64,000 nt of DNA from contig NZ_CP029480.1 of NCBI RefSeq assembly GCF_003258705.1, positions 496,001 to 560,000 on the forward strand. Direction: 5' to 3'. Below are positions 1-64,000 of the stretch, piece after piece. The notes beneath the pieces were generated by a model. It was not told where the DNA came from, did not search any database, and saw nothing but the letters and a program-made list of their open reading frames with translations. This stretch comes from Arcticibacterium luteifluviistationis. Its GTDB lineage: Bacteria > Bacteroidota > Bacteroidia > Cytophagales > Spirosomataceae. Position numbers and translations under genes: made by a program. Every line of letters starts with the position of its first letter. Position 1 is the first letter of the stretch.

Positions 1-1
1 T

Positions 2-187
2 AACCCTGCTCCTGATGCCGATGTGTATTCTGTAGGACAAGAGAACTTTGAATGGGTGGTAGAAAAATCCGCGAGAATGGCCATTGCCAAAGCAAAAAGT
101 AATAAACCAGGCGTCAATAACTGTACATGGGGTACTTTCATGCAATCTTCTATCACGAAGTCAGATATTTTGAAGCTTCGACAATAA
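2..187 (+). CDS. Unidentified protein, C-terminal end (partial)
   Basis: An open frame enters from the left edge and runs 61 codons to a TAA at 185-187. The translated tail contains NPAPDADVYSVGQENFEWVV, then an Ala/Lys-rich helix and the ending ITKSDILKLRQ. The frame is long for such AT-rich DNA and has a normal amino-acid mix, so it is probably a real gene end. I do not recognise the family from this tail. The start lies outside the window. It is followed by about 670 bases without a convincing gene. Confidence 0.6.
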   Translation, partial: NPAPDADVYSVGQENFEWVVEKSARMAIAKAKSNKPGVNNCTWGTFMQSSITKSDILKLRQ

Positions 188-289
188 GCAATGCTTCATT
201 TTCTAATGATACAATGATTCAATTTTCAATGCAAGTTCGACCAAAGACTGGTCTGATAAATTAGAAAGAAAAAAAGTATTCCATATAAA

Positions 290-455
290 GCCCTGTACTG
301 TCCGAGCACGGTCAAAATTGAAACAGAATATTTAAATTATAGCTCGTCAATATTAAGAATTTTGAGTGTGTGAGTTTACAGGGTGATGTTTTTTTGGTTC
401 GTTTTTTACGCTAAAAAATGAACTCCCCGCCGGAAGGCGAGCGAAGAAAAGGTTT
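290..455. repeat. Two-hairpin dispersed element, copy 1
   Basis: The first part (291-383) is bounded by CCCTGTA and TACAGGG. The inverted similarity continues inward through GCAC..TCAAAATT for about 27 bases per arm. The second part contains a near-perfect palindrome at 397-423 (GTTC, A/T-rich arms, centre CGC, GAAC). The same arrangement with the same spacing recurs at 43896-44080, where the hairpin arms and edges are conserved and the middle has diverged. It lies upstream of the YbdK operon. It could be a MITE-like or REP/BIME-like element; no transposase is nearby. Confidence 0.75.
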
Positions 456-854
456 TTAGCGTCGCTGTTATATCTAAGGCTTACTGAAAAACAATTAAGT
501 AATTTAAAACAAATGGCTTACACATTAATAATCGATTTTAGGTCCATGGGTTTAGAAGCAAAAACTGAAAATATCGTACATTACTACAAATCGTTTCTTC
601 TTGTCTTGGCAGACTGCCCTTCATTTTTGTTTGGGCAAAAACAAAGCAAAAACCAGAACCAAAATAAACTTGCACAGCAACAAATCATTAAACAATCGAA
701 GTATTATGAAGAATGATTTCTTGCCATGCTTCAAACAATATTTTGGCAATTCGGAATTCTCGTTTTATTTTATTTATTCCGAACACCCTATTTAATTCTT
801 TATCAAACTGTTTAAAAGCAGTAAAATATTGTTCTAAAAACTGTCAAAAAAACA
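456..854. other. Intergenic stretch without a convincing gene
   Basis: Short open frames at 513-716, 601-795 and 713-901 overlap one another in different frames, have low-complexity Lys/Gln/Asn-rich translations and show no domain. I see no RNA gene. The stretch presumably holds the promoter of the operon that begins at 855. Confidence 0.5.
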
Positions 855-1952
855 ATGTCATTATTTACCCTAGGCATAGAAGAAGAATTTCAAATCATTG
901 ACCCAGAAAGCCGTGAGCTTAAATCCCACATGTCGCAGATTGTGGACAGAGGTCAAGTGATTCTTCAGGAACGTATTAAGCAGGAAATGCACCAGGCTGT
1001 GGTGGAAACAGGAACCAACATCTGTCAGAATATTTCTGAAGCTAGAGAAGAAGTCCAGTTTTTAAGAAACAACGTTATCAGCCTAGCCGATGAAAAGAAC
1101 CTGAAAGTAGCCGCTGCCGGCACACATCCTTTCTCTGACTGGGTAGACCAACTAATTACGGTAGACGAACGTTATGACGAAATCATTAATGAAATGCGTG
1201 ACGTGGCTCGTGGTAACCTCATTTTCGGACTCCATGTACATGTCGGAATAGAAGACCGTCAGGAAGCCATAAAAATCATGAATGAGGTGCGATATTTCCT
1301 TCCGCATATTCACGCTTTGAGTACTAATTCACCTTTTTGGTGCGGCAGAGATACAGGTTTTATGTCGTACCGCTCTAAGGTTTTTGACAAGTTTCCTCGT
1401 ACAGGAATTCCTGATTATTTCAGTTCCGCAGCCGAATACGACGATTATGTGAATCTTTTGGTGAAAACCAACTGCATTGATAATGGTAAAAAGATTTGGT
1501 GGGACATCAGAGTGCACCCCTTCTATCCTACCATAGAATACCGCATTTGTGATGTACCCATGCGATTAGACGAGACCATTTGTTTGGCGGCTATCATGCA
1601 AGCTCTTATTGCGAAGCTGCACAAAATCAGGCAAGAAAACCTAAGCTTTAGAAGCTACCGCAGAATACTGATAGCAGAGAATAAATGGCGAGCTGCCAGA
1701 GATGGTATCAATGCTAATTTGATTGACTTTGGTAAAGAAAAAGAAGTGCCTTTTAAAGAGTTAATAATAGAGTTGCTGGCATTTATAGATGACGTATTAG
1801 ACGACCTCGGTTCTAGAAAAGAGGTGGAGTACGTTCACAAAATATTAGCCAACGGAACAGGTGCCGACCGACAGCTGGCGGTTTATGAGAAAACAGGTGA
1901 CTTAAAATCTGTGGTAGATTACATAATAGAGGAGACCAAATTCGGTCTTTGA
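855..1952 (+). CDS. YbdK-like carboxylate-amine ligase (GCS2 family)
   Basis: This 365-residue cytoplasmic enzyme belongs to the glutamate-cysteine ligase type 2 fold. The family uses ATP to join a carboxylate, usually the gamma-carboxylate of glutamate, to an amine. Visible hallmarks are the N-terminal LGIEEEF (Glu 9-11, metal/ATP binding), the GLHVHVG segment and the IEYRICDVPMRLDE region. The length is normal for YbdK-type proteins. The ATG at 855 sits directly before the conserved start of the family. It is the first gene of a four-gene operon with an amidotransferase, an ATP-grasp-like protein and an aminotransferase, so its real substrate is probably not cysteine. The family call is firm and the substrate is unknown. 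Confidence 0.88.
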   Translation: MSLFTLGIEEEFQIIDPESRELKSHMSQIVDRGQVILQERIKQEMHQAVVETGTNICQNISEAREEVQFLRNNVISLADEKNLKVAAAGTHPFSDWVDQLITVDERYDEIINEMRDVARGNLIFGLHVHVGIEDRQEAIKIMNEVRYFLPHIHALSTNSPFWCGRDTGFMSYRSKVFDKFPRTGIPDYFSSAAEYDDYVNLLVKTNCIDNGKKIWWDIRVHPFYPTIEYRICDVPMRLDETICLAAIMQALIAKLHKIRQENLSFRSYRRILIAENKWRAARDGINANLIDFGKEKEVPFKELIIELLAFIDDVLDDLGSRKEVEYVHKILANGTGADRQLAVYEKTGDLKSVVDYIIEETKFGL

Positions 1953-2000
1953 TACAAAATTCGCGACCTTTGCTTTTTATTAGAATTAAGCCAAAATTCA

Positions 2001-2828
2001 ATGTTTGCAGAAGTAAAAATAGCCATTCTAGACCTTTATGACGGCTACCCTAATGAGGGCATGCGGTGCATAAAAATGCTCATAGGAGAGTTTTTGGAAC
2101 AAGATACTGTCAAAGGAAACTTTGACGTTTTTGATGTCAGAGGTGATGGAGCATTGCCTAAAATTGAGGATTACGATATTTTCATTTCTACAGGTGGTCC
2201 TGGCAGTCCAGTAGTACAAGGTTTTCAGTGGGAAAATCGTTTTTTCAACTTCTTAGACGACCTACTGGAGCATAATAAATATCAGGAAAACAAAAAGCAT
2301 TTACTGCTTATTTGCCATTCGTTTCAGCTGATGGTACAGCACTTTAAATTTGGTTTAGTGTGTGAGCGTAAGTCTACCTCTTTTGGGGTGATGTCTGTTC
2401 ATCAAACAGAAGATGCTAAAGACGAAATCCTGTTTGAAGGTTTAGAAAACCCATTTTGGGCGGTAGACTCTAGAGATTATCAGGTGATTCAGCCTGACGA
2501 AGAAAAACTCAAAGAGCATCATGCTCATATTTTAGCTTTAGAGAAAATCAGGCCACACATTCCGCTAGAAAGAGCCATCATGGGCATAAGACTTACAGAC
2601 GAGGTGGTGGGCTTTCAGTTTCATCCTGAGGCTGATGCCGAAGGCATGCAACGCTATTTTTTACAGGCCGACAAGAAAATGGCAGTGGTAAACGAGCATG
2701 GCGAAGACAAATACGAGGACATGATTTTACAGCTAAACGACCCCGACAAAATACAGTTGACGGAGTCTATCATCATTCCTAAATTCCTGAACAATTCTCT
2801 TAAAAACATAAGTATACCCACAGAATAA
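2001..2828 (+). CDS. Stand-alone class I glutamine amidotransferase-like protein
   Basis: This 275-residue GATase1-fold protein has the complete triad: a nucleophile elbow LLICHSFQ with Cys near 105, and GFQFHPEAD with His near 208 and Glu near 210. The oxyanion-type loop STGGPGSP lies at about 63-70. Stand-alone GATase1 proteins either hydrolyse gamma-glutamyl bonds (PuuD is one example) or supply ammonia to a partner synthase. Here the partners would be the ligase 48 bases upstream and the ATP-grasp-like gene, whose ATG overlaps this TAA by one base. That overlap implies translational coupling. About 60 residues follow the catalytic HPE, longer than in a minimal GATase. Hydrolase or amidotransferase role is inferred. 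Confidence 0.85.
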   Translation: MFAEVKIAILDLYDGYPNEGMRCIKMLIGEFLEQDTVKGNFDVFDVRGDGALPKIEDYDIFISTGGPGSPVVQGFQWENRFFNFLDDLLEHNKYQENKKHLLLICHSFQLMVQHFKFGLVCERKSTSFGVMSVHQTEDAKDEILFEGLENPFWAVDSRDYQVIQPDEEKLKEHHAHILALEKIRPHIPLERAIMGIRLTDEVVGFQFHPEADAEGMQRYFLQADKKMAVVNEHGEDKYEDMILQLNDPDKIQLTESIIIPKFLNNSLKNISIPTE

Positions 2829-4024
2829 TGCACAAAGCGGCACGCGAAAAGTTTAACGAGTCTTTTAGTACAGAAAAGTACCAAAACCTGGTAGCAGAGA
2901 TAAATCAAGAATTTCCTGGCAAACTAGATTTCAGAATAGCAGAGAGTCCTATTTTTATTGATAGAGCACTTAAAACTAAGTTTTTGATGGCTGCTAATGA
3001 TGTCATAAGCGGCATTAAAAAGAAGGATTTTAAAGAGAAAACCGAGGCGGCTATTCCGGCAGAATATCGTTTTAAAAACGAATCAGAAAATCCGCATTTC
3101 TTATGCCTTGATTTTGCGATAGCTAAAGACCAAGACGGAAACTTAGAACCACAGCTGATAGAGCTACAAGGCTTTGCATCGCTGTTTGCTTATCAAAACT
3201 ATTTGGCGGGTAAATACAAGAAATTTTTTGATGTATCGGCAGCACATTCGCCTTACTTTAATAAGCTGAATGCCTTTACCTACATGAATAAGATGGAGAA
3301 GGTGCTAAAGCCTAAGTCCTCTAAAAATACCATTTTACTAGAAGTATACCCTGATAAGCAAAAGACACGCCTAGACTTTGAAATTACTAAAACCTATTGG
3401 GGCATAGAGACTGTTTGCCTGAGCAAAGTATTTGTAAAAGCTGGCTTGCTTTATTATAAAAATGGGGACGACGAAATACAGATTGACCGTGTGTATAATC
3501 GTGTTATTTTTGACGAAATTGAGAAACTTTATCCTGAGCTAAAAATCAATATTGATATCTTAAAAGATGCAAATGTTGAATGGATTACGCATCCTCACTG
3601 GTTTTATAGGGTAAGCAAGTTTTGTATGCCATTGCTCAAAAGCAAGTACATACCAGAGAGCAAATATTTGGACAAATTAGACGCCTACCCAGAAGACCTA
3701 GAAAACTATGTACTGAAACCATTGTTTTCTTTTGCGGGGTCTGGTGTAAACCTACACCCAACAGCGGCAGACTTAGACAAAATAGAAGATAAACAGAACT
3801 ACATACTTCAAAGAAAAGTACAATACGAACCTGTGATAAAGAAGCCAGACGGCACCTTGATAAAAACCGAAGTTCGCCTATTGTTTACTTGGCCTGAAGG
3901 TAAAAACCATCCTGAATTATTGACCAATTTGGCTCGTCTGAGTCAGGGTGAAATGATTGGCGTGGCTTATAATAAAGATTTTGACTGGGTGGGTGGTAGC
4001 TCAGCTTTTTTTGAAACAGACTAA
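2828..4024 (+). CDS. ATP-grasp-like ligase, uncharacterised
   Basis: This 398-residue protein overlaps the preceding stop by one base (TAATG). The C-terminal third looks like an ATP-grasp nucleotide site: YVLKPLFSFAGSGV near 294-307 (Lys plus a glycine-rich loop), then a QRKVQYEP strand, EVRLLF and a final NLARLSQGEMIG. The N-terminal half contains PQLIELQGFASLF, possibly a substrate segment. Such enzymes form peptide-like amide bonds through an acyl phosphate. With the YbdK-like ligase upstream this would give two successive ligations. I assign the fold by motif only, and no substrate can be read from the sequence. Confidence 0.65.
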   Translation: MHKAAREKFNESFSTEKYQNLVAEINQEFPGKLDFRIAESPIFIDRALKTKFLMAANDVISGIKKKDFKEKTEAAIPAEYRFKNESENPHFLCLDFAIAKDQDGNLEPQLIELQGFASLFAYQNYLAGKYKKFFDVSAAHSPYFNKLNAFTYMNKMEKVLKPKSSKNTILLEVYPDKQKTRLDFEITKTYWGIETVCLSKVFVKAGLLYYKNGDDEIQIDRVYNRVIFDEIEKLYPELKINIDILKDANVEWITHPHWFYRVSKFCMPLLKSKYIPESKYLDKLDAYPEDLENYVLKPLFSFAGSGVNLHPTAADLDKIEDKQNYILQRKVQYEPVIKKPDGTLIKTEVRLLFTWPEGKNHPELLTNLARLSQGEMIGVAYNKDFDWVGGSSAFFETD

Positions 4025-4030
4025 AATACG

Positions 4031-5227
4031 ATGCACTTAAGACAACTCTTCTTAGAAAACATGGCTCAAACGAGCGATTTCCCGCTGGCACTGGAATTTA
4101 CCAAAGCCGAGGGGGTTTATTTGATAGATAAGTCTGGCAAAAAGTACATTGACCTCATAGCAGGAATAGCCGTTAGTAATGTAGGCCACAGGCACCCAAA
4201 AGTGGTGCAGGCCATTAAAGACCAAGCAGACCAATACCTGCACCAGATGGTGTATGGCGAATATGTGCAAAGCCCGCAAGTGATGCTGGCCAAAGCACTG
4301 GCAGATACCCTAGCGGCCTATAAAACTAACAGCGGACTGAGCATAAACAATGCTTATTTTACCAACTCGGGTACGGAGGCCGTAGAAGGTGCCATGAAAC
4401 TGGCCAAAAGATATACAGGTAGAACAGAAATTATAGCTTTTCATAATGCTTACCACGGCAGCACGCAGGGAGCACTCTCTTTAGGAGACGAGGAATTTAA
4501 AAGAAATTTTAGACCTACCCTACCCGATATACGCAAAATAGCCCGTGAGAACTTTGAGGATTTAAACCTCATTACCGAAAGAACTGCCGCCGTATTTTAC
4601 GAACCTGTGGGTGGCGAAAGTGGTGTTAGACCTGCCTCCCAAGCTTATATTACCGCTCTGGGCAAACGCTGTAAAGAAACAGGCACTTTGCTAGTTTTCG
4701 ATGAAATACAGAATGGATTTGGGCGTACGGGTTCTTTTTGGGCTTTTGAACAATACGGCGTAGTACCCGATATTTTACTGGCTGCCAAAGGCATGGGTGG
4801 CGGAATGCCGATAGGTGCTTTTATGGCTCCTAGAGAAATTATGAGTGTGCTAACCGATAATCCTATTTTAGGGCATATTACCACTTTTGGTGGGCATCCG
4901 GTGAGCTGTGCGGCTTCACTGGCCACGGTGAGTATAATTCATGATGAAATAGACCACAGCGAAACCCTACGCAAAGGCGAGCTTTTTAAAAGCCTGCTGG
5001 TACACCCAAAAATTAAGGAAGTACGTGGCATGGGCCTTATGCTGGCGGTACAACTGTCTGACTTTGAATACATGAAAGCGGTGATAGACCGCACCATAGA
5101 AAATGGCGTAATAACCGACTGGTTTCTCTACTGCGACAACGCCATGCGAATAGCCCCTCCCCTTACCATTACCGACGAACAAATTCATGTGGCTTGTGAA
5201 GTAATTTTGGGGGCTTTGGGGAGTTAG
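4031..5227 (+). CDS. Class III (acetylornithine-type) PLP aminotransferase
   Basis: This 398-residue fold-type I aminotransferase has its Schiff-base Lys near 253 in LLAAKGMGGGMPIGAF, preceded by LVFDEIQNGFGRTG with the Asp that contacts the PLP nitrogen. The phosphate-binding TNSGTEAVEGA is near 111-121. Class III enzymes typically move an amino group at the end of a chain (ornithine, lysine, GABA, putrescine). It begins six bases after the ATP-grasp-like gene and ends the operon. The absence of other arg genes and the presence of a ligase and a GATase1 protein argue against a plain ArgD role. An in-frame alternative ATG lies at residue 11 (MAQTSDFPL). Confidence 0.88.
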   Translation: MHLRQLFLENMAQTSDFPLALEFTKAEGVYLIDKSGKKYIDLIAGIAVSNVGHRHPKVVQAIKDQADQYLHQMVYGEYVQSPQVMLAKALADTLAAYKTNSGLSINNAYFTNSGTEAVEGAMKLAKRYTGRTEIIAFHNAYHGSTQGALSLGDEEFKRNFRPTLPDIRKIARENFEDLNLITERTAAVFYEPVGGESGVRPASQAYITALGKRCKETGTLLVFDEIQNGFGRTGSFWAFEQYGVVPDILLAAKGMGGGMPIGAFMAPREIMSVLTDNPILGHITTFGGHPVSCAASLATVSIIHDEIDHSETLRKGELFKSLLVHPKIKEVRGMGLMLAVQLSDFEYMKAVIDRTIENGVITDWFLYCDNAMRIAPPLTITDEQIHVACEVILGALGS

Positions 5228-5643
5228 GGTTTGCACGTCCTCACATTCCCTTTATTTTTTTTTAAACGTAACAGTTCACTCAATATAATTAATGATTTCG
5301 AAAGTTGTGACTGGATATAGATTAAAGACTTAGCGGATAAGTATCGATAGACATGCGTGAGACCCGAGGTAAATCTTTAGACTTACGATATTTAAAGAAA
5401 GTTGAATTTATAATTAATTTCTCTTAGTAGAGCCTGGTTTAAGTGCTTTGCGGATTCATTTTACATTAAACTTTTCAATATCAATTAATATCGAGTTAGC
5501 AAATTTTTTCCACAGCATTAGTACCACTCATCAAAAGCACTTATTTTTAGAATGGTAAACCACACAGTATCTTCAAAACACTTTCTTTGGTTCATTGCTT
5601 GCTGTTTTATGAAAAATACAAGGTCTAAGATTTATGTCTCAAT
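5228..5643. other. AT-rich intergenic stretch before the SMEK operon
   Basis: No gene or clear hairpin is seen. The stretch separates the biosynthetic operon from the SMEK/TPR pair and must hold that pair's promoter, but I could not place a convincing -33/-7 Bacteroidota promoter. Confidence 0.4.
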
Positions 5644-6480
5644 TTGACAGAGAAAAAGGAGGTGGTTCTTAATTTGTTACATATAATTCAACGCATGAAG
5701 CAACAAAAACTATTATTAAGCATTTCAAATTTACTGAGTAGATTTAAAGTTCAAGTAGGAATTCTGAACGCAAACTCCATGCTTGATATAAATGTAGTTT
5801 CAGAATTTTTCTTGATTCCTTTACTCAACGAAATTTATGATTGTGATTTCACAAATGCCAACTTGATAAAAAAAAACTATCCAGCAGTTGATTTAGTGGA
5901 CAGAAAGAACAAAATAGCAATTCAAATTACGTCGACTTCTAGTGTAACAAAAGTTCGAAAAACTTTAGAAAAAATAATACAGAATAATTTACAGAAGATT
6001 TATAATAACTTTTTTATAATAATTATTACTTCAAAACAGGAAAAATATAATACTTCCATTCTCGACAAAGCAACTCAAGGAAGGTTTCAGTTTACGAATG
6101 ATAATGTTATTGATGTAGAAGGTCTCTTTCAGTTAATAGCTTCTCTAGGTTTAACGAAAATTGAAAAGATTGAAGAATACTTAAAAAGTCAATTCACAGA
6201 CGTCGAAACTACTAATTTCGTCCTAAATACAAATATACCGTCGATTATAAATAAAATTGATAATCCTCAAGATGAATATTTGAAATCAAAATTAAAAACT
6301 GCCTATAATGCAAGACAAGAATGGTATGAGAAAAAAGCTTATTTAGAAACTAACTTACCCAGTATTTCGGATTTAAATCAAAAATTCTCAATTGAGAAAC
6401 AAATTTCAGAATGCAATAAGAAAATTCTAATTTATGAAAAAGATATTGTAACAACGGCAAATCAAATTAACAATGAGTAA
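5644..6480 (+). CDS. SMEK-domain protein with C-terminal adaptor helix
   Basis: Residues about 18-135 match the SMEK domain, a restriction-endonuclease-like fold found in bacterial conflict proteins. Visible marks are SNLLSRF, DINVVSEFFLIPLLNEIYD, the acidic AVDLVD (Asp 83 and 86) and the core strand IAIQITST (Gln 94, Thr 96), followed by TLEKII. A linker leads to a charged helical tail (about 215-275) with the pattern EWYEKKAYLE..SDLNQKFS..KQI. This tail resembles short effector-associated adaptor domains and is repeated at the start of the next protein. The first codon is TTG at 5644, because an in-frame stop at 5626 leaves no upstream ATG; the Met codon at 5695 is the alternative. Nuclease activity is inferred from the fold only. 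Confidence 0.75.
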   Translation: MTEKKEVVLNLLHIIQRMKQQKLLLSISNLLSRFKVQVGILNANSMLDINVVSEFFLIPLLNEIYDCDFTNANLIKKNYPAVDLVDRKNKIAIQITSTSSVTKVRKTLEKIIQNNLQKIYNNFFIIIITSKQEKYNTSILDKATQGRFQFTNDNVIDVEGLFQLIASLGLTKIEKIEEYLKSQFTDVETTNFVLNTNIPSIINKIDNPQDEYLKSKLKTAYNARQEWYEKKAYLETNLPSISDLNQKFSIEKQISECNKKILIYEKDIVTTANQINNE

Positions 6481-8638
6481 GATTGAGCAAAAACGTATTC
6501 AACTTCAAGAGTGGCATGAAAAGTTAGATTTTTTTAAAGAAAAAGAAGCTCAAACTTCTGATTTAGATCAACAGTGGTCAGCACGAAAACGTATGAAAGA
6601 AGCTGAACAGAATATTGAAAAGTTAGAAAATGAAATTAAAGCTTTAGATAAAATATCTGAAAGGAAAGAAGGTATAAATCCAACTGATGAAGTTTCAAAT
6701 ATTGAAACTGTTAGTCAAGCAATCGATTTGTATTTAGATGGATTGGAGAAATTAGACCATCGTTCCTCTTTCGAAGAATTGGAAAAAACAGAACAACTTA
6801 GGTATAAGTTATTTGAAGAGCTTTTTAGTAGTCATAAAGATAAAATCAAAAGCACCAGTATTCTTCAAAATAAATTCATTTATACTCTATTCGAAAATAT
6901 ATTTTCTGCTGAAAAGTTGCCAACATTAATAATCAATGACATTAACGATGTTCGAACGGATAAAGAAAGTTACAAGCATTATGACAGAAGTATTATAGTA
7001 AGTGCACTAACCTTAAGTGTCTTAAGTTGGAAAGTATTTGACCCGAATAAAATTGGTCTTTTAATAGATTTCCTTACGGATTATGAAAAAGGAGTCTGGG
7101 AACGATCATTAACAGGTATAATTCTATCATCGATAATGCATCAGAACAGACTTCAAAGGTACCAACTCACAGGTAGGTTAGTCGAATTACAAAAAAATGA
7201 AAAAATACAAATTGGAATTTATATTATTGACACAATACTTAGAAATCAACTCTATAAAAATGTAATATTTCCTAAAGGTTTTGAAAAAGAGGAATTTCTT
7301 AATGACACGCCTTATAATTGGTTTTTCCCTTTTTACGAAGGAAACCCAAACGTGCTGGAAATGTTTAAAGAAACTGAGCAGGATATTGATGAAAATGATT
7401 TTTTGCAATATATTATTAACGTACCCTTAGTCAGTTCATTTAAATATACTCTATGCAATGGTATAAAAAACAATCAAATAACAATTTCTAAAAAAAGCTT
7501 TGATAAAAATTCTGCGGAGGATCTTGCAAGGGTTTATAGCTTAAATATGGCTTCAGATTTTGAACCATTTTATAATTTAATTGCAGAATATTATCTCTAT
7601 TTTAAATTCTATCCGAAAGATAGAGTTAAGGAAATATTTGAACATAAAATAACGCTTGCTCAAACAAAATTGAAGAATATCATTTTAAGTAAAGTTCAAG
7701 AATTGAAATTAAGTGCCGATTTGTTGTTTGAAAAGAATGAATATAATTCTTGCATTAAAAAGTTAAAGGAATTATTAAATATAGAGCCTAACCAACTGTC
7801 AGCCTTAATTCAAATTAGTGAGTGCCATGAAGAAAAAAATGAATTTTCTGAAGCCCTTTCATATCATTATGAAATTGAAAAAAATAAACCTAACAATTAT
7901 GTTAATCAATTAAGAATTGGCTTTTGTTTAAATCAAACAAAGCAATACAAAAAATCCATTGAATACTTGCTAAAAGCTAATAGTATAAAGCCGAATAAAA
8001 TTAAAGTTATTAGCCTTATAGGGAACAATTATTTAAAATTGAAAGATTTTCAAAAATCAATTGAATTTCATGAAAAGGCTCTACAAATAGATGAAAAGTA
8101 TGAATTTTCATTAATGGACCTAAACACCTGTTATTCTACCCTCAAGAAGCCTGAACTAGCTCTTAAGTATAGCAAAAAATTATTTGAAATAGACCCAGAG
8201 AGCCCCGACAATATAATTATGTTAGCAATGGATTATGCTGAACTTTCTGATTATGAAAAGGCATCAGAATTTGCCGCAAAAGCATTCTTATTAAAAAGTG
8301 ATGATAGCCATATAGCTTTCAGCTATGGAAGAATCATGTTCTTGATTAAAGATTTCAAAAAAGCTAAAATCATGTTAAATAAATCTTATAACATGAAAAA
8401 CTCAAAAGACTTTCATGGGGTAATTTGGGGTAATTTGGGTCATATCGCACTATTTGAGAAAGAAGTAAAAATAGCCACAGAGTATTACAAAAAATGCGTT
8501 AGAGAATTTGATGATATAAATGACTTTTCAGAAAAGTTTGATACGGATTTACCGTATGCACTCAAAAATGGAATTTCAAAGACTGAATATGAAAGGATTA
8601 AACAAGATATGATTGAATATTGGCGAGAAAATAACTGA
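6473..8638 (+). CDS. Large TPR protein with N-terminal adaptor module (SMEK partner)
   Basis: This 721-residue protein overlaps the SMEK gene by eight bases, so the two are almost certainly co-translated. Residues 10-55 (EWHEKLDFFKE..SDLDQQWS..KRM) align without gaps to the tail of the SMEK protein. A helical middle part (about 75-400) matches nothing I recognise. From about 405 to 700 there are tandem TPR-like helix pairs, for example SIEYLLKANSIKPN, SIEFHEKALQIDEKYE and ALKYSKKLFEIDPES. There is no signal peptide or membrane segment, so it is cytoplasmic. In comparable conflict systems a repeat-rich partner senses the trigger and recruits the effector; that role here is inference. Confidence 0.7.
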   Translation: MSKIEQKRIQLQEWHEKLDFFKEKEAQTSDLDQQWSARKRMKEAEQNIEKLENEIKALDKISERKEGINPTDEVSNIETVSQAIDLYLDGLEKLDHRSSFEELEKTEQLRYKLFEELFSSHKDKIKSTSILQNKFIYTLFENIFSAEKLPTLIINDINDVRTDKESYKHYDRSIIVSALTLSVLSWKVFDPNKIGLLIDFLTDYEKGVWERSLTGIILSSIMHQNRLQRYQLTGRLVELQKNEKIQIGIYIIDTILRNQLYKNVIFPKGFEKEEFLNDTPYNWFFPFYEGNPNVLEMFKETEQDIDENDFLQYIINVPLVSSFKYTLCNGIKNNQITISKKSFDKNSAEDLARVYSLNMASDFEPFYNLIAEYYLYFKFYPKDRVKEIFEHKITLAQTKLKNIILSKVQELKLSADLLFEKNEYNSCIKKLKELLNIEPNQLSALIQISECHEEKNEFSEALSYHYEIEKNKPNNYVNQLRIGFCLNQTKQYKKSIEYLLKANSIKPNKIKVISLIGNNYLKLKDFQKSIEFHEKALQIDEKYEFSLMDLNTCYSTLKKPELALKYSKKLFEIDPESPDNIIMLAMDYAELSDYEKASEFAAKAFLLKSDDSHIAFSYGRIMFLIKDFKKAKIMLNKSYNMKNSKDFHGVIWGNLGHIALFEKEVKIATEYYKKCVREFDDINDFSEKFDTDLPYALKNGISKTEYERIKQDMIEYWRENN

Positions 8639-8671
8639 GAATAACTACTAGTTTTCAAACTATTCGCTCCT

Positions 8672-8980
8672 GAGGTCCGCTCTCCTAAGCTTCCTCCTAA
8701 GGCGGATAAATGTAGCTTAGGTTAGGCATTTTAAAACCTCTGGCTTGACATCATTTTTGTATTTCCCACGCTGTAAGAGCTTCTGTCTCCGCCGATAGGA
8801 GGACAAACTGCTTAAACTTCAAAAAGTGGATTCCATTAGACTTCATGAATAATTTCGATACTTTTGATAATAAGTAGTTTAAGCTTGAACTACAAAAAGC
8901 CAGGACAATAACATCCCGATAGCTATTGGGAGACGCACCTTAAGTTAAAAAGTAGATCTACACTAATGTTAGCAACTATT
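8672..8980 (+). repeat. Mosaic intergenic repeat, copy 1 (head plus type-A tail)
   Basis: The head contains CTCCTAAGCTTCC, a GTAGCTTAGG arm that pairs with it, and CCTCTGGCTTGACATCA. The type-A tail contains GACTTCATGAATAATTTCGA, a TAACATCCCGATAGCTATTG palindrome and ends TCTACACTAATGTTAGCAAC. The same order recurs at 10455-10712 and 16676-16950, and the head alone recurs with another tail at 13451 and 15901. It sits just upstream of a + strand gene. Confidence 0.75.
8915..8930. repeat. REP-like palindrome inside repeat copy 1
   Basis: The 16-base palindrome CCCGATAGCTATTGGG has one wobble position. The perfect version, CCCGATAGCTATCGGG, is at 10653-10668. It can form a hairpin in DNA or RNA. 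Confidence 0.7.
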
Positions 8981-8997
8981 AGAAAAAACAACCAATT

Positions 8998-9507
8998 ATG
9001 AATAAACCAATCTTTAAAATTCTTACATCTGCTGTCTTACTTATCATAGGATTTGTATGTGGAACTTTTTATAACAAATCTAATGATGAGCCGAAAAAAG
9101 AAATAGTAACAAGTGGTTCTGATTTTGAAATGATTCAAGAAGTTACTAATGAATTCGTAACTGCCTGGATAAATGGAGACGCTGAAGGATGTGCAAATAC
9201 TTATTCTGAAAATGCTGTATTTATGGTTCCAGACCAACCATCTTATCACGGAAGAAAAGCAATTAAAGACCGTTACGCAGAAATGTTTAACAAACGGAAT
9301 GACTCAACTCTCATTGAAATGACTGAAACAGTAAAGGAAGTAATTATGCTTGATGATTGGGCAGTAATTAGAGGTTCTGGTTTTGAAACGAGAGATTCAG
9401 AAGGAGCAAGCGGAACATACAAATGGATAATATTGAGTAAAAAACAACCAAATGGAAAATGGGAATCTGTATGGGATATTTTTAACGATGTTGAAGAAGT
9501 AGAATAA
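8998..9507 (+). CDS. SnoaL/NTF2-like protein with N-terminal anchor
   Basis: A membrane anchor or signal segment (about residues 5-25, ILTSAVLLIIGFVCGTFY) precedes a cone-shaped NTF2-like domain. Marks are EFVTAWINGDAEGCANTYSE, AVFMVPDQPSYHGRKAIKDR and the C-terminal KWIILSKKQPNGKW..WDIFN. This is the pattern of DUF4440/SnoaL-like proteins, which bind or convert small hydrophobic molecules. The domain therefore lies outside the cytoplasmic membrane. The gene stands alone between a mosaic repeat and a short inverted repeat (GTTAGCAAC before, GTTGCTAAC after). Function beyond the fold is unknown. Confidence 0.75.
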   Translation: MNKPIFKILTSAVLLIIGFVCGTFYNKSNDEPKKEIVTSGSDFEMIQEVTNEFVTAWINGDAEGCANTYSENAVFMVPDQPSYHGRKAIKDRYAEMFNKRNDSTLIEMTETVKEVIMLDDWAVIRGSGFETRDSEGASGTYKWIILSKKQPNGKWESVWDIFNDVEEVE

Positions 9508-9630
9508 CAGTTGCTAACAATGGCTATACGTAATGCGGGTGAAGTGCTAAATCGAAGTTTCGGCTTATTTATCCGCTCTCAGTTTAGATATTTATGAAAC
9601 AAAAATTAACAAATATAAAAACAGATAGCA

Positions 9631-10422
9631 ATGAATACGAAACTAATATTGATTTTCGCGATTATTTTATTTCAATCGTGCAAAACACAACAATTACAAA
9701 CAAAATCTTCTTCTCCTAAAGTTGAAAATCAGCTTGAAGGGGAGTTAGATTATGCCAAAGGGGGCAGTGAACTTGTACAATGGCAAAAAAGTGGCGATGA
9801 AATTTCGCTTGGCAGTATTGATGAAACAGGTGTGATTCATTTCAGTTTACCAGCGTACGATATAAAAGCACTTGGTAGAAGTCACATGGAATATCAGTTT
9901 GAAAGCCAATTAGATATGCTAAGGTGTAAGGGGAATGGTGATTTTGACATGATGGGTCAGCCTCTTTTCAAAACGCCTTATGAGGATGTTTACTCGCAGT
10001 TATATCCGCCTTTGTATATAAAGAAGTACGGTGTTAATATAGCTTATATAGCTCCCGTTTCTGACGAAAAAGTGCTTATTAAAGAGAACTTTAACAAGGT
10101 AATAGGTGATAAATACTATTGGATGTACATAGATAGGGACCTTGATTTTAAAAATAAATGTATACGAGAAACATTTCAAGATCCTGACTTTGAAATTGAG
10201 AGGAGTGCAGATATTCAATTTAAAGAAGGCTGGAACTTTATCAAAAGTAGTCTTGTAGAACTACAAAATTATGGCGAAAATAATGAGAAGGTCATGGCCA
10301 AAAGAATACTATTTACGCAAAGTTCTCCCCTGTCTAAAGATGTGAAATGGTATATGGTGAGAGTAATGGATGATGAAAAAATAATAGCTGCAAAAAAAGA
10401 ATACGAATTACAAAGCAATTAA
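9631..10422 (+). CDS. Lipoprotein of unknown function
   Basis: This 263-residue protein has a lipoprotein signal (FAIILFQSC, Cys at 17) followed by a short polar linker, so it should be anchored in the periplasm or outer membrane. The body contains LVQWQKSGDEISLGSIDETG, an aromatic-rich YSQLYPPLYIKKYGVN segment and a C-terminal KWYMVRVMDDEKIIAAKKE. I do not recognise a family. It is on the + strand like all its neighbours, and mosaic repeat copy 2 lies just downstream. Confidence 0.65.
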   Translation: MNTKLILIFAIILFQSCKTQQLQTKSSSPKVENQLEGELDYAKGGSELVQWQKSGDEISLGSIDETGVIHFSLPAYDIKALGRSHMEYQFESQLDMLRCKGNGDFDMMGQPLFKTPYEDVYSQLYPPLYIKKYGVNIAYIAPVSDEKVLIKENFNKVIGDKYYWMYIDRDLDFKNKCIRETFQDPDFEIERSADIQFKEGWNFIKSSLVELQNYGENNEKVMAKRILFTQSSPLSKDVKWYMVRVMDDEKIIAAKKEYELQSN

Positions 10423-10454
10423 CAATTTCGAAATGGACAAATGGCTTCAAATAA

Positions 10455-10712
10455 TATAGCTTAGGGGTTATAAACCCTTGGCTTGACATCATTCATTGTA
10501 TTTCCCACTTTGCGAGGCCTTCTGTCTCCGCCGATGGGAGTACAAGCTGCTTAGACTTCAAAGAGTTTATTCGATTAGACTTCATGGATAATTTCGATAT
10601 TTTTGATAGAAAGTTTTCAAGTTTGAACTACAAGAAGTCTGGACAATAACATCCCGATAGCTATCGGGAGACGCTACTCGGACAGCAAATGCGTCTACAC
10701 TAACCGTTGTAA
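10455..10712 (+). repeat. Mosaic intergenic repeat, copy 2 (head plus type-A tail)
   Basis: It shares with copy 1 the blocks CTTGGCTTGACATCATT, TTCTGTCTCCGCCGATGGGA, TTAGACTTCATGGATAATTT, GGACAATAACATCCCGATAG and GTCTACACTAACCGTTG. It contains the perfect palindrome CCCGATAGCTATCGGG at 10653-10668. The start codon of the DmpA-type peptidase follows 21 bases later. Confidence 0.75.
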
Positions 10713-10732
10713 TACATTAAAAACCAACTAAT

Positions 10733-11908
10733 ATGAAAAGAAGATATATAGCTTTTTTAATAATACTAATTAGTTCTCAATCATACGGACAAAAACCGAG
10801 AGCCAGAGATTTAGGGGTTCCGTTTGTTGGCAAAACTGGAGCGTTTAATGCAATTACGGATGTTAAAGGAGTTGAAGTAGGTTATAGTACTATGATTTCT
10901 GGAGAAGGGGAAAACATTATTGGTAAAGGACCTATAAGAACTGGAGTTACTGCAATATTCCCCAGAGGAAAAGCCAAAAAGTTTAGTCCAGTTTATGCCA
11001 ATTGGTACAGTCTTAATGGAAATGGAGAAATGACAGGCACAACTTGGGTGACAGAATCAGGATTTTTGGAAACACCAATAATGATAACTAATACCAACAG
11101 TGTTGGAGTTGTTCGAGACGCAGTATTGAAGTGGTATGTAGATACAGATTGGTATAGCGGAGAAGATTGGTGGTACACGTATCCGGTAGTGGCTGAAACT
11201 TATGATGGTTTCCTTAATGACATCTATGGGTTTCACGTTAAAGAAGAAAATGTATTAGAAGCCATAAAAAACTCATCGAGTGGAGCCATTGCTGAAGGTA
11301 ATGTTGGTGGCGGAACTGGCATGATGTGCCTAGGCTTTAAAGGCGGAACAGGAACTTCTTCAAGAGTTTTTAAAATAAAGGATTCAACATATACCGTTGG
11401 AGCAATTGTTCAATCCAATTTTGGAGCTAAAAGAAACCTATCCATCGCAGGCGTTCCTGTCGGAATTGAATTAATGGACACTTTAAACTACAAATTTAAT
11501 GCACCACCAAAATCAAGAAGACAGGAAGGAGATGGTTCAATTATCGTAATTATAGCAACAGACGTACCGCTCTTACCGCATCAATTAAAAAGAATTGCTC
11601 AAAGAATTCCACTAGGAGTTGGAATTGTAGGCGGACGAGGAAGCAATGGCTCTGGAGACATTTTTTTAGCCTTCTCAACGGCAAATGAAAATGCATTTAA
11701 TAGAGATGAAACCACTACTGTGAAATCAATGCCGAATGACCAACTAATGCCAGTTTTTGAAGCAACAGTTCAGGCAGTTGAAGAAGCGATTATTAATGCA
11801 ATGATAGCCGCTGAAACTATGGAAGGAATTAACGGAAATAAAGCCTATGCTTTACCACACGATTTGCTTATTGAAACCTTAAAAAAATATAATCGGCTGA
11901 AAGAATAA
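10733..11908 (+). CDS. P1-family (DmpA-type) aminopeptidase, secreted
   Basis: This 391-residue protein begins with a signal peptide ending near SYGQ (residue 20). It then shows the DmpA/S58 N-terminal-nucleophile fold: ITDVKGVEVGYST, GVTAIFPRG, NGNGEMTGTTWV, NVGGGTGMMCLGFKGGTGT and the self-cleavage/nucleophile site DGSIIVIIATD. In the family, cleavage before that Ser makes two chains and exposes the catalytic amine. Members release N-terminal residues, including D-amino acids or beta-alanine, from peptides. The length is typical. The gene stands alone, preceded by mosaic repeat copy 2. Confidence 0.88.
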   Translation: MKRRYIAFLIILISSQSYGQKPRARDLGVPFVGKTGAFNAITDVKGVEVGYSTMISGEGENIIGKGPIRTGVTAIFPRGKAKKFSPVYANWYSLNGNGEMTGTTWVTESGFLETPIMITNTNSVGVVRDAVLKWYVDTDWYSGEDWWYTYPVVAETYDGFLNDIYGFHVKEENVLEAIKNSSSGAIAEGNVGGGTGMMCLGFKGGTGTSSRVFKIKDSTYTVGAIVQSNFGAKRNLSIAGVPVGIELMDTLNYKFNAPPKSRRQEGDGSIIVIIATDVPLLPHQLKRIAQRIPLGVGIVGGRGSNGSGDIFLAFSTANENAFNRDETTTVKSMPNDQLMPVFEATVQAVEEAIINAMIAAETMEGINGNKAYALPHDLLIETLKKYNRLKE

Positions 11909-12210
11909 CGTGGTACCATCGAGTGATATGAGAACAGACTTGCTATCGCTGCGTTCGCCCGTCCGTGAGGTCTCTTCGACCTCGCGAAATTCTTTATCGG
12001 TTTTCAGACCGTTTATAGTTTCACTTATTCTACATTCTTGATGCTCCATCGTTATTTTTGACTAAATAGATACCTGATCTTAAGATTTGAGTATAAGTTA
12101 TATTTGGTAACAAGATTAACCACAAACGGTCAGAAGACGCACATACATTACTTCCGTCAGCAAACTTGAAGAGCTTAAAGAGCGAACAATTATTGCTAGA
12201 ACCCTACCAA

Positions 12211-12232
12211 AAGTAAACAGATAGGTTTACTT
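12211..12232. promoter_or_regulatory. Palindromic operator candidate upstream of the HTH/Fic pair
   Basis: The sequence AAGTAAAC, six bases, GTTTACTT is a perfect 8-base dyad about 100 bases before the HTH gene. The GTAAA/TTTAC core recurs downstream at 12242-12297. An autoregulated HTH antitoxin binding here is an inference. Confidence 0.55.
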
Positions 12233-12241
12233 ACTACCTGA

Positions 12242-12297
12242 TTTGTAAACATATACATTTACTTTTATGTATATTTGTAAATGCAACCGTTTACAAA
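12242..12297 (+). promoter_or_regulatory. Promoter/operator cluster of the HTH/Fic pair
   Basis: Three half-sites are visible: TTTGTAAAC (12242-12250), TTTGTAAAT (12274-12282) and the inverted GTTTACAAA (12289-12297). TATATTTG at 12270-12277 fits the Bacteroidota -7 element (TAnnTTTG), with a TTTG 24 bases upstream as a slightly distant -33. Half-sites overlapping the promoter suggest self-repression. Confidence 0.55.
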
Positions 12298-12330
12298 CAG
12301 CTCATTCTATAAACTTAATGATTTGCAAAA

Positions 12331-12792
12331 ATGAGAAACAAGAGAAAACTATTAATTGAGCAGTTGGACCAAAAACTTCAAGCATTCTCAGAAACTAGAA
12401 AGGTGCTAGTCCCAGAACGCGGATGGGTAAATACCATTCGGACAACACTCAATATGACAATGGCCCAACTTGGTACAAAACTAAATATAACAAGACAAGG
12501 TGTAAAAAGAATAGAGGACAGTGAAGCTAACGGAACAATAACACTCAATTCTTTAAAAGATGTAGCCAATGCAATGGACTTAAAACTAGTATATGCATTG
12601 CTTCCCAAAAATGAAACTATAGACGATTTAATTCAAATAAAAGCAGAAAAACTGGCCAAAAAAATTGTGTTAAGAACTAATCAAAATATGAAATTAGAGG
12701 ACCAAGGAATTGGAGATGAAAAGATAGCCAAAACCATAAAGGAGCTTGCAGATGAAATAAAACGAGAGATGAGAAAGTCATTATGGGATTAG
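12331..12792 (+). CDS. Mobile mystery protein A-like HTH protein (antitoxin)
   Basis: This 153-residue protein has a helix-turn-helix domain in its centre (MTMAQLGTKLNITRQGVKRI, then TLNSLKDVANAMDLKLVYAL). A conserved lead-in VPERGWVNTIRTTLNM and a charged tail flank it. This matches the family called mobile mystery protein A, which is almost always paired with a Fic protein. It overlaps the Fic gene by ten bases. The expected role is to repress the pair and possibly to neutralise the Fic enzyme. Dyad operators lie directly upstream. The family is often carried by mobile DNA. Confidence 0.85.
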   Translation: MRNKRKLLIEQLDQKLQAFSETRKVLVPERGWVNTIRTTLNMTMAQLGTKLNITRQGVKRIEDSEANGTITLNSLKDVANAMDLKLVYALLPKNETIDDLIQIKAEKLAKKIVLRTNQNMKLEDQGIGDEKIAKTIKELADEIKREMRKSLWD

Positions 12793-13379
12793 CATACACA
12801 TATAAAGATGGACAAACACCTTTAGATGAAGAAGAAAAAGAAGGTCTTAAAATAAAGTCAATTTCTACGCAAGGAGAACTGGACGAATTTGAGCAAATGA
12901 ACATTGAGAAAGCAGTGGAATGGACCATTCATACAAAATTTAAACCTGAAAAAATCTTGACCGAAAAGTTTGTAAAAAACTTACACAAAAGAATGTACGG
13001 TGATGTATGGAAATGGGCTGGTGAGTTTAGAAGGACCGAAAAAAACATTGGAATTTCGTGGACACAAATTGGGATTGAATTAAAGAATTTATTGGACGAC
13101 ACAACTTATTGGATAGGAAATAAAACCTTTTCACCAGAAGAGGTGGCTATTAGATTCAAGCATCGAATAGTATCTATTCATTGTTTTCCCAATGGAAATG
13201 GCCGACATTCTAGAATAATGGCTGATATAATTATGGAATCGATATTTAAAAATGAAATATTTTCTTGGCAACAATCAAATATGGTTCGAGCTAATGAAAC
13301 TAGAAAAAAATACATTACCGCCTTAAAAGAAGCTGACAATGGAAACATTGCAACATTAATTAAATTTGCAAAAAACTAA
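12783..13379 (+). CDS. Fic-domain protein, mobile mystery protein B-like
   Basis: This 198-residue cytoplasmic Fic protein carries the catalytic motif HCFPNGNGRHSR (His near 133), which has all key residues for transferring a nucleotide monophosphate to a target hydroxyl. The N-terminal TPLDEEEKEGLK and ELDEFEQMNIEKA are typical of mobile mystery protein B. WKWAGEFRRTEKNIGI is the usual Fic beta-flap region. Translation is coupled to the HTH gene. It probably acts as the toxin, or as a regulatory AMP-transferase, in this pair; its target is unknown. The typical length and intact motif suggest it is functional. Confidence 0.88.
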   Translation: MGLAYTYKDGQTPLDEEEKEGLKIKSISTQGELDEFEQMNIEKAVEWTIHTKFKPEKILTEKFVKNLHKRMYGDVWKWAGEFRRTEKNIGISWTQIGIELKNLLDDTTYWIGNKTFSPEEVAIRFKHRIVSIHCFPNGNGRHSRIMADIIMESIFKNEIFSWQQSNMVRANETRKKYITALKEADNGNIATLIKFAKN

Positions 13380-13450
13380 AGCGAGCAATGGTTGAATAAT
13401 TATCTGTTCCGCTCCCTATGGTCTACCTTCCTCAATCTGCACATTATTCC

Positions 13451-13590
13451 GCTCTCCTAAGCTTCCTCCTAAGGCGGGTAAATGTAGCTTAGGTTAGGCC
13501 TTATAAAGCCTCTGGCTTGTCATCCATAAAAAATAGTCAAGATTAGTATGGATTAAAGAATAATACCTGCACCTTTTGGTTGGGAGATAT
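13451..13590 (+). repeat. Mosaic intergenic repeat, copy 3 (head plus type-B tail)
   Basis: The head is almost identical to copy 1 (CTCCTAAGCTTCCTCCTAAG, then GTAGCTTAGGTTAGG and AAGCCTCTGGCTTG). The tail is of the other type: AGTATGGATTAAAGAATAAT followed by CCTGCACCTTTTGGTTGGG, as at 14073 and 15968. It precedes the HNH gene. Confidence 0.7.
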
Positions 13591-13633
13591 AGACCTTTGT
13601 ACACCTGTTGACCAATGAAAAACAACAAGAATT

Positions 13634-13933
13634 ATGGATTTTAAGATTTTCATTTTACTGTTTGCGGGATTATCCATATGGCTATTTAAACGTTGGATTT
13701 TTAACATAAAGCGTAAGCGAAGACGCGATTATTACAGAAATGTATATTTAAAGTCAGACGATTGGAAGCGTAAACGATATGTTGTTCTTAAAAGAGATAA
13801 TTGGCAATGTGTTTATTGCGGTGCACCCGCAACACAAGTTCATCACAAGAGATATGCAAAAAAGAATATCGGGAAAGAACCAATAAAATGGCTGGTTTCG
13901 GTTTGTAAACCTTGCCATGACAAACAGCATTAA
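13634..13933 (+). CDS. Small HNH endonuclease with membrane anchor
   Basis: In this 99-residue protein, residues 2-21 form a hydrophobic helix followed by a strongly basic stretch (RWIFNIKRKRRRDYYR), so the protein probably sits in the membrane with its domain inside. The rest is a compact HNH fold: CVYCGAP (first Cys pair), VHHKRY (catalytic His-His) and CKPCHDKQH (second Cys pair and His). Such domains cut DNA with one metal ion. The size suits a free-standing nuclease. An anchored HNH nuclease near a Fic pair fits an accessory or defence setting. No immunity partner is seen next to it. Confidence 0.82.
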   Translation: MDFKIFILLFAGLSIWLFKRWIFNIKRKRRRDYYRNVYLKSDDWKRKRYVVLKRDNWQCVYCGAPATQVHHKRYAKKNIGKEPIKWLVSVCKPCHDKQH

Positions 13934-14072
13934 AAAACAACAAAGCTGAACACATAACATCTGCTATAGCAAATGTAGGCTTAATGCTAAAAAGTGGAGT
14001 CCAATCTACTCGCGAGGTTAGGTATTATCCCTCCCCTTAGTTTGACCTCAAATAGCATTTTACAGACCTGTC

Positions 14073-14150
14073 CACAAAACATTTGACGTCTGTTAAAAAC
14101 CTACTAGCTTAGCGTGGATTTAAGAATAGTATCTGCAGCTTTTGTTTGGG
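14073..14150 (+). repeat. Mosaic intergenic repeat, copy 4 (type-B tail only)
   Basis: It shares ACAAAACATTTGACGTCTGT, TAGCTTAGCGTGGATTTAAG, AATAGTATCTGCAGC and TTTTGTTTGGG with 15968-16035. The head module is missing here. It runs up to the deacetylase gene. Confidence 0.7.
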
Positions 14151-14190
14151 TATGCAAACCTTGTCTTTTACTAAATCGAAATCCCATAAA

Positions 14191-15123
14191 ATGAAAACAC
14201 TCCCCTTACTATTAATATTATTCAGCACTGCTTTAGCTATTGGTCAGGAGAAAAAAATATGTATTTCAATTGATGATGTTCCTGCGGTGAAATACAATTC
14301 TAAAAATCGTAACCTAGATAAAGAGATTACCCTGAAATTAATAAAAACCTTTAAGGAATATAGTATTCCAGCTATCGGGTTTGTTAATGAAAAGAAGCTG
14401 TATAAAAAAGGGAAGTTAGATTCTACCAAACTGGAACTCCTGCACTTGTGGTTAAAAAATGGCTGCGATTTGGGCAACCATACCTATTCTCATTTCGATT
14501 ATAATAATGTTCCAGAATCAGATTATTTCAAGGATATTATAGACGGTCAAGAAGTCACTAAACCTCTGCTGAATGAATATGGAAAAACAATTAAGTATTT
14601 TAGACATCCATATCTTCACACAGGAAGTGATTCACTAAAAGCCATAAAACTTCAGGAATTTCTTAGTGAAAATGGTTATACCAGCTGCCCTGTTACCATT
14701 GATAATGATGATTACCTATTTGCAAAGGCGTATCATATAGCTCTTACTAAAAATGATAATTCAATGGCAGCTACAATTGCCGAGAACTATATTGACTATA
14801 TGGAGAAAATCCTTCTTTTATTCGAGAGAAAATCAACTGAAGTGTTCGGTAAAAACATAGCTCAATCCTTACTAATTCATGCCAGTCTTTTAAATGCAGA
14901 TTATCTAGATGAATTAGCCATGCTGTATAAAAAACATGGCTACACGTTTGTATCGCAGGAAGAAGTCCTTAATCAGAAAGAATACGCCACAGAAATTAAT
15001 ACTTACAGTAGTCGTGGTTTGTCATGGATTTATAGAAGGGGAATGAGTTTAGGAAAAGGAGACGATATTATGTCAGAAAGCATTGATGTTCCAGACGCAA
15101 TAATCCAGTACGCAAAAGAATAA
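14191..15123 (+). CDS. Polysaccharide deacetylase (NodB-type), secreted
   Basis: I choose the ATG at 14191 because a clean signal peptide (KTLPLLLILFSTALAIGQ) starts there; the ATG at 14146 would put polar residues in front of it. The mature part has the NodB fold: ISIDDVPA with the metal Asp pair, GNHTYSH with the metal His pair, and FRHPYLH with the catalytic-site Arg. Such enzymes remove N- or O-acetyl groups from sugar polymers or related substrates in the periplasm. The remaining sequence (about 310 residues) is normal for the Bacteroidota group. The substrate is not deducible. A type-B repeat lies directly upstream. Confidence 0.85.
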   Translation: MKTLPLLLILFSTALAIGQEKKICISIDDVPAVKYNSKNRNLDKEITLKLIKTFKEYSIPAIGFVNEKKLYKKGKLDSTKLELLHLWLKNGCDLGNHTYSHFDYNNVPESDYFKDIIDGQEVTKPLLNEYGKTIKYFRHPYLHTGSDSLKAIKLQEFLSENGYTSCPVTIDNDDYLFAKAYHIALTKNDNSMAATIAENYIDYMEKILLLFERKSTEVFGKNIAQSLLIHASLLNADYLDELAMLYKKHGYTFVSQEEVLNQKEYATEINTYSSRGLSWIYRRGMSLGKGDDIMSESIDVPDAIIQYAKE

Positions 15124-15218
15124 GTGTTATAAGGCTCTATAAGTTTGAACACTTACTTAGTACAATTTGTTAAAACATCTGTTAAGCGATTCTATAAATA
15201 TCATTGAAAGAAAAAATA

Positions 15219-15869
15219 ATGACAAAATTAAAAGAACTAACCGATGCTAAAATTGAAGCAGGTAGAAAGGCTAAACCTGAATTCATGAAAGGGGTTGATG
15301 ATATTATTAATAAAGCAAAAGCTTTCCAACAAGGTAGTGACGCCATTAAAGTTGGCCAAAAAGCTCCAAATTTTGAACTCCCTAATCCTGAAGGAAAATC
15401 TATATCCTTAGAAACCTTATTAGGTAAAGGCCCTGTTGTGGTCACATTTTATCGTGGCGACTGGTGTCCTTACTGCAACCTTCAACTTAGAGCTTTACAA
15501 GCTAAACTAGACGAAATTCATTCCTTGGGTGCTACATTAGTTGCTATCAGTCCTCAAGTACCTGACGGCTCCATGACTAAAAGTGAAATTAGTAAAATGG
15601 ACTTTACTGTATTATCAGATCAAGATGCCAAAGTAGCTTCACAGTATGGAGTTGCTTGGGAAGTACCAGAGTTTTTGATGGAACATATGCGAGTAGATAG
15701 AAATCTTGATTTAGAAACAATCAATAATGGCAATGGTAACATTTTACCTATTCCAGCCACATTTGTATTGAATTCTGACGGAGTAGTTACATGGAACTAT
15801 GTCAACGTGGACTATAGAACTCGTTCAGAACCTGATGAAATTATTGAGGCCTTGAAAAAGCTATCTTAA
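15219..15869 (+). CDS. AhpC/TSA-family peroxiredoxin
   Basis: This thioredoxin-fold peroxidase of about 216 residues has VGQKAPNFELPNPEGK, then VVVTFYRGDWCPYCNLQLRA with the peroxidatic Cys, and AISPQVP. A second Cys three residues on gives a CPYC pair, as in the larger AhpC/TSA proteins that resemble bacterioferritin comigratory proteins. It reduces peroxides in the cytoplasm; no signal peptide is present. I take the ATG at 15219, five codons inside a TTG-started frame (15204). A 45-residue helical N-terminal extension precedes the fold. Single gene on the + strand. Confidence 0.85.
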   Translation: MTKLKELTDAKIEAGRKAKPEFMKGVDDIINKAKAFQQGSDAIKVGQKAPNFELPNPEGKSISLETLLGKGPVVVTFYRGDWCPYCNLQLRALQAKLDEIHSLGATLVAISPQVPDGSMTKSEISKMDFTVLSDQDAKVASQYGVAWEVPEFLMEHMRVDRNLDLETINNGNGNILPIPATFVLNSDGVVTWNYVNVDYRTRSEPDEIIEALKKLS

Positions 15870-15900
15870 GAATTAGCTTCATTTAAGGAGATGATTACTT

Positions 15901-16035
15901 TTCTCCTAAGCTTGTAAATCGTCATAAAGCCTCTGGCTTGGAATCAAATTACATTCCCCAAGAGCTCCCACAAAACATTTGACATCTATTAGTTTAGTGT
16001 GGATTTAAGAATAGTAGCTGCAACTTTTGTTCGGA
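15901..16035 (+). repeat. Mosaic intergenic repeat, copy 5 (head plus type-B tail)
   Basis: A shortened head (CTCCTAAGCTTGTAAA, AAAGCCTCTGGCTTG) is followed by the type-B tail (ACAAAACATTTGACATCTAT, GTGTGGATTTAAGAATAGTA, GCTGCAACTTTTGTT). It precedes the membrane protein at 16071. Confidence 0.7.
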
Positions 16036-16070
16036 TAGAATAACGGTGTCCTTCATTTCAAAAAGTAAAA

Positions 16071-16643
16071 ATGAAAGAGAAAAAAATCTCGATTTTATAT
16101 TATACCGGATTTTATTTACTCCTAGTGATTGTTTTAATTTATGCGGAAAAAGGAATAAATGTCTACGTAGTAATTTCCCCTTTGGTATTCTTAACAATAG
16201 ATTTTTATTTTCGAGAGATTAGAGAATCAAAAGTTACTGTAAAAAGGAAAGAAAAAATTCATGAACTCTTAATTGAAAAATATGGGAATGGGAAAAAAAA
16301 CTCTGAAGGAGACTTAGAATGCTTGATTAAAAACAGAAATATAATTTTCAAATATCATACTTGTCTATCGCATAAAGGTTATGTAATAAATAATTTTCTA
16401 ACCTTATATATGGATATATCAAACATAGAAAGTGACATAAAAGAGCTATGCAAAATTCATTTCTTTTGCAGTAAAATTGATTCTAGAGATTGTATTTATT
16501 CACCTGTTGGTTCTTCTCTATTTAGTAACTCCCTTAAAACATTAGTGAAAAATTCAGAAAATGCTTTAGAATCAATAATTGGAAAAAGTGATATATATAT
16601 CCAAAAAAAGAGAAGAAAAACGAAAGAACAAAGAAAGCTATAA
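16071..16643 (+). CDS. Small membrane protein of unknown function
   Basis: This 190-residue protein has two N-terminal hydrophobic segments (about 6-24 and 30-45, YYTGFYLLLVIVLIYA and VYVVISPLVFLTIDFYF), followed by a soluble, Lys-rich domain with scattered Cys residues and a strongly basic tail (KKRRKTKEQRKL). I recognise no family. It lies between two mosaic repeats (copies 5 and 6). Its very low GC and Lys-rich composition match other singletons of the array. Confidence 0.55.
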   Translation: MKEKKISILYYTGFYLLLVIVLIYAEKGINVYVVISPLVFLTIDFYFREIRESKVTVKRKEKIHELLIEKYGNGKKNSEGDLECLIKNRNIIFKYHTCLSHKGYVINNFLTLYMDISNIESDIKELCKIHFFCSKIDSRDCIYSPVGSSLFSNSLKTLVKNSENALESIIGKSDIYIQKKRRKTKEQRKL

Positions 16644-16675
16644 TTAATAAGGAATCTGGTGTTTAATCTGCATTC

Positions 16676-16950
16676 ATCTCCTAATCTTAAAGCTTGGATG
16701 TTATAAAACCTCTGGCTTAACATCAAATGGAATTTTACAGAAAACCAACACATCCTTCTTCATTTCAGAAATTGAACTCCCTTTTAAAATTCATTATTAG
16801 GTGACTACAATTCCTTGATTTCATGGATAGTTTCGATAGTCTTGGAGATAAATAGTTCAACAAGAACTTTAAGAGGTTTAGCCAATAACACGTCGTTAAA
16901 ATCGGGAGACATACTTTAAAGTAAAAATATATCTACACTAATATTAGCAG
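16676..16950 (+). repeat. Mosaic intergenic repeat, copy 6 (head plus type-A tail)
   Basis: This is the most diverged type-A copy: AAAACCTCTGGCTTAACATC, GATTTCATGGATAGTTTCGA, CCAATAACACGTCGTTAAAA, TCGGGAGACATACTT and ATCTACACTAATATTAGCAG. The central palindrome is broken (CGTCGTTAAAATCGGG). It ends 16 bases before the DUF1810 gene. Confidence 0.7.
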
Positions 16951-16965
16951 TAATAAGGATTAACA

Positions 16966-17391
16966 ATGGAGGATAAATTCAATTTAAAAAGATTCATTGA
17001 TGCTCAATCCAATACATATGAAAGAGCTCTAAATGAAATTAAAAACGGTAGAAAGACTACTCATTGGATGTGGTATATATTTCCTCAGTATTATGGTCTT
17101 GGTAGAAGTAGCATCTCCATAAAATACGCCATTAATTGTGAAGAAGAGGCAATTGCTTATTTGAAACATCCAATACTTGGTTCACGTCTGGTAGAGATCA
17201 CGAAAGCCTTTCTATCAATTGAAAATAAAACTGCTTATGATGTGTTAGGCGGACCTGACGACTTAAAGATTAAATCCTCAATGACTTTATTTGACATCAT
17301 TCAATCTGAAACTGACTTGTTTGATTCAGTCTTAGAAAAATATTTTAAAGGAAATAGATGTAATCCTACCATAAAAATGCTAAAACATTAA
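16966..17391 (+). CDS. DUF1810 family protein
   Basis: This 141-residue soluble protein begins FNLKRFIDAQSNTYERALNE, then THWMWYIFPQYYGLGRSS, YAINCEEEAIAYLKHPILG and VLGGPDDLKIKSSMTLF. These are the constant blocks of DUF1810, and the length is exactly typical. No biochemical role is established that I can name; the conserved HWMW..FPQ and the DDLK..SSMTLF blocks suggest an enzyme-like pocket. The family is patchy and often carried as a single accessory gene, as here. Confidence 0.88.
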   Translation: MEDKFNLKRFIDAQSNTYERALNEIKNGRKTTHWMWYIFPQYYGLGRSSISIKYAINCEEEAIAYLKHPILGSRLVEITKAFLSIENKTAYDVLGGPDDLKIKSSMTLFDIIQSETDLFDSVLEKYFKGNRCNPTIKMLKH

Positions 17392-17673
17392 TTAAACCGC
17401 AGCTCGCTCACCTAAACGGTAAGCCTGCTGTGAAGCCTTCTCTCCTACTTACGTCCTTCGCTCTTAAGACCGATATTAGATTAAAACACTTTACATTTTA
17501 ATACCCTCCAAAGCCCAAACAGCTCCAAATTCGAAATAATCCCATCTACTTCTCCACGATTCGATTTTGAAATTTCATTCCTTCAAAAAATGAATGCATA
17601 TTTACGGCACAAAGGCTTCCCTCACTTTTGCGAGGTATTGTAAGCCTCAAGAATTAAGGATTTAAGAATAAGT
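17392..17673. other. Intergenic stretch before leuA
   Basis: No gene, T-box or leader peptide was recognised. It contains GGATTTAAGAATAAGT immediately before the leuA start, which resembles the end of the type-B repeat tail (GGATTTAAGAATAGTA). Confidence 0.4.
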
Positions 17674-19356
17674 ATGAAGGCATCTAACATTAATAAGTAT
17701 ACACCGTTTCAACCTATAGCTTTAAAGGACCGAGAATGGCCAGATCGTAAACTAACACATGCTCCAATATGGTGTAGTGTAGACCTTAGAGATGGCAACC
17801 AGTCGCTTCCGGTACCTATGAATATTAATCAGAAGGTTACCTTATTTAAAGCTTTGGTGGCTATCGGATTTAAAGACATTGAAGTTGGCTTTCCGTCAGC
17901 ATCAGATACAGAATTCAATTTTTTAAGAACATTAGTTGAGGATGATCTCATTCCTGACGACGTACGCATTCAAGTACTGGTTCAGGCTCGCGAACCACTT
18001 ATTCGTAGGACTTTTGAAGCATTAGATGGCGTAAAAAACGCTATTGTACATTTATATAACTCCACTTCTAGACTGCAGCGAAAGGTAACTTTTGGTAATG
18101 CATCTAAAGAAGCCATAAAGGCTATTGCTGTGGATGGCACACTTTTGATAAAATCACTTTTAGACGAAGTTCCAAACACCAATATTACCTTACAATATTC
18201 GCCTGAAAGCTTTTCAGATACGGAAGAAGATTACGCTGTAGAAGTATGCGAGGCCGTGATAGATAGCTGGCAGCCTACTCCTGAAAACAAAATCATACTC
18301 AACCTTCCTTCTACCGTAGAATGGAATATGCCTAATACTTACGCAGACCAAATAGAGTGGTTTTGTCGTCAAATTAAAAATAGGGATTCAGTCATAGTTA
18401 GTTTACATACCCACAATGACCGAGGTACCGGTGTGGCAGCTACAGAATTAGGTTTATTAGCAGGAGCCGACCGTGTAGAAGGCACCTTATTTGGGAATGG
18501 CGAACGTACAGGAAATTTGGACCTGGTCACATTGGCACTTAATATGAATAGCCACGGTATTCAAACGGGGCTAGACTTCTCTAATGTAGATTCTATTAGA
18601 AAAGTATATGAAAAAAACACGGGCATGAACGTTCACAAACGTCACCCGTATGCAGGCGAGTTGGTATTTACAGCCTTTAGTGGTAGTCACCAAGATGCCA
18701 TTAAGAAAGGAATGGACCTAAGAGGCGAAGATGCCATTAACTGGGAAGTGCCTTACCTGACCATTGACCCTATAGACATAGGCCGTAGCTATGAAGCCAT
18801 TATCAGAATTAATAGTCAGAGTGGTAAAGGCGGTGTGGCTTATATCTTAAAGAGAGAATTTGATTATGATTTGCCTAAGAAAATGCATCCTGAAGTGGGC
18901 ATGCATATCAATGGCTTAGCTGATAAATATGGCAGAGAGTTGAATTTCAAAGAAATTGAGGCCGAGTTCCAAAAGGAATTTGTCAACCGCAAAGACATCA
19001 TTGAATTGATCAAATATGAAATTCAAGAATTAACTGAAACCGAGGTTCAATCTATTGTAACGCTAAAGCATAACGGTACTGAAATGAAATTAGACGGGCG
19101 AGGAAACGGCCCTATAAATTCGGTGGTTTATGCCATGCAGCAGCAAGGTTGGAAAGATTTTAATGTAGAACAATATCGTTCGCATTCTGTAGGTCATAGC
19201 TCTGCTTCTGTCTCTGTGTCTTACGTACAGCTCTCCATGAAAGATAATCCAGCTATAAAAGTTTGGGGCTGTGGTGAGCATACTAGCATTAGAAGGTCTG
19301 GCGTAAATGCTTTAATATCTGCCTATAACAGAGCTCAAATTCTGATGAAGAAGTAG
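17674..19356 (+). CDS. leuA: 2-isopropylmalate synthase, long form
   Basis: This 560-residue enzyme condenses acetyl-CoA with 2-oxoisovalerate, the first step of leucine synthesis. The opening FQPIALKDREWPDRKLTHAP and CSVDLRDGNQSL (metal-binding Asp) mark the long LeuA type also known from mycobacteria and fungi. LHTHNDRGTG supplies metal His residues and GNGERTGNLDLV is conserved. The C-terminal part (about 430-560) is the regulatory domain for leucine feedback. No other leu genes are adjacent, which is unusual because leuABCD are often clustered. It sits at the right end of the repeat-rich array. Confidence 0.93.
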   Translation: MKASNINKYTPFQPIALKDREWPDRKLTHAPIWCSVDLRDGNQSLPVPMNINQKVTLFKALVAIGFKDIEVGFPSASDTEFNFLRTLVEDDLIPDDVRIQVLVQAREPLIRRTFEALDGVKNAIVHLYNSTSRLQRKVTFGNASKEAIKAIAVDGTLLIKSLLDEVPNTNITLQYSPESFSDTEEDYAVEVCEAVIDSWQPTPENKIILNLPSTVEWNMPNTYADQIEWFCRQIKNRDSVIVSLHTHNDRGTGVAATELGLLAGADRVEGTLFGNGERTGNLDLVTLALNMNSHGIQTGLDFSNVDSIRKVYEKNTGMNVHKRHPYAGELVFTAFSGSHQDAIKKGMDLRGEDAINWEVPYLTIDPIDIGRSYEAIIRINSQSGKGGVAYILKREFDYDLPKKMHPEVGMHINGLADKYGRELNFKEIEAEFQKEFVNRKDIIELIKYEIQELTETEVQSIVTLKHNGTEMKLDGRGNGPINSVVYAMQQQGWKDFNVEQYRSHSVGHSSASVSVSYVQLSMKDNPAIKVWGCGEHTSIRRSGVNALISAYNRAQILMKK

Positions 19357-19420
19357 TCACTAATTCTGTTGTTAAGTTTTACAGCTAGTTTAAGCCAAGA
19401 AATTTAGAATTTAAAGTTCC

Positions 19421-19448
19421 GTTCTTCCTGCCTCCATACAGGAAGAAC
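19421..19448. terminator. Strong hairpin after leuA
   Basis: GTTCTTCCTG and CAGGAAGAAC form a perfect 10-base stem with an 8-base loop about 65 bases after the leuA stop. No T-run follows, so it may be a terminator working with a factor or an mRNA end-protecting hairpin. Confidence 0.55.
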
Positions 19449-19616
19449 AGAACTGATATTACCATCTTTGGGTCAAATGGCTGTTAGATGGAAATTGATT
19501 TTCTATATGCCCAGAGCATAGCCAACAAGGTTTTAGGGCTAAAGAATTAGACCGTGTGGGCATCTAATTGCTCCGTACAAAAAAACTCAATCTAGATTAA
19601 AGCTAATTACTAAATA

Positions 19617-20483
19617 ATGAGAGTCTTTACACCATTAATTCTGATTTTGACATTGTTTTCGTGTGATTCTGCACCGGAACCAATTGCTGAAATTATTGAA
19701 AGAGGTGAAATTATTGAGGATTGGACATATGAGTTCTTCCTTGAAGGCAGAGACCAAAACGCATTTAGACTATGGGTTCCTGAAAACACAAGGGTTAAAG
19801 GCATTTTGGTGCTGGCACCCGGTGGTGCAGGCAATGGAACCATATTAGCTAATTCTGATGCATGGCAAGAATATGCTAAGCAAGAAAAACTAGCACTATT
19901 AGGCGTCCACGTTAATTCCCCTTTAGGATCGGCAGCGTCTAACTTATTATTCGCGTTAGACCAAATAACTAAAGCCAGGAACCTAGCATATATTTCAAGT
20001 TTGCCATTTTTACTTAGAGGATATTCTCACGGAGGAAGGTTTAGCCAGGAGTTTGCGTCAATTTATCCAGACAAGACAATTGCCTATGCAAACATTAAAG
20101 GAACAATAATACAAACGGGAACTAAGCTACCTCCTAGTTTACTAATTTCAGGAAGTAATGATACACCTGGTAGAAACAAAGCCATTACCCAGGTTTTTTT
20201 AGCTCAAAGAAAACTAAAGACAATCACTTGTTTTGCTGAAGAACCGAATATAGGACACGAGCTAGGAAATTCAGATGTTTTAGTAAAAGCTTTTTTTAGT
20301 TCTATTTTAAAAGAAAGACTTAAAAATTCTGAATTAATCACCTTAAAAGAGACCGATTATCTTTTAGGCAATAATTCTAATCTTCAATATTCAGCCTATA
20401 ATCTTTTCCCAGAAAGCATAGAAGAAGCAAGCTGCTTGTTTGACGAAGAGTTTGCCTCCATTTGGCAAAGTTTTGCAGAATAG
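19617..20483 (+). CDS. Alpha/beta-hydrolase-like lipoprotein
   Basis: This 288-residue protein has a lipoprotein signal (LILTLFSC, Cys at 16). The body has the alpha/beta-hydrolase layout: a KGILVLAPGGAGNG oxyanion segment and the nucleophile elbow RGYSHGGRFS. A late GHE (residues about 218-220) is a candidate catalytic His. It probably hydrolyses an ester or similar bond at the cell surface or in the periplasm. The substrate is unknown, and the gene stands alone between longer spacers. Confidence 0.7.
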   Translation: MRVFTPLILILTLFSCDSAPEPIAEIIERGEIIEDWTYEFFLEGRDQNAFRLWVPENTRVKGILVLAPGGAGNGTILANSDAWQEYAKQEKLALLGVHVNSPLGSAASNLLFALDQITKARNLAYISSLPFLLRGYSHGGRFSQEFASIYPDKTIAYANIKGTIIQTGTKLPPSLLISGSNDTPGRNKAITQVFLAQRKLKTITCFAEEPNIGHELGNSDVLVKAFFSSILKERLKNSELITLKETDYLLGNNSNLQYSAYNLFPESIEEASCLFDEEFASIWQSFAE

Positions 20484-20821
20484 CTTTCTCAGGTTTTCTT
20501 ATTCTCTCAGAAAGTAAATTCAATTTCATACTGGTGCTTTTAGACTGATATATAGAAGGTTGGTTACTACATATCAAAAGACACAGCACTACTTTAGGAT
20601 AAACCACTCTTACCTATAATAACAGCCAATCTCCTCCTTCTAGATTCAGGCTGCCAAAATCAGCCAAATTTATAATTTGTTCGTTCAACAGGAATTAATT
20701 GTAAATTTGGTAATTGCGAGTTTGAAAAAAGTGAGATTTAATTCCTTATTATGCTTACAAAACGCTTAGCAAACCGAATGTTCACTTTAGCCCAGTTTAA
20801 CCTAGATAAAAAACTAATAAA
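20484..20821. other. Intergenic stretch
   Basis: I see no gene, clear terminator or repeat in these 338 bases. They separate the hydrolase lipoprotein from the alginate lyase. Confidence 0.4.
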
Positions 20822-21883
20822 ATGAGTTTTAAAAACACGAAATCATTATCACTAACACTACTGATGGTTGGTTTTACATTAGCACTTAATAGTTGCTCTA
20901 ATACTACAAAAGAGACTGCAGAAGAAGATATAAAAACCACTATATATCCGAGTGATGTTATTCCATTTATGGACGAGTGGAAAATTCTTTTAGGTGATGG
21001 CACAAAAACGGAGAAGTTGAAAAACTATGAAGCCAAAGACTTCTTTTATGTTTCAAATGATGGACAAACGGATTGGGTAGTTTACAAAACACCAAACGCT
21101 GGAGTTACCTCAAGAACCTCAAGCAATACCAGAACAGAATTAGGGCAATTAAAGCATTGGATACCAGAAACGGGTGGCAAGCTTACAGGGAAACTAAAAG
21201 TAATGCATGTTTCCACTTCCGGTGATGCCAGAGTTGCAGCTTCATATTCGGTAGTGGTAGGACAAATTCATAGCGATGAAGGAAACGAAAACGAACCTTT
21301 AAAAATCTTTTACAAAAAATTCCCTGGGCACACAAAGGGCTCTATTTTTTGGAATTATGAAATTAATACTAAAGGTGATAATTCAAAAAGGTGGGATTAT
21401 TCAACAGCGGTTTGGGGTAATGATATGTCTGTTATTGGTTCTAGTCCTACCTCCTACCCTGAAGAGCCCAAAGATGGTATCGAATTAGGAGAGGAATTTA
21501 GTTATGAAGTAAATGTTTATAAAGGCATTATGTATCTCACTTTTAAAAGTGAAGGTCATGAGACTATCAAATTCACAAAAGACTTATTGAAATCTGAATT
21601 CACCACATCTTCAGCTATTCCTCAACAAATATTGACTTTATATGCTTCTATCGGGCGTGACGGTACAGAACGCGAAAATGCTTATGCTGGTGAAATACAG
21701 TATTTTAAGCAAGGTGCTTACAATCAAACTAATGGTAAAAAACCTGAAGACAATATGGTTTGGAGTACGGGTTCTGAAACTTTTGGTGGCGATATAGCAA
21801 AACAATATGAAAACGGAAGTTATACCGAAGTATGGTTTAAAGAAGCGTCTGTAGGTTCTGGTACAGAACCAGTTAAAGAGTAA
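20822..21883 (+). CDS. PL7-family alginate lyase, lipoprotein
   Basis: This 353-residue protein carries a lipobox (LALNSC, Cys at 25). The mature part is a PL7 beta-jelly-roll with the three family blocks in order: RTEL (104-107), QIH (148-150) and YFKQGAYNQ near the C terminus. These hold the catalytic Arg, Gln/His and Tyr. QIH, rather than QVH, is generally linked to preference for guluronate-containing alginate. The enzyme cleaves alginate by beta-elimination at the cell surface. No other alginate gene (PL17, PL6, KdgF) and no SusCD pair adjoins it. Alginate is a brown-algal polymer, which suggests an aquatic habitat. Confidence 0.9.
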   Translation: MSFKNTKSLSLTLLMVGFTLALNSCSNTTKETAEEDIKTTIYPSDVIPFMDEWKILLGDGTKTEKLKNYEAKDFFYVSNDGQTDWVVYKTPNAGVTSRTSSNTRTELGQLKHWIPETGGKLTGKLKVMHVSTSGDARVAASYSVVVGQIHSDEGNENEPLKIFYKKFPGHTKGSIFWNYEINTKGDNSKRWDYSTAVWGNDMSVIGSSPTSYPEEPKDGIELGEEFSYEVNVYKGIMYLTFKSEGHETIKFTKDLLKSEFTTSSAIPQQILTLYASIGRDGTERENAYAGEIQYFKQGAYNQTNGKKPEDNMVWSTGSETFGGDIAKQYENGSYTEVWFKEASVGSGTEPVKE

Positions 21884-21911
21884 CATCCTATTTCCTAATA
21901 TTTACGAACAA

Positions 21912-22139
21912 ATGTGGCAAGACTTGGTAAGAATGACTAAAGCCTTTCCAGAAGAGAATATTAGCTTATAACGTTCTATTTTAGAAAAATACCAGCCTGT
22001 GCTTATCTATCACATACACAAGCTTTTATCTACTATGAGCTTTGTTAATGCAGCAGTACCCATACGTTTTGGAATACAAGGCCAATTAGAAAAATCAAGA
22101 AAACAAACACTATTTGACACTAAATACACCCCTTCCTAG
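21912..22139 (+). pseudogene. Possible broken small gene with one in-frame stop
   Basis: A frame starting MWQDLVRMTKAFPEENISL meets TAA at 21969-21971, then continues in the same frame as RSILEKYQPVLIYHIHKLLS to a TAG at 22137. Read through, it would be about 75 residues with a normal composition. I do not recognise a family, and two chance frames in series cannot be excluded. It overlaps the start of the next gene. Confidence 0.35.
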
Positions 22140-23073
22140 CTACCTATATTCATTCAAATACGATTATCATCATACTGAATTATGTAAGTTAGAATCAAGG
22201 CAAATTTTCAATAAAGAAGAAGACGATAAAGTGTTGTTTTCTAACATCAAAGTTGACCCTACCGTCAGTCCGTTTATTAAAAACAGATTTGATATAATCT
22301 TATCAGCTGATAATTACGACGAACTCTTAGAAAACGTCAGGAATCAAAACATTCATGCAGAAGGATTTAATGCTGATTATTTAAGTTTAGAAGGAGATTC
22401 TACGGATTTTAAAGAAAGGCGTAAGAAACAAAACGATATAGGGCATTGCATAGAAGGTGAACCCAATTTTGATAAGCCAACCATCACTTATGCTATTTGT
22501 CATCATAAAAATGTATGGTATTTCGGGGTCTTAATAAAACATAATCCCGACTGGCATAAACACAAAAAAAAGCCCCGTTCATTTAGCAATTCAATAAGCA
22601 TGACTATTGCTAAGACCCTCGTTAGCCTAGCATCAAAAGGAAACAAAAACAGTCAATTATTAGATGGTTGCTGTGGTGTTGGAACAGTCATGCTAGAAGC
22701 CTGCTGTTCTGGATTCAACATAGATGGCTGCGACATTAATTGGAAAGCGTGCAGTCACACCAGAGAAAATCTTGCCTACTATGACTATACTGCCAATGTC
22801 AATTGCTCCGATATTAAGGCCCTTGTCACGCAGTATGACGCAGTTATTATTGACCTTCCGTATAATTTATATTCTTACTCAAATGACGAGATAACCTTAA
22901 ACATTATAGAATCGGCGGCAAAACTAAGTAAGCGGGTAGTTATAGTTTCCATTTTAGATATTGAAGCCATTATCAAAAAATCAGGACTCCACGTTTCTGA
23001 CTTCTGCACTGTGGCAAAGAAAGGAAAATCGAAATTTGTAAGAAACATATGGATTTGCGAGAGAGAGCAGTAA
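22114..23073 (+). CDS. RNA methyltransferase-like protein (Trm11/UPF0020 type)
   Basis: This 319-residue protein has a Rossmann methyltransferase domain in its second half: SAM-binding LLDGCCGVGTVMLEA (about 187-201), the acidic GCDINWKAC, and the catalytic DLPYN (the N/DPPY motif of amino methylation). The N-terminal half lacks obvious motifs but matches the layout of Trm11-like tRNA guanosine N2-methyltransferases. The start is the TTG at 22114: an in-frame TAG at 22087 and the lack of an early ATG leave no better choice. Being TTG-started and unlinked to RNA genes, it looks like a singleton. Confidence 0.75.
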   Translation: MTLNTPLPSYLYSFKYDYHHTELCKLESRQIFNKEEDDKVLFSNIKVDPTVSPFIKNRFDIILSADNYDELLENVRNQNIHAEGFNADYLSLEGDSTDFKERRKKQNDIGHCIEGEPNFDKPTITYAICHHKNVWYFGVLIKHNPDWHKHKKKPRSFSNSISMTIAKTLVSLASKGNKNSQLLDGCCGVGTVMLEACCSGFNIDGCDINWKACSHTRENLAYYDYTANVNCSDIKALVTQYDAVIIDLPYNLYSYSNDEITLNIIESAAKLSKRVVIVSILDIEAIIKKSGLHVSDFCTVAKKGKSKFVRNIWICEREQ

Positions 23074-23185
23074 AAGCTGAAACAGGCTCAAGTACTCCAT
23101 ATAGAGGCTTATAGCTCTAAAACCTTTTAAAAATGATTATATTTAGTGTCTAAGGTAAGTTTACGAAGAGAGTAAAAACAGAATA

Positions 23186-23875
23186 ATGAAAATTCGAAAA
23201 CTAAAATTATTTACAAATAAACTCGATTCAGAAAAAGCATTTTATGCTGAAACGCTAGGTTTTGAAATCATAAAAAAGAACTCGAACTCTTTTACATTGA
23301 AAATAGGTTGGAGCGAATTAACCTTTGAGCAATCTCAAAAAGAATACAGATACCACTACTGCTTCTTAATCCCATCAAATAAGTTAGAACAAGCCTTGGA
23401 ATGGATGGAAAAACGTGTTCCAATTATTGATATTGAGAAGGGTAAAAAAACACAAAGGTTTGAAAGCTGGAATGCAGATTCATTTTACTTCTATGACGCA
23501 AGTGGAAATCTTGCGGAATTTATTGTTAGGCATGAGTTGGAAAATGAAAGCAAATCCGATTTTGATATTTCTCATGTATTGTGTGTAAATGAAATTGGAA
23601 TGCCTACTAATGATGTACGAAAAGCAAACAATGAACTGCTAGAAAAATTTGGCACTGAATTTTGGAAAGGTGATATAGAAAGATTTGGAACCAATGGTTC
23701 TCAAGAAGGTCTGTTTTTATTGCCAAATTATGACATAAAGGAAACTTGGTTTCCTACTACAGTGAAGATAAAGGCTGAACCTTTTGAAATTCAATTTGAG
23801 AATAATGGTGAATTTTATAGTATGGAATATAAAAATGGAGAAATAATAGTTAAGGCTAAACTTAAAACATTTTAA
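23186..23875 (+). CDS. VOC (glyoxalase-like) domain protein
   Basis: This 229-residue cytoplasmic protein opens with KIRKLKLFTNKLDSEKAFYA, ETLGFEII and later NADSFYFYDASGNLAEFIVR, the usual beta-alpha-beta-beta-beta units of the vicinal oxygen chelate fold. The second half (about 130-229) looks like a degenerate or different second unit. Members bind a metal and act on small molecules or give resistance to them. His and Glu ligand candidates are present (HYCF and EFIV), but no particular reaction can be assigned. Confidence 0.75.
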   Translation: MKIRKLKLFTNKLDSEKAFYAETLGFEIIKKNSNSFTLKIGWSELTFEQSQKEYRYHYCFLIPSNKLEQALEWMEKRVPIIDIEKGKKTQRFESWNADSFYFYDASGNLAEFIVRHELENESKSDFDISHVLCVNEIGMPTNDVRKANNELLEKFGTEFWKGDIERFGTNGSQEGLFLLPNYDIKETWFPTTVKIKAEPFEIQFENNGEFYSMEYKNGEIIVKAKLKTF

Positions 23876-23968
23876 CAAAATAGATTCAAGTTAAAGCATG
23901 CAGACCTTTCAAGCTTATAGACAAATAGTTATAAGTATATTTGATAAAATAAAGCCACTTAAAATAAC

Positions 23969-24988
23969 ATGAAAGCTAAACAAATATTCAGAATAATATT
24001 ATTTACTGGAACTGCGGTTTCTATGTTTTATATACCATGGATTTTGGTATGGGCTTGGATATTACCAGTACCAAATACTGTTCAAGAACAACTGGATGAA
24101 GGAATCAGTCATGGGTTTGATGGCCTCATAGTTTATGTGGACCAAGCTGGCAAAGCACCCGCATCTTATGCGGCTGGCTGGCATGACCGAAAAAACAAAA
24201 TACCGGCCGACCCAAAAGCCTTATTTAAACTTGCCAGTATTGGCAAGTTATATATTGCGGTTTCTATAGCGAAATTGGCTAACGACAAACGTATTTCTTT
24301 GGACAATACGCTCGCTGATTATTTTCCTCAGCTTATTGGCAAGATTGACAATGCCGAAAAAATCACTTTAAAAACCATGGTAGAACATCGGAGTGGTATT
24401 CCCAACTATATCAACCACCCTACCTACTGGGAGAATCCACCCTATAGCAATGAAAGATTACTTGAATTAGCCAGTGATATGCCAGCTAGCTTTGAGCCAG
24501 GCGAGGACTACGAATACTCGAACACTAATTATCTATTGCTTTCCAAAATCATTGATAAAGTGGTGGGCTATAGCCATGACCAATACATCAAGGAGGAGAT
24601 TTTGATACCACTTGGGCTAAAGAATACGTTTGGTTCGCTTAGTCAAGTGAACATAGACGATGTAATGAGTGGCTATTACGTCGGAATAGAAGACGACCTT
24701 AAGACACAGGAAATGGGAATGATGGCTACAGCAGAAGACGTGGGCATATTTCTTCGGGCTTTAAACGATGGTTCGGTGTTTAAGGAAGGAGAACAGGAAA
24801 TCTATTCCTCCATTTATGTATACAAGCACACAGGTCTTATCCCTGGCTACCAGAGCATTGCGGAATATCATAAAGACATCGATGCGGTTGTTATTCTATT
24901 TGTGAATACAACTAACTTTGATGGGTACAATTGGAATACAATGGAAATTGTATACAACCGTATTGTGAAAATAGTGGAAAGGCAATAA
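23969..24988 (+). CDS. Beta-lactamase-family serine hydrolase
   Basis: This 339-residue protein has an N-terminal hydrophobic segment (about 7-30) that could be a signal or anchor. It then shows the serine beta-lactamase/DD-peptidase fold: SIGK (SxxK, catalytic Ser), YEYSNTNYLLL (the YxN motif) and HTGLIPGYQS (the HxG motif). This class C-like group includes esterases and peptidases as well as beta-lactamases, so antibiotic hydrolysis should not be assumed. It probably acts in the periplasm on an ester or a D-amino-acid-containing substrate. Confidence 0.85.
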   Translation: MKAKQIFRIILFTGTAVSMFYIPWILVWAWILPVPNTVQEQLDEGISHGFDGLIVYVDQAGKAPASYAAGWHDRKNKIPADPKALFKLASIGKLYIAVSIAKLANDKRISLDNTLADYFPQLIGKIDNAEKITLKTMVEHRSGIPNYINHPTYWENPPYSNERLLELASDMPASFEPGEDYEYSNTNYLLLSKIIDKVVGYSHDQYIKEEILIPLGLKNTFGSLSQVNIDDVMSGYYVGIEDDLKTQEMGMMATAEDVGIFLRALNDGSVFKEGEQEIYSSIYVYKHTGLIPGYQSIAEYHKDIDAVVILFVNTTNFDGYNWNTMEIVYNRIVKIVERQ

Positions 24989-25339
24989 TGGCGTAGCTGC
25001 TTCCAACTTTGTAATTAAAAAGGATCTTGGCTTGCTCTATCATCCAAAGCACAGTCAACTATCATGAGATTCCGCCTTAAAAAAGTTAATCCACATACAG
25101 TAAAACGCCGCTTTGCTAGAAACTTGAGCAGCTATTAAATCTATTCAAATCCCGTTATTCGCAAACAACCGAGATATATCCACCTAGCTATTTACAAGTT
25201 CACAGAGCTTAAAAAGCTTTTGTATTCGCCAATATTCAGTTTAACTTTAAACGCATGAAGGGCTAGTTTGTGTAATTACAAAATTTCACCAAAAATGGGA
25301 TTCATTTATTAGCGTGTTGTGAAGCATTAAAAAACTAGC
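24989..25339. other. Intergenic stretch
   Basis: These 351 bases show no gene and no clear hairpin or repeat of the families seen elsewhere in the window. Confidence 0.4.
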
Positions 25340-26137
25340 ATGAACTTTAGATATACAATTAGAGCAATCCTCTATTTCCCACTTTTACCACTAATGTACT
25401 TTCAGGGTAAAAGAATCAAAAACAGCGTTCCAAGTCTTCCTGAAGCTGAAGGCACAGAAGGCCGCTCTACTAGTAATGGTTCAACACAAAGAACAATAAG
25501 AATGCTTGCTATAGGCGAAAGTACAATTGCCGGTGTTGGTGTTCAAACACATAAGGAAGGCTTTACAGGCACATTAGCAGACACTTTATCACAACACCTT
25601 GGTGTTGATATTATTTGGAAAGTTTATGCCAAAAGCGGTTATACAGCGAAAGCGGTTACTCAAAGAATTATTCCACAAATAACTGAAACGGAAATTGACT
25701 TACTAATCGTTGGAATTGGAGGAAATGATGCTTTCACACTAAACAAACCCAAAAGGTGGAAGAAAGAAGTTAGGGAGTTAATTATAACTCTTAAAGAAAA
25801 ATCCCCGAATACACCTATCGTCTTTTGTAATATGCCGCCAATAAAGGAATTTCCCGCATTTACATCTCTTATTAAGGCGACAATCGGAAAGTTGGTCGAA
25901 GTATTAGGAGAAGAGCTATTAGAAGTGATAAAAGAGTTTGATAACGTTTACTATAAGCATGAAATAATAACGCTAAGTAGTTGGAATAAGAAATTTGGAT
26001 TTGACCACAAGCCGTCTTATTACTTCAGCGATGGTGTTCATCCATCTAAGTTTGCTTATCAGGCTTGGGGCAGGCATTTAGCGGATGAAATAGTCAGTCA
26101 AGAAAAACTTAAAAACGCCTTACAACAGAAGTCATAA
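25340..26137 (+). CDS. SGNH/GDSL-type hydrolase
   Basis: This 265-residue protein has all SGNH blocks in order: block I MLAIGESTIAGVGV (Ser, with GES in place of GDS), a block II Gly in AKSGYTAKAV, block III VGIGGNDAF (Asn), and block V DGVHPSKFAY (Asp and His). These enzymes hydrolyse esters or acyl groups on lipids or sugars. The N-terminal stretch has a short hydrophobic patch (AILYFPLLPLMYF) that may tether it to the membrane. Substrate unknown. Confidence 0.85.
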   Translation: MNFRYTIRAILYFPLLPLMYFQGKRIKNSVPSLPEAEGTEGRSTSNGSTQRTIRMLAIGESTIAGVGVQTHKEGFTGTLADTLSQHLGVDIIWKVYAKSGYTAKAVTQRIIPQITETEIDLLIVGIGGNDAFTLNKPKRWKKEVRELIITLKEKSPNTPIVFCNMPPIKEFPAFTSLIKATIGKLVEVLGEELLEVIKEFDNVYYKHEIITLSSWNKKFGFDHKPSYYFSDGVHPSKFAYQAWGRHLADEIVSQEKLKNALQQKS

Positions 26138-26370
26138 ATAACCTTATTGATTTGTTGCGTTAAGAATGGGGAGTACGCGAATGGTCAACGAAAACGGTTG
26201 ACAACCTTAGCGTGTTTCTAAGGTATTTAACTTTTAAATCAGCAAAACATCTCTGATTATATAGAATTTTGATATTTTTGGTAGAAAAGTAAAAATGCAG
26301 TCTTTTTTGTATCCAATCAACTTATAATAAAAGTATTAGAGCTAATCCTCACTAAACAAATAACTTACAA

Positions 26371-26682
26371 ATGAAACAAACTACAATACATCGATTAATG
26401 GCAGCTACAACTTTATTAATGAGTGGTGGCTGGTTGCTTTATATAATATGGTCTTACATCATTGAAAATACCGGTTGGGAAATAGACCCCGATAACACCG
26501 AATCCATGTTGAAGTTTTTTGCCCTAATTATTCCAGCTTTAATGTTATCAGTATCAACTCTTCTATCATTACAAATAGGAAAGCTTTCTGAAGTAGTTAA
26601 TATTGAAAATCAGAATAAAATACTCAAAAAGAAAATTGAAAAAAGAGAACTAGAATTGAAACTGGAAAAGCTAGAGAAGTAA
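26371..26682 (+). CDS. Small membrane protein with coiled-coil tail
   Basis: This 103-residue protein has two membrane segments (about 9-30 and 47-67) and a Lys/Glu-rich helix from residue 70 to the end (ILKKKIEKRELELKLEKLEK) that should form a coiled coil. No family is recognised. It is the last gene of the long + strand run before the convergent - strand operon. Confidence 0.6.
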   Translation: MKQTTIHRLMAATTLLMSGGWLLYIIWSYIIENTGWEIDPDNTESMLKFFALIIPALMLSVSTLLSLQIGKLSEVVNIENQNKILKKKIEKRELELKLEKLEK

Positions 26683-26783
26683 TCTAAAAGCTATTAAATC
26701 AATGAGAAAAACAGCTCTTTTTTTACAACAAAGGTTTATGAAAAAAAATCAGTTTCAAAAAGAAAAACTACGACCAATGTCAC

Positions 26784-26848
26784 TTCGAGCGATAGTGGAG
26801 AAGCTCTTACATATCCTTAAATAGGACTGTTCTCGACTGTCGCTCGAA
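26784..26848. terminator. Long inverted repeat between convergent genes
   Basis: TTCGAGCGATAGTGGAGAA (26784-26802) pairs with TTCTCGACTGTCGCTCGAA (26830-26848), with two mismatches over 19 bases; the flanking GTCA/TGAC extends it weakly. It lies between the convergent ends of the 26371 gene and the 26900 gene and could stop transcription both ways. It also resembles a dispersed REP-like hairpin. Confidence 0.65.
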
Positions 26849-26899
26849 CTGACAAATAGAAAGACCCATTGATAAGGTCTTCTACATGTTTACTACAAA

Positions 26900-29050
26900 T
26901 TACTTCAAAACCCCTAAATACCTTGCCATCCAATAAGGCAATAAATACTCATCACCAGCAAGTATTGATGTACCAGGACTACCTCCGTCTAAATCAAAAG
27001 GATTTGCATTATGCCTGTGTGTTCTTCTTTCTCCTGGTGTAAGCAATACTTCTGTGGTTTGGTCTCTAAAGTTGGGAGCTAGTAGTTTTAAGTCTTTTCT
27101 ATGCGAATTCTTAACTTTGTACTCCATTTGGTCAAGACCAAACTCGCGTAAATGCCAGAAAACATCTTCTGTATTTATTTTGCCAGAAGTACCATAGGTT
27201 AGCAAATTCCACGCAGCATTTCTTTCTGGCAATTCCACCTCCCAGTGCTCATCAATAATCCAAGCGTACTTCTTTTTCAAGTCATCATTGAGTGCATAAT
27301 GATACATAGGCCAGTAGGTTAAAAATGCCATTTCATCATCCGAGTGATTCCAAGAATCGCCCATGGTATAGCCTGCATATGGAATTGAGTCGGCACGCAT
27401 AGTTTTCAAACTCGCCATCATATTATTCAGATAGCCATACTCGTCTATCATTTTATACATCTCTGTTTTGAAAATCTCCTTACCCGTAAGCTTATAAGCC
27501 AACTGTAATCCAGTAATTAAGTGCGTGCTATTAAGCTTTCTGTCATACACATGTTTTGGATACATGTCTACATATTCAGGATCCCATCTACCCCATGTAG
27601 TTGGTTTCCCATCATTATCTATAAACTTGTAATCATTGGTGATGATGTGGGTCATGATGGCATCCATAAAATTTGCCACCCGCTTCTTTTCTTCTTTAGA
27701 TTCTGACACAAACTGGTCCATCACCGAAGCCACAAAAAGGTAAGCGATGTACTCATCAGAACTGGTAGTACCTTTCCATTCCCAACCTTCTTCTTGTGAG
27801 TCGTGCCATCTGTCTTTATCAGATACTTTATAACCAGTACGCTCAAAAGTTCTGGCAGGAAAGCCTTCAATAGGGTTGATGTCAATGATTCTTTCAAAAG
27901 GAGCAAAAGACTCCCAAGCATATCGTTTGGCTATTTTTTCACCTGTGGTGGCATACCTAAACGCCTGACTTCCTAAGTAAAAAGAAGTCCAAAGACCATC
28001 ATTATCGTGGTCCATGATATGTTCAGAACTAAAATCATAAGGTGTAGTCAACCTCGGGGCACATACAAAACCAAATCTTAAAAAATGCTTTCTGATTCTG
28101 TCTTGAAAAAAAGTAGCCTTAGCCGCCAATGTCATGCTCTCAGACTTAATTTGATTTAGTCCATCAGCTGTCAAAAGGAAAACGTTTCCCTTGTTATCAA
28201 TGCTCATGTCAATAACTTCATCATTGTTCAGCCATCTTTTTGAAGCAAAATATCTGTAACGGTCACTTTCTTTTTTAAAGGCTCCCTGAGCAGTCGCAAA
28301 CCATAAACTCTTATCTGGTGCCAAGGCCATTTTACCAATACTTGGTACTGGCAAAGCACTTTCCAGTTTTTGAATAGTTTTACCCTTAAGGTCAATACCT
28401 AAATAACCTTTATCAGTACCTACATAAATGTTTTGACCATCAAAAGCCAAAGCCTTTATACCAGTACCTGCATATACTTTCTGCCAAGAATTATTGACCA
28501 GTTTATAAATATTACTCTCCGAATGCCCGTAAAAGCTATTGGCAAAGGCATAAACCTTATTTAGTTTTTCGGCATTCTTAATATCACCTACTTTTTTGTT
28601 TCCATCATACAGGCTTGAAACCTTATTTCCTATCAATAAAACAGTTCCAGACTCATTAATCACCATTTTCTGGTAATCAGGTTTACTATCAAACTTTACT
28701 CCTATTCTTCCTGCAAAAGCATTAGAAAGAAAACCATCAGCATACAGGTAATACAACTCTCCAGAACCCTCTCTAACGGCTATGTCTGTTGGTATTTTTT
28801 CCGCAATAGAGCTGTAGCTATCGTCTTTTGAAAGTATGTTATTCGGAAATTCTTTGAAAACACCTTTGTCTGTCAAAACATAGACGCCATCATTATAATC
28901 TACTACCAGTTTCTTTGGCGTAGCCGCTAAAAACTCCTCCGAAACACTGTATTTTACAGAAGTATACTGGTTAAAAGGTTTATCTTCTTGTTGGCTAAAA
29001 GCAGTGGTTCCAATTAACAAAAAGATAGATAGTAAAAGAGATTTTCTCAT
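26900..29050 (-). CDS. Secreted protein: N-terminal beta-propeller-like, C-terminal helical toroid
   Basis: This 716-residue protein has a signal peptide ending near TAFSQ (residue 19). Residues about 45-300 contain propeller-like blades (GVYVLTDKGVFKEF, IYVGTDKGYLGIDLKG, SLWFATAQGAFK, VFLLTADGLNQI). The second half (about 320-716) is rich in Trp, His and acidic residues (MDHDNDGLWTSFYLGSQAFR, GEKIAKRYAWESF, EWKGTTSSDEYIAYLF) and looks like an alpha/alpha-toroid. I know no described family with this build. It begins 21 bases after the phosphodiesterase gene and is the last gene of that operon, so it probably acts on the same extracellular substrate. Confidence 0.65.
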   Translation of the reverse strand: MRKSLLLSIFLLIGTTAFSQQEDKPFNQYTSVKYSVSEEFLAATPKKLVVDYNDGVYVLTDKGVFKEFPNNILSKDDSYSSIAEKIPTDIAVREGSGELYYLYADGFLSNAFAGRIGVKFDSKPDYQKMVINESGTVLLIGNKVSSLYDGNKKVGDIKNAEKLNKVYAFANSFYGHSESNIYKLVNNSWQKVYAGTGIKALAFDGQNIYVGTDKGYLGIDLKGKTIQKLESALPVPSIGKMALAPDKSLWFATAQGAFKKESDRYRYFASKRWLNNDEVIDMSIDNKGNVFLLTADGLNQIKSESMTLAAKATFFQDRIRKHFLRFGFVCAPRLTTPYDFSSEHIMDHDNDGLWTSFYLGSQAFRYATTGEKIAKRYAWESFAPFERIIDINPIEGFPARTFERTGYKVSDKDRWHDSQEEGWEWKGTTSSDEYIAYLFVASVMDQFVSESKEEKKRVANFMDAIMTHIITNDYKFIDNDGKPTTWGRWDPEYVDMYPKHVYDRKLNSTHLITGLQLAYKLTGKEIFKTEMYKMIDEYGYLNNMMASLKTMRADSIPYAGYTMGDSWNHSDDEMAFLTYWPMYHYALNDDLKKKYAWIIDEHWEVELPERNAAWNLLTYGTSGKINTEDVFWHLREFGLDQMEYKVKNSHRKDLKLLAPNFRDQTTEVLLTPGERRTHRHNANPFDLDGGSPGTSILAGDEYLLPYWMARYLGVLK

Positions 29051-29071
29051 GACAGTATTGTTTTGTGTATT

Positions 29072-29917
29072 CTATTGATGTAAACCAGCTGACTTCAATG
29101 ATTTCAGCATTTTTTCAGGTTGGTCCGTTTGTAAGACATTAGCTCCGTTTTTCAGGAAATCCATTAAAAGGTCGTTACTCCCTTCTGCCAATGATTTATC
29201 TACTTTACCAAAGGCATTAATCCAAACTTTAATATTTTTTGACTTCAAGTCGTCTACCAAGGCTTTTGTGTAAAAACTAGGGTCAATATGTATAATAACG
29301 GGGTCAAAAATGCGGATAGCCTTAGCTACTTCTTTGTCAGAATGTGTTCTAGGCATAAGGTATAGACTCGGGTCTATTCTCTTAATTTTCTTTAAAACGC
29401 TATAATCGCTATCAAAAAAGAATACCTGTTTTTGCATGGAAGTTCTTTGTACATCCACTATCACAGGTTTAATGTTTTTTAATTTTAAATCTAAGTCAAT
29501 AAGAATATGCCCATTTGCAAGGTGAAGGACTTCTTCCAAGGTTGGAATCTGATGCTTACTCAAAGTACCATCTGCATTTTTTAGTCTAAGTTTTCTCAGT
29601 TCTTCAAAAGTGTAATTTTCTAATTTCCCTGTGCCGTTAGTGGTACGGTCTATGGTGCCGTCATGCATGAGCATCACCACTCCGTCTTTGGAGGTTTTAA
29701 CGTCAATCTCTATAATATCAATGCCCTCTTTAATGGCATTTTCTACAGAGAGTAGCGAGTTTTCTGGTGCAAAGTTATGGGCTGCTCTGTGGGCGGCCAC
29801 CAAAACTTTTGAGGCATCTTGAGCAAAAAAAGCTTCCTGAAGAAAGTCCTGGGCCATGGCCACAGGACTAACTAAAAAGAAAAACAATACTGATTTTACT
29901 AAATATTTAATTTTCAT
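29072..29917 (-). CDS. Glycerophosphodiester phosphodiesterase, secreted
   Basis: This 281-residue protein has a signal peptide ending near AMAQ. The GDPD TIM-barrel motifs are clear: AHRAAHNFAPENSL (catalytic His; HRA replaces the common HRG), IIEIDVKTSKDG (metal ligands) and LMHDGTIDRTTNGTG (second catalytic His). It releases glycerol 3-phosphate or a related phosphate from phosphodiesters in the periplasm. It lies between a purple-acid-phosphatase-like gene (82 bases upstream) and the propeller/toroid gene (21 bases downstream). The order suggests stepwise diester-then-monoester cleavage. Confidence 0.9.
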   Translation of the reverse strand: MKIKYLVKSVLFFFLVSPVAMAQDFLQEAFFAQDASKVLVAAHRAAHNFAPENSLLSVENAIKEGIDIIEIDVKTSKDGVVMLMHDGTIDRTTNGTGKLENYTFEELRKLRLKNADGTLSKHQIPTLEEVLHLANGHILIDLDLKLKNIKPVIVDVQRTSMQKQVFFFDSDYSVLKKIKRIDPSLYLMPRTHSDKEVAKAIRIFDPVIIHIDPSFYTKALVDDLKSKNIKVWINAFGKVDKSLAEGSNDLLMDFLKNGANVLQTDQPEKMLKSLKSAGLHQ

Positions 29918-29999
29918 AGTTAAGTATAAGGTCGAGAGAAGGCTATTAATAAGTTTTCATGTCTATAAAGCCTCTTTTTTATGGTTGAATAGTAATTGT

Positions 30000-31394
30000 T
30001 TACTCTTTTATTTGACGCCTTTCTGGCGTGTCTGGAATCTGATTTATTAATACGTTTGCCTTGTTTCCATTTTTCTTCAAAATGAAAGAATCATAAAGCT
30101 CTCCCGTACCTGTAAAAGCTTTGTAATGCACTAAGTCTTCTGCCACCGTAATCACTTGAAATAGCTGGGTGTTATCAGTCCTTCTTTCCATCCAGTTATC
30201 TTCATCACTGGCAGCATACATCTTTGGCCCACTTACAGAAACCACATACATAGTTCCTCCTTCTTTAGATTTGAAAGAGGTTCCTGAACCTACATTTCCT
30301 CTACCATAAGCATGGTCATGCCCTTGGAGCACTAAATCCACTTTATGTTTGTCAAAAATAGGTTTAAGCGTTTCGCGTAGCTTAACATTATCTCTATTTG
30401 ATTTAGTTGAATAAACAGGATAATGCATAGTGACTACCGTCCATTTTTTAGGGTTGTAAGTCAAAATAGAATCTAACCAAGCAGCTTGAGCTTTTCTATA
30501 ATGCAGCGATTCGTCTATTTGCTCTCCATCTAATGAAATCACCTTCATTTCTGGGTAATTTATTTCATAATTAGTCTCTTCTAAGCCTGGAACACCGTTT
30601 TGTGGCAAATTAAACTGTGGTCTCCACTGCGGAGAAAGCTTAACATTTTTGTACTCATGGTTTCCTGGTGTCATCACGCTAGGCACTTGCGAATGGATAA
30701 AACCACCTGCATGAAACCACTCTCCCCATTCCACATCTCTATCATGCCTGTTTATCAAATCACCTGCATGTAATAAAAAATCCATCTGTGGCATGGTGTG
30801 GTAAGCCTCTCTAATGATTCTAGACCACATCGACTTCACATCATTTTGAGCATCGCCAAAATACACGAAAGAAATAGGTGAATCTTTACCCGGCATACTT
30901 ACCTGAAACCACTCACTCCAGCTCTCGCCTCCTCCTACTCTATAAACATACTTTTGACCAGGTTCTAAGTTTTTGATAATACCTGAATGGTAATTTGCTT
31001 TTACTATAGGTTCTTCTTCACGAGCTACCGTTAAGCTTTCCGTTATGGCCTTTATGCTATTAGGATTTTTTCTAAACTCAGGACCATGTGATGCCTTTGC
31101 GTATTCGATAAAACCTTCGGTAACATTTAAAGAGGTACGCCAGTTAACCGCAACTGATGTAAGTGGGTCTTCGGTAAGGTTTAAAATGATTCTGTCAGGA
31201 ACATTGCTCGGAAAAAGTAATTTATGATCAGGATACTGTCTCATCAATGAATCTAGATGAGCGTAGCCATGACTGTGTTTATCTCCGCCATGAGTATGCT
31301 CTACTTTTTGACCAAAAACTGGACTTAAAATCGAACAAAGAAAAAGCGTATAAGACACTGTATTAAAGCACCTTAACTTATCTTTAAGTTTCAT
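30000..31394 (-). CDS. Purple-acid-phosphatase-like metallophosphoesterase, secreted
   Basis: This 464-residue protein has a signal peptide ending near PVFGQ. It contains an N-terminal fibronectin-like domain (RIILNLTEDPLTSVAVNWRT, KYVYRVGG) and a calcineurin-type core: YFGDAQND, LLHAGDLIN, PGNHEYKN, TMHYPVY and LQGHDHAYGRG. All metal ligands of the family are present. It probably releases phosphate from organic esters outside the cytoplasm. It leads the - strand operon with the GDPD and propeller/toroid genes, and is divergent from the PqaA-like gene. A longer relative lies at 50115. Confidence 0.88.
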   Translation of the reverse strand: MKLKDKLRCFNTVSYTLFLCSILSPVFGQKVEHTHGGDKHSHGYAHLDSLMRQYPDHKLLFPSNVPDRIILNLTEDPLTSVAVNWRTSLNVTEGFIEYAKASHGPEFRKNPNSIKAITESLTVAREEEPIVKANYHSGIIKNLEPGQKYVYRVGGGESWSEWFQVSMPGKDSPISFVYFGDAQNDVKSMWSRIIREAYHTMPQMDFLLHAGDLINRHDRDVEWGEWFHAGGFIHSQVPSVMTPGNHEYKNVKLSPQWRPQFNLPQNGVPGLEETNYEINYPEMKVISLDGEQIDESLHYRKAQAAWLDSILTYNPKKWTVVTMHYPVYSTKSNRDNVKLRETLKPIFDKHKVDLVLQGHDHAYGRGNVGSGTSFKSKEGGTMYVVSVSGPKMYAASDEDNWMERRTDNTQLFQVITVAEDLVHYKAFTGTGELYDSFILKKNGNKANVLINQIPDTPERRQIKE

Positions 31395-31574
31395 ATTATA
31401 GGTTTGATTTATTAAAATAGATTAGTATTTTTGTTTAAGTTCTTACCTCGAATATATCCCGATATTCACCCTTAAGACTTTTAGTTTATAAAAATGGACT
31501 ATTCAGTTTTAAAAGTATTTCCAAAAAACATCCTATTTCACCATTGGCAAACGCCAATTTTTAAATTTTTATCA

Positions 31575-32936
31575 ATGAGAACTAAATCAATTATTTTCTT
31601 ATTCTTGGCTTCTTGCCTATTTTTTCAATCCTGCCGGAAAGAACCTGCACAACAAGTAGTAGTTAATTCTAAAAATGCTTTAGAAACCTATGTTGCTAAG
31701 CCCGACACTGCGTTTCAATGGTCGGTTACAGACAGTTTTGAACTAGAAGGTATCAAAGGCTACCAACTCATCATGACTTCACAAGTATGGCAAGGCATTA
31801 CTTGGAAACATCAATTAACCGTTTTTGTGCCTACAGAAGTAGATTACACAGGTTCTCTTCTTTTCATTTCAGGAGGAAAAAATGAAAACTCAGAACCAAG
31901 CCTTAGAAGTAATACCGACGACCTAGCCACAGGCTTAGCGAGCATTGCTCTTAAAAACAAAGCGGTGGTTTCTTTATTAAGACAAACGCCTAACCAACCA
32001 CTTTATGGCGACCTAACCGAAGATGCTTTAATATCTTATACCCTACATAATTTCAAAAAAGACGGAAACTACGAATGGCCGCTTCTTTTCCCTATGGTTA
32101 AAAGTGCTGTAAGAGGTATGGATGCTGTGCAGGAGTTTGGAGAGCAAAACTTAAACAAGAAGATAGAAAAATTCACTATCTCTGGACTTTCAAAAAGAGG
32201 ATGGACTACATGGCTTACGGGCTCACAAGATAGCAGAGTGGAAGCTATAGGCCCAATGGTAATAGATGTACTAAACATGCCAGTAAGTTTACAATATCAA
32301 ATTTCTACTTGGAACGATTACAGCATCGAAATTCAAGACTATGTAGCTCTTGAAATACCTCAATCTATGGCTTCTGATACAGGTACTTATTTAGTAGACA
32401 TGATTGACCCATATTCTTACAGAAAGAAGCTAGACATGCCTAAGATGATTTTCATTGGCACAAACGACCCATACTGGCCGATAGACGCTATGAAAAATTA
32501 TTATGACAGCATCCCTGGTGAAAACTATATTCATATTGTGGCAAACGCTGGTCATGACTTAGCAGGTGGAGAGCAAGCACTAGAAGCTTTAGGTGCCTTT
32601 TTTGGAAATACCATTCAAAAGAAAGCCTATCCAAAATGTACATGGACTACGGAAGCAACTGATAAGGGATTAGCGATAAACGTGAAAACCTCCGCAGATA
32701 GATTAGTGGATGTTATTGTGTGGACTGCAAATTCAAATGACCGTGACTTTAGAGATGACGAATGGACTTCTAAGAGTCTTGGCATCAAAAACGTGGAAAG
32801 TGTTGATGTACTTGAGAGTTATGCAAAAAGTGCTTTCAAAGCCCAATACATTGATTTAAAATACCAAGATGCTAATGGCGGTACTTTCACTGAAAGTACT
32901 AGAACCTTCGTAACAAATGCCTCCGAATTACTTTAA
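31575..32936 (+). CDS. PhoPQ-activated pathogenicity-related (PqaA-like) lipoprotein
   Basis: I start at the ATG at 31575, where a lipoprotein signal follows at once (FLFLASCLFFQSC); the earlier ATG at 31494 adds 27 unsuitable residues. The body matches the PqaA family of alpha/beta-hydrolase-like proteins: ALETYVAKPDTAFQW, YQLIMTSQVWQGITWKHQL, FTISGLSKRGWTTWLTG (nucleophile-elbow region), PKMIFIGTNDPYWPIDA and HIVANAGHD. Its enzymatic role is not well established. It is divergently placed with the phosphatase operon, so the two may share regulation by phosphate or divalent ions. Confidence 0.87.
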   Translation: MRTKSIIFLFLASCLFFQSCRKEPAQQVVVNSKNALETYVAKPDTAFQWSVTDSFELEGIKGYQLIMTSQVWQGITWKHQLTVFVPTEVDYTGSLLFISGGKNENSEPSLRSNTDDLATGLASIALKNKAVVSLLRQTPNQPLYGDLTEDALISYTLHNFKKDGNYEWPLLFPMVKSAVRGMDAVQEFGEQNLNKKIEKFTISGLSKRGWTTWLTGSQDSRVEAIGPMVIDVLNMPVSLQYQISTWNDYSIEIQDYVALEIPQSMASDTGTYLVDMIDPYSYRKKLDMPKMIFIGTNDPYWPIDAMKNYYDSIPGENYIHIVANAGHDLAGGEQALEALGAFFGNTIQKKAYPKCTWTTEATDKGLAINVKTSADRLVDVIVWTANSNDRDFRDDEWTSKSLGIKNVESVDVLESYAKSAFKAQYIDLKYQDANGGTFTESTRTFVTNASELL

Positions 32937-33020
32937 TTCAGTAAGGTATAGATTTTGATTTCATGCAAGGGGTTTCCCCCCTTGCTAAAAAGACATCTCC
33001 CCTATGGGGTCTTATGCTAA

Positions 33021-33051
33021 AGCCATCTCAATAAATTGAGATGGCTTTTTT
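33021..33051 (+). terminator. Rho-independent-type terminator after the PqaA-like gene
   Basis: AGCCATCTCA pairs perfectly with TGAGATGGCT around a six-base loop and is followed by TTTTTAG. It lies about 85 bases after the + strand stop. Confidence 0.8.
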
Positions 33052-33253
33052 AGTTTTAAGATTCAGTTACTCATTCTACCTGCTTGTAATTAGTGAAAGT
33101 TTCCATGATGAGATCAAAAAGTATTCACTCTCCGTTTAAGTCTTTCAATTTCTTTTTGAAGATAGCTCAATCTCCAACTATTATAAGCTTATTCATCTGT
33201 ATGTAAGGCTCATAGTCAGGCAGAAACTTAAGCTAATTGTTTCCGATTTTACG

Positions 33254-33290
33254 CAAAAAAAAATGACCGCCAAAAGCAGTCATTTTTTTA
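33254..33290 (-). terminator. Terminator after the SusD gene
   Basis: AAAAAATGAC and GTCATTTTTT form a stem with an 11-base loop. Read on the - strand it ends in a U-run, just past the SusD stop; it could work in both directions. Confidence 0.75.
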
Positions 33291-33316
33291 GTCAAACGTA
33301 GTATGTCAAATTACTT

Positions 33317-34969
33317 TTACCAAGGTTTTCCTGTTCCTTGAAGAACCCAAAACTTAGCCCATGGACTATTCTTTCCATCAGCCTGTGTGTAGGAGGTTTC
33401 TTCTAATTTATTAACTGCATTGGTAGCGTTTTCTTCGTTAAGCATAAGCTCGTCTTGCATGTAGTAAAACCTTAATGGCAATACTTCTCTTTTGGCCGCA
33501 GGCCCAGCAGAAAGCACAGGATAACCCGTTCTTCTGTAATCAAACCAAGCTTCCGTAGTGGCTGTCCAGCTTGCTATCCATTTTTGAGAAATAATTTGCT
33601 CTTCTTGAGCATCTACAGAAGCAGAAGTTTTGTAAGCTGCATCTCCAGAAATGTAGCTGGCATACGAATCTGCTACACCCCAATTATTTAAAGATTGTCT
33701 TACACCTTCTTCATAATAAGTCTTAGCATCTTGCCCCACATTCCAGCCTTTTAATGCAGCCTCTGCCAGTATGAAGTTAACCTCTGCCGCTGAGCATAAC
33801 CTTGCTTTTAAAAGTGGGTCGCTTGCTTTAGAATAAACCTCACTTAAGAAAGAAACGTGTGGGTTATAAGACAGCTGACCTGGTGTTGGGTTTAAGTTAT
33901 AACTAGAAGGTAAAGCAGATACAGAAGGTGGTAAACCTACATACTCAGGGTCTGTATTAACCTGTCCTGCTATAAACTTGTCAGAAGAAATATACCTTAC
34001 GCCATCTTTCACCTCATCAGAACCCGCTGGCAATGTTTCATCCACCACTATTGGAACTTCGATTTTAGCCGCCCAAACCTCAATTCTTGGGTCGTTCAAG
34101 TTTTGAAGCTTTTCTAGTAAAGTAGCACACATTTTAATTCTTCTGTAATCACTTCCTGAGCTAGAATCAAAAACTGAATTCGAAGGCCATGAGTTATTAG
34201 AGCCAGTACCAACGTAATCCATAGTGGCATCATCTTCCGAACTTAAAATAAGCGGGTATTTTGATGGGTCGGATAAAAGTCTTTCTATTCCAGCTTGAGC
34301 TGTAGCAGGGTCTTTATCAGATATTCTCATGTAATACCTTAATTGAAGCGAATTAGCGAACCTTCTCCACTGAGCAGCATCACCATTATAAATCACATCA
34401 TCACCAAAATTTTCTATTGGCGTACCGTTTTCATAAGCAATCAGAATATCATTGGCTTTTTCTAAATCAGCCAATATGCCTGCATAAATCTGGTCTTGGC
34501 TATCGAAAGCTGGCGTTATTTCACCATTATCCGCATTTACAGCCTCCCTATAAGGAGCATCGCCCCAAAGGTCTGTTATTAAACCAGAAACATAAGATTT
34601 CATCACTACAGATACTCCTTCATAAAAAGGCAGATTTAAAGCCACTGCTCTTTCGTACAAATGCCTGTTGTTTCTCAAAATTCTATAATAACTAGCCCAG
34701 CTTTGGTCAGCCCAGTCGTAATCATTATGTCCTGAAAACCATGCATCTTTTTGCGTATGCTGCATCACACCTGAAATATCCTGAAAACCCAAGTTTAACA
34801 CGCTCATAGAGGTTTCGGTCAAAACCGTTGCCATCATTTGAGAAGGCACTACTCCGTCAGGATTGATGCCATTTGGGTTTACATTTAGCTGCTCCAAATC
34901 TCTACAAGAAAAAGTAGCGAAGAGCATTAAGCCAATTGTTAAAATCGATTTTATATTTAATGTTTTCAT
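33317..34969 (-). CDS. SusD/RagB-family outer-membrane nutrient-binding lipoprotein
   Basis: This 550-residue lipoprotein has the signal LMLFATFSC and begins its mature part RDLEQLNVNPNG, typical of the SusD-like_2 group. The helical core shows AWFSGHNDYDWADQSW, ADLEKANDILIAYENG, FANSLQLRYYMRIS and a C-terminal WFDYRRTGYPVLSAGP. SusD proteins sit as a lid on the SusC barrel and hand over large substrates. It begins 19 bases after the SusC stop, the usual pair. Its cargo is unknown; the phosphatase genes next door suggest a phosphorylated compound rather than a plain glycan. Confidence 0.92.
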   Translation of the reverse strand: MKTLNIKSILTIGLMLFATFSCRDLEQLNVNPNGINPDGVVPSQMMATVLTETSMSVLNLGFQDISGVMQHTQKDAWFSGHNDYDWADQSWASYYRILRNNRHLYERAVALNLPFYEGVSVVMKSYVSGLITDLWGDAPYREAVNADNGEITPAFDSQDQIYAGILADLEKANDILIAYENGTPIENFGDDVIYNGDAAQWRRFANSLQLRYYMRISDKDPATAQAGIERLLSDPSKYPLILSSEDDATMDYVGTGSNNSWPSNSVFDSSSGSDYRRIKMCATLLEKLQNLNDPRIEVWAAKIEVPIVVDETLPAGSDEVKDGVRYISSDKFIAGQVNTDPEYVGLPPSVSALPSSYNLNPTPGQLSYNPHVSFLSEVYSKASDPLLKARLCSAAEVNFILAEAALKGWNVGQDAKTYYEEGVRQSLNNWGVADSYASYISGDAAYKTSASVDAQEEQIISQKWIASWTATTEAWFDYRRTGYPVLSAGPAAKREVLPLRFYYMQDELMLNEENATNAVNKLEETSYTQADGKNSPWAKFWVLQGTGKPW

Positions 34970-34988
34970 TTTCTTAGAAGTTTAATCT

Positions 34989-37900
34989 TTAGAAACTTAG
35001 GTTTAATTTAAAGCCTACAGGCAACACCCAAGGAGTTACATTATATCGTTCTATACCTTGTTTGAAATAGCCATCTTCTTGTTGGAAAGCATTTTCAGGG
35101 TCAATACCCACTTTAGCTTTTGTCCAAAGGATGATGTTACGACTGTAAACCGATACAGAGGCATTGTTTATTCCCACTCTATTTACAAGCGATGCCGGAA
35201 GCTTATAGGAAAGAGAAACCTCTCTCAGCTTTACATAAGAAGCATCAAACATAGCAGGCTTAAAGAACGACCAAGGGTAGTTATCAGCATAAGGAATAAT
35301 CTTAGTGCCTTCTCCTCCTAAGTTTTCCTGATAGCCTACTAACTCTCCTTCTTCATAAACTCCAATTACTCCAGGGTTAAATACTCCGTCATTAATAGTC
35401 ACACCATAAGTAAATGGATATCCGCCATAAGAATCACCAGGACCACCTACTACGTTAATTCCGTCTGTTATAAACTGGTCAGCGTTTGCTACTAGATAAT
35501 CTCTTAGCACATCACCACTTCTATCTCCCGGATTGATAAGTAAGTCTAACCATCTTTGTGTTCTTAAATCAGATTCTGAGTATCTGTAGGTTTGTGAAAC
35601 AAAATCTCCACCTTGTCTCCAATCAAAAGACATGTTTAAAGAGAATCCTTTATAAGACAGATTAGACTGAAGTCCTGCTATAAAATCAGGGTTAAAGTTT
35701 CCTACCTTATTTCTAGCACTATTTTGACTGATATCTTGCCATGAGCCATCTTCATCTAATAATGGGTAACCATAATATGGAGAGCTTTCATCTTCTACAG
35801 TTATTAGTTTTCTGTCATAAATATCTCCTATGTCTTCTCCAAGGTAAGTCCAAGCTCCACCTCTAGAGTCTGACCAAAGTTTAAACACATCCATTCCTTC
35901 TGCCAATTCTAGAATCTTGGTTCTTGACCTTGTGATATTAGCACTAACATCCCACTTCAAGTTTCCTTTTTGAACGGCAGTTCCACCAATCTGGAATTCC
36001 CATCCTCTTCCCTGAATAAGACCAGCGTTTACCTTCTTAGAAGAATAACCCGTTGATGGAGCTAAAGACGCCTCAAAAATCTGGTTTCTGTTTTTGACTT
36101 GATAATAGGTAGCTTGTAAGAAAAGTCTATCATTAAAGGCAGACACATCCGCTCCTATTTCCCACGAAGTGGCAATCTCTGGTTTAAGGTCTGGTGTCAA
36201 TAAATTACCAGGAACAGAAAGACGCGGAACGCCATCCCACTCCCCGTTATTATTAAGTGTTGAAATTAACTGATATGGGCTGGTATCATTACCTACCTGT
36301 GCCCATCCACCTCTAAGCTTAAACATGTTAATGGCAGTTCCCATAGGAATCATCTCGTTTAAGATGGCACTCACAGAAGCCGACGGGTAGAAGTAAGACG
36401 CTTCACTTTTTGGCAATGTACTTGACCAGTCATTTCTGGCTGTTAAATCAAGATAAAGCTGTCTTTTATAACCAAAAGTGGTCATGGCATAAAGGCTATT
36501 TACACCTTTCTCATATTTATAACTTGAGAAATCTAAGTTATCAGAAGCAGTATTGCTCAATGTAAATACACCAGGAACTATCAGTCCAGAACCGCCATTT
36601 CTGGTTGCGTTTTTGGTATTATTCCCTTTTTCATAACGTGTATTTCCTCCTACAGATACCGACACATTTAAGTCTGAAATATCTTTAGTATAAGTGGCTA
36701 AGAAATCAGCATTGCTTTCATACCTGTTTAGGTTTATCAAACCGTAAGCTCCGTATATTTCATTGGTATAGCTCGGTGCAATTTTCGTTTCTCTTTGCTC
36801 CGAATATTGGTCAACACCGTAACGTACCATCAATTTAAGCGATGGAGCGATGGTCCAATCAGCTTTTAAGTTTCCGTACACTCTATCTCTCGTGAAGCCA
36901 TTATTAACCTCATTAGCCAAGAAATAAGGATTATTATACTCCCCTTCTGCTTGAGATAACTGACGTAAACCTTCTTGACCAGGAACCCAATAATCTTCTA
37001 ATTCTAAGATATTGATATGAGGAGACACTTTATAAGCCGCCTCTAGTGGATTAGTTCCTCTGTTTCCTGAAGGTCTGTTATTTGACCAAGAACGGTTAAC
37101 ATTTACATTGGTACTGAATACCAAGTTTTTAGCCGCATTCACATCAGAACTAACTGAAATATTATTTCTGAATAAATCTGAATTTGGAACAAGACCATTG
37201 TTCAGCATATTGGTAAAACCAACACGATAATTCATCAACTCCGTATTATTTGAAATAGCTGCGGTGTTGGTAGTAGTAATTCCAGTATTTACAAAATTGG
37301 CAACGTTATCTTTATAAGAAACCAAGTCGGTAGGAATTCTATTTCCATTAGCATCTAAAGGGCTGTTCCACTGAATGGCTTTGTAACCCTTATCTAGTTC
37401 TGGTCCATTTCCTGCAGAAGAACCTTCTTCTATTTGTAATATACCTCCTGGGTAAGGATTATTATCAGGCGTATAAGGTCTTACACCAATAGCATTAGAG
37501 GTATGAAAATCTAAGTATTTATAAGGATTGTCGAATACAGTACTTGACGAAATACTTACTGTAGTTTTTCTAACACCTTTACCAGATTTAGTGGTAATCA
37601 ATACTACACCATTGGCAGCACGCGAACCATAAAGTGCTGCTGCACTAGGTCCTTTAAGAATAGAAATATTCTCAATATCCTCTGGATTAAGGTCAGAAAT
37701 AGCATTTCCATAATCCACTTTGTTATCACCTCCTATTTGAGAGATATTATTCAGTGTATTTGAAATAGGAACACCATTTACAACAAATAAAGGTTGATTA
37801 TCGCTATTAAGCGAAGATGCACCTCTTATCACCATACTTACAGATGAGCCAGTTCCGCCTGTAGAATTGATAGTAACGCCTGGTACTTTTCCAGCCATTC

Positions 37901-38621
37901 CATTCAATACGTTTTCTTGGGCTACTCTGGTTACCTCACCTCCGTCTACTTTTGCTACGGCATAACCTAAAGTTCGTTCGTTTCGCTCTAAACCAAGAGC
38001 CGTAACTACAACATCTTGAAGCGAATTCAAAGATTGCTGTAAAGCCACATCAATTACCGACCTGTTACCTACTACCTCTTCTGTCACATTATAACCAATG
38101 TAGGAGAAAGTTAAGATGGTTTCAGCATTTGGTACATCAATAGAGTACTCGCCGTTAACATCCGTAATAGTACCTTTTGTGGTACCTTTTATGGTAATGT
38201 TTGCTCCTACTAAATCCTCGTTATTTTCGTCAATCACCTTTCCTGACACCCTAATATCAGCTGGTTTGAAAAATGTAGCCGTTTTGGCAGAAGCCTTTTT
38301 GATGATAATGGTTTTGTTCAATTCTTTCAATTCTAAAGAAGCTTGAACTGAAACCGAACTTAGTAAATCGTAAAGGTTTGACACCTTTCCTACCCTTACC
38401 ACACGGTTTAAATTTTCTCTTACATTTTCTTCATAAAGAAAGTTATACTCGGTCTTAGCCGTTACATCTTTAATAATTTTTGATACGCTGGCTTTCTCGT
38501 ATCCTAGATGTATTCTCGTATTTTTTAGATTGCTATCTAGAGCAAAGGCTTGAGAGCCAACTGGAAAAATGAGCAACACTAATGCTACCTGATAGAGCAT
38601 CTTTTGTATAGTTCTTTTCAT
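34989..38621 (-). CDS. SusC/RagA-family TonB-dependent receptor with STN domain
   Basis: This 1210-residue outer-membrane transporter has the domain order: signal peptide; STN domain (about 38-110, ASVSKIIKDVTAKTEYNFLY); carboxypeptidase-regulatory-like domain (about 122-205, VSGKVIDENNEDLVGANITI); plug (about 215-350, with the SusC signature NGVPI and VLKGPSAAALYGSRAANGVV); then the barrel to the C-terminal GFKLNLSF. The STN domain is what allows a receptor to signal to a FecR anti-sigma factor, and fecR plus an ECF sigma gene lie directly upstream. Import needs TonB-ExbBD. Substrate unknown. Confidence 0.95.
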   Translation of the reverse strand: MKRTIQKMLYQVALVLLIFPVGSQAFALDSNLKNTRIHLGYEKASVSKIIKDVTAKTEYNFLYEENVRENLNRVVRVGKVSNLYDLLSSVSVQASLELKELNKTIIIKKASAKTATFFKPADIRVSGKVIDENNEDLVGANITIKGTTKGTITDVNGEYSIDVPNAETILTFSYIGYNVTEEVVGNRSVIDVALQQSLNSLQDVVVTALGLERNERTLGYAVAKVDGGEVTRVAQENVLNGMAGKVPGVTINSTGGTGSSVSMVIRGASSLNSDNQPLFVVNGVPISNTLNNISQIGGDNKVDYGNAISDLNPEDIENISILKGPSAAALYGSRAANGVVLITTKSGKGVRKTTVSISSSTVFDNPYKYLDFHTSNAIGVRPYTPDNNPYPGGILQIEEGSSAGNGPELDKGYKAIQWNSPLDANGNRIPTDLVSYKDNVANFVNTGITTTNTAAISNNTELMNYRVGFTNMLNNGLVPNSDLFRNNISVSSDVNAAKNLVFSTNVNVNRSWSNNRPSGNRGTNPLEAAYKVSPHINILELEDYWVPGQEGLRQLSQAEGEYNNPYFLANEVNNGFTRDRVYGNLKADWTIAPSLKLMVRYGVDQYSEQRETKIAPSYTNEIYGAYGLINLNRYESNADFLATYTKDISDLNVSVSVGGNTRYEKGNNTKNATRNGGSGLIVPGVFTLSNTASDNLDFSSYKYEKGVNSLYAMTTFGYKRQLYLDLTARNDWSSTLPKSEASYFYPSASVSAILNEMIPMGTAINMFKLRGGWAQVGNDTSPYQLISTLNNNGEWDGVPRLSVPGNLLTPDLKPEIATSWEIGADVSAFNDRLFLQATYYQVKNRNQIFEASLAPSTGYSSKKVNAGLIQGRGWEFQIGGTAVQKGNLKWDVSANITRSRTKILELAEGMDVFKLWSDSRGGAWTYLGEDIGDIYDRKLITVEDESSPYYGYPLLDEDGSWQDISQNSARNKVGNFNPDFIAGLQSNLSYKGFSLNMSFDWRQGGDFVSQTYRYSESDLRTQRWLDLLINPGDRSGDVLRDYLVANADQFITDGINVVGGPGDSYGGYPFTYGVTINDGVFNPGVIGVYEEGELVGYQENLGGEGTKIIPYADNYPWSFFKPAMFDASYVKLREVSLSYKLPASLVNRVGINNASVSVYSRNIILWTKAKVGIDPENAFQQEDGYFKQGIERYNVTPWVLPVGFKLNLSF

Positions 38622-38714
38622 AGTTTAATAGTTTTCAATTGTTCAAAGATTTTATTCACTTCATTTTAAGATTTAACAAAAACACTTCGGTTGTACGGCT
38701 TTTTCATACCGTCT

Positions 38715-39713
38715 TTACATTTTCTTAATTGTTACTTTATCTCCATCTATTTCATATTTAAATTCTAATAAATAAGCGAGTGTTTCAAGCACCTCCTCCA
38801 AGGTTTCATTACTATGCTGGCCAGATAGTTTCTTATTATTCAACGAGTTGTCTTTAATGTCAATATCTATGTTATACCACCGTTCTAAGCTTTTTTCAAC
38901 TTCAGTAAATGGTGTTTTATTAAAATATAGGATGCCCTTAGTCCATTTAAGAGCCAAATCAACATCTGTATCTTGAAGTGTGACATCTCCAGTGCTTAAA
39001 TCCAAAATCAGTTTCTTGTTCTTAGTCAATTCATAAACTTCTTCAGATTGAAGCAAGCTTATCCGCACTTTGCCGGTTTTCACACTTACAGCTGCTTTTT
39101 GGCCTGCTTCGTGTACTTCTACATTAAAAGATGTTCCTAAAACCCTAATATCAAAAGCCGAAGTATTGATGGTAAAAGGCCTGCTTTCATCTCTTTCTAC
39201 ATCAAAAAATGCTTCTCCAGTGAGTTTTACATTTCTTGCTTCTTTGTCAAATTCCTCAGGATAAGATAGCTTACTGTCAGAGTTTAGTTTGACTAATGTT
39301 CCATCCTTAAGCAGCACATCTCTTTTGGCTCCTTTAGGCACAAAGTCATTTTTGTAAGTAACTTCTGCTAATGCTGCTTTACCGCTATCTTCCTTAAACC
39401 ATTGCTGTCCTACCCAAAACAATCCTAATAGAATAGCTACAGAAGCTGCAAGCTTATACATATACGTAACTCTAAGGATTCCGTAAAATAGTTTCCCTCG
39501 AGTTATTTCTCTAGCCTTACTTTTCGAGTCCTCAGTTTCCAATGACTCACCTGCACTAGCCATTAGTTCATCAAAATATGAACGGAGCACTATCTCATAT
39601 TGCTCTTGAATCTCCTCTTCATTGAAGCCATCCAAAAATTGAATTAACTCCTGTCTAGTGATTCTATTCAGGATATAATCTTTTATAAGTCTATGTATTG
39701 TCTCTTTATTCAT
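38715..39713 (-). CDS. FecR-family anti-sigma factor
   Basis: This 332-residue inner-membrane protein has an N-terminal cytoplasmic part (about 1-80), one membrane helix (about 84-102, KLAASVAILLGLFWVG) and a periplasmic FecR domain (KRDVLLKDGTLVKLNSDSKL, GEAFFDVERDESRPFTI, VLGTSFNVEV). A DUF4974-like C terminus (SLERWYNIDIDIKD, LEEVLETLAYLLEFKYE) contacts the receptor STN domain. It holds the ECF sigma factor until the SusC receptor reports substrate. It lies between the sigma gene (105 bases upstream) and susC (93 bases downstream). Confidence 0.93.
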   Translation of the reverse strand: MNKETIHRLIKDYILNRITRQELIQFLDGFNEEEIQEQYEIVLRSYFDELMASAGESLETEDSKSKAREITRGKLFYGILRVTYMYKLAASVAILLGLFWVGQQWFKEDSGKAALAEVTYKNDFVPKGAKRDVLLKDGTLVKLNSDSKLSYPEEFDKEARNVKLTGEAFFDVERDESRPFTINTSAFDIRVLGTSFNVEVHEAGQKAAVSVKTGKVRISLLQSEEVYELTKNKKLILDLSTGDVTLQDTDVDLALKWTKGILYFNKTPFTEVEKSLERWYNIDIDIKDNSLNNKKLSGQHSNETLEEVLETLAYLLEFKYEIDGDKVTIKKM

Positions 39714-39818
39714 TTCAAACGGATAACGAGAAGGAATACATTATGGACTAGTGTCCAATGTTAAGTAAATGTAAAGTATGAAAGGTGCCATTGAAAAATA
39801 GGCAAGGCTAAGGGCGAG

Positions 39819-40364
39819 CTACCAAATCAGTTGATATTCGACATTACTTTTAAGGTGATGTTTTGCCTTAATTAATTGATTTTTAACAGTATGACTTGAA
39901 ATATCAAGTTGCTCTGCAATTTCCTTATAAGATTTCCCATTCAGATATCTTAATTGTATAATTTGCTTACGCCCAGGTGGCAAATCATCTATGGCATCAA
40001 GAAGCGAATCTATTTTTAAATCACTCAGCTCTTCCTCTTGAAAAGATTGTACTTTTTCAATATTGCCCCAAAGCAAATCAATAGCTTCCTGATTTCTCTT
40101 AATAACTCTTAACCTGTCAAAGGTTTTATTTTTTAAGCAGGCAAAAAGATAAGACTTAAACTCTATGCCTTCGTCCAGTTTAGCCCGCTTTTCCCATAGG
40201 TGTGTAAAAACATCTTGCACTATACTTTCGGCCTCAGCTTTGTCTTTAATCAAAGACGTACAAAACCTTAGTGAGCTTTCGTGACAAAGCACATAAATCT
40301 TTTCAAAGGCCTTAGAAGACCCTTTAGTAAGAAGAACAAATAAATGTTGAATGTCCTTATCCAT
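39819..40364 (-). CDS. ECF sigma factor, SusC/FecR-associated
   Basis: This 181-residue sigma-70 family protein has region 2 (FEKIYVLCHESSLRFCTSLI, VQDVFTHLWEKRAKL) and region 4 (DDLPPGRKQIIQLRYLNGKS, IAEQLDISSHTVKNQLIKA), and lacks regions 1 and 3 as expected for the ECF group. It should direct RNA polymerase to the susCD operon, and perhaps to the phosphatase genes, when released by the FecR protein. The gene order sigma-fecR-susC-susD is the standard Bacteroidota arrangement. Confidence 0.93.
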   Translation of the reverse strand: MDKDIQHLFVLLTKGSSKAFEKIYVLCHESSLRFCTSLIKDKAEAESIVQDVFTHLWEKRAKLDEGIEFKSYLFACLKNKTFDRLRVIKRNQEAIDLLWGNIEKVQSFQEEELSDLKIDSLLDAIDDLPPGRKQIIQLRYLNGKSYKEIAEQLDISSHTVKNQLIKAKHHLKSNVEYQLIW

Positions 40365-40611
40365 TAGCTAATATCATTAAGAACAAATTTCTATCAATTC
40401 CGTGGAGATGTTTAATAATCCATGTTAAAGAATTATTAAATCAACTAAAATCTCCTCTGGCTGTTCTACATAATCTCAAATGGAAATAGTAATTTACTTC
40501 CTGATAATGAACCATTAGAAGACCTCCTTCTAAAAAAACTAAAGTAAATGCCTTTAATCCTGAATTTGACGACTTATAACCATATAAGCTATAAAAAGCT
40601 TTAAAGCACAC

Positions 40612-41091
40612 ATGAAGGTAAAAAACATACACAAACGTATTCTTAAGGCATCCAAACAACAAGTTGAAAAATCAATGCTTTCTTTATCAAAAGTACGTGA
40701 TGAAATATGGCCGCTAGAAAAATGGCCTGCTATGAAATTTAAAGAGGGCATTAAGATTGGAGCCAAAGGTGGTCATGGTCCCATTAGATATACAGTAGAG
40801 AAATATGACCCGACTCAAATAATAGAATTCAGATTTTCAAGACCACGAGGCTTTGATGGTATTCATAAATTCGAAATCAGTGAATTATCACAACAAGAAA
40901 TCGAAATCACCCATACCATAGCTATGGAAACTTCAGGAAAAGCAACGCTAACTTGGATTTTTGTGATACGCCCTTTACATAATGCCCTGATGGAAGATGC
41001 CTTTAATAAGCTAGAGAACGGTTTGTCAAATACCAATAAGAAAACTAAATGGAACATTTGGGTGAAAATGCTGCGTGGGCTCTTGCCCTGA
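40612..41091 (+). CDS. SRPBCC-family lipid-binding-like protein
   Basis: This 159-residue cytoplasmic protein has the helix-grip pattern: an N-terminal strand IHKRILKASKQQVEKSML, strands GPIRYTVEKYDPTQIIEFRF and HKFEISELSQQEIEITHTIA, and a long C-terminal helix LMEDAFNKLENGL. SRPBCC proteins bind hydrophobic ligands in a deep cavity, and no reaction can be given. It is convergent with the multicopper oxidase gene; their ends are only six bases apart. Confidence 0.7.
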   Translation: MKVKNIHKRILKASKQQVEKSMLSLSKVRDEIWPLEKWPAMKFKEGIKIGAKGGHGPIRYTVEKYDPTQIIEFRFSRPRGFDGIHKFEISELSQQEIEITHTIAMETSGKATLTWIFVIRPLHNALMEDAFNKLENGLSNTNKKTKWNIWVKMLRGLLP

Positions 41092-41097
41092 AGTTAT

Positions 41098-43515
41098 TTA
41101 AAACCTTACCATTAAACCGGCACCGGCACCAAAACGGTTATCATAACTGGCCGTGGCTGAAAAGTTTCTAGAGATTAGATAGTCTAGGCCTACAGACCAA
41201 GTGGTTTCTCCTAGAAACGATTTCTTTTGACCCATTTCATTTGACAATTCATTGACCAAACCTAAGTCTGCCTTGTATTCATAATTACCGAAGATACTAG
41301 TTCTTGGGAAAATCATTATTTCACGACTAAGCCTAATTTCGGGTCTTAATTTATTGTCAAGTCTTAGGTCAAGATTAAACATGTAAGGCGTAAAGTATCT
41401 TATTCCTGCCACAGCGGTTGTTGAGATTTCGTCCAGACTGTTTTCAATTTCGTTTTCGGCATTCACACCTACAAAAACTCTGAAATAATCTGACACATAG
41501 CGTTCATAACTTAGCTCAGCTTCCATATTTTGATTCCAGCCATACTCCAAGCCCAAATTCCATTGATTTCTAATGTTTGAACTTACTAGATTCAACTCCG
41601 TCATGTGTGAAGTCAAGTCTAAGGTACCCCACTGATAATAATGACTACCTTCTTTCAATACTTTTTCTAGGCTGTTTGGGGCCAATCGGCTATCTCTAGG
41701 TGTATCATAACTATAGACCCTCGCCATGCCACTCATCATGTGGTATAAAACGTGACAGTGGAAAAACCAATCGCCATCTTCGCTAGCATCAAACTCTATG
41801 GATACTTCCTGCATCGGCGGCACATTGACGGTATGTTTTAAAGGAGAATAATCGCCATTAGCATTTAACACTCTAAAAAAATGGCCATGCAAATGCATAG
41901 GATGATGCATCATGGTTAGGTTATTCAAAGTGATTCTAACCACTTCTCCTTTTTCTATTTTGATTAAATCAGCTTCAGAAAGCGGCACTCCGTTCAAACT
42001 CCATATATATCGCCACATATTTCCGGTCAAATTCAATAAGATTTCTTTGACTGGTTTATTAGCGTCATAAGTAGTTGGTGTAGGCGACTTTAAATAATCA
42101 TAAGTATAATCATCGTACATCGACATGTCCATTCCTTCATGATCCATGCCGCTCTTCATATGATTAATTTTAGAATGATCCATCTTCATTTTAGAATTAC
42201 TTTCTGGCATGTTCTTCTCCATCTTTTTTGACATATCCATATCATGCCCCATTTCTGAATGATTCATTTTAGCGTGTTCCATCTCCATTTTAGAATCGTC
42301 TTTTGACAGCTTTTTATCTGCCTCTTTTGACATATCCATATCATGACCCATTTCTGAATGATCCTTTTTGGAGTGGTCCATCTCCATTTTAGAATCATCC
42401 ATTTTCATTCCCCATTCAGTCTTCATCTTTTGAGGTTCCTCTACACCTGGCCGTGACTTCATGGCGGGAGCACCCATTTTCATGTCCATTTTTGCCATAG
42501 ACTTCATCATCCTAATTTTATCAGGTCGCATAACTTCAGGAGCAGCTATAACATCTCCCTGTCCTAAATAAATAGATGTTTGACCAGAACCATCTTGAGC
42601 GGTAGCTCTAAATTCCACCTTTCCATTTTCAGGAATATCCACTATAAAGTCATAGGTTTCTGCTATCGCTATAAAGGTTTTGTTTCTCCTAACAGGAACC
42701 ACATCAATACCATCCGAAGACACTAAGAGCGGGTCTGCTCCGCCAAAAGTCATCCAAAACTGTGAAGAAGCCGAGCCATTGATTATGCGGAGTCTTACCT
42801 TTTCACCTGCTTTAAATTCAGGATAATCTTTAGTTCTTTCTCCATTTGAAAGGAAAGCTGGATAATAAATATCCGCAATGTCTGCCCCTTCCATTCTTTG
42901 CTTCCAGAAGTTCATTTGGGCTCCTAGACCTTTTCTGGCAATAACTTTATTCAGTGGCGTACTTGTACCTTTCTTAACACCATACCATTCATTTCCTCTT
43001 TTTAAGTTTCTTAATACATTCTTTGGCTTTTCATTGGTCCAGTCTGATAATACCAAGACCAGCTCTTTATCATAATCCAAGGTCTTCTCCTTAGGCTCTA
43101 TCACGATGGAACCAAAGAGTCCACTCTGCTCCTGCAGCATGGTGTGTGAGTGATACCAGTAAGTACCAGACTGAATAAGGGGAAATTCATATTTCTGCGT
43201 TTTTCCAGGCTGAATAGGCGGTGTGGTTAAATATGGAACACCATCGTAGAAATTTGGCAACAGTAAACCGTGCCAATGTAGAGAAGTTTCTACGCTCATG
43301 GTATTAGTCACATATATCACCGCATAATCTCCCTCTTTAAATCTTAGTATCGGACCAGGAATGCTACCATTAATAGCCATGGCCATCTGGCTTTTACCCG
43401 TTTTGTTAACCATCACATTACTGATGCTGAGCTTATAAACCGTAGTGTCGGGTTGTCCAAAGGCAGAAGCGTGAACACCAATAATAGAAAAAACAAGTAA
43501 TAGTAATATCCGCAT
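41098..43515 (-). CDS. Multicopper oxidase (CopA-like) fused to a CopB-like outer-membrane barrel
   Basis: This 805-residue secreted protein has a signal peptide ending near HASAFGQ. The copper sites are complete: HWHGLLLPN, WYHSHTMLQ, HHPMHLHGHFF and FFHCHVLYHMMSGMA. Between the second and third cupredoxin parts (about residues 330-475) lies a Met/His-rich segment with a 33-residue near-repeat (SKMEMDHSK, SEMGHDMDMS), likely a copper store. After residue about 600 the sequence changes to short amphipathic strands (WNLGLEYGWNQNMEAELSYE, TAVAGIRYFTPYMFNLDLRL) ending GAGAGLMVRF, like CopB barrels. It probably oxidises Cu(I) and detoxifies copper. CopA and CopB are usually separate genes. Confidence 0.87.
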   Translation of the reverse strand: MRILLLLVFSIIGVHASAFGQPDTTVYKLSISNVMVNKTGKSQMAMAINGSIPGPILRFKEGDYAVIYVTNTMSVETSLHWHGLLLPNFYDGVPYLTTPPIQPGKTQKYEFPLIQSGTYWYHSHTMLQEQSGLFGSIVIEPKEKTLDYDKELVLVLSDWTNEKPKNVLRNLKRGNEWYGVKKGTSTPLNKVIARKGLGAQMNFWKQRMEGADIADIYYPAFLSNGERTKDYPEFKAGEKVRLRIINGSASSQFWMTFGGADPLLVSSDGIDVVPVRRNKTFIAIAETYDFIVDIPENGKVEFRATAQDGSGQTSIYLGQGDVIAAPEVMRPDKIRMMKSMAKMDMKMGAPAMKSRPGVEEPQKMKTEWGMKMDDSKMEMDHSKKDHSEMGHDMDMSKEADKKLSKDDSKMEMEHAKMNHSEMGHDMDMSKKMEKNMPESNSKMKMDHSKINHMKSGMDHEGMDMSMYDDYTYDYLKSPTPTTYDANKPVKEILLNLTGNMWRYIWSLNGVPLSEADLIKIEKGEVVRITLNNLTMMHHPMHLHGHFFRVLNANGDYSPLKHTVNVPPMQEVSIEFDASEDGDWFFHCHVLYHMMSGMARVYSYDTPRDSRLAPNSLEKVLKEGSHYYQWGTLDLTSHMTELNLVSSNIRNQWNLGLEYGWNQNMEAELSYERYVSDYFRVFVGVNAENEIENSLDEISTTAVAGIRYFTPYMFNLDLRLDNKLRPEIRLSREIMIFPRTSIFGNYEYKADLGLVNELSNEMGQKKSFLGETTWSVGLDYLISRNFSATASYDNRFGAGAGLMVRF
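42230..42427 (-). repeat. Tandem 99-base coding repeat in the Met/His linker
   Basis: The block beginning GACATATCCATATCATG at 42230 recurs at 42329, a 99-base period equal to 33 codons. Each unit encodes the SKMEM..SEMGHDMDMS pattern; a third, weaker unit lies toward 42130. Repeat number is likely to vary between strains. Confidence 0.7.
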
Positions 43516-43895
43516 GTAATATGATTAAAGTTAAGAACTGATTTATAAGTTTAATAAATCGTTCCAGGTGAAGTGAGCTACAAAACTAGCGTGGATGTAG
43601 TAGTACCTATTTACAGAATAGGCTCTTAGATTTACAAAATCTCCAAAATATGCCTTTAAAAACATACTGACACCTAAAACACTATTGATTAATAAATAAC
43701 ATCGGATCGATGTTTTAAACCTTATAGGGAAGAAAGAACAGTTTGTCATGATTTCGGCATAAAACGCCAAAATTCCGCCAAACATATTATAGCCTTAATA
43801 AATAGATTTTCTATTAACATTTCGCTCCCAAGGAGCTAAAAGCGTTTCTTTCGAAAGAGATAGAATTGAATTTAAAAAAAAAACATTCCTTAAAA
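43516..43895. other. Intergenic stretch upstream of the oxidase gene
   Basis: An 80-codon open frame on the - strand (43543-43785) has a low-quality translation and no domain, so I do not call it. The stretch should hold the oxidase promoter; no copper-box motif was recognised. Confidence 0.4.
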
Positions 43896-44080
43896 GCCCT
43901 GTACTGTCTGAGCACAAGCAAAATTCACAGAGAAATGTCATTTATCAATTTTACAGTTACAGAATTTTGATTGTGCGAGTTTACAGGGTAATGCTTTTTT
44001 GGTTCGTTTTTTACGCTAAAAAATGAACTCTCCCGCCCAGTCTGCCGACTGGCAGGTGGAAAGCGAGCCAAAGAAAAAGC
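43896..44080. repeat. Two-hairpin dispersed element, copy 2
   Basis: The arms CCCTGTA (43897-43903) and TACAGGG (43982-43988) enclose 92 bases, one fewer than in copy 1, and continue inward as GCACAAGCAAAATT against GCACAATCAAAATT. The second palindrome (44002-44028) is identical to that of copy 1. This copy has an extra small hairpin CCAGTC-TGCC-GACTGG inserted in the right part. It lies upstream of the nucleoside hydrolase gene. Confidence 0.75.
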
Positions 44081-44124
44081 AGTCTTAGAATAAGAATCTG
44101 TTAATCGAATAAAATATAAAAAAA

Positions 44125-45039
44125 ATGAAAAAAGTTTGGATTGACACCGACCTATCCGTAGGCATGAAAGAACTCAGTAAAGAAGGCTACTGCGACGTAG
44201 ACGACGGCTACGCTGTACTTCAACTGATGAAATCTGACAAAGTAGACATCTTAGGAATTTCTGCGATTTTTGGAAATACCACCATAGAAAACGCCTTAGC
44301 ACTCAGCCAATTCATGAGCAAAGAATTTGCTGACAACAAAATCCCTGTGTACGAGGGTTCTTCTAAAGCCCTAGACTATACCGACTTAGCCACAAACGAT
44401 GCCGTGGAAGCCATGGCAGCTGCTCTTAAGCAAGATAAAGTGACCATAATGGCAATAGGCCCAGCCACTAATGTGGGCATATTGCTTTTAAAACACCCAG
44501 AACTTAAAGAGCAAATAGAGCAAGTGGTACTGGTAGCAGGAAGAAGAAAACCAACAGACTATTTTGAGATAGGAAACATGGGAAACCATGCCAAAGACCT
44601 CAATTTTGATTTGGATAATGACGCCTTTAGAATCTTGCTAGAGTCTGGAGTTAAAACAGTTTTATGTCCTTTTGAAATCTCTAAAAAGGTTTGGGTCAAA
44701 CAAACCGACTTAGAAAAACTAGCAGAAGGAGATGCTGCGAACAAATGGATTTCTAAAGCCTCCGAAGCATGGCTAGCACAGTGGGTAACTATGGGTGCAG
44801 CAGGTTTTAACCCTTTTGATGTTTTGGCGAGTCATTATATCATTAGCCCAGAAGACATCATTTCAGAAGAGCTATACGCACGCCTAGAGCTGCACTCAGA
44901 CGACACCGTAAAAGACACCGAAAGAAAAGCCTTCAAGCAGTATTTACTCTGCGACGACAAACCAAGCGGCTTCCCCGTAACCTACTGTTATGATGTAGTG
45001 GAAGATTATCAAGAGAAATTGATGGGTAGTTTGGTGTAA
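44125..45039 (+). CDS. Inosine-uridine-preferring nucleoside hydrolase family protein
   Basis: This 304-residue cytoplasmic protein starts KVWIDTDLSVG and continues YCDVDDGYAVLQLM, the calcium-binding Asp cluster of nucleoside hydrolases (here stretched by an insertion between DTD and DVDD). It then has ILGISAIFGNTTIENAL, MAIGPATNVGILLLKHPEL and VLVAGRRKPTD. The late NFDLDNDAFRILLESG and FNPFDVLASHY supply further ligands. These enzymes split nucleosides into base and ribose. The insertion in the Asp cluster makes the exact substrate uncertain. Confidence 0.87.
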   Translation: MKKVWIDTDLSVGMKELSKEGYCDVDDGYAVLQLMKSDKVDILGISAIFGNTTIENALALSQFMSKEFADNKIPVYEGSSKALDYTDLATNDAVEAMAAALKQDKVTIMAIGPATNVGILLLKHPELKEQIEQVVLVAGRRKPTDYFEIGNMGNHAKDLNFDLDNDAFRILLESGVKTVLCPFEISKKVWVKQTDLEKLAEGDAANKWISKASEAWLAQWVTMGAAGFNPFDVLASHYIISPEDIISEELYARLELHSDDTVKDTERKAFKQYLLCDDKPSGFPVTYCYDVVEDYQEKLMGSLV

Positions 45040-45065
45040 GGGTTTTGGACTTAGTGTTATTTAAG

Positions 45066-45094
45066 CAGGGTTTCTTTTGGGGCTCTGTTTTTTT
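45066..45094 (+). terminator. Weak terminator-like hairpin after the nucleoside hydrolase
   Basis: CAGGG (45066-45070) can pair with CTCTG (45083-45087), followed by seven T. The stem is short, so this is tentative. Confidence 0.4.
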
Positions 45095-45318
45095 GTAAGC
45101 TAGAACCTTTAAATGTTTCACATAAATGAGAGTTTAGTGAGTATCCATCTTTAGTTATGCTAAAATTCTAAAACAGATTTTAATAATACATTTGACAAAA
45201 TCAAAATGCTCACTTAGCTATCTTAAATTAAATAACTAATTTCAGCCTTTAAGCTGAAAGGCTAAAGCCAAAACCAAGCCGACAGTTACCCCAAAATTGC
45301 GAGTTCTTTACGAAAATC

Positions 45319-48300
45319 ATGAAACACATCTTTATACTTTTTTTTATCACATCAGTTGTTTGTCATGCCCAAATAAACAATTCTGTTATTTTAGATAGCT
45401 ATTTTTATAGCTACTGCCCAGGAGCAACCGTAGAAGTTAAATTTAAAACAAAAGGCACATTTAATTCAGACAATGAGTTTGTCATTGAGCTATCTGACGA
45501 AGAAGGAGGCAACTTTAAAGAGCTAAAAAGGACTGATTCAATCTCTACCAAAATCACTATTCCAGAAAACATACTTTATGGCGAAGGGTATCAAATAAGA
45601 GTTAAAGCAACGTCTCCATCTGTCGAGGGGAATCGATCAAATAAATTCACTATAAAAAGCAAGCCTAACGCCATCATTTCTTATCCAGAGGGTTCTCCGA
45701 TAAACCCTTATAAAAGCATTAATCTAAATTGTAAAATAACAGGAGGATCTCCTTACAATATAGTTTTAAACGACAGCAGCAAATATTCACTTTATGACGC
45801 ACAAAATGACAATAACTATTTGATTACAAAACTTGTAGAAAATGATTATGTATATGAAATATCAGAAATAAGAAATGAATGTGGTTTAGGAACCTTTTCA
45901 GGGCAGGCTAATATCAAGTCTAACCCTTTCGGACTTATTATTAAAGGTTTACAACAAGAGTATTACATTTGTCCAGGTCAAAAAATAATATTTTCGTTTA
46001 GTGCCAATGGAACAATAAATGAGGACAACTCCTTTAAGCTAAGGTTAAAATCTACCATCGGTAGCTACCAAAAAGACATTGACGTTGTAGAAAATGATAG
46101 CGGTTTTTTAGAATCAACTTTACCTTTAGACCTTGAAGATATTAAATACTTTACTATCCAATTGGTAGCGTCTAGTCCTGAACTTTATAGTGATATACTG
46201 GTATTAAGGGTTCCAGAAAAAGCTAATGTCAGAAACATTTACAATGGTTTTTCTTATTATGGCGGAATCCCATCATTAAGAGTTAATATTTCAGATGGAC
46301 TCCCTCCTTACACGATATCATTATCGAATGGTCAAACCCACTATTTAACAAAGGAAAACTCAGAAATTCCATTAATTGACTTCAATGAACAAGATGCATT
46401 CTTAAGTATTAAAGACCAATGCGGTATTATTGAAAGCCGTTTTCATAGCATAAACGTATCACTTCCTAGTTTTATCACTATTGATTCGCTTCCAACAAGA
46501 AATTACTGTGTAGGCGATTTACTTGAGGTTCCAATAACTTCAAATTTGAATATCACCAGTGATACTAAGTTTTACTTTAAGCTTTGGGGCGAAACTATAG
46601 CTTATCGGCCAACAATTGAAGCTAAACTTAATGGCAATAAACTGTCTGCAATAGTTCCCAATATTCAAGGAGACAATTATACCATCATGATAAGCTCAGC
46701 TAATCCTAACTATGAACATACATTATTCAACAGAAGAATTAGAATCAATCAAGCACCCGAAGCGTCCATCTCCATAAAAAGTAACCCATTGTATAAATGG
46801 TTAGAATTAAACCCAGGAAAATCTTTTTCTCCAAACTTGGTCAAACTGGACATTGATGGTAAAGAGCATATTTTAAATACTATTGATTTCTCCTATGTAT
46901 TCCCAAATTATCGTCTCAAAGTTAATACTCAAAAAAATCAAACTTTCACTTTAAAAGAAGTGACAAATGAGTGCGGAACTGCAATATTAAAGGAAGAAAC
47001 TAAAACAGTAATAAACATCATAGAGAATCCACAAAACAGGCATATTATTATAGGCTCATTGCCAAAGTCAAGCTATTGTGTTGGCGAGCAAGTAGCTGTC
47101 AATTTTGAAATACAAGGTGATTTAAAAGAGAATGAAGTGATAGAGCTTTACAGAACCACAGACCAGCAGGATTTTGTAATAAAACTAGCTGAATCAAGAC
47201 AAAGTCCTGTGAGGTATACTGTTTCGCAAAACTCCTATTTTAATCAAGAAAAGATTTTCTTGAAAATAAGTAATTCAGATATCAAAAGTGACGAGAGGGG
47301 CCTTAGAGTTATGACCAAACCAACAGTTCACTTCCCTATTCTTAAAACTCAATTAATAAAGAATGAGCCGCTTGCATTAAAAATAGGTCATGAAGGTAGC
47401 ACTCCATTAGAATATACCCTTAATGGTTTAAAAAGAGTTATTCACTCTAACTCTTACTCATCTATCAATTTTACAGAAATTATGTACCTCTATCCTAAGG
47501 AAAATATCACTTACAAAATTGAATCTGTAAAGAACGCCTGTGGTAATATGGAGACAATTGTAACTGACGAGGTAGAAATAGAGACATCCACTAGTCAACT
47601 TTTCTTTGATGATTACAATTCATCTATAATATCAAGAATATGTGCTGGAGAAATACTCAGAGTTCCTTATAAAGGAATATACATAAAAAAAGACACAAAA
47701 GTTTTTGTTGAGCTTACTGATGCTGAGGGTTTAAATTTCACTAAAGTACCGACATATCAAGAAGGCAATACACTGCTAGTACGCATTCCAGAAGACTTAA
47801 AACATTCAAGTAAATATAAAGTCAGAATGGTTGCTCAAAACCTTGAAGACACTTATTATTCTGAAGAAAAGCCTTTAACTATTTTAGAACACGCTACTGG
47901 AAGAATCTCCAGCAAAGAAGGTACTGACTTAGTAGAAATAAATGGTAAGGAACAAATTGCTTTAATGTTCAACTTTACTGGCTCACCAACCTATGAAACT
48001 ATAATTTCTAATTTGTACAAGGAAACCTACAATTTAGACCCCACGCATCGATTTAGCAGTTACCCTTCTCCAGCCACACTAAATGTTAATCCAACCAAAA
48101 GAACAAATTATACCATTAAGCAATTGATGAATTCTTGCGGATTTGGTGAGGTGTCGGGTACAGTTACCGTAGCCGTAAAACCCTATACTGAGGTGGTAAA
48201 ACTTTCAACCAATAATGTTTGTCAAAATGGAAAAACAACGTTGGACTTAAACCTCTTCGGAGATTATCTTGATGATGACTTAGTTCTTGTTAACCTTTAT

Positions 48301-49578
48301 CAATTTATTTCGGAAAAACTACAGCTTGTAAAAGAGCTCACTAAATTTAAGGCAAAAGATAATGGAAGTATTGAACTATTATTCCCCGATGAAATTAATG
48401 CTGGACAGTATTTTATTTCAGCAGACTTTGAAAAGAACATCCTCAATGATGTGTCTATTTCAAATTATAATAGAATAACCGTAAAAAGTCTTCCAAGCTT
48501 AGAAATCAGTGGTAATGCAGTGGTGAATAAAGGTAATTCCACCTTTTTCAATATTAATGCCATAGGCTCTGGGCCTATAAACTATGAATTAAATGATGGC
48601 ACACTAGGTACTTTATACAGCTCCGGAAATTCTGTAATAAAAGTAACACCAAATGCCAGTTTTACTTACTCCATTAAATCGGCCTCTAACGATTGTGGCA
48701 TAGCCCTAACTTCTGGCGTTTTTAGGGTGACCGTAAATGAACTATCAAATAATACCATTGACCTTTTACAATTATCTGATAATTCATTCTGCCCTGATGA
48801 AACAGTTTCTCTAGCGTTTGAGCTTAATGGCTCCTTTTCTGATGATAACATCTTTATCGCTCAAATTTCAGATAATATGGGGGAGAACTTTACTGATATT
48901 GCTGATGCCAGTACTAAACAAAGTCCAATTTCATTTAAACTACCCAGTAATTTGATACCGGGAAATAATTATAGGTTCAGAGTTATTGCAACTGATAATG
49001 ACGTCAAAAGCAATACCAGCCCAAACCCAATAACAATTTCGGATGTAATTCAATTAAAAGTAAGTGGACCTGACTTTTACATACCAGGTAACCCTATAAA
49101 TGTGAAGATAGAATCTTCAGGTTCCTCTAGCTTTTATTTTACAGTCACTGATTCTCTAAGTGGTGGTTTCATTTCCAATAATTATATAACAACTAACCCT
49201 TACAATTTTAAGCTATACCCTACACAGCCTACTGTTTATAAATTCTCCGGAGGAAATCAATGTGGTTCTGCCACATTCGATGGCTCCAATTTTTTAGTTG
49301 TTGATTTACCACTTACGTCCAAAACCGAGCCTAAAGTATTTATTCAAGTATATCCAAATCCTGCAACTAATCGTGTAAGAGTTAAAACTCTCAATAATTT
49401 AGAATTAAATAACATTTCTCTTTTTAGCCAAAACGGGTTAAATATTAATCTATTTCCAACAAGTATAAATCAGGACGAAATAGAATATGACATTTCCGGT
49501 CTAAATCCAGGAGTATATATATTCAAGGTTTATCAAAAAGATAAGATTCTAACTTCTAAATTTATTATCAATAATTGA
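45319..49578 (+). CDS. Giant secreted protein with seven repeats and a T9SS sorting domain
   Basis: This 1419-residue protein has a signal peptide ending near VVCHAQ. Seven units of roughly 185-195 residues follow, each opening with a Cys motif (YCPG, ICPG, YCVG, YCVG, ICAG, VCQN, FCPD) and a G-F-DN-F strand pattern, and closing with a CG or CGxA motif (ECGLGTFSG, DQCGII, ECGTA, ACGN, SCGFGEVSG, DCGIALTSG, QCGSATF). The units look Ig-like and the paired Cys may form disulfides. The C-terminal 80 residues (VYPNPATNRVRVKT..ISGLNPGVYIFKV..KFIINN) are a type A T9SS sorting domain. It is probably exported and attached to the surface; its ligand is unknown. Confidence 0.85.
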   Translation: MKHIFILFFITSVVCHAQINNSVILDSYFYSYCPGATVEVKFKTKGTFNSDNEFVIELSDEEGGNFKELKRTDSISTKITIPENILYGEGYQIRVKATSPSVEGNRSNKFTIKSKPNAIISYPEGSPINPYKSINLNCKITGGSPYNIVLNDSSKYSLYDAQNDNNYLITKLVENDYVYEISEIRNECGLGTFSGQANIKSNPFGLIIKGLQQEYYICPGQKIIFSFSANGTINEDNSFKLRLKSTIGSYQKDIDVVENDSGFLESTLPLDLEDIKYFTIQLVASSPELYSDILVLRVPEKANVRNIYNGFSYYGGIPSLRVNISDGLPPYTISLSNGQTHYLTKENSEIPLIDFNEQDAFLSIKDQCGIIESRFHSINVSLPSFITIDSLPTRNYCVGDLLEVPITSNLNITSDTKFYFKLWGETIAYRPTIEAKLNGNKLSAIVPNIQGDNYTIMISSANPNYEHTLFNRRIRINQAPEASISIKSNPLYKWLELNPGKSFSPNLVKLDIDGKEHILNTIDFSYVFPNYRLKVNTQKNQTFTLKEVTNECGTAILKEETKTVINIIENPQNRHIIIGSLPKSSYCVGEQVAVNFEIQGDLKENEVIELYRTTDQQDFVIKLAESRQSPVRYTVSQNSYFNQEKIFLKISNSDIKSDERGLRVMTKPTVHFPILKTQLIKNEPLALKIGHEGSTPLEYTLNGLKRVIHSNSYSSINFTEIMYLYPKENITYKIESVKNACGNMETIVTDEVEIETSTSQLFFDDYNSSIISRICAGEILRVPYKGIYIKKDTKVFVELTDAEGLNFTKVPTYQEGNTLLVRIPEDLKHSSKYKVRMVAQNLEDTYYSEEKPLTILEHATGRISSKEGTDLVEINGKEQIALMFNFTGSPTYETIISNLYKETYNLDPTHRFSSYPSPATLNVNPTKRTNYTIKQLMNSCGFGEVSGTVTVAVKPYTEVVKLSTNNVCQNGKTTLDLNLFGDYLDDDLVLVNLYQFISEKLQLVKELTKFKAKDNGSIELLFPDEINAGQYFISADFEKNILNDVSISNYNRITVKSLPSLEISGNAVVNKGNSTFFNINAIGSGPINYELNDGTLGTLYSSGNSVIKVTPNASFTYSIKSASNDCGIALTSGVFRVTVNELSNNTIDLLQLSDNSFCPDETVSLAFELNGSFSDDNIFIAQISDNMGENFTDIADASTKQSPISFKLPSNLIPGNNYRFRVIATDNDVKSNTSPNPITISDVIQLKVSGPDFYIPGNPINVKIESSGSSSFYFTVTDSLSGGFISNNYITTNPYNFKLYPTQPTVYKFSGGNQCGSATFDGSNFLVVDLPLTSKTEPKVFIQVYPNPATNRVRVKTLNNLELNNISLFSQNGLNINLFPTSINQDEIEYDISGLNPGVYIFKVYQKDKILTSKFIINN

Positions 49579-49960
49579 TTTATCCTTCATTTAAAATATC
49601 TATCTCAGTTGGAAATGGATTTAACAATTGTTCTTAATATTAAATGCAAAGTTCCTGCAGGACTAAAAATTGTATTAAATCTCAGATTTTATTTCAATTT
49701 TAATAATCTAAAAAAACAATTTCGAGACACATTACGAGAAATCACGCCCTGCTATTCAAAGAGTCTTAAGACCGAAAGCCTCCTGTAAAAATCGTAATAG
49801 TCAAAAGGTCTTGCTAAATATCAAAATAGCATTTTAAAACTAGCCTTGATCTACTTAGGTTTCATATAACTAACATCACCTATTTCTTGAAAAACCTGTA
49901 TTTACCTCCAAGAACTAGATAAGAAAAAAACGGCATATCGCGAGCCATCCAATCCCTAGT
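49579..49960. other. Intergenic stretch
   Basis: No gene or terminator was recognised. From about 49961 on, the sequence has a decayed copy at 56881 (see the repeat entry). Confidence 0.4.
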
Positions 49961-50270
49961 TTCCTAACAATTACATCATATTAAATTCTTCTCTTTTCGG
50001 TAACATCAGGGTAATTTTGGCGTCATTTCATAATCGACGAAATAGAATTTGAAACATGCTCTTAAAAAGAGCTAATTTGTACCGTTCTATCAGCCATAAA
50101 ACAAAAAATATCTTATGCGGAATCTATTCGTAACAAGCCTCCTGTTTATCATTCTCTGTTCCTGTTCCACTCCACAGGAAGAAAACCTTTCGGTAAAAAA
50201 TGTAATGGATGATGTCATCACTAGGCTTTATGGTGAAGTCTCTCCTGCAGCTTTTGATAGCGTCAATACC
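49961..50270 (+). repeat. Duplicated block: upstream region and 5' end of the phosphatase-like gene
   Basis: This block matches 56881-57222 over the non-coding part (shared TTCCT.ACAATT, GGTAATTTTGGC against GGTAATTTGGC, CGAAATAGAA, GTTCTATCAGCCAT) and the first codons. The distance from TTCCT to the ATG is 154 bases here and 156 bases in the other copy. Confidence 0.75.
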
Positions 50271-51887
50271 AATTTTATGCTAGACTTTTTGACCGAAAAA
50301 GAAAAGGTAGTACTCGCCACCAAGTACCAGTATTTCAAGGTCAATGTACCTGTGACCGTTTCTTTAATGCGTCATGTGGAGCAGTCTATAGTACCTTTCT
50401 GGTTAGAAGAAAGTGGTTTTGTTAAAACAGACAAGAAGGTTAAAAATGTCCAATACGAATATGAAGTCTGGCAAAAGGATTTTGACGCTGGCTGGGTGAA
50501 CTTAGGTATCCCAGGTTTTGATAAAGACAGGGTGGTTTATTTCATATCTGTAGGAGCCCAAAATAAGGGTGATGATTTAAAAATCACTGAGCAGTATCCA
50601 TCGGAATACAGTTTAGAAAAAATGGAAAAAGGGGCTTTTACCTATCATGACTGGTCTGACCTAAAAATCACCGAATTGCCTGAAGAGCTTGAAGGCCAAA
50701 TACTTTTTACCACCGTAAGAGGAAGAGCTAGAGAAGCACACGTAGAAGGAGCTTTCCGTAAAACGATTTTCCCTTCTTCTGCCGCACCAGACCAAATCAT
50801 TCTAACATGGAGTGAAGACCCTACAAATTCCGTAAACCTGCAATGGAGAACCAATACTGTCGTAAAAGAAGGAACCGTGAAGTATTGGAAACAGGGCAGC
50901 ACAGACAGTCTTTCTACAGAAGCTACTGTGAAAGTAATGGAAGACAGAATGCTTTATAACGACCGCTACATTCATAGGCATACTGCAATGCTGAGTCAAT
51001 TGGAAGCAAATACAACGTACGAATATCGTGTGGGTTCGGCGGTAGAAAATTCATGGTCTGAGCTTAGAAATTTCAAAACAGAAGCCAAAGACATCAACGC
51101 ATTTTCTTTTATATGGTTTGGCGATACTCATAAAGACCCAAAATGGGCAGAGCTCTTACAAGACTCCTATGTACGCCATCCAGAAATAGCATTTTATTCT
51201 ATAGCCGGCGATATTGTTACCACAGGACTTTACAGAGACCAATGGGATGAGTTTTTTGGATATGCAAAAGATGTTTTCGCCTACAAACCCTTAATGCCTG
51301 TTCCTGGCAATCACGATAGGCAAGATGGATTGGGTGCTTGGATGTACTATGATTTATTTAGTTTACCTGAAAATGGCCCTGAAAAAGTAGATAAAGAAAG
51401 TACGTATGCGTTTGAATATGGGAATGCACTCTATGTCATGATTGACGCCACACAACCAAATGAAGCACAAACGGAGTGGATTGAGAAACAGTTGAAAAAC
51501 TCCAAAGCTACTTGGAAGTTTGTGATGTTTCATTTTCCGCCATACAATTTTGAAGAGCCTTATTTAGATATTCAAGAAGAATGGGGTGGCATTTTTGATA
51601 CTTACCATGTAGACATGGTGATGTCTGGGCATATTCATTATTACATGCGTACCAAACCTATGAATGCGGGCAAAGTGGTGAACTCCTTTAAAGAAGGAAC
51701 AGTTTACGCTGTTTCAATAGGAACCCATGGCAATCACGACGATATAGGCCAAGAACCATACGCCGTAACAAGATATAAAGACGGACAGTTTTACCAACAC
51801 ATGGAGATTAAAGATAAGGTCTTAAAATACACCACTTATAACAAAGAAGGCAAAATAGTAGACGAACTCTTGATTGATAAAAACTAG
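50115..51887 (+). CDS. Purple-acid-phosphatase-like lipoprotein, long form
   Basis: This 590-residue protein has a lipobox (LFIILCSC, Cys at 16). The first 200 residues form an extra domain of unknown type (LDFLTEKEKVVLATKYQYFK, MRHVEQSIVPFWLEESGF). Then come a fibronectin-like domain (QIILTWSEDPTNSVNLQWRT) and the metallophosphoesterase core: FIWFGDTHKD, YSIAGDIVTTG, PVPGNHDRQD, MFHFPPYN and VMSGHIHYYM, with all metal ligands present. It should hydrolyse phosphate esters at the outer membrane or cell surface. It is a single gene with its own terminator. A relic of a sister copy lies at 57037. Confidence 0.87.
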   Translation: MRNLFVTSLLFIILCSCSTPQEENLSVKNVMDDVITRLYGEVSPAAFDSVNTNFMLDFLTEKEKVVLATKYQYFKVNVPVTVSLMRHVEQSIVPFWLEESGFVKTDKKVKNVQYEYEVWQKDFDAGWVNLGIPGFDKDRVVYFISVGAQNKGDDLKITEQYPSEYSLEKMEKGAFTYHDWSDLKITELPEELEGQILFTTVRGRAREAHVEGAFRKTIFPSSAAPDQIILTWSEDPTNSVNLQWRTNTVVKEGTVKYWKQGSTDSLSTEATVKVMEDRMLYNDRYIHRHTAMLSQLEANTTYEYRVGSAVENSWSELRNFKTEAKDINAFSFIWFGDTHKDPKWAELLQDSYVRHPEIAFYSIAGDIVTTGLYRDQWDEFFGYAKDVFAYKPLMPVPGNHDRQDGLGAWMYYDLFSLPENGPEKVDKESTYAFEYGNALYVMIDATQPNEAQTEWIEKQLKNSKATWKFVMFHFPPYNFEEPYLDIQEEWGGIFDTYHVDMVMSGHIHYYMRTKPMNAGKVVNSFKEGTVYAVSIGTHGNHDDIGQEPYAVTRYKDGQFYQHMEIKDKVLKYTTYNKEGKIVDELLIDKN

Positions 51888-51914
51888 TCTTAAAGGCTAC
51901 ATCTTAAAGTGCTT

Positions 51915-51950
51915 ATGGGGAAGTAATTCAATTGCTTCCCCATTTTTTTT
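51915..51950 (+). terminator. Terminator of the phosphatase-like lipoprotein gene
   Basis: ATGGGGAAG and CTTCCCCAT form a 9-base stem followed by eight T, about 27 bases past the stop. A worn copy is at 57243-57272. Confidence 0.85.
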
Positions 51951-52399
51951 GTAAAAACTGGCTGCAACACCTTTTTAGAAAAAAATCGAGACTAAACACT
52001 TTCGCTAGGCCTTGCCGCTTAAAAAGTGATTAGTACCCTTTATAGCTGTGTGCTTTTATCATGCTAGCTAAAACAACCTTATTCCGGTAGAAACTATGAA
52101 ATATCACAAAGCATTAATGGATAAAGCGAAGATTAATAACTAATTACATTTATGTAAAACCAAGGCCATGGCTTCTTTAATCATTCATAGTTTGAGCTTT
52201 ATAAAAAGACTGTCCCTAAACAGTGCCTTCATAAAATAATTGGGATATTTAAAGCATAAGTCGAAAAACATACGAAATTGATTATCAAGAATACTTCGAT
52301 AAACAAATTATAATGTTAAATCACTAGTAATCTAAAATGCTTTTATGTCGTATTTTAGTGTAGGCTTTTTATGGTGAAGCCCACTAATTTAAATCATAC
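51951..52399. other. Intergenic stretch
   Basis: About 450 AT-rich bases without a recognisable gene, RNA or repeat. Confidence 0.4.
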
Positions 52400-54133
52400 A
52401 TGCAGCACAAAAGAAAATTAGGTATTGTTGGCGTTGGGCCAAGAGGTCTTTATTCTTTAGAGAACTTTGTTTCAGCACTGCCTGATTTAACAAACCTTCA
52501 TATTTTGCTTTTTGAAAAAACTGGTAATTTTGGCAACGGTCAAGTCTATGACCTTAATCAGGAAGAAACCAACTGGATGAACGTTTCTGAAAGGATCCTG
52601 TCAATAGAAATGCGAGAAGCATTAGAAGTGTCTCAAATCCATATTCCATCCTTTCCTTCTTATCAAGAATGGATAAATAAAAAATATGATAAAATCTCGC
52701 TGAATATTCCGGACTATTACCCACCTCGTTCTAAAATTGGAAATTACTTAAGAGAGCGTTTTTTAACATTCATAAAGCCGCTTATACATTCCAAAAAAGC
52801 CACATTAATAAGCGAAAAAGTTGAAAATATTACTCTCAAAAGCAATGGAAAATTAAGTATAAACACTGATCAAGAAACTTATGATGATTTAAATGAAGTA
52901 CTTCTAACTATTGGGCATCAGCCCACAAAACTTGACAAACAAATTCAGGAATGGAGTCACTTTGTTTCTTATAATCGCGGGTTAAAACTTTATACAGCAC
53001 CCTATCCGGTTCATGACTACATAGATGATTCACAACTTACTGAAAATAGTAAAATTGGTATTCGTGGATTTGGCCTAGCCATGATAGATGTAGTGAGGGC
53101 GATTGCAGAGAAGTTCGGCAAATTTGTAATAGATGATAAAAACACCCGAGCATGTCATTACAGCACCTCTTATAACATTTCTGGCATGCTTATCCCCTTT
53201 TCATTAGAAGGCTTGCCACCAGCTCCAAAACCTCTAAATGCCATACTAGATAACGGTTTTAAGCCTACTGACGAGCAATTGCTGGAATTCGAAAGTAAAA
53301 TTGGAAATAAGGAAACTCAACAAAAGGCAGACAGTACCCTATTTTTAATAGAAGCTTTTTCTCCAATAGCTGCCGAAAAATACCATAAGCTTCCTCATAC
53401 ATACTTAACAAAAAGTATAAGTATAAAAGAAACAGAACATATTATTAAAGAATGGCTATTAGACCAGACTTTTCAGCACCCCACTCTTTTGACACAGCAC
53501 CAGACGGCAGCCGAGGTTATGCAAAATTTTGTGGACATGGCCACAGGAAAAAAAGCGGTCAGTTTAGACTATTGTATTGGGCAAGTTTGGCGATTTTGTC
53601 AACCTTCCATCTATAATCAACTTTCCTTTAACAGCTGTGATGTAAATGTTTTTGCTGATATCATAGCATTAGATGAATCTACAAAAAGGTACTCTTACGG
53701 CCCACCAGTGGAGAGCATGCAGCAAATGTTAGCTTTGGTAAAAGCTCAGTTAATGAGCTTAGAAGTGGTTAATAATCCTAAGATTACACTAAGCTCTGAA
53801 GGATGGCATTTCAACCCTGAAAATAGCTCTCTCATTGCCAATATTATGATAGATTCGGTTTTAGATCCACCAAAGATTGAAGCAGTCAGTGCCCCAATTG
53901 TTGAAAAACTTCTTTCTAATAATTTAATGGAAACCATTCATGACGATTTAGGTGTAGATACCGACGAAAATGGCTATCTGAAATCGTCCAATATCAACAC
54001 TAAAATACCAATAGCCTTGCTAGGCCGATTGGCAAAAGGAACTATTATTGGTGTTGATGCCATTGCAGAATGTTTTGGTGATAGACCTGAAAAATGGGCA
54101 AAAGAAGCCGCTAGACGGTTTTCGACATATTAA
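52400..54133 (+). CDS. FAD/NAD(P)-binding protein (NAD_binding_9 type)
   Basis: This 577-residue cytoplasmic protein begins KLGIVGVGPRGLYSLENF, a Rossmann dinucleotide loop (GxGxxG), with the ribose-binding acidic residue in ILLFEK. NWMNVSERILSI and LLTIGHQPTKLD are typical of the FAD-NAD(P)-binding family that stands alone in many bacteria. LALLGRLAKGTIIGVDAIAE-like sequence closes the second nucleotide domain. The family resembles N-hydroxylases and dehydrogenases, but the reaction is unknown. It is monocistronic; the next gene (sulfatase) starts 184 bases later. Confidence 0.78.
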   Translation: MQHKRKLGIVGVGPRGLYSLENFVSALPDLTNLHILLFEKTGNFGNGQVYDLNQEETNWMNVSERILSIEMREALEVSQIHIPSFPSYQEWINKKYDKISLNIPDYYPPRSKIGNYLRERFLTFIKPLIHSKKATLISEKVENITLKSNGKLSINTDQETYDDLNEVLLTIGHQPTKLDKQIQEWSHFVSYNRGLKLYTAPYPVHDYIDDSQLTENSKIGIRGFGLAMIDVVRAIAEKFGKFVIDDKNTRACHYSTSYNISGMLIPFSLEGLPPAPKPLNAILDNGFKPTDEQLLEFESKIGNKETQQKADSTLFLIEAFSPIAAEKYHKLPHTYLTKSISIKETEHIIKEWLLDQTFQHPTLLTQHQTAAEVMQNFVDMATGKKAVSLDYCIGQVWRFCQPSIYNQLSFNSCDVNVFADIIALDESTKRYSYGPPVESMQQMLALVKAQLMSLEVVNNPKITLSSEGWHFNPENSSLIANIMIDSVLDPPKIEAVSAPIVEKLLSNNLMETIHDDLGVDTDENGYLKSSNINTKIPIALLGRLAKGTIIGVDAIAECFGDRPEKWAKEAARRFSTY

Positions 54134-54317
54134 ATGCAAGACCTAGATTAAAAGCTTCTACCGAATAGCAGCCTTTCATAATCTACTAAACTACTAGCTT
54201 GATAGGTAATTACACATAAAAAAACTCTCAGTTTAAAATCCTTAAATCGATTATCTTTAATTTAAGGCTTCGTACATCATCGTTTACGCTTGTTATTTTT
54301 TTCTAGAATCAACCCTT

Positions 54318-56054
54318 ATGAAAGTTAAATATCTTTTAGTAGCAGCCTGCCTTTTATTGTCAATCGTCACAGCCTACGCTCAGCGTCCTAATGTTATCAT
54401 CATCATGACCGACGATCAAGGTTATGGCGACCTTGGTGTTACAGGAAATCCACATGTAAAAACACCAGTAATTGACAAAATGGCTGCCGAGAGTGTTCGT
54501 TTTAATAATTTCTACGTCTCGCCGGTGTGTGCTCCTACCCGCTCTAGTCTTATGACTGGTCGCTATTCTTTACGTACAGGGGTTAGAGATACATATAACG
54601 GTGGAGCCACCATGGCTTCCAATGAGACCACCATTGCAGAAATGCTTAAACAAGCAGATTATACCACTGGAATTTTTGGGAAATGGCATTTGGGAGATAA
54701 TTACCCTAGCAGACCAAGCGACCAAGGTTTTGACGAATCACTTATTCATCTTTCTGGTGGCATGGGACAAGTGGGCGACTTTACCACTTACTTTAAGGGA
54801 GATAAAAGCTATTTTGACCCTGTGCTATGGCACAATAATAAAGAGCAAGCCTACGAAGGTTACTGTTCTGATATTTTTGCCGACCAAGCCATAAAGTTTA
54901 TTGAGCAAAACAAAGATGCTCCCTTCTTTTGCTACCTAGCTTTCAATGCTCCACATACACCCTTGCAGGTTCCTGAAAAGTATTATGACATGTATAAGGA
55001 CATTGACCCTTCCACTGGTTTTCATAAGGATAAGAGACCAGAAATGACGGAAAGAGACAAAGAGGACGCCAGAAAAGTATATGGTATGGTGACCAACATT
55101 GACGACAATATTGGCAAACTTTTAGAAAAACTGGATGAGTTAAACATTGCAGATAATACGCTCCTAATTTTCATGACAGACAACGGTCCGCAACAAACAC
55201 GATATGTAGGTGGCCTAAGAGGTAGAAAAGGAAATGTGTATCAGGGTGGCATTAAAGTACCATTTTACATGAAATTGCCTACGTCTACAATAAAAAACAA
55301 GGACATTCAAACCGTTGCGGCCCATATAGACATTTTGCCTACCATAGCCGAGGTTTGTCAAGTGCAGCCTCCTAATTCTGACATTGACGGAAAAAGTCTT
55401 CTTCCACTTATTAAAGACAAAAATATTAGTTGGGAAGACAGACCCTTATTTTTTTATTGGTCTAGAAGATATCCTGAACTTTATAATAACATGACCTTAA
55501 TGAAAGGCTCTTATAAGTTAGTGGGGAAAACAAATTATAATGCTCCTTTAGAAGATTTTGAACTGTATGACCTTACAAAAGACCCATACGAAAAGAATAA
55601 TCTCATTTTAGTAAACAATGCCGTAGCCAAAGACCTTAAGAAACAGTTAGATGAAACTTACAAGGAGCTGATTGCTTCCGAAAACCTCATTAATCAACCT
55701 CGTATTTTGGTTGGAAATCCTAATGAAAACCCCATCATACTAAATAGGAATGATGCCAGCGGAGAGCGTGGTATTTGGGCTCAGGAGGAAGTATACGGAA
55801 ACTGGAGAGTGAGTATTGCAGAAGGAAATTATAATATCAAATTCAAATTTGTAGAACCTGTCAAAGCCAAGGGTAGAATGTTTTTAGAGACCAACGCCAC
55901 GGTTAATCAAATGACAAACGAAAAAGACAATACCGACATTATAGAAATGAAAAACGTACACATCTCAGCCATGGACTGCGATTTGACTCCTTTCTACGCC
56001 ATCGGTTCCAAAAACATATTTCCATTTTGGGTTGAGATGGAACGAGTGGATTAA
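54318..56054 (+). CDS. Arylsulfatase-type sulfatase, secreted
   Basis: This 578-residue protein has a signal peptide ending at TAYAQ. The alkaline-phosphatase-like core shows VIIIMTDDQGYGDLGV (metal Asp pair), the sulfatase signature SPVCAPTRSSLMTGRY with Cys near 71, GIFGKWHLGD, and FMTDNGPQ. The Cys must be converted to formylglycine by an FGE-type enzyme; none is in the window. It removes sulfate from esters, probably sulfated algal polysaccharides or their fragments. A C-terminal extension of about 120 residues (from NENPIILNRNDASGERGIW) looks like a beta-sandwich. Confidence 0.92.
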   Translation: MKVKYLLVAACLLLSIVTAYAQRPNVIIIMTDDQGYGDLGVTGNPHVKTPVIDKMAAESVRFNNFYVSPVCAPTRSSLMTGRYSLRTGVRDTYNGGATMASNETTIAEMLKQADYTTGIFGKWHLGDNYPSRPSDQGFDESLIHLSGGMGQVGDFTTYFKGDKSYFDPVLWHNNKEQAYEGYCSDIFADQAIKFIEQNKDAPFFCYLAFNAPHTPLQVPEKYYDMYKDIDPSTGFHKDKRPEMTERDKEDARKVYGMVTNIDDNIGKLLEKLDELNIADNTLLIFMTDNGPQQTRYVGGLRGRKGNVYQGGIKVPFYMKLPTSTIKNKDIQTVAAHIDILPTIAEVCQVQPPNSDIDGKSLLPLIKDKNISWEDRPLFFYWSRRYPELYNNMTLMKGSYKLVGKTNYNAPLEDFELYDLTKDPYEKNNLILVNNAVAKDLKKQLDETYKELIASENLINQPRILVGNPNENPIILNRNDASGERGIWAQEEVYGNWRVSIAEGNYNIKFKFVEPVKAKGRMFLETNATVNQMTNEKDNTDIIEMKNVHISAMDCDLTPFYAIGSKNIFPFWVEMERVD

Positions 56055-56308
56055 AAGTGCGGCATAGGCTAAAAATTTGTAACTGACAGTTCTGTGTGAA
56101 CATTCAATAAACGTTCAAACATACTTGAATCTCGCTAAGGCTGTATGCCTCAAATTACAATTAGACCATAGCGTGGTCAAAGGTCCTGTTTTGTACCAAG
56201 GAACGTACGAAACTCCGACAAACGGCTTTTGAACCAACACTAAACTAATATGGTTGAGATGTGACTAAGGTCACCCACTTCTTAAAGTAAAAATCTGAAT
56301 TTGCATCA

Positions 56309-56854
56309 ATGAACTGGATAAAGAAAAATTACGGTAATGTGCTTTGGGGACTTTTTATAGTGCTCCTTTTTATTCCTCAAACAGGAACACCCATCAAAGT
56401 TTTTATTAATAGGCTAATAGCTTTTAGTCCAAGTGTGGAAGCTGTAGAAGACAGAAAAACACTGGAAGACTATCAATGGCAACTAAGAGACCTAGATGGT
56501 CGTGTGGTCAATTTTCAAGAATTCAAAGGCAAAAAAGTAGTGGTCAATTTTTGGGCAACTTGGTGCCCACCCTGCATTGCAGAAATGCCAAGCATGCAAG
56601 CTTTATATAACGACTATAAAGACAAAGCCGTCTTTGTTTTTGTAACAAATGACGACAGAGAAGCCATTGACAAATTCATATCCAAACGTCATTTTCAAAT
56701 CCCAATTTACCAAGCTCTGAGTTCTGCTCCTGCCCTATTAGAAGGCAATAGTTTACCCACCACCTATCTGATTGATGAATCTGGAGCCATTCTGATAGAA
56801 AAAACGGGTGCTGCAGACTGGAACTCTGACAAAGTGAGGGCTTTGTTGGAATAA
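56309..56854 (+). CDS. TlpA-like membrane-anchored thioredoxin
   Basis: This 181-residue protein has one N-terminal membrane helix (about 8-27, VLWGLFIVLLFIPQ), then a thioredoxin fold in the periplasm: LRDLDGRVVNFQEFKGKKVV, VNFWATWCPPCIAEMPSMQA with the redox CPPC, and the cis-Pro region SLPTTYLIDESG. TlpA/ResA-like proteins reduce disulfides, for example for cytochrome c maturation. No heme gene adjoins, so the client is unknown. A decayed gene follows 26 bases downstream. Confidence 0.9.
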   Translation: MNWIKKNYGNVLWGLFIVLLFIPQTGTPIKVFINRLIAFSPSVEAVEDRKTLEDYQWQLRDLDGRVVNFQEFKGKKVVVNFWATWCPPCIAEMPSMQALYNDYKDKAVFVFVTNDDREAIDKFISKRHFQIPIYQALSSAPALLEGNSLPTTYLIDESGAILIEKTGAADWNSDKVRALLE

Positions 56855-56880
56855 GTTGCTTCTTACGAACTCACAGACAT

Positions 56881-57272
56881 TTCCTGACAATTCCATATTA
56901 TCAAATCGCCTTCTGTTTCATAGCCTCACGGTAATTTGGCTCTCATTTATTAACCTCCGAAATAGAAATTTAAACAAGGATCTTGAATTAAGTACCTTTT
57001 GGCGTTCTATCAGCCATCAAAACAATGAGATTTTTCATGCGTAAATCACTTGTAAGTTCGGCCCTATAAGCTGTTCTCTGTTCCTGTTCCTAAAAACCAC
57101 AAGAATAAAGACTTGGGTGAAAAATGTGATGGATACAATAATCACCAGAATTCGCAAAAGGTAACCTGAGGCGACTTAAACACTATCAATGAGAACTTTA
57201 CCCTTAACTTCTTGATATAAAAAGCGATTTTTATAAATAGTGTATGGGAGGAGTAATTGGATTGCTTCCCTA
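56881..57272 (+). pseudogene. Decayed copy of the phosphatase-like lipoprotein gene (5' end and terminator only)
   Basis: The block repeats 154-156 bases of upstream sequence, then an ATG at 57037 with MRKSLVSSAL, an in-frame TAA, then VLCSCS, matching MRNLFVTSLLFIILCSCS of the gene at 50115. Further pieces match across frame changes (VKNVMDD; NTINENFTLNFL against NTNFMLDFL). At 57243-57272 a worn version of that gene's terminator follows (GGGAGGAGTAATTGGATTGC). About 1.5 kb of interior is missing. It is a non-functional remnant of a tandem or dispersed duplication. Confidence 0.8.
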
Positions 57273-57389
57273 AGCCTTTACTTTTAAGCAAACACTTATT
57301 AATTTCACAATACCTAGATGAATTATCAATAAAAAATTTATATAATCTTATAAAATAGTTCCCAGTCTACGGCCACTTATACTAGTCTA

Positions 57390-60300
57390 TTATTCTTCAC
57401 AATCTTCAATTTCCGCCAAGAAAACATTTTCACTATTGACTTTGAAACCCGGTTTTAACAAAACGCTTTTTCCTGCTTTGAAATAAACTTCAGATTCATT
57501 TTGAATGCTATGAGACGATTCGATAAGACCAAAGTCTTCAAAAACGTCTGAAACAGTAACAGCCTGAATAGTACTTTTTTTAGTGATTATTTCAACATCA
57601 TCTAACCTAATCTCGTCTCTAGAACCTGAGCTACTATTTTTCACACCCGTATAATAATAACGCCAAAAAAGTTGTACATATGGCTTATCTAAAGCATTGG
57701 GAGGCAAGGCTATTCTAGAAAAAGATTTTAGCTCATTCTCAACGCTATTTCTTTGATATTCTACTACTGTATTATTGTTATCCAGCAAATCCTGAAAAGG
57801 TAGAATATCCCCCACCCTATATTGTAGTCTTAAATGATACTCTCTCGAGTTAGCGTCTAAAGTAGCCGCTTTAAAAGAAACGAAAACAGAATCATGTTCT
57901 AAAGTATTTATGGCTAAAATGGCACCACCTAATTTTGTACCAGGATAGCCCGGATTTCCATCTTCATTACCTGTGTTTATAAATGACACACCATCACTTT
58001 CCAAGCCATTGATCCTTGTTCTTGAAGAAATGTCGTAATCGCCATCTGTGTTACCTTCTATTTCACTTTCTAGACTAGGGTCTGCTTCATCCATAAAAAC
58101 AAAAGCCATATTATCAGGAAAACTACCTTCACTTTCATTTTCAGACCAGATATTAAAATTATATCCACAATTATTTAATTCATTCGCCAAAGGAAAAGGA
58201 TTTTCGGAAAGAATATTCTCATCAAAAATAGCTTTATAACTTTCATGAGAAGACAAACTAACTGTAATAGAATCACTAGTGCTGCTCACAGAACCGTTCT
58301 TTAGCCAGTGCTTAAACTTGAAACCTAATCTTGGAATGGCCTTAAGAACAATGGGGACATTCCTGAAATATTTACCTGTCCATGGAAAAACGGCAAGACT
58401 TACACCGTCTAATTCTTCATTCACCATTAGGGAGTTGACCTGAATAAAGCCATTAGATAGACTGTCCACATCGAGCGTAACATTGAATCTTTGGAGTAGT
58501 GAGAAATTATCTGATATATGTCCAAACTGATACTCTACTCTATTTGACAAATAATCACTTACCTCGTTAAAAGCTGCTTGCCTAACTTGCAATGAACTCG
58601 GGTTTTTCCATCTTTCAATATGTTGCTCTATTTCTAATAAATATTTAGCCTCCCATTGGCTTAATAAAGATAATGTATGCTCAGACTTAAAGGTACTATT
58701 TAGTAAATCGGCAAACCTATTAACAAATTTATCTACAAATGCAGGGCTCCTTTTTAGCTTTCTAAAAAGCAAGGATTCCACTGCGTCAGGCCTTAAGGCA
58801 TAATGCTGTAAATGATCGTAGTCTGCTCTATCCATCGTATAATCCATGTCATACATGAGCCATCTCCATCTTCCATCACTATAACCATTTCCTGAATCAT
58901 GAGCTTTTGAACGCCATATTTTTGTATTATTAATAAGCCAATCTCCATTCCCAGAAAACACCTCGGCTATCTGATAATCAATGAAACTATCTTCGTCTAT
59001 CAAATTTTTGAGAGAATCATAGTTTGCCTCTATCAAAAAATCATTATTATTTAAAAAGCTCAATAAAGCATTATATGTATCTAAGTCTCCCTCCTCTAAT
59101 TCCAACCCGTTTGAATAACTGATGATATCCACAACATCTTCATCCACTTCATAAACATTCTTGAGGTAGTGTTTATCCATTCTATCTCTAAAATTCATAA
59201 CACCCCAATACTCTGAATTTAAATAGACAACCGTAGGTTTTGTTTCTTGCTTTCCAAAACTCATTGCCCTTACTAAGTCCTGATAATAAGCATCCCTATA
59301 TAATAATCCATCCCAATCATTACCTGAATTTCTCAAAAGGATTCTTTTATGTAATCTATTGGGAGCTTCATCAAAAACACTCAATTCCTCGTCATCTTCG
59401 AAATAAAGCCTCATTGTTTTCCTAGGTGCAGATCTAGAGCAACCACCATGGTTACTTAATTCAATCCTTTTATTAAAAAGTGAAAGCCCATTGTCAAAGT
59501 ATTCTATACTTCCTGGTAACTTATACTCATCTCCTTTAAAACTATAATTACCAACCGTACAAAATTTTGCCCCGGGACTATAATCATCTATTCCATTAGG
59601 ATAAGCATATTCAAAAAAAGATCCAGCAGGGTAAATACCATTATTATGGTCAAATAACCTGTCCTCATCTACCGTAACAGAAACAATGGGGAATTCATGG
59701 TCAAAAGAGCTTCCTACAAAATAAGTTTGAGTTATAATCGGACTTGAAAGAGCATTCCGTTTTACCACCATTGCTTTTACTACACTGCCCTTTTGAACTT
59801 GATAGCTAGGTAAATAACTCGGCGAATAGGGATAGCTAGAAAGCTTACCAGAAACTCTATTTCGCTGACCTGTATTATCTTTTATAAGTATTGGTGTATT
59901 ATAAGCATATGTATTAACACTATCCTCTATCAAAGAACTTGGATAATCATTTTTATAAAAAAAAGTCTTCCCGTTTACATTATTAGTGTCAGGGTCTGAG
60001 CCATCTAAAGTATAATAAATAGCTGCTCCAGCTTCTAATGTATTTAGATTTAATGTAAACTGGTTAGCATAGGTACCTGAAGGCTGGGAAAAAATAGGTG
60101 GGGCTAAATAATCTTCGTAAGAAAATGAAGGAACATTATTAAAGTTAAAAGATGAAGGAATGAAGTACACCAGCGTATCACTTCCATCGTACTTTCGCCC
60201 ATAAGATATATCCGTATTCTGGATACCAAAACTTAACGAATCTACTACAGTTAGACCATTAGGAGCAGTTAAGATAAGTTTTTCTCCATCAGAAGATAGT

Positions 60301-60641
60301 TTAAAATCCAAATGATTACCCCCCCTTTCTACGTCACCACTTGCCCACAAAATCACATAGCCTTGACTTGGAATTATTAGAGTCTCTTCAAACTCATGTT
60401 TTTGAAAGTCTCCATCGTCATCAGAGATAAAATATCCATTGAGATCTATAGCGGAATTGGACGCATTATAAATTTCAAGCCAATCTGAACTCTCTCCTAG
60501 CTGGTCTTGTGCGGATGACGAATTACTAGCCATTATTTCATTTATATACAAACTTGGTTCTATTTCTGAACTAATTCTAGTTTGCGATAAAGATGTAAAC
60601 GACCATAAGAACGATATTATAAGTAATAGTTTTTTAATCAA
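57390..60641 (-). CDS. Secreted CotH-kinase/lamin-tail multidomain protein
   Basis: This 1083-residue protein has a signal peptide ending near TSLSQ. In order: a lamin-tail domain (about 28-140, YINEIMASNSSSAQDQLGES, SDWLEIYNAS); a chitobiase/beta-hexosaminidase C-terminal-like domain (about 185-280, AAIYYTLDGSDPDTNN); and a CotH kinase-like domain (about 380-640, KRILLRNSGNDWDGLLYRDA, WGVMNFRDRMDKHYL, WRWLMYDMDYTMDRAD). Next come a beta-rich segment (KFKHWLKNGS) and a C-terminal motif IQNESEVYFKAGKSVLLKPG..F that resembles the coat-hanger stack seen in Cytophagales surface proteins. CotH proteins phosphorylate spore-coat proteins in Bacillus; the role here is unknown. Single gene. Confidence 0.85.
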   Translation of the reverse strand: MIKKLLLIISFLWSFTSLSQTRISSEIEPSLYINEIMASNSSSAQDQLGESSDWLEIYNASNSAIDLNGYFISDDDGDFQKHEFEETLIIPSQGYVILWASGDVERGGNHLDFKLSSDGEKLILTAPNGLTVVDSLSFGIQNTDISYGRKYDGSDTLVYFIPSSFNFNNVPSFSYEDYLAPPIFSQPSGTYANQFTLNLNTLEAGAAIYYTLDGSDPDTNNVNGKTFFYKNDYPSSLIEDSVNTYAYNTPILIKDNTGQRNRVSGKLSSYPYSPSYLPSYQVQKGSVVKAMVVKRNALSSPIITQTYFVGSSFDHEFPIVSVTVDEDRLFDHNNGIYPAGSFFEYAYPNGIDDYSPGAKFCTVGNYSFKGDEYKLPGSIEYFDNGLSLFNKRIELSNHGGCSRSAPRKTMRLYFEDDEELSVFDEAPNRLHKRILLRNSGNDWDGLLYRDAYYQDLVRAMSFGKQETKPTVVYLNSEYWGVMNFRDRMDKHYLKNVYEVDEDVVDIISYSNGLELEEGDLDTYNALLSFLNNNDFLIEANYDSLKNLIDEDSFIDYQIAEVFSGNGDWLINNTKIWRSKAHDSGNGYSDGRWRWLMYDMDYTMDRADYDHLQHYALRPDAVESLLFRKLKRSPAFVDKFVNRFADLLNSTFKSEHTLSLLSQWEAKYLLEIEQHIERWKNPSSLQVRQAAFNEVSDYLSNRVEYQFGHISDNFSLLQRFNVTLDVDSLSNGFIQVNSLMVNEELDGVSLAVFPWTGKYFRNVPIVLKAIPRLGFKFKHWLKNGSVSSTSDSITVSLSSHESYKAIFDENILSENPFPLANELNNCGYNFNIWSENESEGSFPDNMAFVFMDEADPSLESEIEGNTDGDYDISSRTRINGLESDGVSFINTGNEDGNPGYPGTKLGGAILAINTLEHDSVFVSFKAATLDANSREYHLRLQYRVGDILPFQDLLDNNNTVVEYQRNSVENELKSFSRIALPPNALDKPYVQLFWRYYYTGVKNSSSGSRDEIRLDDVEIITKKSTIQAVTVSDVFEDFGLIESSHSIQNESEVYFKAGKSVLLKPGFKVNSENVFLAEIEDCEE

Positions 60642-60870
60642 AATATAAAAGAAGGATTTAGTATTCCGTTAAACGAAACTATAAAAATCAAATCCCAATT
60701 AGAAAAGAAGCCGCCTAAAATTATTATTCGGTAGACATATCTTTATGTAATAGTATAATACCTCATAAAAAACATTCCTTAATTCAGGAATGCCAAATTA
60801 TTAATAAAATCAACGAAACTAAACCACTTAATTCAAGGTTTCCTAAGCGAACTTTCCAGTATAGAAACCA

Positions 60871-62031
60871 TTGCAAAAATCTAAGCTTATTTTACCCATA
60901 CTCGTTTTATCACAATTCTGTGGTACCTCACTGTGGTTTGCGGGCAATAGTATCATGAGCGACCTGGTGATAAATTTTGGCTTTGAAGCTGCTGCTTTGG
61001 GGCCTTTAACTTCGTCCGTTCAGTTGGGTTTTATAGCTGGTACGCTCCTATTCGCCTTATTGGCTATATCAGACAGAGTTTCTCCTTCCAAAGTTTTCTT
61101 GGTTTGTGCCGTCTTTGGATCTCTGTTTAATTTGGGTATTATTTGGGATGGAAATACTTTAATCAGTATCCTTATTTTACGCTTTTTTACAGGATTTTTC
61201 TTGGCAGGGATTTACCCCGTAGGCATGAAAATAGCCGCAGACCATTTTGAAAATGGATTGGGCAAGTCACTTGGTCTACTGGTAGGTGCATTAGTTTTGG
61301 GCACAGCATTCCCTCATTTATTAAAAGGAATTTTCGCTTGGAAATTCGTCATACTCTCAACTTCAGCATTGGCGTTTTTAGGAGGAATACTAGTAGCCAC
61401 CTTAGTGCCAGATGGCCCATTTAGAAAACCTGGTCAAATAATGGCATTATCCTCATTTAAAACCTTTTTTAACAAGCAAGAGTTTAAGGCAGCGGCTTTG
61501 GGTTATTTTGGCCACATGTGGGAATTATATGCGTACTGGGCATTTGTTCCTATCATTCTAGCTTCATATCAGTTAATTAACCCAGCTTCCGCTTTCAATA
61601 TTTCTATAGTTTCTTTCTCCATTATTGCTATTGGCGGAGTAGGCTGTGTGATAGGTGGCTTTCTCTCTCAGCGTTTTGGTGCTAAAAAAATAGCGACAAT
61701 CAGTTTATTTCTGTCATGCCTATGTTGCCTTATTTCTCCATTTATGCTAGGGCTTAATTCAGAAGTATTTTTTATTGGCTTTTTGCTTTTTTGGGGTTTG
61801 ATGGTAACGGCAGATTCACCTCTTTTTTCTACGTTAGTGGCTCAAAACGCTATTCCAGAATTAAAAGGCACTGCACTTACCCTTGTTAACTGTTTAGGCT
61901 TTGCCATTAGTATTTTTAGTATTCAGCTACTGAATGAAATGAAAAGCTACACAGATTCTAATAGCATTTATGTGGTACTGGCCATTGGGCCTGTTTTAGG
62001 ATTATGGGCTTTAAGCAAACCTGTAAAATAA
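60871..62031 (+). CDS. MFS transporter
   Basis: This 386-residue inner-membrane protein has about twelve hydrophobic helices. LVLSQFCGTSLWFAGNSIMS opens helix 1, LLFALLAISDRVSPSKVFLV carries the loop after helix 2, and GGFLSQRFGAKKIATISLFL the corresponding second-half loop. It is of the bacterial MFS type that exports or imports small molecules. The start codon is TTG at 60871, since an in-frame TAG lies nine bases upstream at 60862-60864 and no ATG is available near the first helix. It is followed by the DUF1080 gene after 132 bases. Substrate unknown. Confidence 0.88.
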   Translation: MQKSKLILPILVLSQFCGTSLWFAGNSIMSDLVINFGFEAAALGPLTSSVQLGFIAGTLLFALLAISDRVSPSKVFLVCAVFGSLFNLGIIWDGNTLISILILRFFTGFFLAGIYPVGMKIAADHFENGLGKSLGLLVGALVLGTAFPHLLKGIFAWKFVILSTSALAFLGGILVATLVPDGPFRKPGQIMALSSFKTFFNKQEFKAAALGYFGHMWELYAYWAFVPIILASYQLINPASAFNISIVSFSIIAIGGVGCVIGGFLSQRFGAKKIATISLFLSCLCCLISPFMLGLNSEVFFIGFLLFWGLMVTADSPLFSTLVAQNAIPELKGTALTLVNCLGFAISIFSIQLLNEMKSYTDSNSIYVVLAIGPVLGLWALSKPVK

Positions 62032-62163
62032 GTATCTTATTAATCCCTAAAACACTAGGCCTGCAAGCTCAGTAAACACCAAGGAATTAAGTCAGTTTTT
62101 TTCCATTTCAAACAATAGCTACAATAAAATCTATTAGCTTTACAGTACAATCAACCCTCAAAA

Positions 62164-62751
62164 ATGAAAAAAATAACATTCGTACTCAGTCTTCTTTTAG
62201 TCCTAAGTATAGGAGAAAGTTCAGCCCAAAAACTGAAAAAAATATTTAACGGGAAAAACCTGAAAGGTTGGACCGTACCAAACCCAAACAATGATAACTG
62301 GACGGTGGCAGATGGCCAGCTGATAGTTAAAAGCTCTGAGGACCGTAAGGGTAGCACATTATGGACGGAGAAATCATATACTGATTTTGTGATAGAAGTA
62401 GAATACAAAAACACTTTTGGTATAGTAGATTCTGGCATTTTCTTACGCTCTGATAAAGACCAAATTCAGATTGGTATCTCTGGCTCAAGGAAAAAAGATT
62501 TAACAGGATCGCCTTACATACCTGGCAAAAGCTACCCGAAAGTGGCAGATATAAGCAGCGTAAAACCAAACGACTGGAACACCATGAAAATTAAAGTAGT
62601 GGGAGATAATTATATAGTTTGGGTAAACGGAACAGAAGTGATGAATTATACTTCTGAAGATATTCCTGCAACTGGCCCAGTAGGCATTCAGCTTCATCCA
62701 GGTAACGAAATGGGCATTAATTACAGAAGCATTAAACTGTCTGAGATTTAG
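62164..62751 (+). CDS. DUF1080 (3-keto-disaccharide hydrolase-like) protein, secreted
   Basis: This 195-residue protein has a signal peptide ending at SSAQ. One beta-jelly-roll follows: KIFNGKNLKGW, NWTVADGQLIVK, LWTEKSYTDFVIEVEYKNT, DSGIFLRSD, WNTMKIKVVGDNYIVWVNG and the closing GPVGIQLHPGNEMGINYRSI. This is the DUF1080 family, some members of which hydrolyse 3-keto-disaccharides or beta-glucans. The single-domain size is typical. With the GH97 gene downstream it probably belongs to sugar breakdown in the periplasm. Confidence 0.87.
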   Translation: MKKITFVLSLLLVLSIGESSAQKLKKIFNGKNLKGWTVPNPNNDNWTVADGQLIVKSSEDRKGSTLWTEKSYTDFVIEVEYKNTFGIVDSGIFLRSDKDQIQIGISGSRKKDLTGSPYIPGKSYPKVADISSVKPNDWNTMKIKVVGDNYIVWVNGTEVMNYTSEDIPATGPVGIQLHPGNEMGINYRSIKLSEI

Positions 62752-62777
62752 ACTCTTTCCTCTTTTTTTAAACTACG

Positions 62778-62805
62778 AGGCTGTCTTATTTATTTAAGGC
62801 AGCCT
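62778..62805 (+). terminator. Terminator-like hairpin after the DUF1080 gene
   Basis: AGGCTGTCTTA and TAAGGCAGCCT form an 11-base stem with one G-T pair and a six-base loop, 27 bases past the stop. No long T-run follows. Confidence 0.65.
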
Positions 62806-63025
62806 TCTAGTTGTGGTTTTAAACTACCGCCCTTATTCAAACTTGCATTCGCAAACCTTTTTTTGATGTAGGATTCCTAATCAAAGTACATTCATCTTGG
62901 TTTGGCTACATCTAATCCCCTTACATAAAGCACTTGTAGCAAAGAAAGTACACGCATTGCATTAATTGTAGTTTCTCTACCAATCATATAAGTTTCATAA
63001 GAAACTTGAACTAATAAAATCCCAA

Positions 63026-64000
63026 ATGAGAATGAACAAAATTGCTTTCTATTTACTCCAGACTTTCACACTCATAGTAGTACTAAACTCATGCACTGCA
63101 CCGCCTCAGAAAGACAATGTTTCTGTGACAAGCCCTAACGATAAATTTAGATTTGACCTACAAATAATAAACTCCGAGCCTATTTATAGTGCTTATTTCA
63201 ACAACAATAAGATTATCGGAAAATCCTCCATGGGATTCAATTTTTCAGGCAATGAAACAACTTCCCATAATTTGACAATAAAGTCTGTTAAAAACAGAAA
63301 AGTTGATAAGCTTTGGAATCCTATTTATGGAGAAAAGAATCAATACCCAGAGCAATATCATGAAGTCATTGTTGATTTCAATACTACCAATGAGAACATA
63401 CCTGTTTTCAAATTAAATATCAGAGCATATAATCAAGGAATTGCTTTTAGGTATGAATTTGAAAATAATGGAGAAATCATCATTAAAGAAGAACTTACAG
63501 AATTTGCCTTGCCTGCCGACTCAGAAGTATGGGTTTCCCATAATGCTCAGGCCAACATTGCCAAAAGAAAGGTTTCAGAATTGGAAGACAAATTAGTGGA
63601 ACGCCCGCTTTTGGCACAGCTTAACGATTCCTTATTTGTAGCACTTGGCGAAGCTGCATTAATTGATTTTGCGAGAATGAAGTTTGCACCAAATAAGGAA
63701 AAACCAGGAACCTTGGTGGCTAGTCTAGATGGCGAAGTTACTTATGACAAAGGATTTAAAAGCCCATGGAGAACCATCATGGCGGGAAATACTGCTGGTG
63801 AATTACTAGAAAACAATTACTTAATATTGAATCTCAATGAACCATCCAAAATAACTAATCCAGAATGGATAAAGCCTGGAAAAGTAATTCGTGAAGTAAC
63901 ACTAACCACTGAGGGAGGCTTAACCTGCGTAGATTTTGCAGTTAAGCATAACCTACAATATATCGAATTTGATGCTGGATGGTACGGACATGAATATGAT
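63026..64000 (+). CDS. GH97-family glycoside hydrolase, lipoprotein, N-terminal part
   Basis: The gene starts at the ATG at 63026 (a second ATG follows at 63032) and runs off the window after 325 codons. A lipobox (IVVLNSC, Cys about 24) follows the signal helix. The N-terminal GH97 beta-sandwich is clear: VTSPNDKFRFDLQI, GIAFRYEFENNGE, FKSPWRTIMAG, EWIKPGKVI. At the window's right edge the catalytic barrel begins (YIEFDAGWYGHEYD). GH97 enzymes (SusB is the type member) release glucose or galactose from alpha-linked sugars. The catalytic Glu/Asp pair lies beyond the edge. Confidence 0.88.
   Translation, partial: MRMNKIAFYLLQTFTLIVVLNSCTAPPQKDNVSVTSPNDKFRFDLQIINSEPIYSAYFNNNKIIGKSSMGFNFSGNETTSHNLTIKSVKNRKVDKLWNPIYGEKNQYPEQYHEVIVDFNTTNENIPVFKLNIRAYNQGIAFRYEFENNGEIIIKEELTEFALPADSEVWVSHNAQANIAKRKVSELEDKLVERPLLAQLNDSLFVALGEAALIDFARMKFAPNKEKPGTLVASLDGEVTYDKGFKSPWRTIMAGNTAGELLENNYLILNLNEPSKITNPEWIKPGKVIREVTLTTEGGLTCVDFAVKHNLQYIEFDAGWYGHEYD

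Follow-up and report, generated by a model that had tools for sequence, protein, structure and literature searches.

The first genes of the DNA analysed here, a 64,000-nucleotide stretch from Arcticibacterium luteifluviistationis (the window), belong to a recurring set of five, c5-c3-g1-g2-g3. Based on sequence comparisons and predicted structures, we propose with moderate confidence that this set builds a small peptide-like product independently of an NRPS and trims it, with no transamination step of its own. The enzyme classes of the set are well supported; the product and the order of the steps we infer from them. A preliminary description had taken g1 to g4 as the unit, a four-gene operon with spacings of 48, -1 and 6 bases. 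The ORF coordinates agree with these spacings, but the unit that recurs starts before the window and g4 is not specific to it. The features are as follows.

1-187, plus strand: 3' end of c3, RimK-fold ATP-grasp ligase of 326 aa (whole gene G000:C1 495207-496187)
188-854, no strand: gap between c3 and g1, 667 bases, including a dispersed repeat
855-1952, plus strand: g1, ORF of 365 aa, YbdK-type carboxylate-amine ligase (GCS2, PRK13515)
2001-2828, plus strand: g2, ORF of 275 aa, class I glutamine-amidotransferase fold with Cys105-His208-Glu210, proposed amide hydrolase
2828-4024, plus strand: g3, ORF of 398 aa, ATP-grasp ligase by predicted fold
4031-5227, plus strand: g4, ORF of 398 aa, class III aminotransferase, ArgD/putrescine-aminotransferase-like, positional neighbour

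The set starts about 1.6 kb ahead of the window, so that c5 and most of c3 lie outside it on the 5' side. Located 5' of c3 are c5 (esterase family, 235 aa), which starts about 1.56 kb ahead of the window, and a divergent esterase, c4; c3 itself starts 794 bases before the window and stops at window position 187. Elsewhere the spacing between c3 and g1 is at most 298 bases, as seen in 69 loci with both ORFs adjacent, taken from the best 80 of at least 536 c3 matches. The long gap in the window contains a dispersed repeat, since positions 269-431 are 81% identical to positions 43876-44037. Promoter-like sites were found at chance level (17 versus 14.1 in shuffles) and terminator-like sites above it (14 versus 4.6).

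Across 148 genomes of the order, g3 was detected in 50 (E ≤ 0.001), c3 in 49 and g2 in 51 (both at 1e-30), g1 in 40 (1e-60) and c5 in 46, the last count omitting ten of the 56 genomes found at E ≤ 1e-20, in which the sole match is a weaker relative of about 210 bits or less. The genes share their genomes: 49 carry both c3 and g3, 48 carry g2 and g3, 46 carry c5 and g3, and 40 carry g1 and g3. Only 24 of the 49 genomes with both have c3 and g3 no more than 8 kb apart, some of the distances reflecting contig breaks, so this co-occurrence is not mere linkage. In 19 of 49 g3 loci of the order none of c3, g1 and g2 was near g3, and the Runella and Spirosoma loci showed no g2-g3 pair nearby. A further ATP-grasp gene, k7 (threshold 1e-60), is absent from the window's genome and present in 33 of the 148, all 33 with g2 and 31 with g3; it occurs in all ten g3 genomes of the order that have no g1. 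Some lineages add an M17 aminopeptidase to the set.

Gene order was followed in 80 named loci, the best of at least 536 c3 matches, which are biased toward near relatives and include some short contigs. Near c3 these loci contain c5 in 71, g1 in 70, g2 in 66 and g3 in 64 cases, and all five genes together in 59; g2 is the ORF immediately 5' of g3 in 62. The ORF caller, which works greedily and may overlook genes or make them too long, recovered c3 itself in 79 of the 80 (missing it in L097). Among 20 distant c3 loci, where the caller missed c3 in L185, L189 and L200, nine have c3 without c5, g1, g2 and g3, and two gave no recognised gene of the set from the ORF caller. Six of the distant loci (L195-L200) show a circularly permuted ATP-grasp gene adjoining g2 and no g3 within the locus; the profile comparison between g3 and the circularly permuted ATP-grasp was weak.

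The enzyme classes of three genes follow from profile matches. g1 matches PF04107 (GCS2) in Pfam at 5.9e-64, PRK13515 in NCBIfam over its full length with 553.4 bits against a cut-off of 371, and the YbdK structure 1r8g with an E-value of 6.5e-48. g2 matches PF00117 (GATase class I) at 5e-09 with 36.5 bits against a cut-off of 22.8, and its residues Cys105, His208 and Glu210 are invariant in 25 aligned homologues. g4 matches PF00202 (class III aminotransferase) at 2.5e-97. Together with the predicted fold of g3, these assignments bear out the four classes given in the preliminary description.

g3 yields no match above the Pfam cut-off and none in NCBIfam. The structure predicted for it (mean pLDDT 92.1) shows an ATP-grasp amide ligase fold, which in structure comparison aligns to YjfC with a Z-score of 25.7 and an rmsd of 3.6 over 346 of 398 residues, and to 9cjn (Cp1B) with a Z-score of 22.3. 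On the model, g3 can be assigned confidently to the ATP-grasp ligases with the glutathione synthetase/YgiC fold, the fold also of YjfC, glutathionylspermidine synthetase and the glutathione synthetase of eukaryotes. The earlier view of g3 as a second ATP-dependent ligase is supported by this predicted fold, which is that of a ligase. An identification of g3 as GSP_synth by profile failed, as the comparison with GSP_synth homologues (hhalign) was not significant; the kinship therefore rests on the predicted fold. In a profile search PF03738 was absent from the window's genome, and a g3 relative in another genome (G149) reached 21.1 bits, below the cut-off of 29.3. When aligned by eye to the canonical R-x-D...E-x-N motif, g3 presents D95, E112 and Gln114, with the Arg seemingly missing and Gln instead of Asn.

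YgiC and YjfC of E. coli are reportedly peptide-spermidine ligases, going by the title of Pederick 2023, as cited in PMC12568646. In the structural model g3 resembles YjfC, YgiC and glutathionylspermidine synthetase in fold over most of its length, but differs from these in its 13% identity, the lack of a significant profile match, an apparently altered motif and a different gene set. The fold of g3 is also that of Cp1B from fungal E-64 biosynthesis, which according to PMC12568646 is a stand-alone ATP-grasp enzyme that links a carboxylic acid to an amino acid with no NRPS involved, its residues R139, D141, E163 and N165 surrounding the nucleotide. Cp1B is fungal and has other partners, and at the places aligned by eye to these four residues g3 has D95, E112 and Gln114.

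In the proposed pathway, c3 and g1 (or k7) would each join a carboxylate, probably that of glutamate, to an amine via an acyl phosphate. g3 would then link the carboxylate of the resulting product with a further amino acid or amine, and g2 would serve for trimming or recycling by hydrolysing one of the amide bonds thus formed. The serine hydrolase c5 (esterase family) and the divergent esterase c4 may cut an ester or thioester.

The features of c3 would also fit a different target. In structure searches the fold of a c3 homologue corresponds to that of RimK (Z-score 20.1 over about 260 residues), and the lists obtained include RimK, LysX/ArgX and D-Ala ligases. c3 shares the fold of RimK and LysX/ArgX (Z about 20), but only 13-16% identity, and many c3 homologues carry a Lys/Ala-rich tail. 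An R2K identity of c3 was not adopted: it is compatible with the fold lists, but the only match is below threshold (R2K_2, 15.3 bits versus a cut-off of 26.2). A plasmid search with c3 gave no match. Of 79 homologues, 62 have a tail that could be delimited; in 49 of these it spans at least 25 residues, and in 35 of the 49 it is at least half Lys/Ala/Pro. One homologue (L154) matches the helix-hairpin-helix profile HHH_5 at 27.3 bits (cut-off 27) and the histone-like HC2 below its cut-off. The set could accordingly modify a macromolecule, e.g., a ribosomal or nucleoid protein, with c3 adding amino acids as RimK does, g1 and g3 making the tag longer or capping it, and its removal left to g2 or the M29/M17 peptidases; the five-gene block, which contains no transporter, would fit such a role. 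We consider this rather unlikely. The window's own c3 has no Lys/Ala/Pro-rich tail, the closest folds of g3 act on small peptides or acids, and the set encodes no target protein. Moreover, transporters recur in lineage-specific flanks, where 7 of the best 80 of at least 536 loci have an SSF symporter-like family and 12 have one that resembles ammonium transporters; both were named by reading of the sequences, the SSF gene of the window's genome by Pfam.

For g2, the exceptions are informative. Only two of the 50 g3 genomes lack g2 (G126 and G027). In G126 an M29-family protein is encoded between g1 and g3, and in G027 a protein 69% identical to it is encoded upstream of g3; locus L186 has a third such protein, again encoded between g1 and g3. 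As an M29-type metallopeptidase stands beside g3 in both genomes without g2, comparison of these loci makes amide-bond hydrolysis the probable reaction of g2. Enzymes of the GATase1 type are also able to provide ammonia, and the fold of g2, its intact triad and its position directly before g3 in 62 of the best 80 of at least 536 loci would suit a donor of glutamine-derived ammonia to g1 or g3, the set then making a primary amide with no peptide trimming. This reading is improbable, given that the replacement next to g3 in the two g2-less genomes is a metallopeptidase and no other ammonia source, and that g2 occurs without g3 in three of the 148 genomes.

Within the peptide-like assembly and trimming that we favour, g4 appears from the comparative data to be a positional neighbour and not part of the set. 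At E ≤ 1e-80, g4 is present in 123 of the 148 genomes, including 75 of 98 without g3 (20 of the 25 g4-less genomes entered the co-occurrence table), versus 50 for g3, and of the 48 genomes with both genes 9 have them no more than 8 kb apart. Eight of these nine belong to the window's own family, where the proximity holds for 8 of 10 g3 genomes. A member of the same family without the set, G086, has g4 with the same downstream neighbours. The preliminary description had proposed that an amine is glutamylated, transaminated by g4 and freed of its glutamyl group by removal or exchange. The 6 bases between g3 and g4, the 13 of the best 80 of at least 536 loci in which g4 is the ORF that follows g3 and the linkage within the family speak for this pathway, but with g4 near-universal, seldom near g3 and unchanged in its neighbours in G086, we consider it very improbable; a dedicated transamination and the link to Puu lack comparative support outside one family. 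That interpretation is partly supported: the enzyme classes and the second ATP-dependent ligase are borne out, the four-gene unit is not, as the genes conserved with g1, g2 and g3 are c5 and c3, and amide hydrolysis by g2 remains plausible in view of the metallopeptidase found beside g3 in genomes lacking g2. No arg gene was recognised among the neighbours of the set, whose flanks were clustered and only partly annotated. The window's genome contains another argD-like aminotransferase gene next to an argC-like gene (names by reading of the sequences).

Cyanophycin genes neighbour the set in some lineages. Three Chryseobacterium loci (L127, L152 and L157) contain cyanophycin synthetase, cyanophycinase and a beta-aspartyl-peptidase homologue beside the set, and six Hymenobacter loci encode cyanophycinase-family proteins 6-9 kb upstream of c3. 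Cyanophycin synthetase occurs in 30 of the 148 genomes and, before any correction, is weakly associated with g1 (14 of 40, p=0.011) and g2 (16 of 51, p=0.019); the Fisher p-values of this analysis overstate the evidence because related genomes are not independent. That the set serves cyanophycin metabolism is hardly credible, as only 14 of the 50 genomes with g3 (p=0.13) and 13 of the 49 with c3 (p=0.2) have the synthetase, and the window's own genome lacks it.

The Puu pathway combines a gamma-glutamyl ligase with a GATase1-fold hydrolase, a pairing that the set shares; PuuA is glutamine-synthetase-like, whereas g1 belongs to GCS2, and no set-specific aminotransferase is present here. Iyer, Abhiman, Burroughs and Aravind (2009) are said to have predicted multi-amidoligase operons in which peptidases or GATases accompany several ligases of the ATP-grasp and GCS2 types, an arrangement that the present set resembles in its several ligases beside a peptidase or GATase. 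By analogy, the glutathione/glutathionylspermidine pathway may be compared in enzyme types only. No description of the gene set was found in the literature searched, including the available parts of PMC4431377, PMC2588565, PMC12568646 and PMC2922099, which does not establish its absence from print.

The four genes first described give way to a set of five to seven, which cultured genera including Dyadobacter and Hymenobacter carry, and the role of g2 is predicted by the peptidase that adjoins g3 in its absence. That c3 is common (134 of 395 genomes sampled across Bacteroidota) and that the genes of the set co-occur even when scattered argues for one conserved pathway. Tentatively, it is possible that this often dispersed pathway combines ATP-dependent ligases of three or four types with an amide hydrolase that can be exchanged, and makes a conserved peptide cofactor or peptide tag, the latter possibly on ribosomal or nucleoid proteins, given that many c3 homologues have histone-like tails. 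If so, about a third of the sampled Bacteroidota genomes would carry the c3 of that cofactor or tag pathway.

The preliminary description had joined four open reading frames of the window (bases 496001-560000 of a single-contig genome of 5.38 Mb) into one operon for a Puu-like pathway of amine glutamylation and transamination. The features are:

855-1952, YbdK-type ligase (g1)
2001-2828, GATase1 protein (g2)
2828-4024, ATP-grasp ligase (g3)
4031-5227, class III aminotransferase (g4)
5644-6480, SMEK-domain ORF (PF21941, 6.3e-41) downstream of g4, followed by a 721-aa ORF with repeats that we read as TPR-like
10733-11908, peptidase family S58 (DmpA-like) protein (PF03576, 8.5e-116), with a signal peptide apparent in our reading

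The four frames and their spacings of 48, -1 and 6 bases were exact on an ORF check. The enzyme classes stand as well: GCS2 (g1), GATase class I (g2) and aminotransferase class III (g4) are clear Pfam families, and g3, for which the Pfam scan gave no match above cut-off, is placed by its predicted fold. The four-gene pathway is not upheld, as the recurring block starts before the window and g4 is best seen as its neighbour.

Of 148 genomes of the order, 50 had a g3 homologue. The loci around 49 other g3 copies were fetched and their genes called, showing a recurring order of a divergent esterase (c4), an esterase (c5), a RimK-fold ATP-grasp protein (c3), g1, g2 and g3. In these 49 loci, some of them cut by contig ends, g2 was near g3 in 27, g1 in 25, c3 in 22, c5 in 18, c4 in 17 and g4 in 8; c3, g1, g2 and g3 were all present in 19, and none of c3, g1 and g2 was near g3 in 19 others. 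A separate c3 search returned at least 536 relatives; named ones among them (Emticicia, Lacihabitans, Dyadobacter) suggest that the window's genome probably belongs to the Cytophagales. Near c3 in the best 80 of these loci were c5 (71), g1 (70), g2 (66), g3 (64), c4 (56) and g4 (18), and the five core genes c5, c3, g1, g2 and g3 were complete in 59 of the 80. In the window's genome, c5 and c3 immediately precede the window, the c3 stop lying at position 187. The c3-g1 distance is 667 bases here versus at most 298 in the 69 of these 80 loci with both genes as adjacent ORFs; a dispersed repeat (269-431, 81% identical over 164 columns to 43876-44037) sits in this gap. Partly because of this wide, repeat-containing gap, g1-g4 had seemed a whole unit.

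Orthologues of g4 (E<=1e-80) were found in 123 of the 148 genomes as a single match per genome, namely in 48 of the 50 with g3 and 75 of the 98 without. The two genes lie within 8 kb in 9 of the 48 genomes with both; 8 of these 9 belong to the window's own family, which has ten g3 genomes. In G086, a family member lacking the set, g4 is followed by genes we read as thioredoxin and dnaE. By the same reading these also come next in locus L180, where the set precedes g4, and are reached two ORFs further on in L040. In G029 and G059, with g3 elsewhere, g4 keeps the neighbour q4, as in L033 and L048. Given this wide spread, rare linkage and set-independent neighbours, g4 is best seen as a positional neighbour of the set, and its co-transcription with the set in the window is possible. 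Three more class III aminotransferases in this genome would, from their sequences, be an ArgD with ArgC next to it, an ornithine aminotransferase and HemL.

Among the 148 genomes, g3 occurred in 50, c3 in 49, g2 in 51, c5 in 46 (strong matches only) and g1 in 40, and no genome had c3 without g3. Co-occurrence p-values are descriptive only, because related genomes are not independent. The two genes of a pair lie within 8 kb of each other in only 24 of 49 cases for c3/g3 and 28 of 48 for g2/g3. The ten g3 genomes missing g1 all belong to one family (f4) and all carry k7, a further ATP-grasp gene, perhaps through one event; every one of the 50 g3 genomes has g1, k7 or both. Of the 33 genomes with k7, 31 also have g3 and all 33 have g2; the gene was not found in the window's genome. 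Counter to the pattern, G024, G040 and G113 carry g2 without g3, G138 carries g3 without c3, strong c5 matches are missing in G034, G090, G110 and G138, and loci of Runella (L087, L092, L096) and Spirosoma (L125, L141) have c5 and c3 with no g2-g3 nearby.

Across the phylum, c3 was found in 134 of 395 genomes. Among 20 distant loci, six (L195-L200) have m2, a circularly permuted ATP-grasp gene, beside g2 (PF14403 for the m2 of L195, the one tested, 32.5 bits, cut-off 32); c3 was recognised in five of these six loci and g3 was not seen within them. L186 and L193 hold c3, g1 and g3, L191 holds c3 and g1, nine loci hold c3 without c5, g1, g2 or g3, and our ORF caller recognised no set gene in L185 and L189. 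Of the 80 named loci, 18 carry k7 and 17 an M17 aminopeptidase, mostly in Flavobacteriia. Flanking families include k10, ammonium-transporter-like in our reading (12 of 80, in Spirosomataceae within L083-L101), and the SSF symporter k22 (7 of 80). In three Chryseobacterium loci (L127, L152, L157) cyanophycin synthetase and cyanophycinase adjoin the set, together with a homologue of beta-aspartyl-peptidase.

Only G027 and G126, both of family f9, have g3 but no g2 match at E<=1e-30. G126 has an M29-family protein between g1 and g3 (L055; L026 is the same place). A 69% identical protein stands upstream of g3 in G027 (L072), with a small opposite ORF between and with g1 and c3 elsewhere in the genome. 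L186 has a third such protein, again flanked by g1 and g3. The Pfam M29 scan of L055 and L186 gave 50.7 and 55.8 (cut-off 27), and a tblastn search (1e-10) of 201 loci, some overlapping, confined the type to these three. Because a peptidase stands in the place of the GATase1, these few cases suggest a hydrolytic role for g2, whose triad is invariant in 25 homologues.

The predicted g3 structure (pLDDT 92.1) aligned in VIA-align with YjfC (Z 25.7, rmsd 3.6, 346 residues), YgiC, glutathionylspermidine synthetase and human glutathione synthetase (both Z about 24) and Cp1B (Z 22.3). Foldseek returned the same families, with yeast glutathione synthase on top. Residues invariant in 42 homologues include D95, E112, Q114, K297, K330, E348, R350 and N382, some of which may be catalytic, judging from a visual alignment. 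PMC12568646 cites a title that terms YgiC and YjfC peptide-spermidine ligases. A genuine GSP_synth (YgiC-like) gene occurs in six same-family genomes (L165-L170), preceded in L165, L166, L167, L169 and L170 by a small protein whose start we read as lipoprotein-like.

In c5, Ser117, Asp188 and His218 are invariant (n=17), which we take to be the usual alpha/beta-hydrolase triad. The model of a c3 homologue, with a pLDDT of 77.4 and a low-confidence tail, matched RimK (Z 20.1, rmsd 3.0, 259-263 residues), and D-Ala-D-Ala ligases were its top Foldseek rows. Long Lys/Ala/Pro-rich tails occur in 35 of 62 c3 sequences; the window's c3 has none. The homologue at L154:9001-10380, one of the tailed c3, combines a histone H1-like tail with a helix-hairpin-helix domain, hinting that it may associate with nucleic acid or the ribosome. 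Because of these tails and this domain, protein modification is a possible role of the set. The gene set is ordinary in its parts and unusual in their combination.
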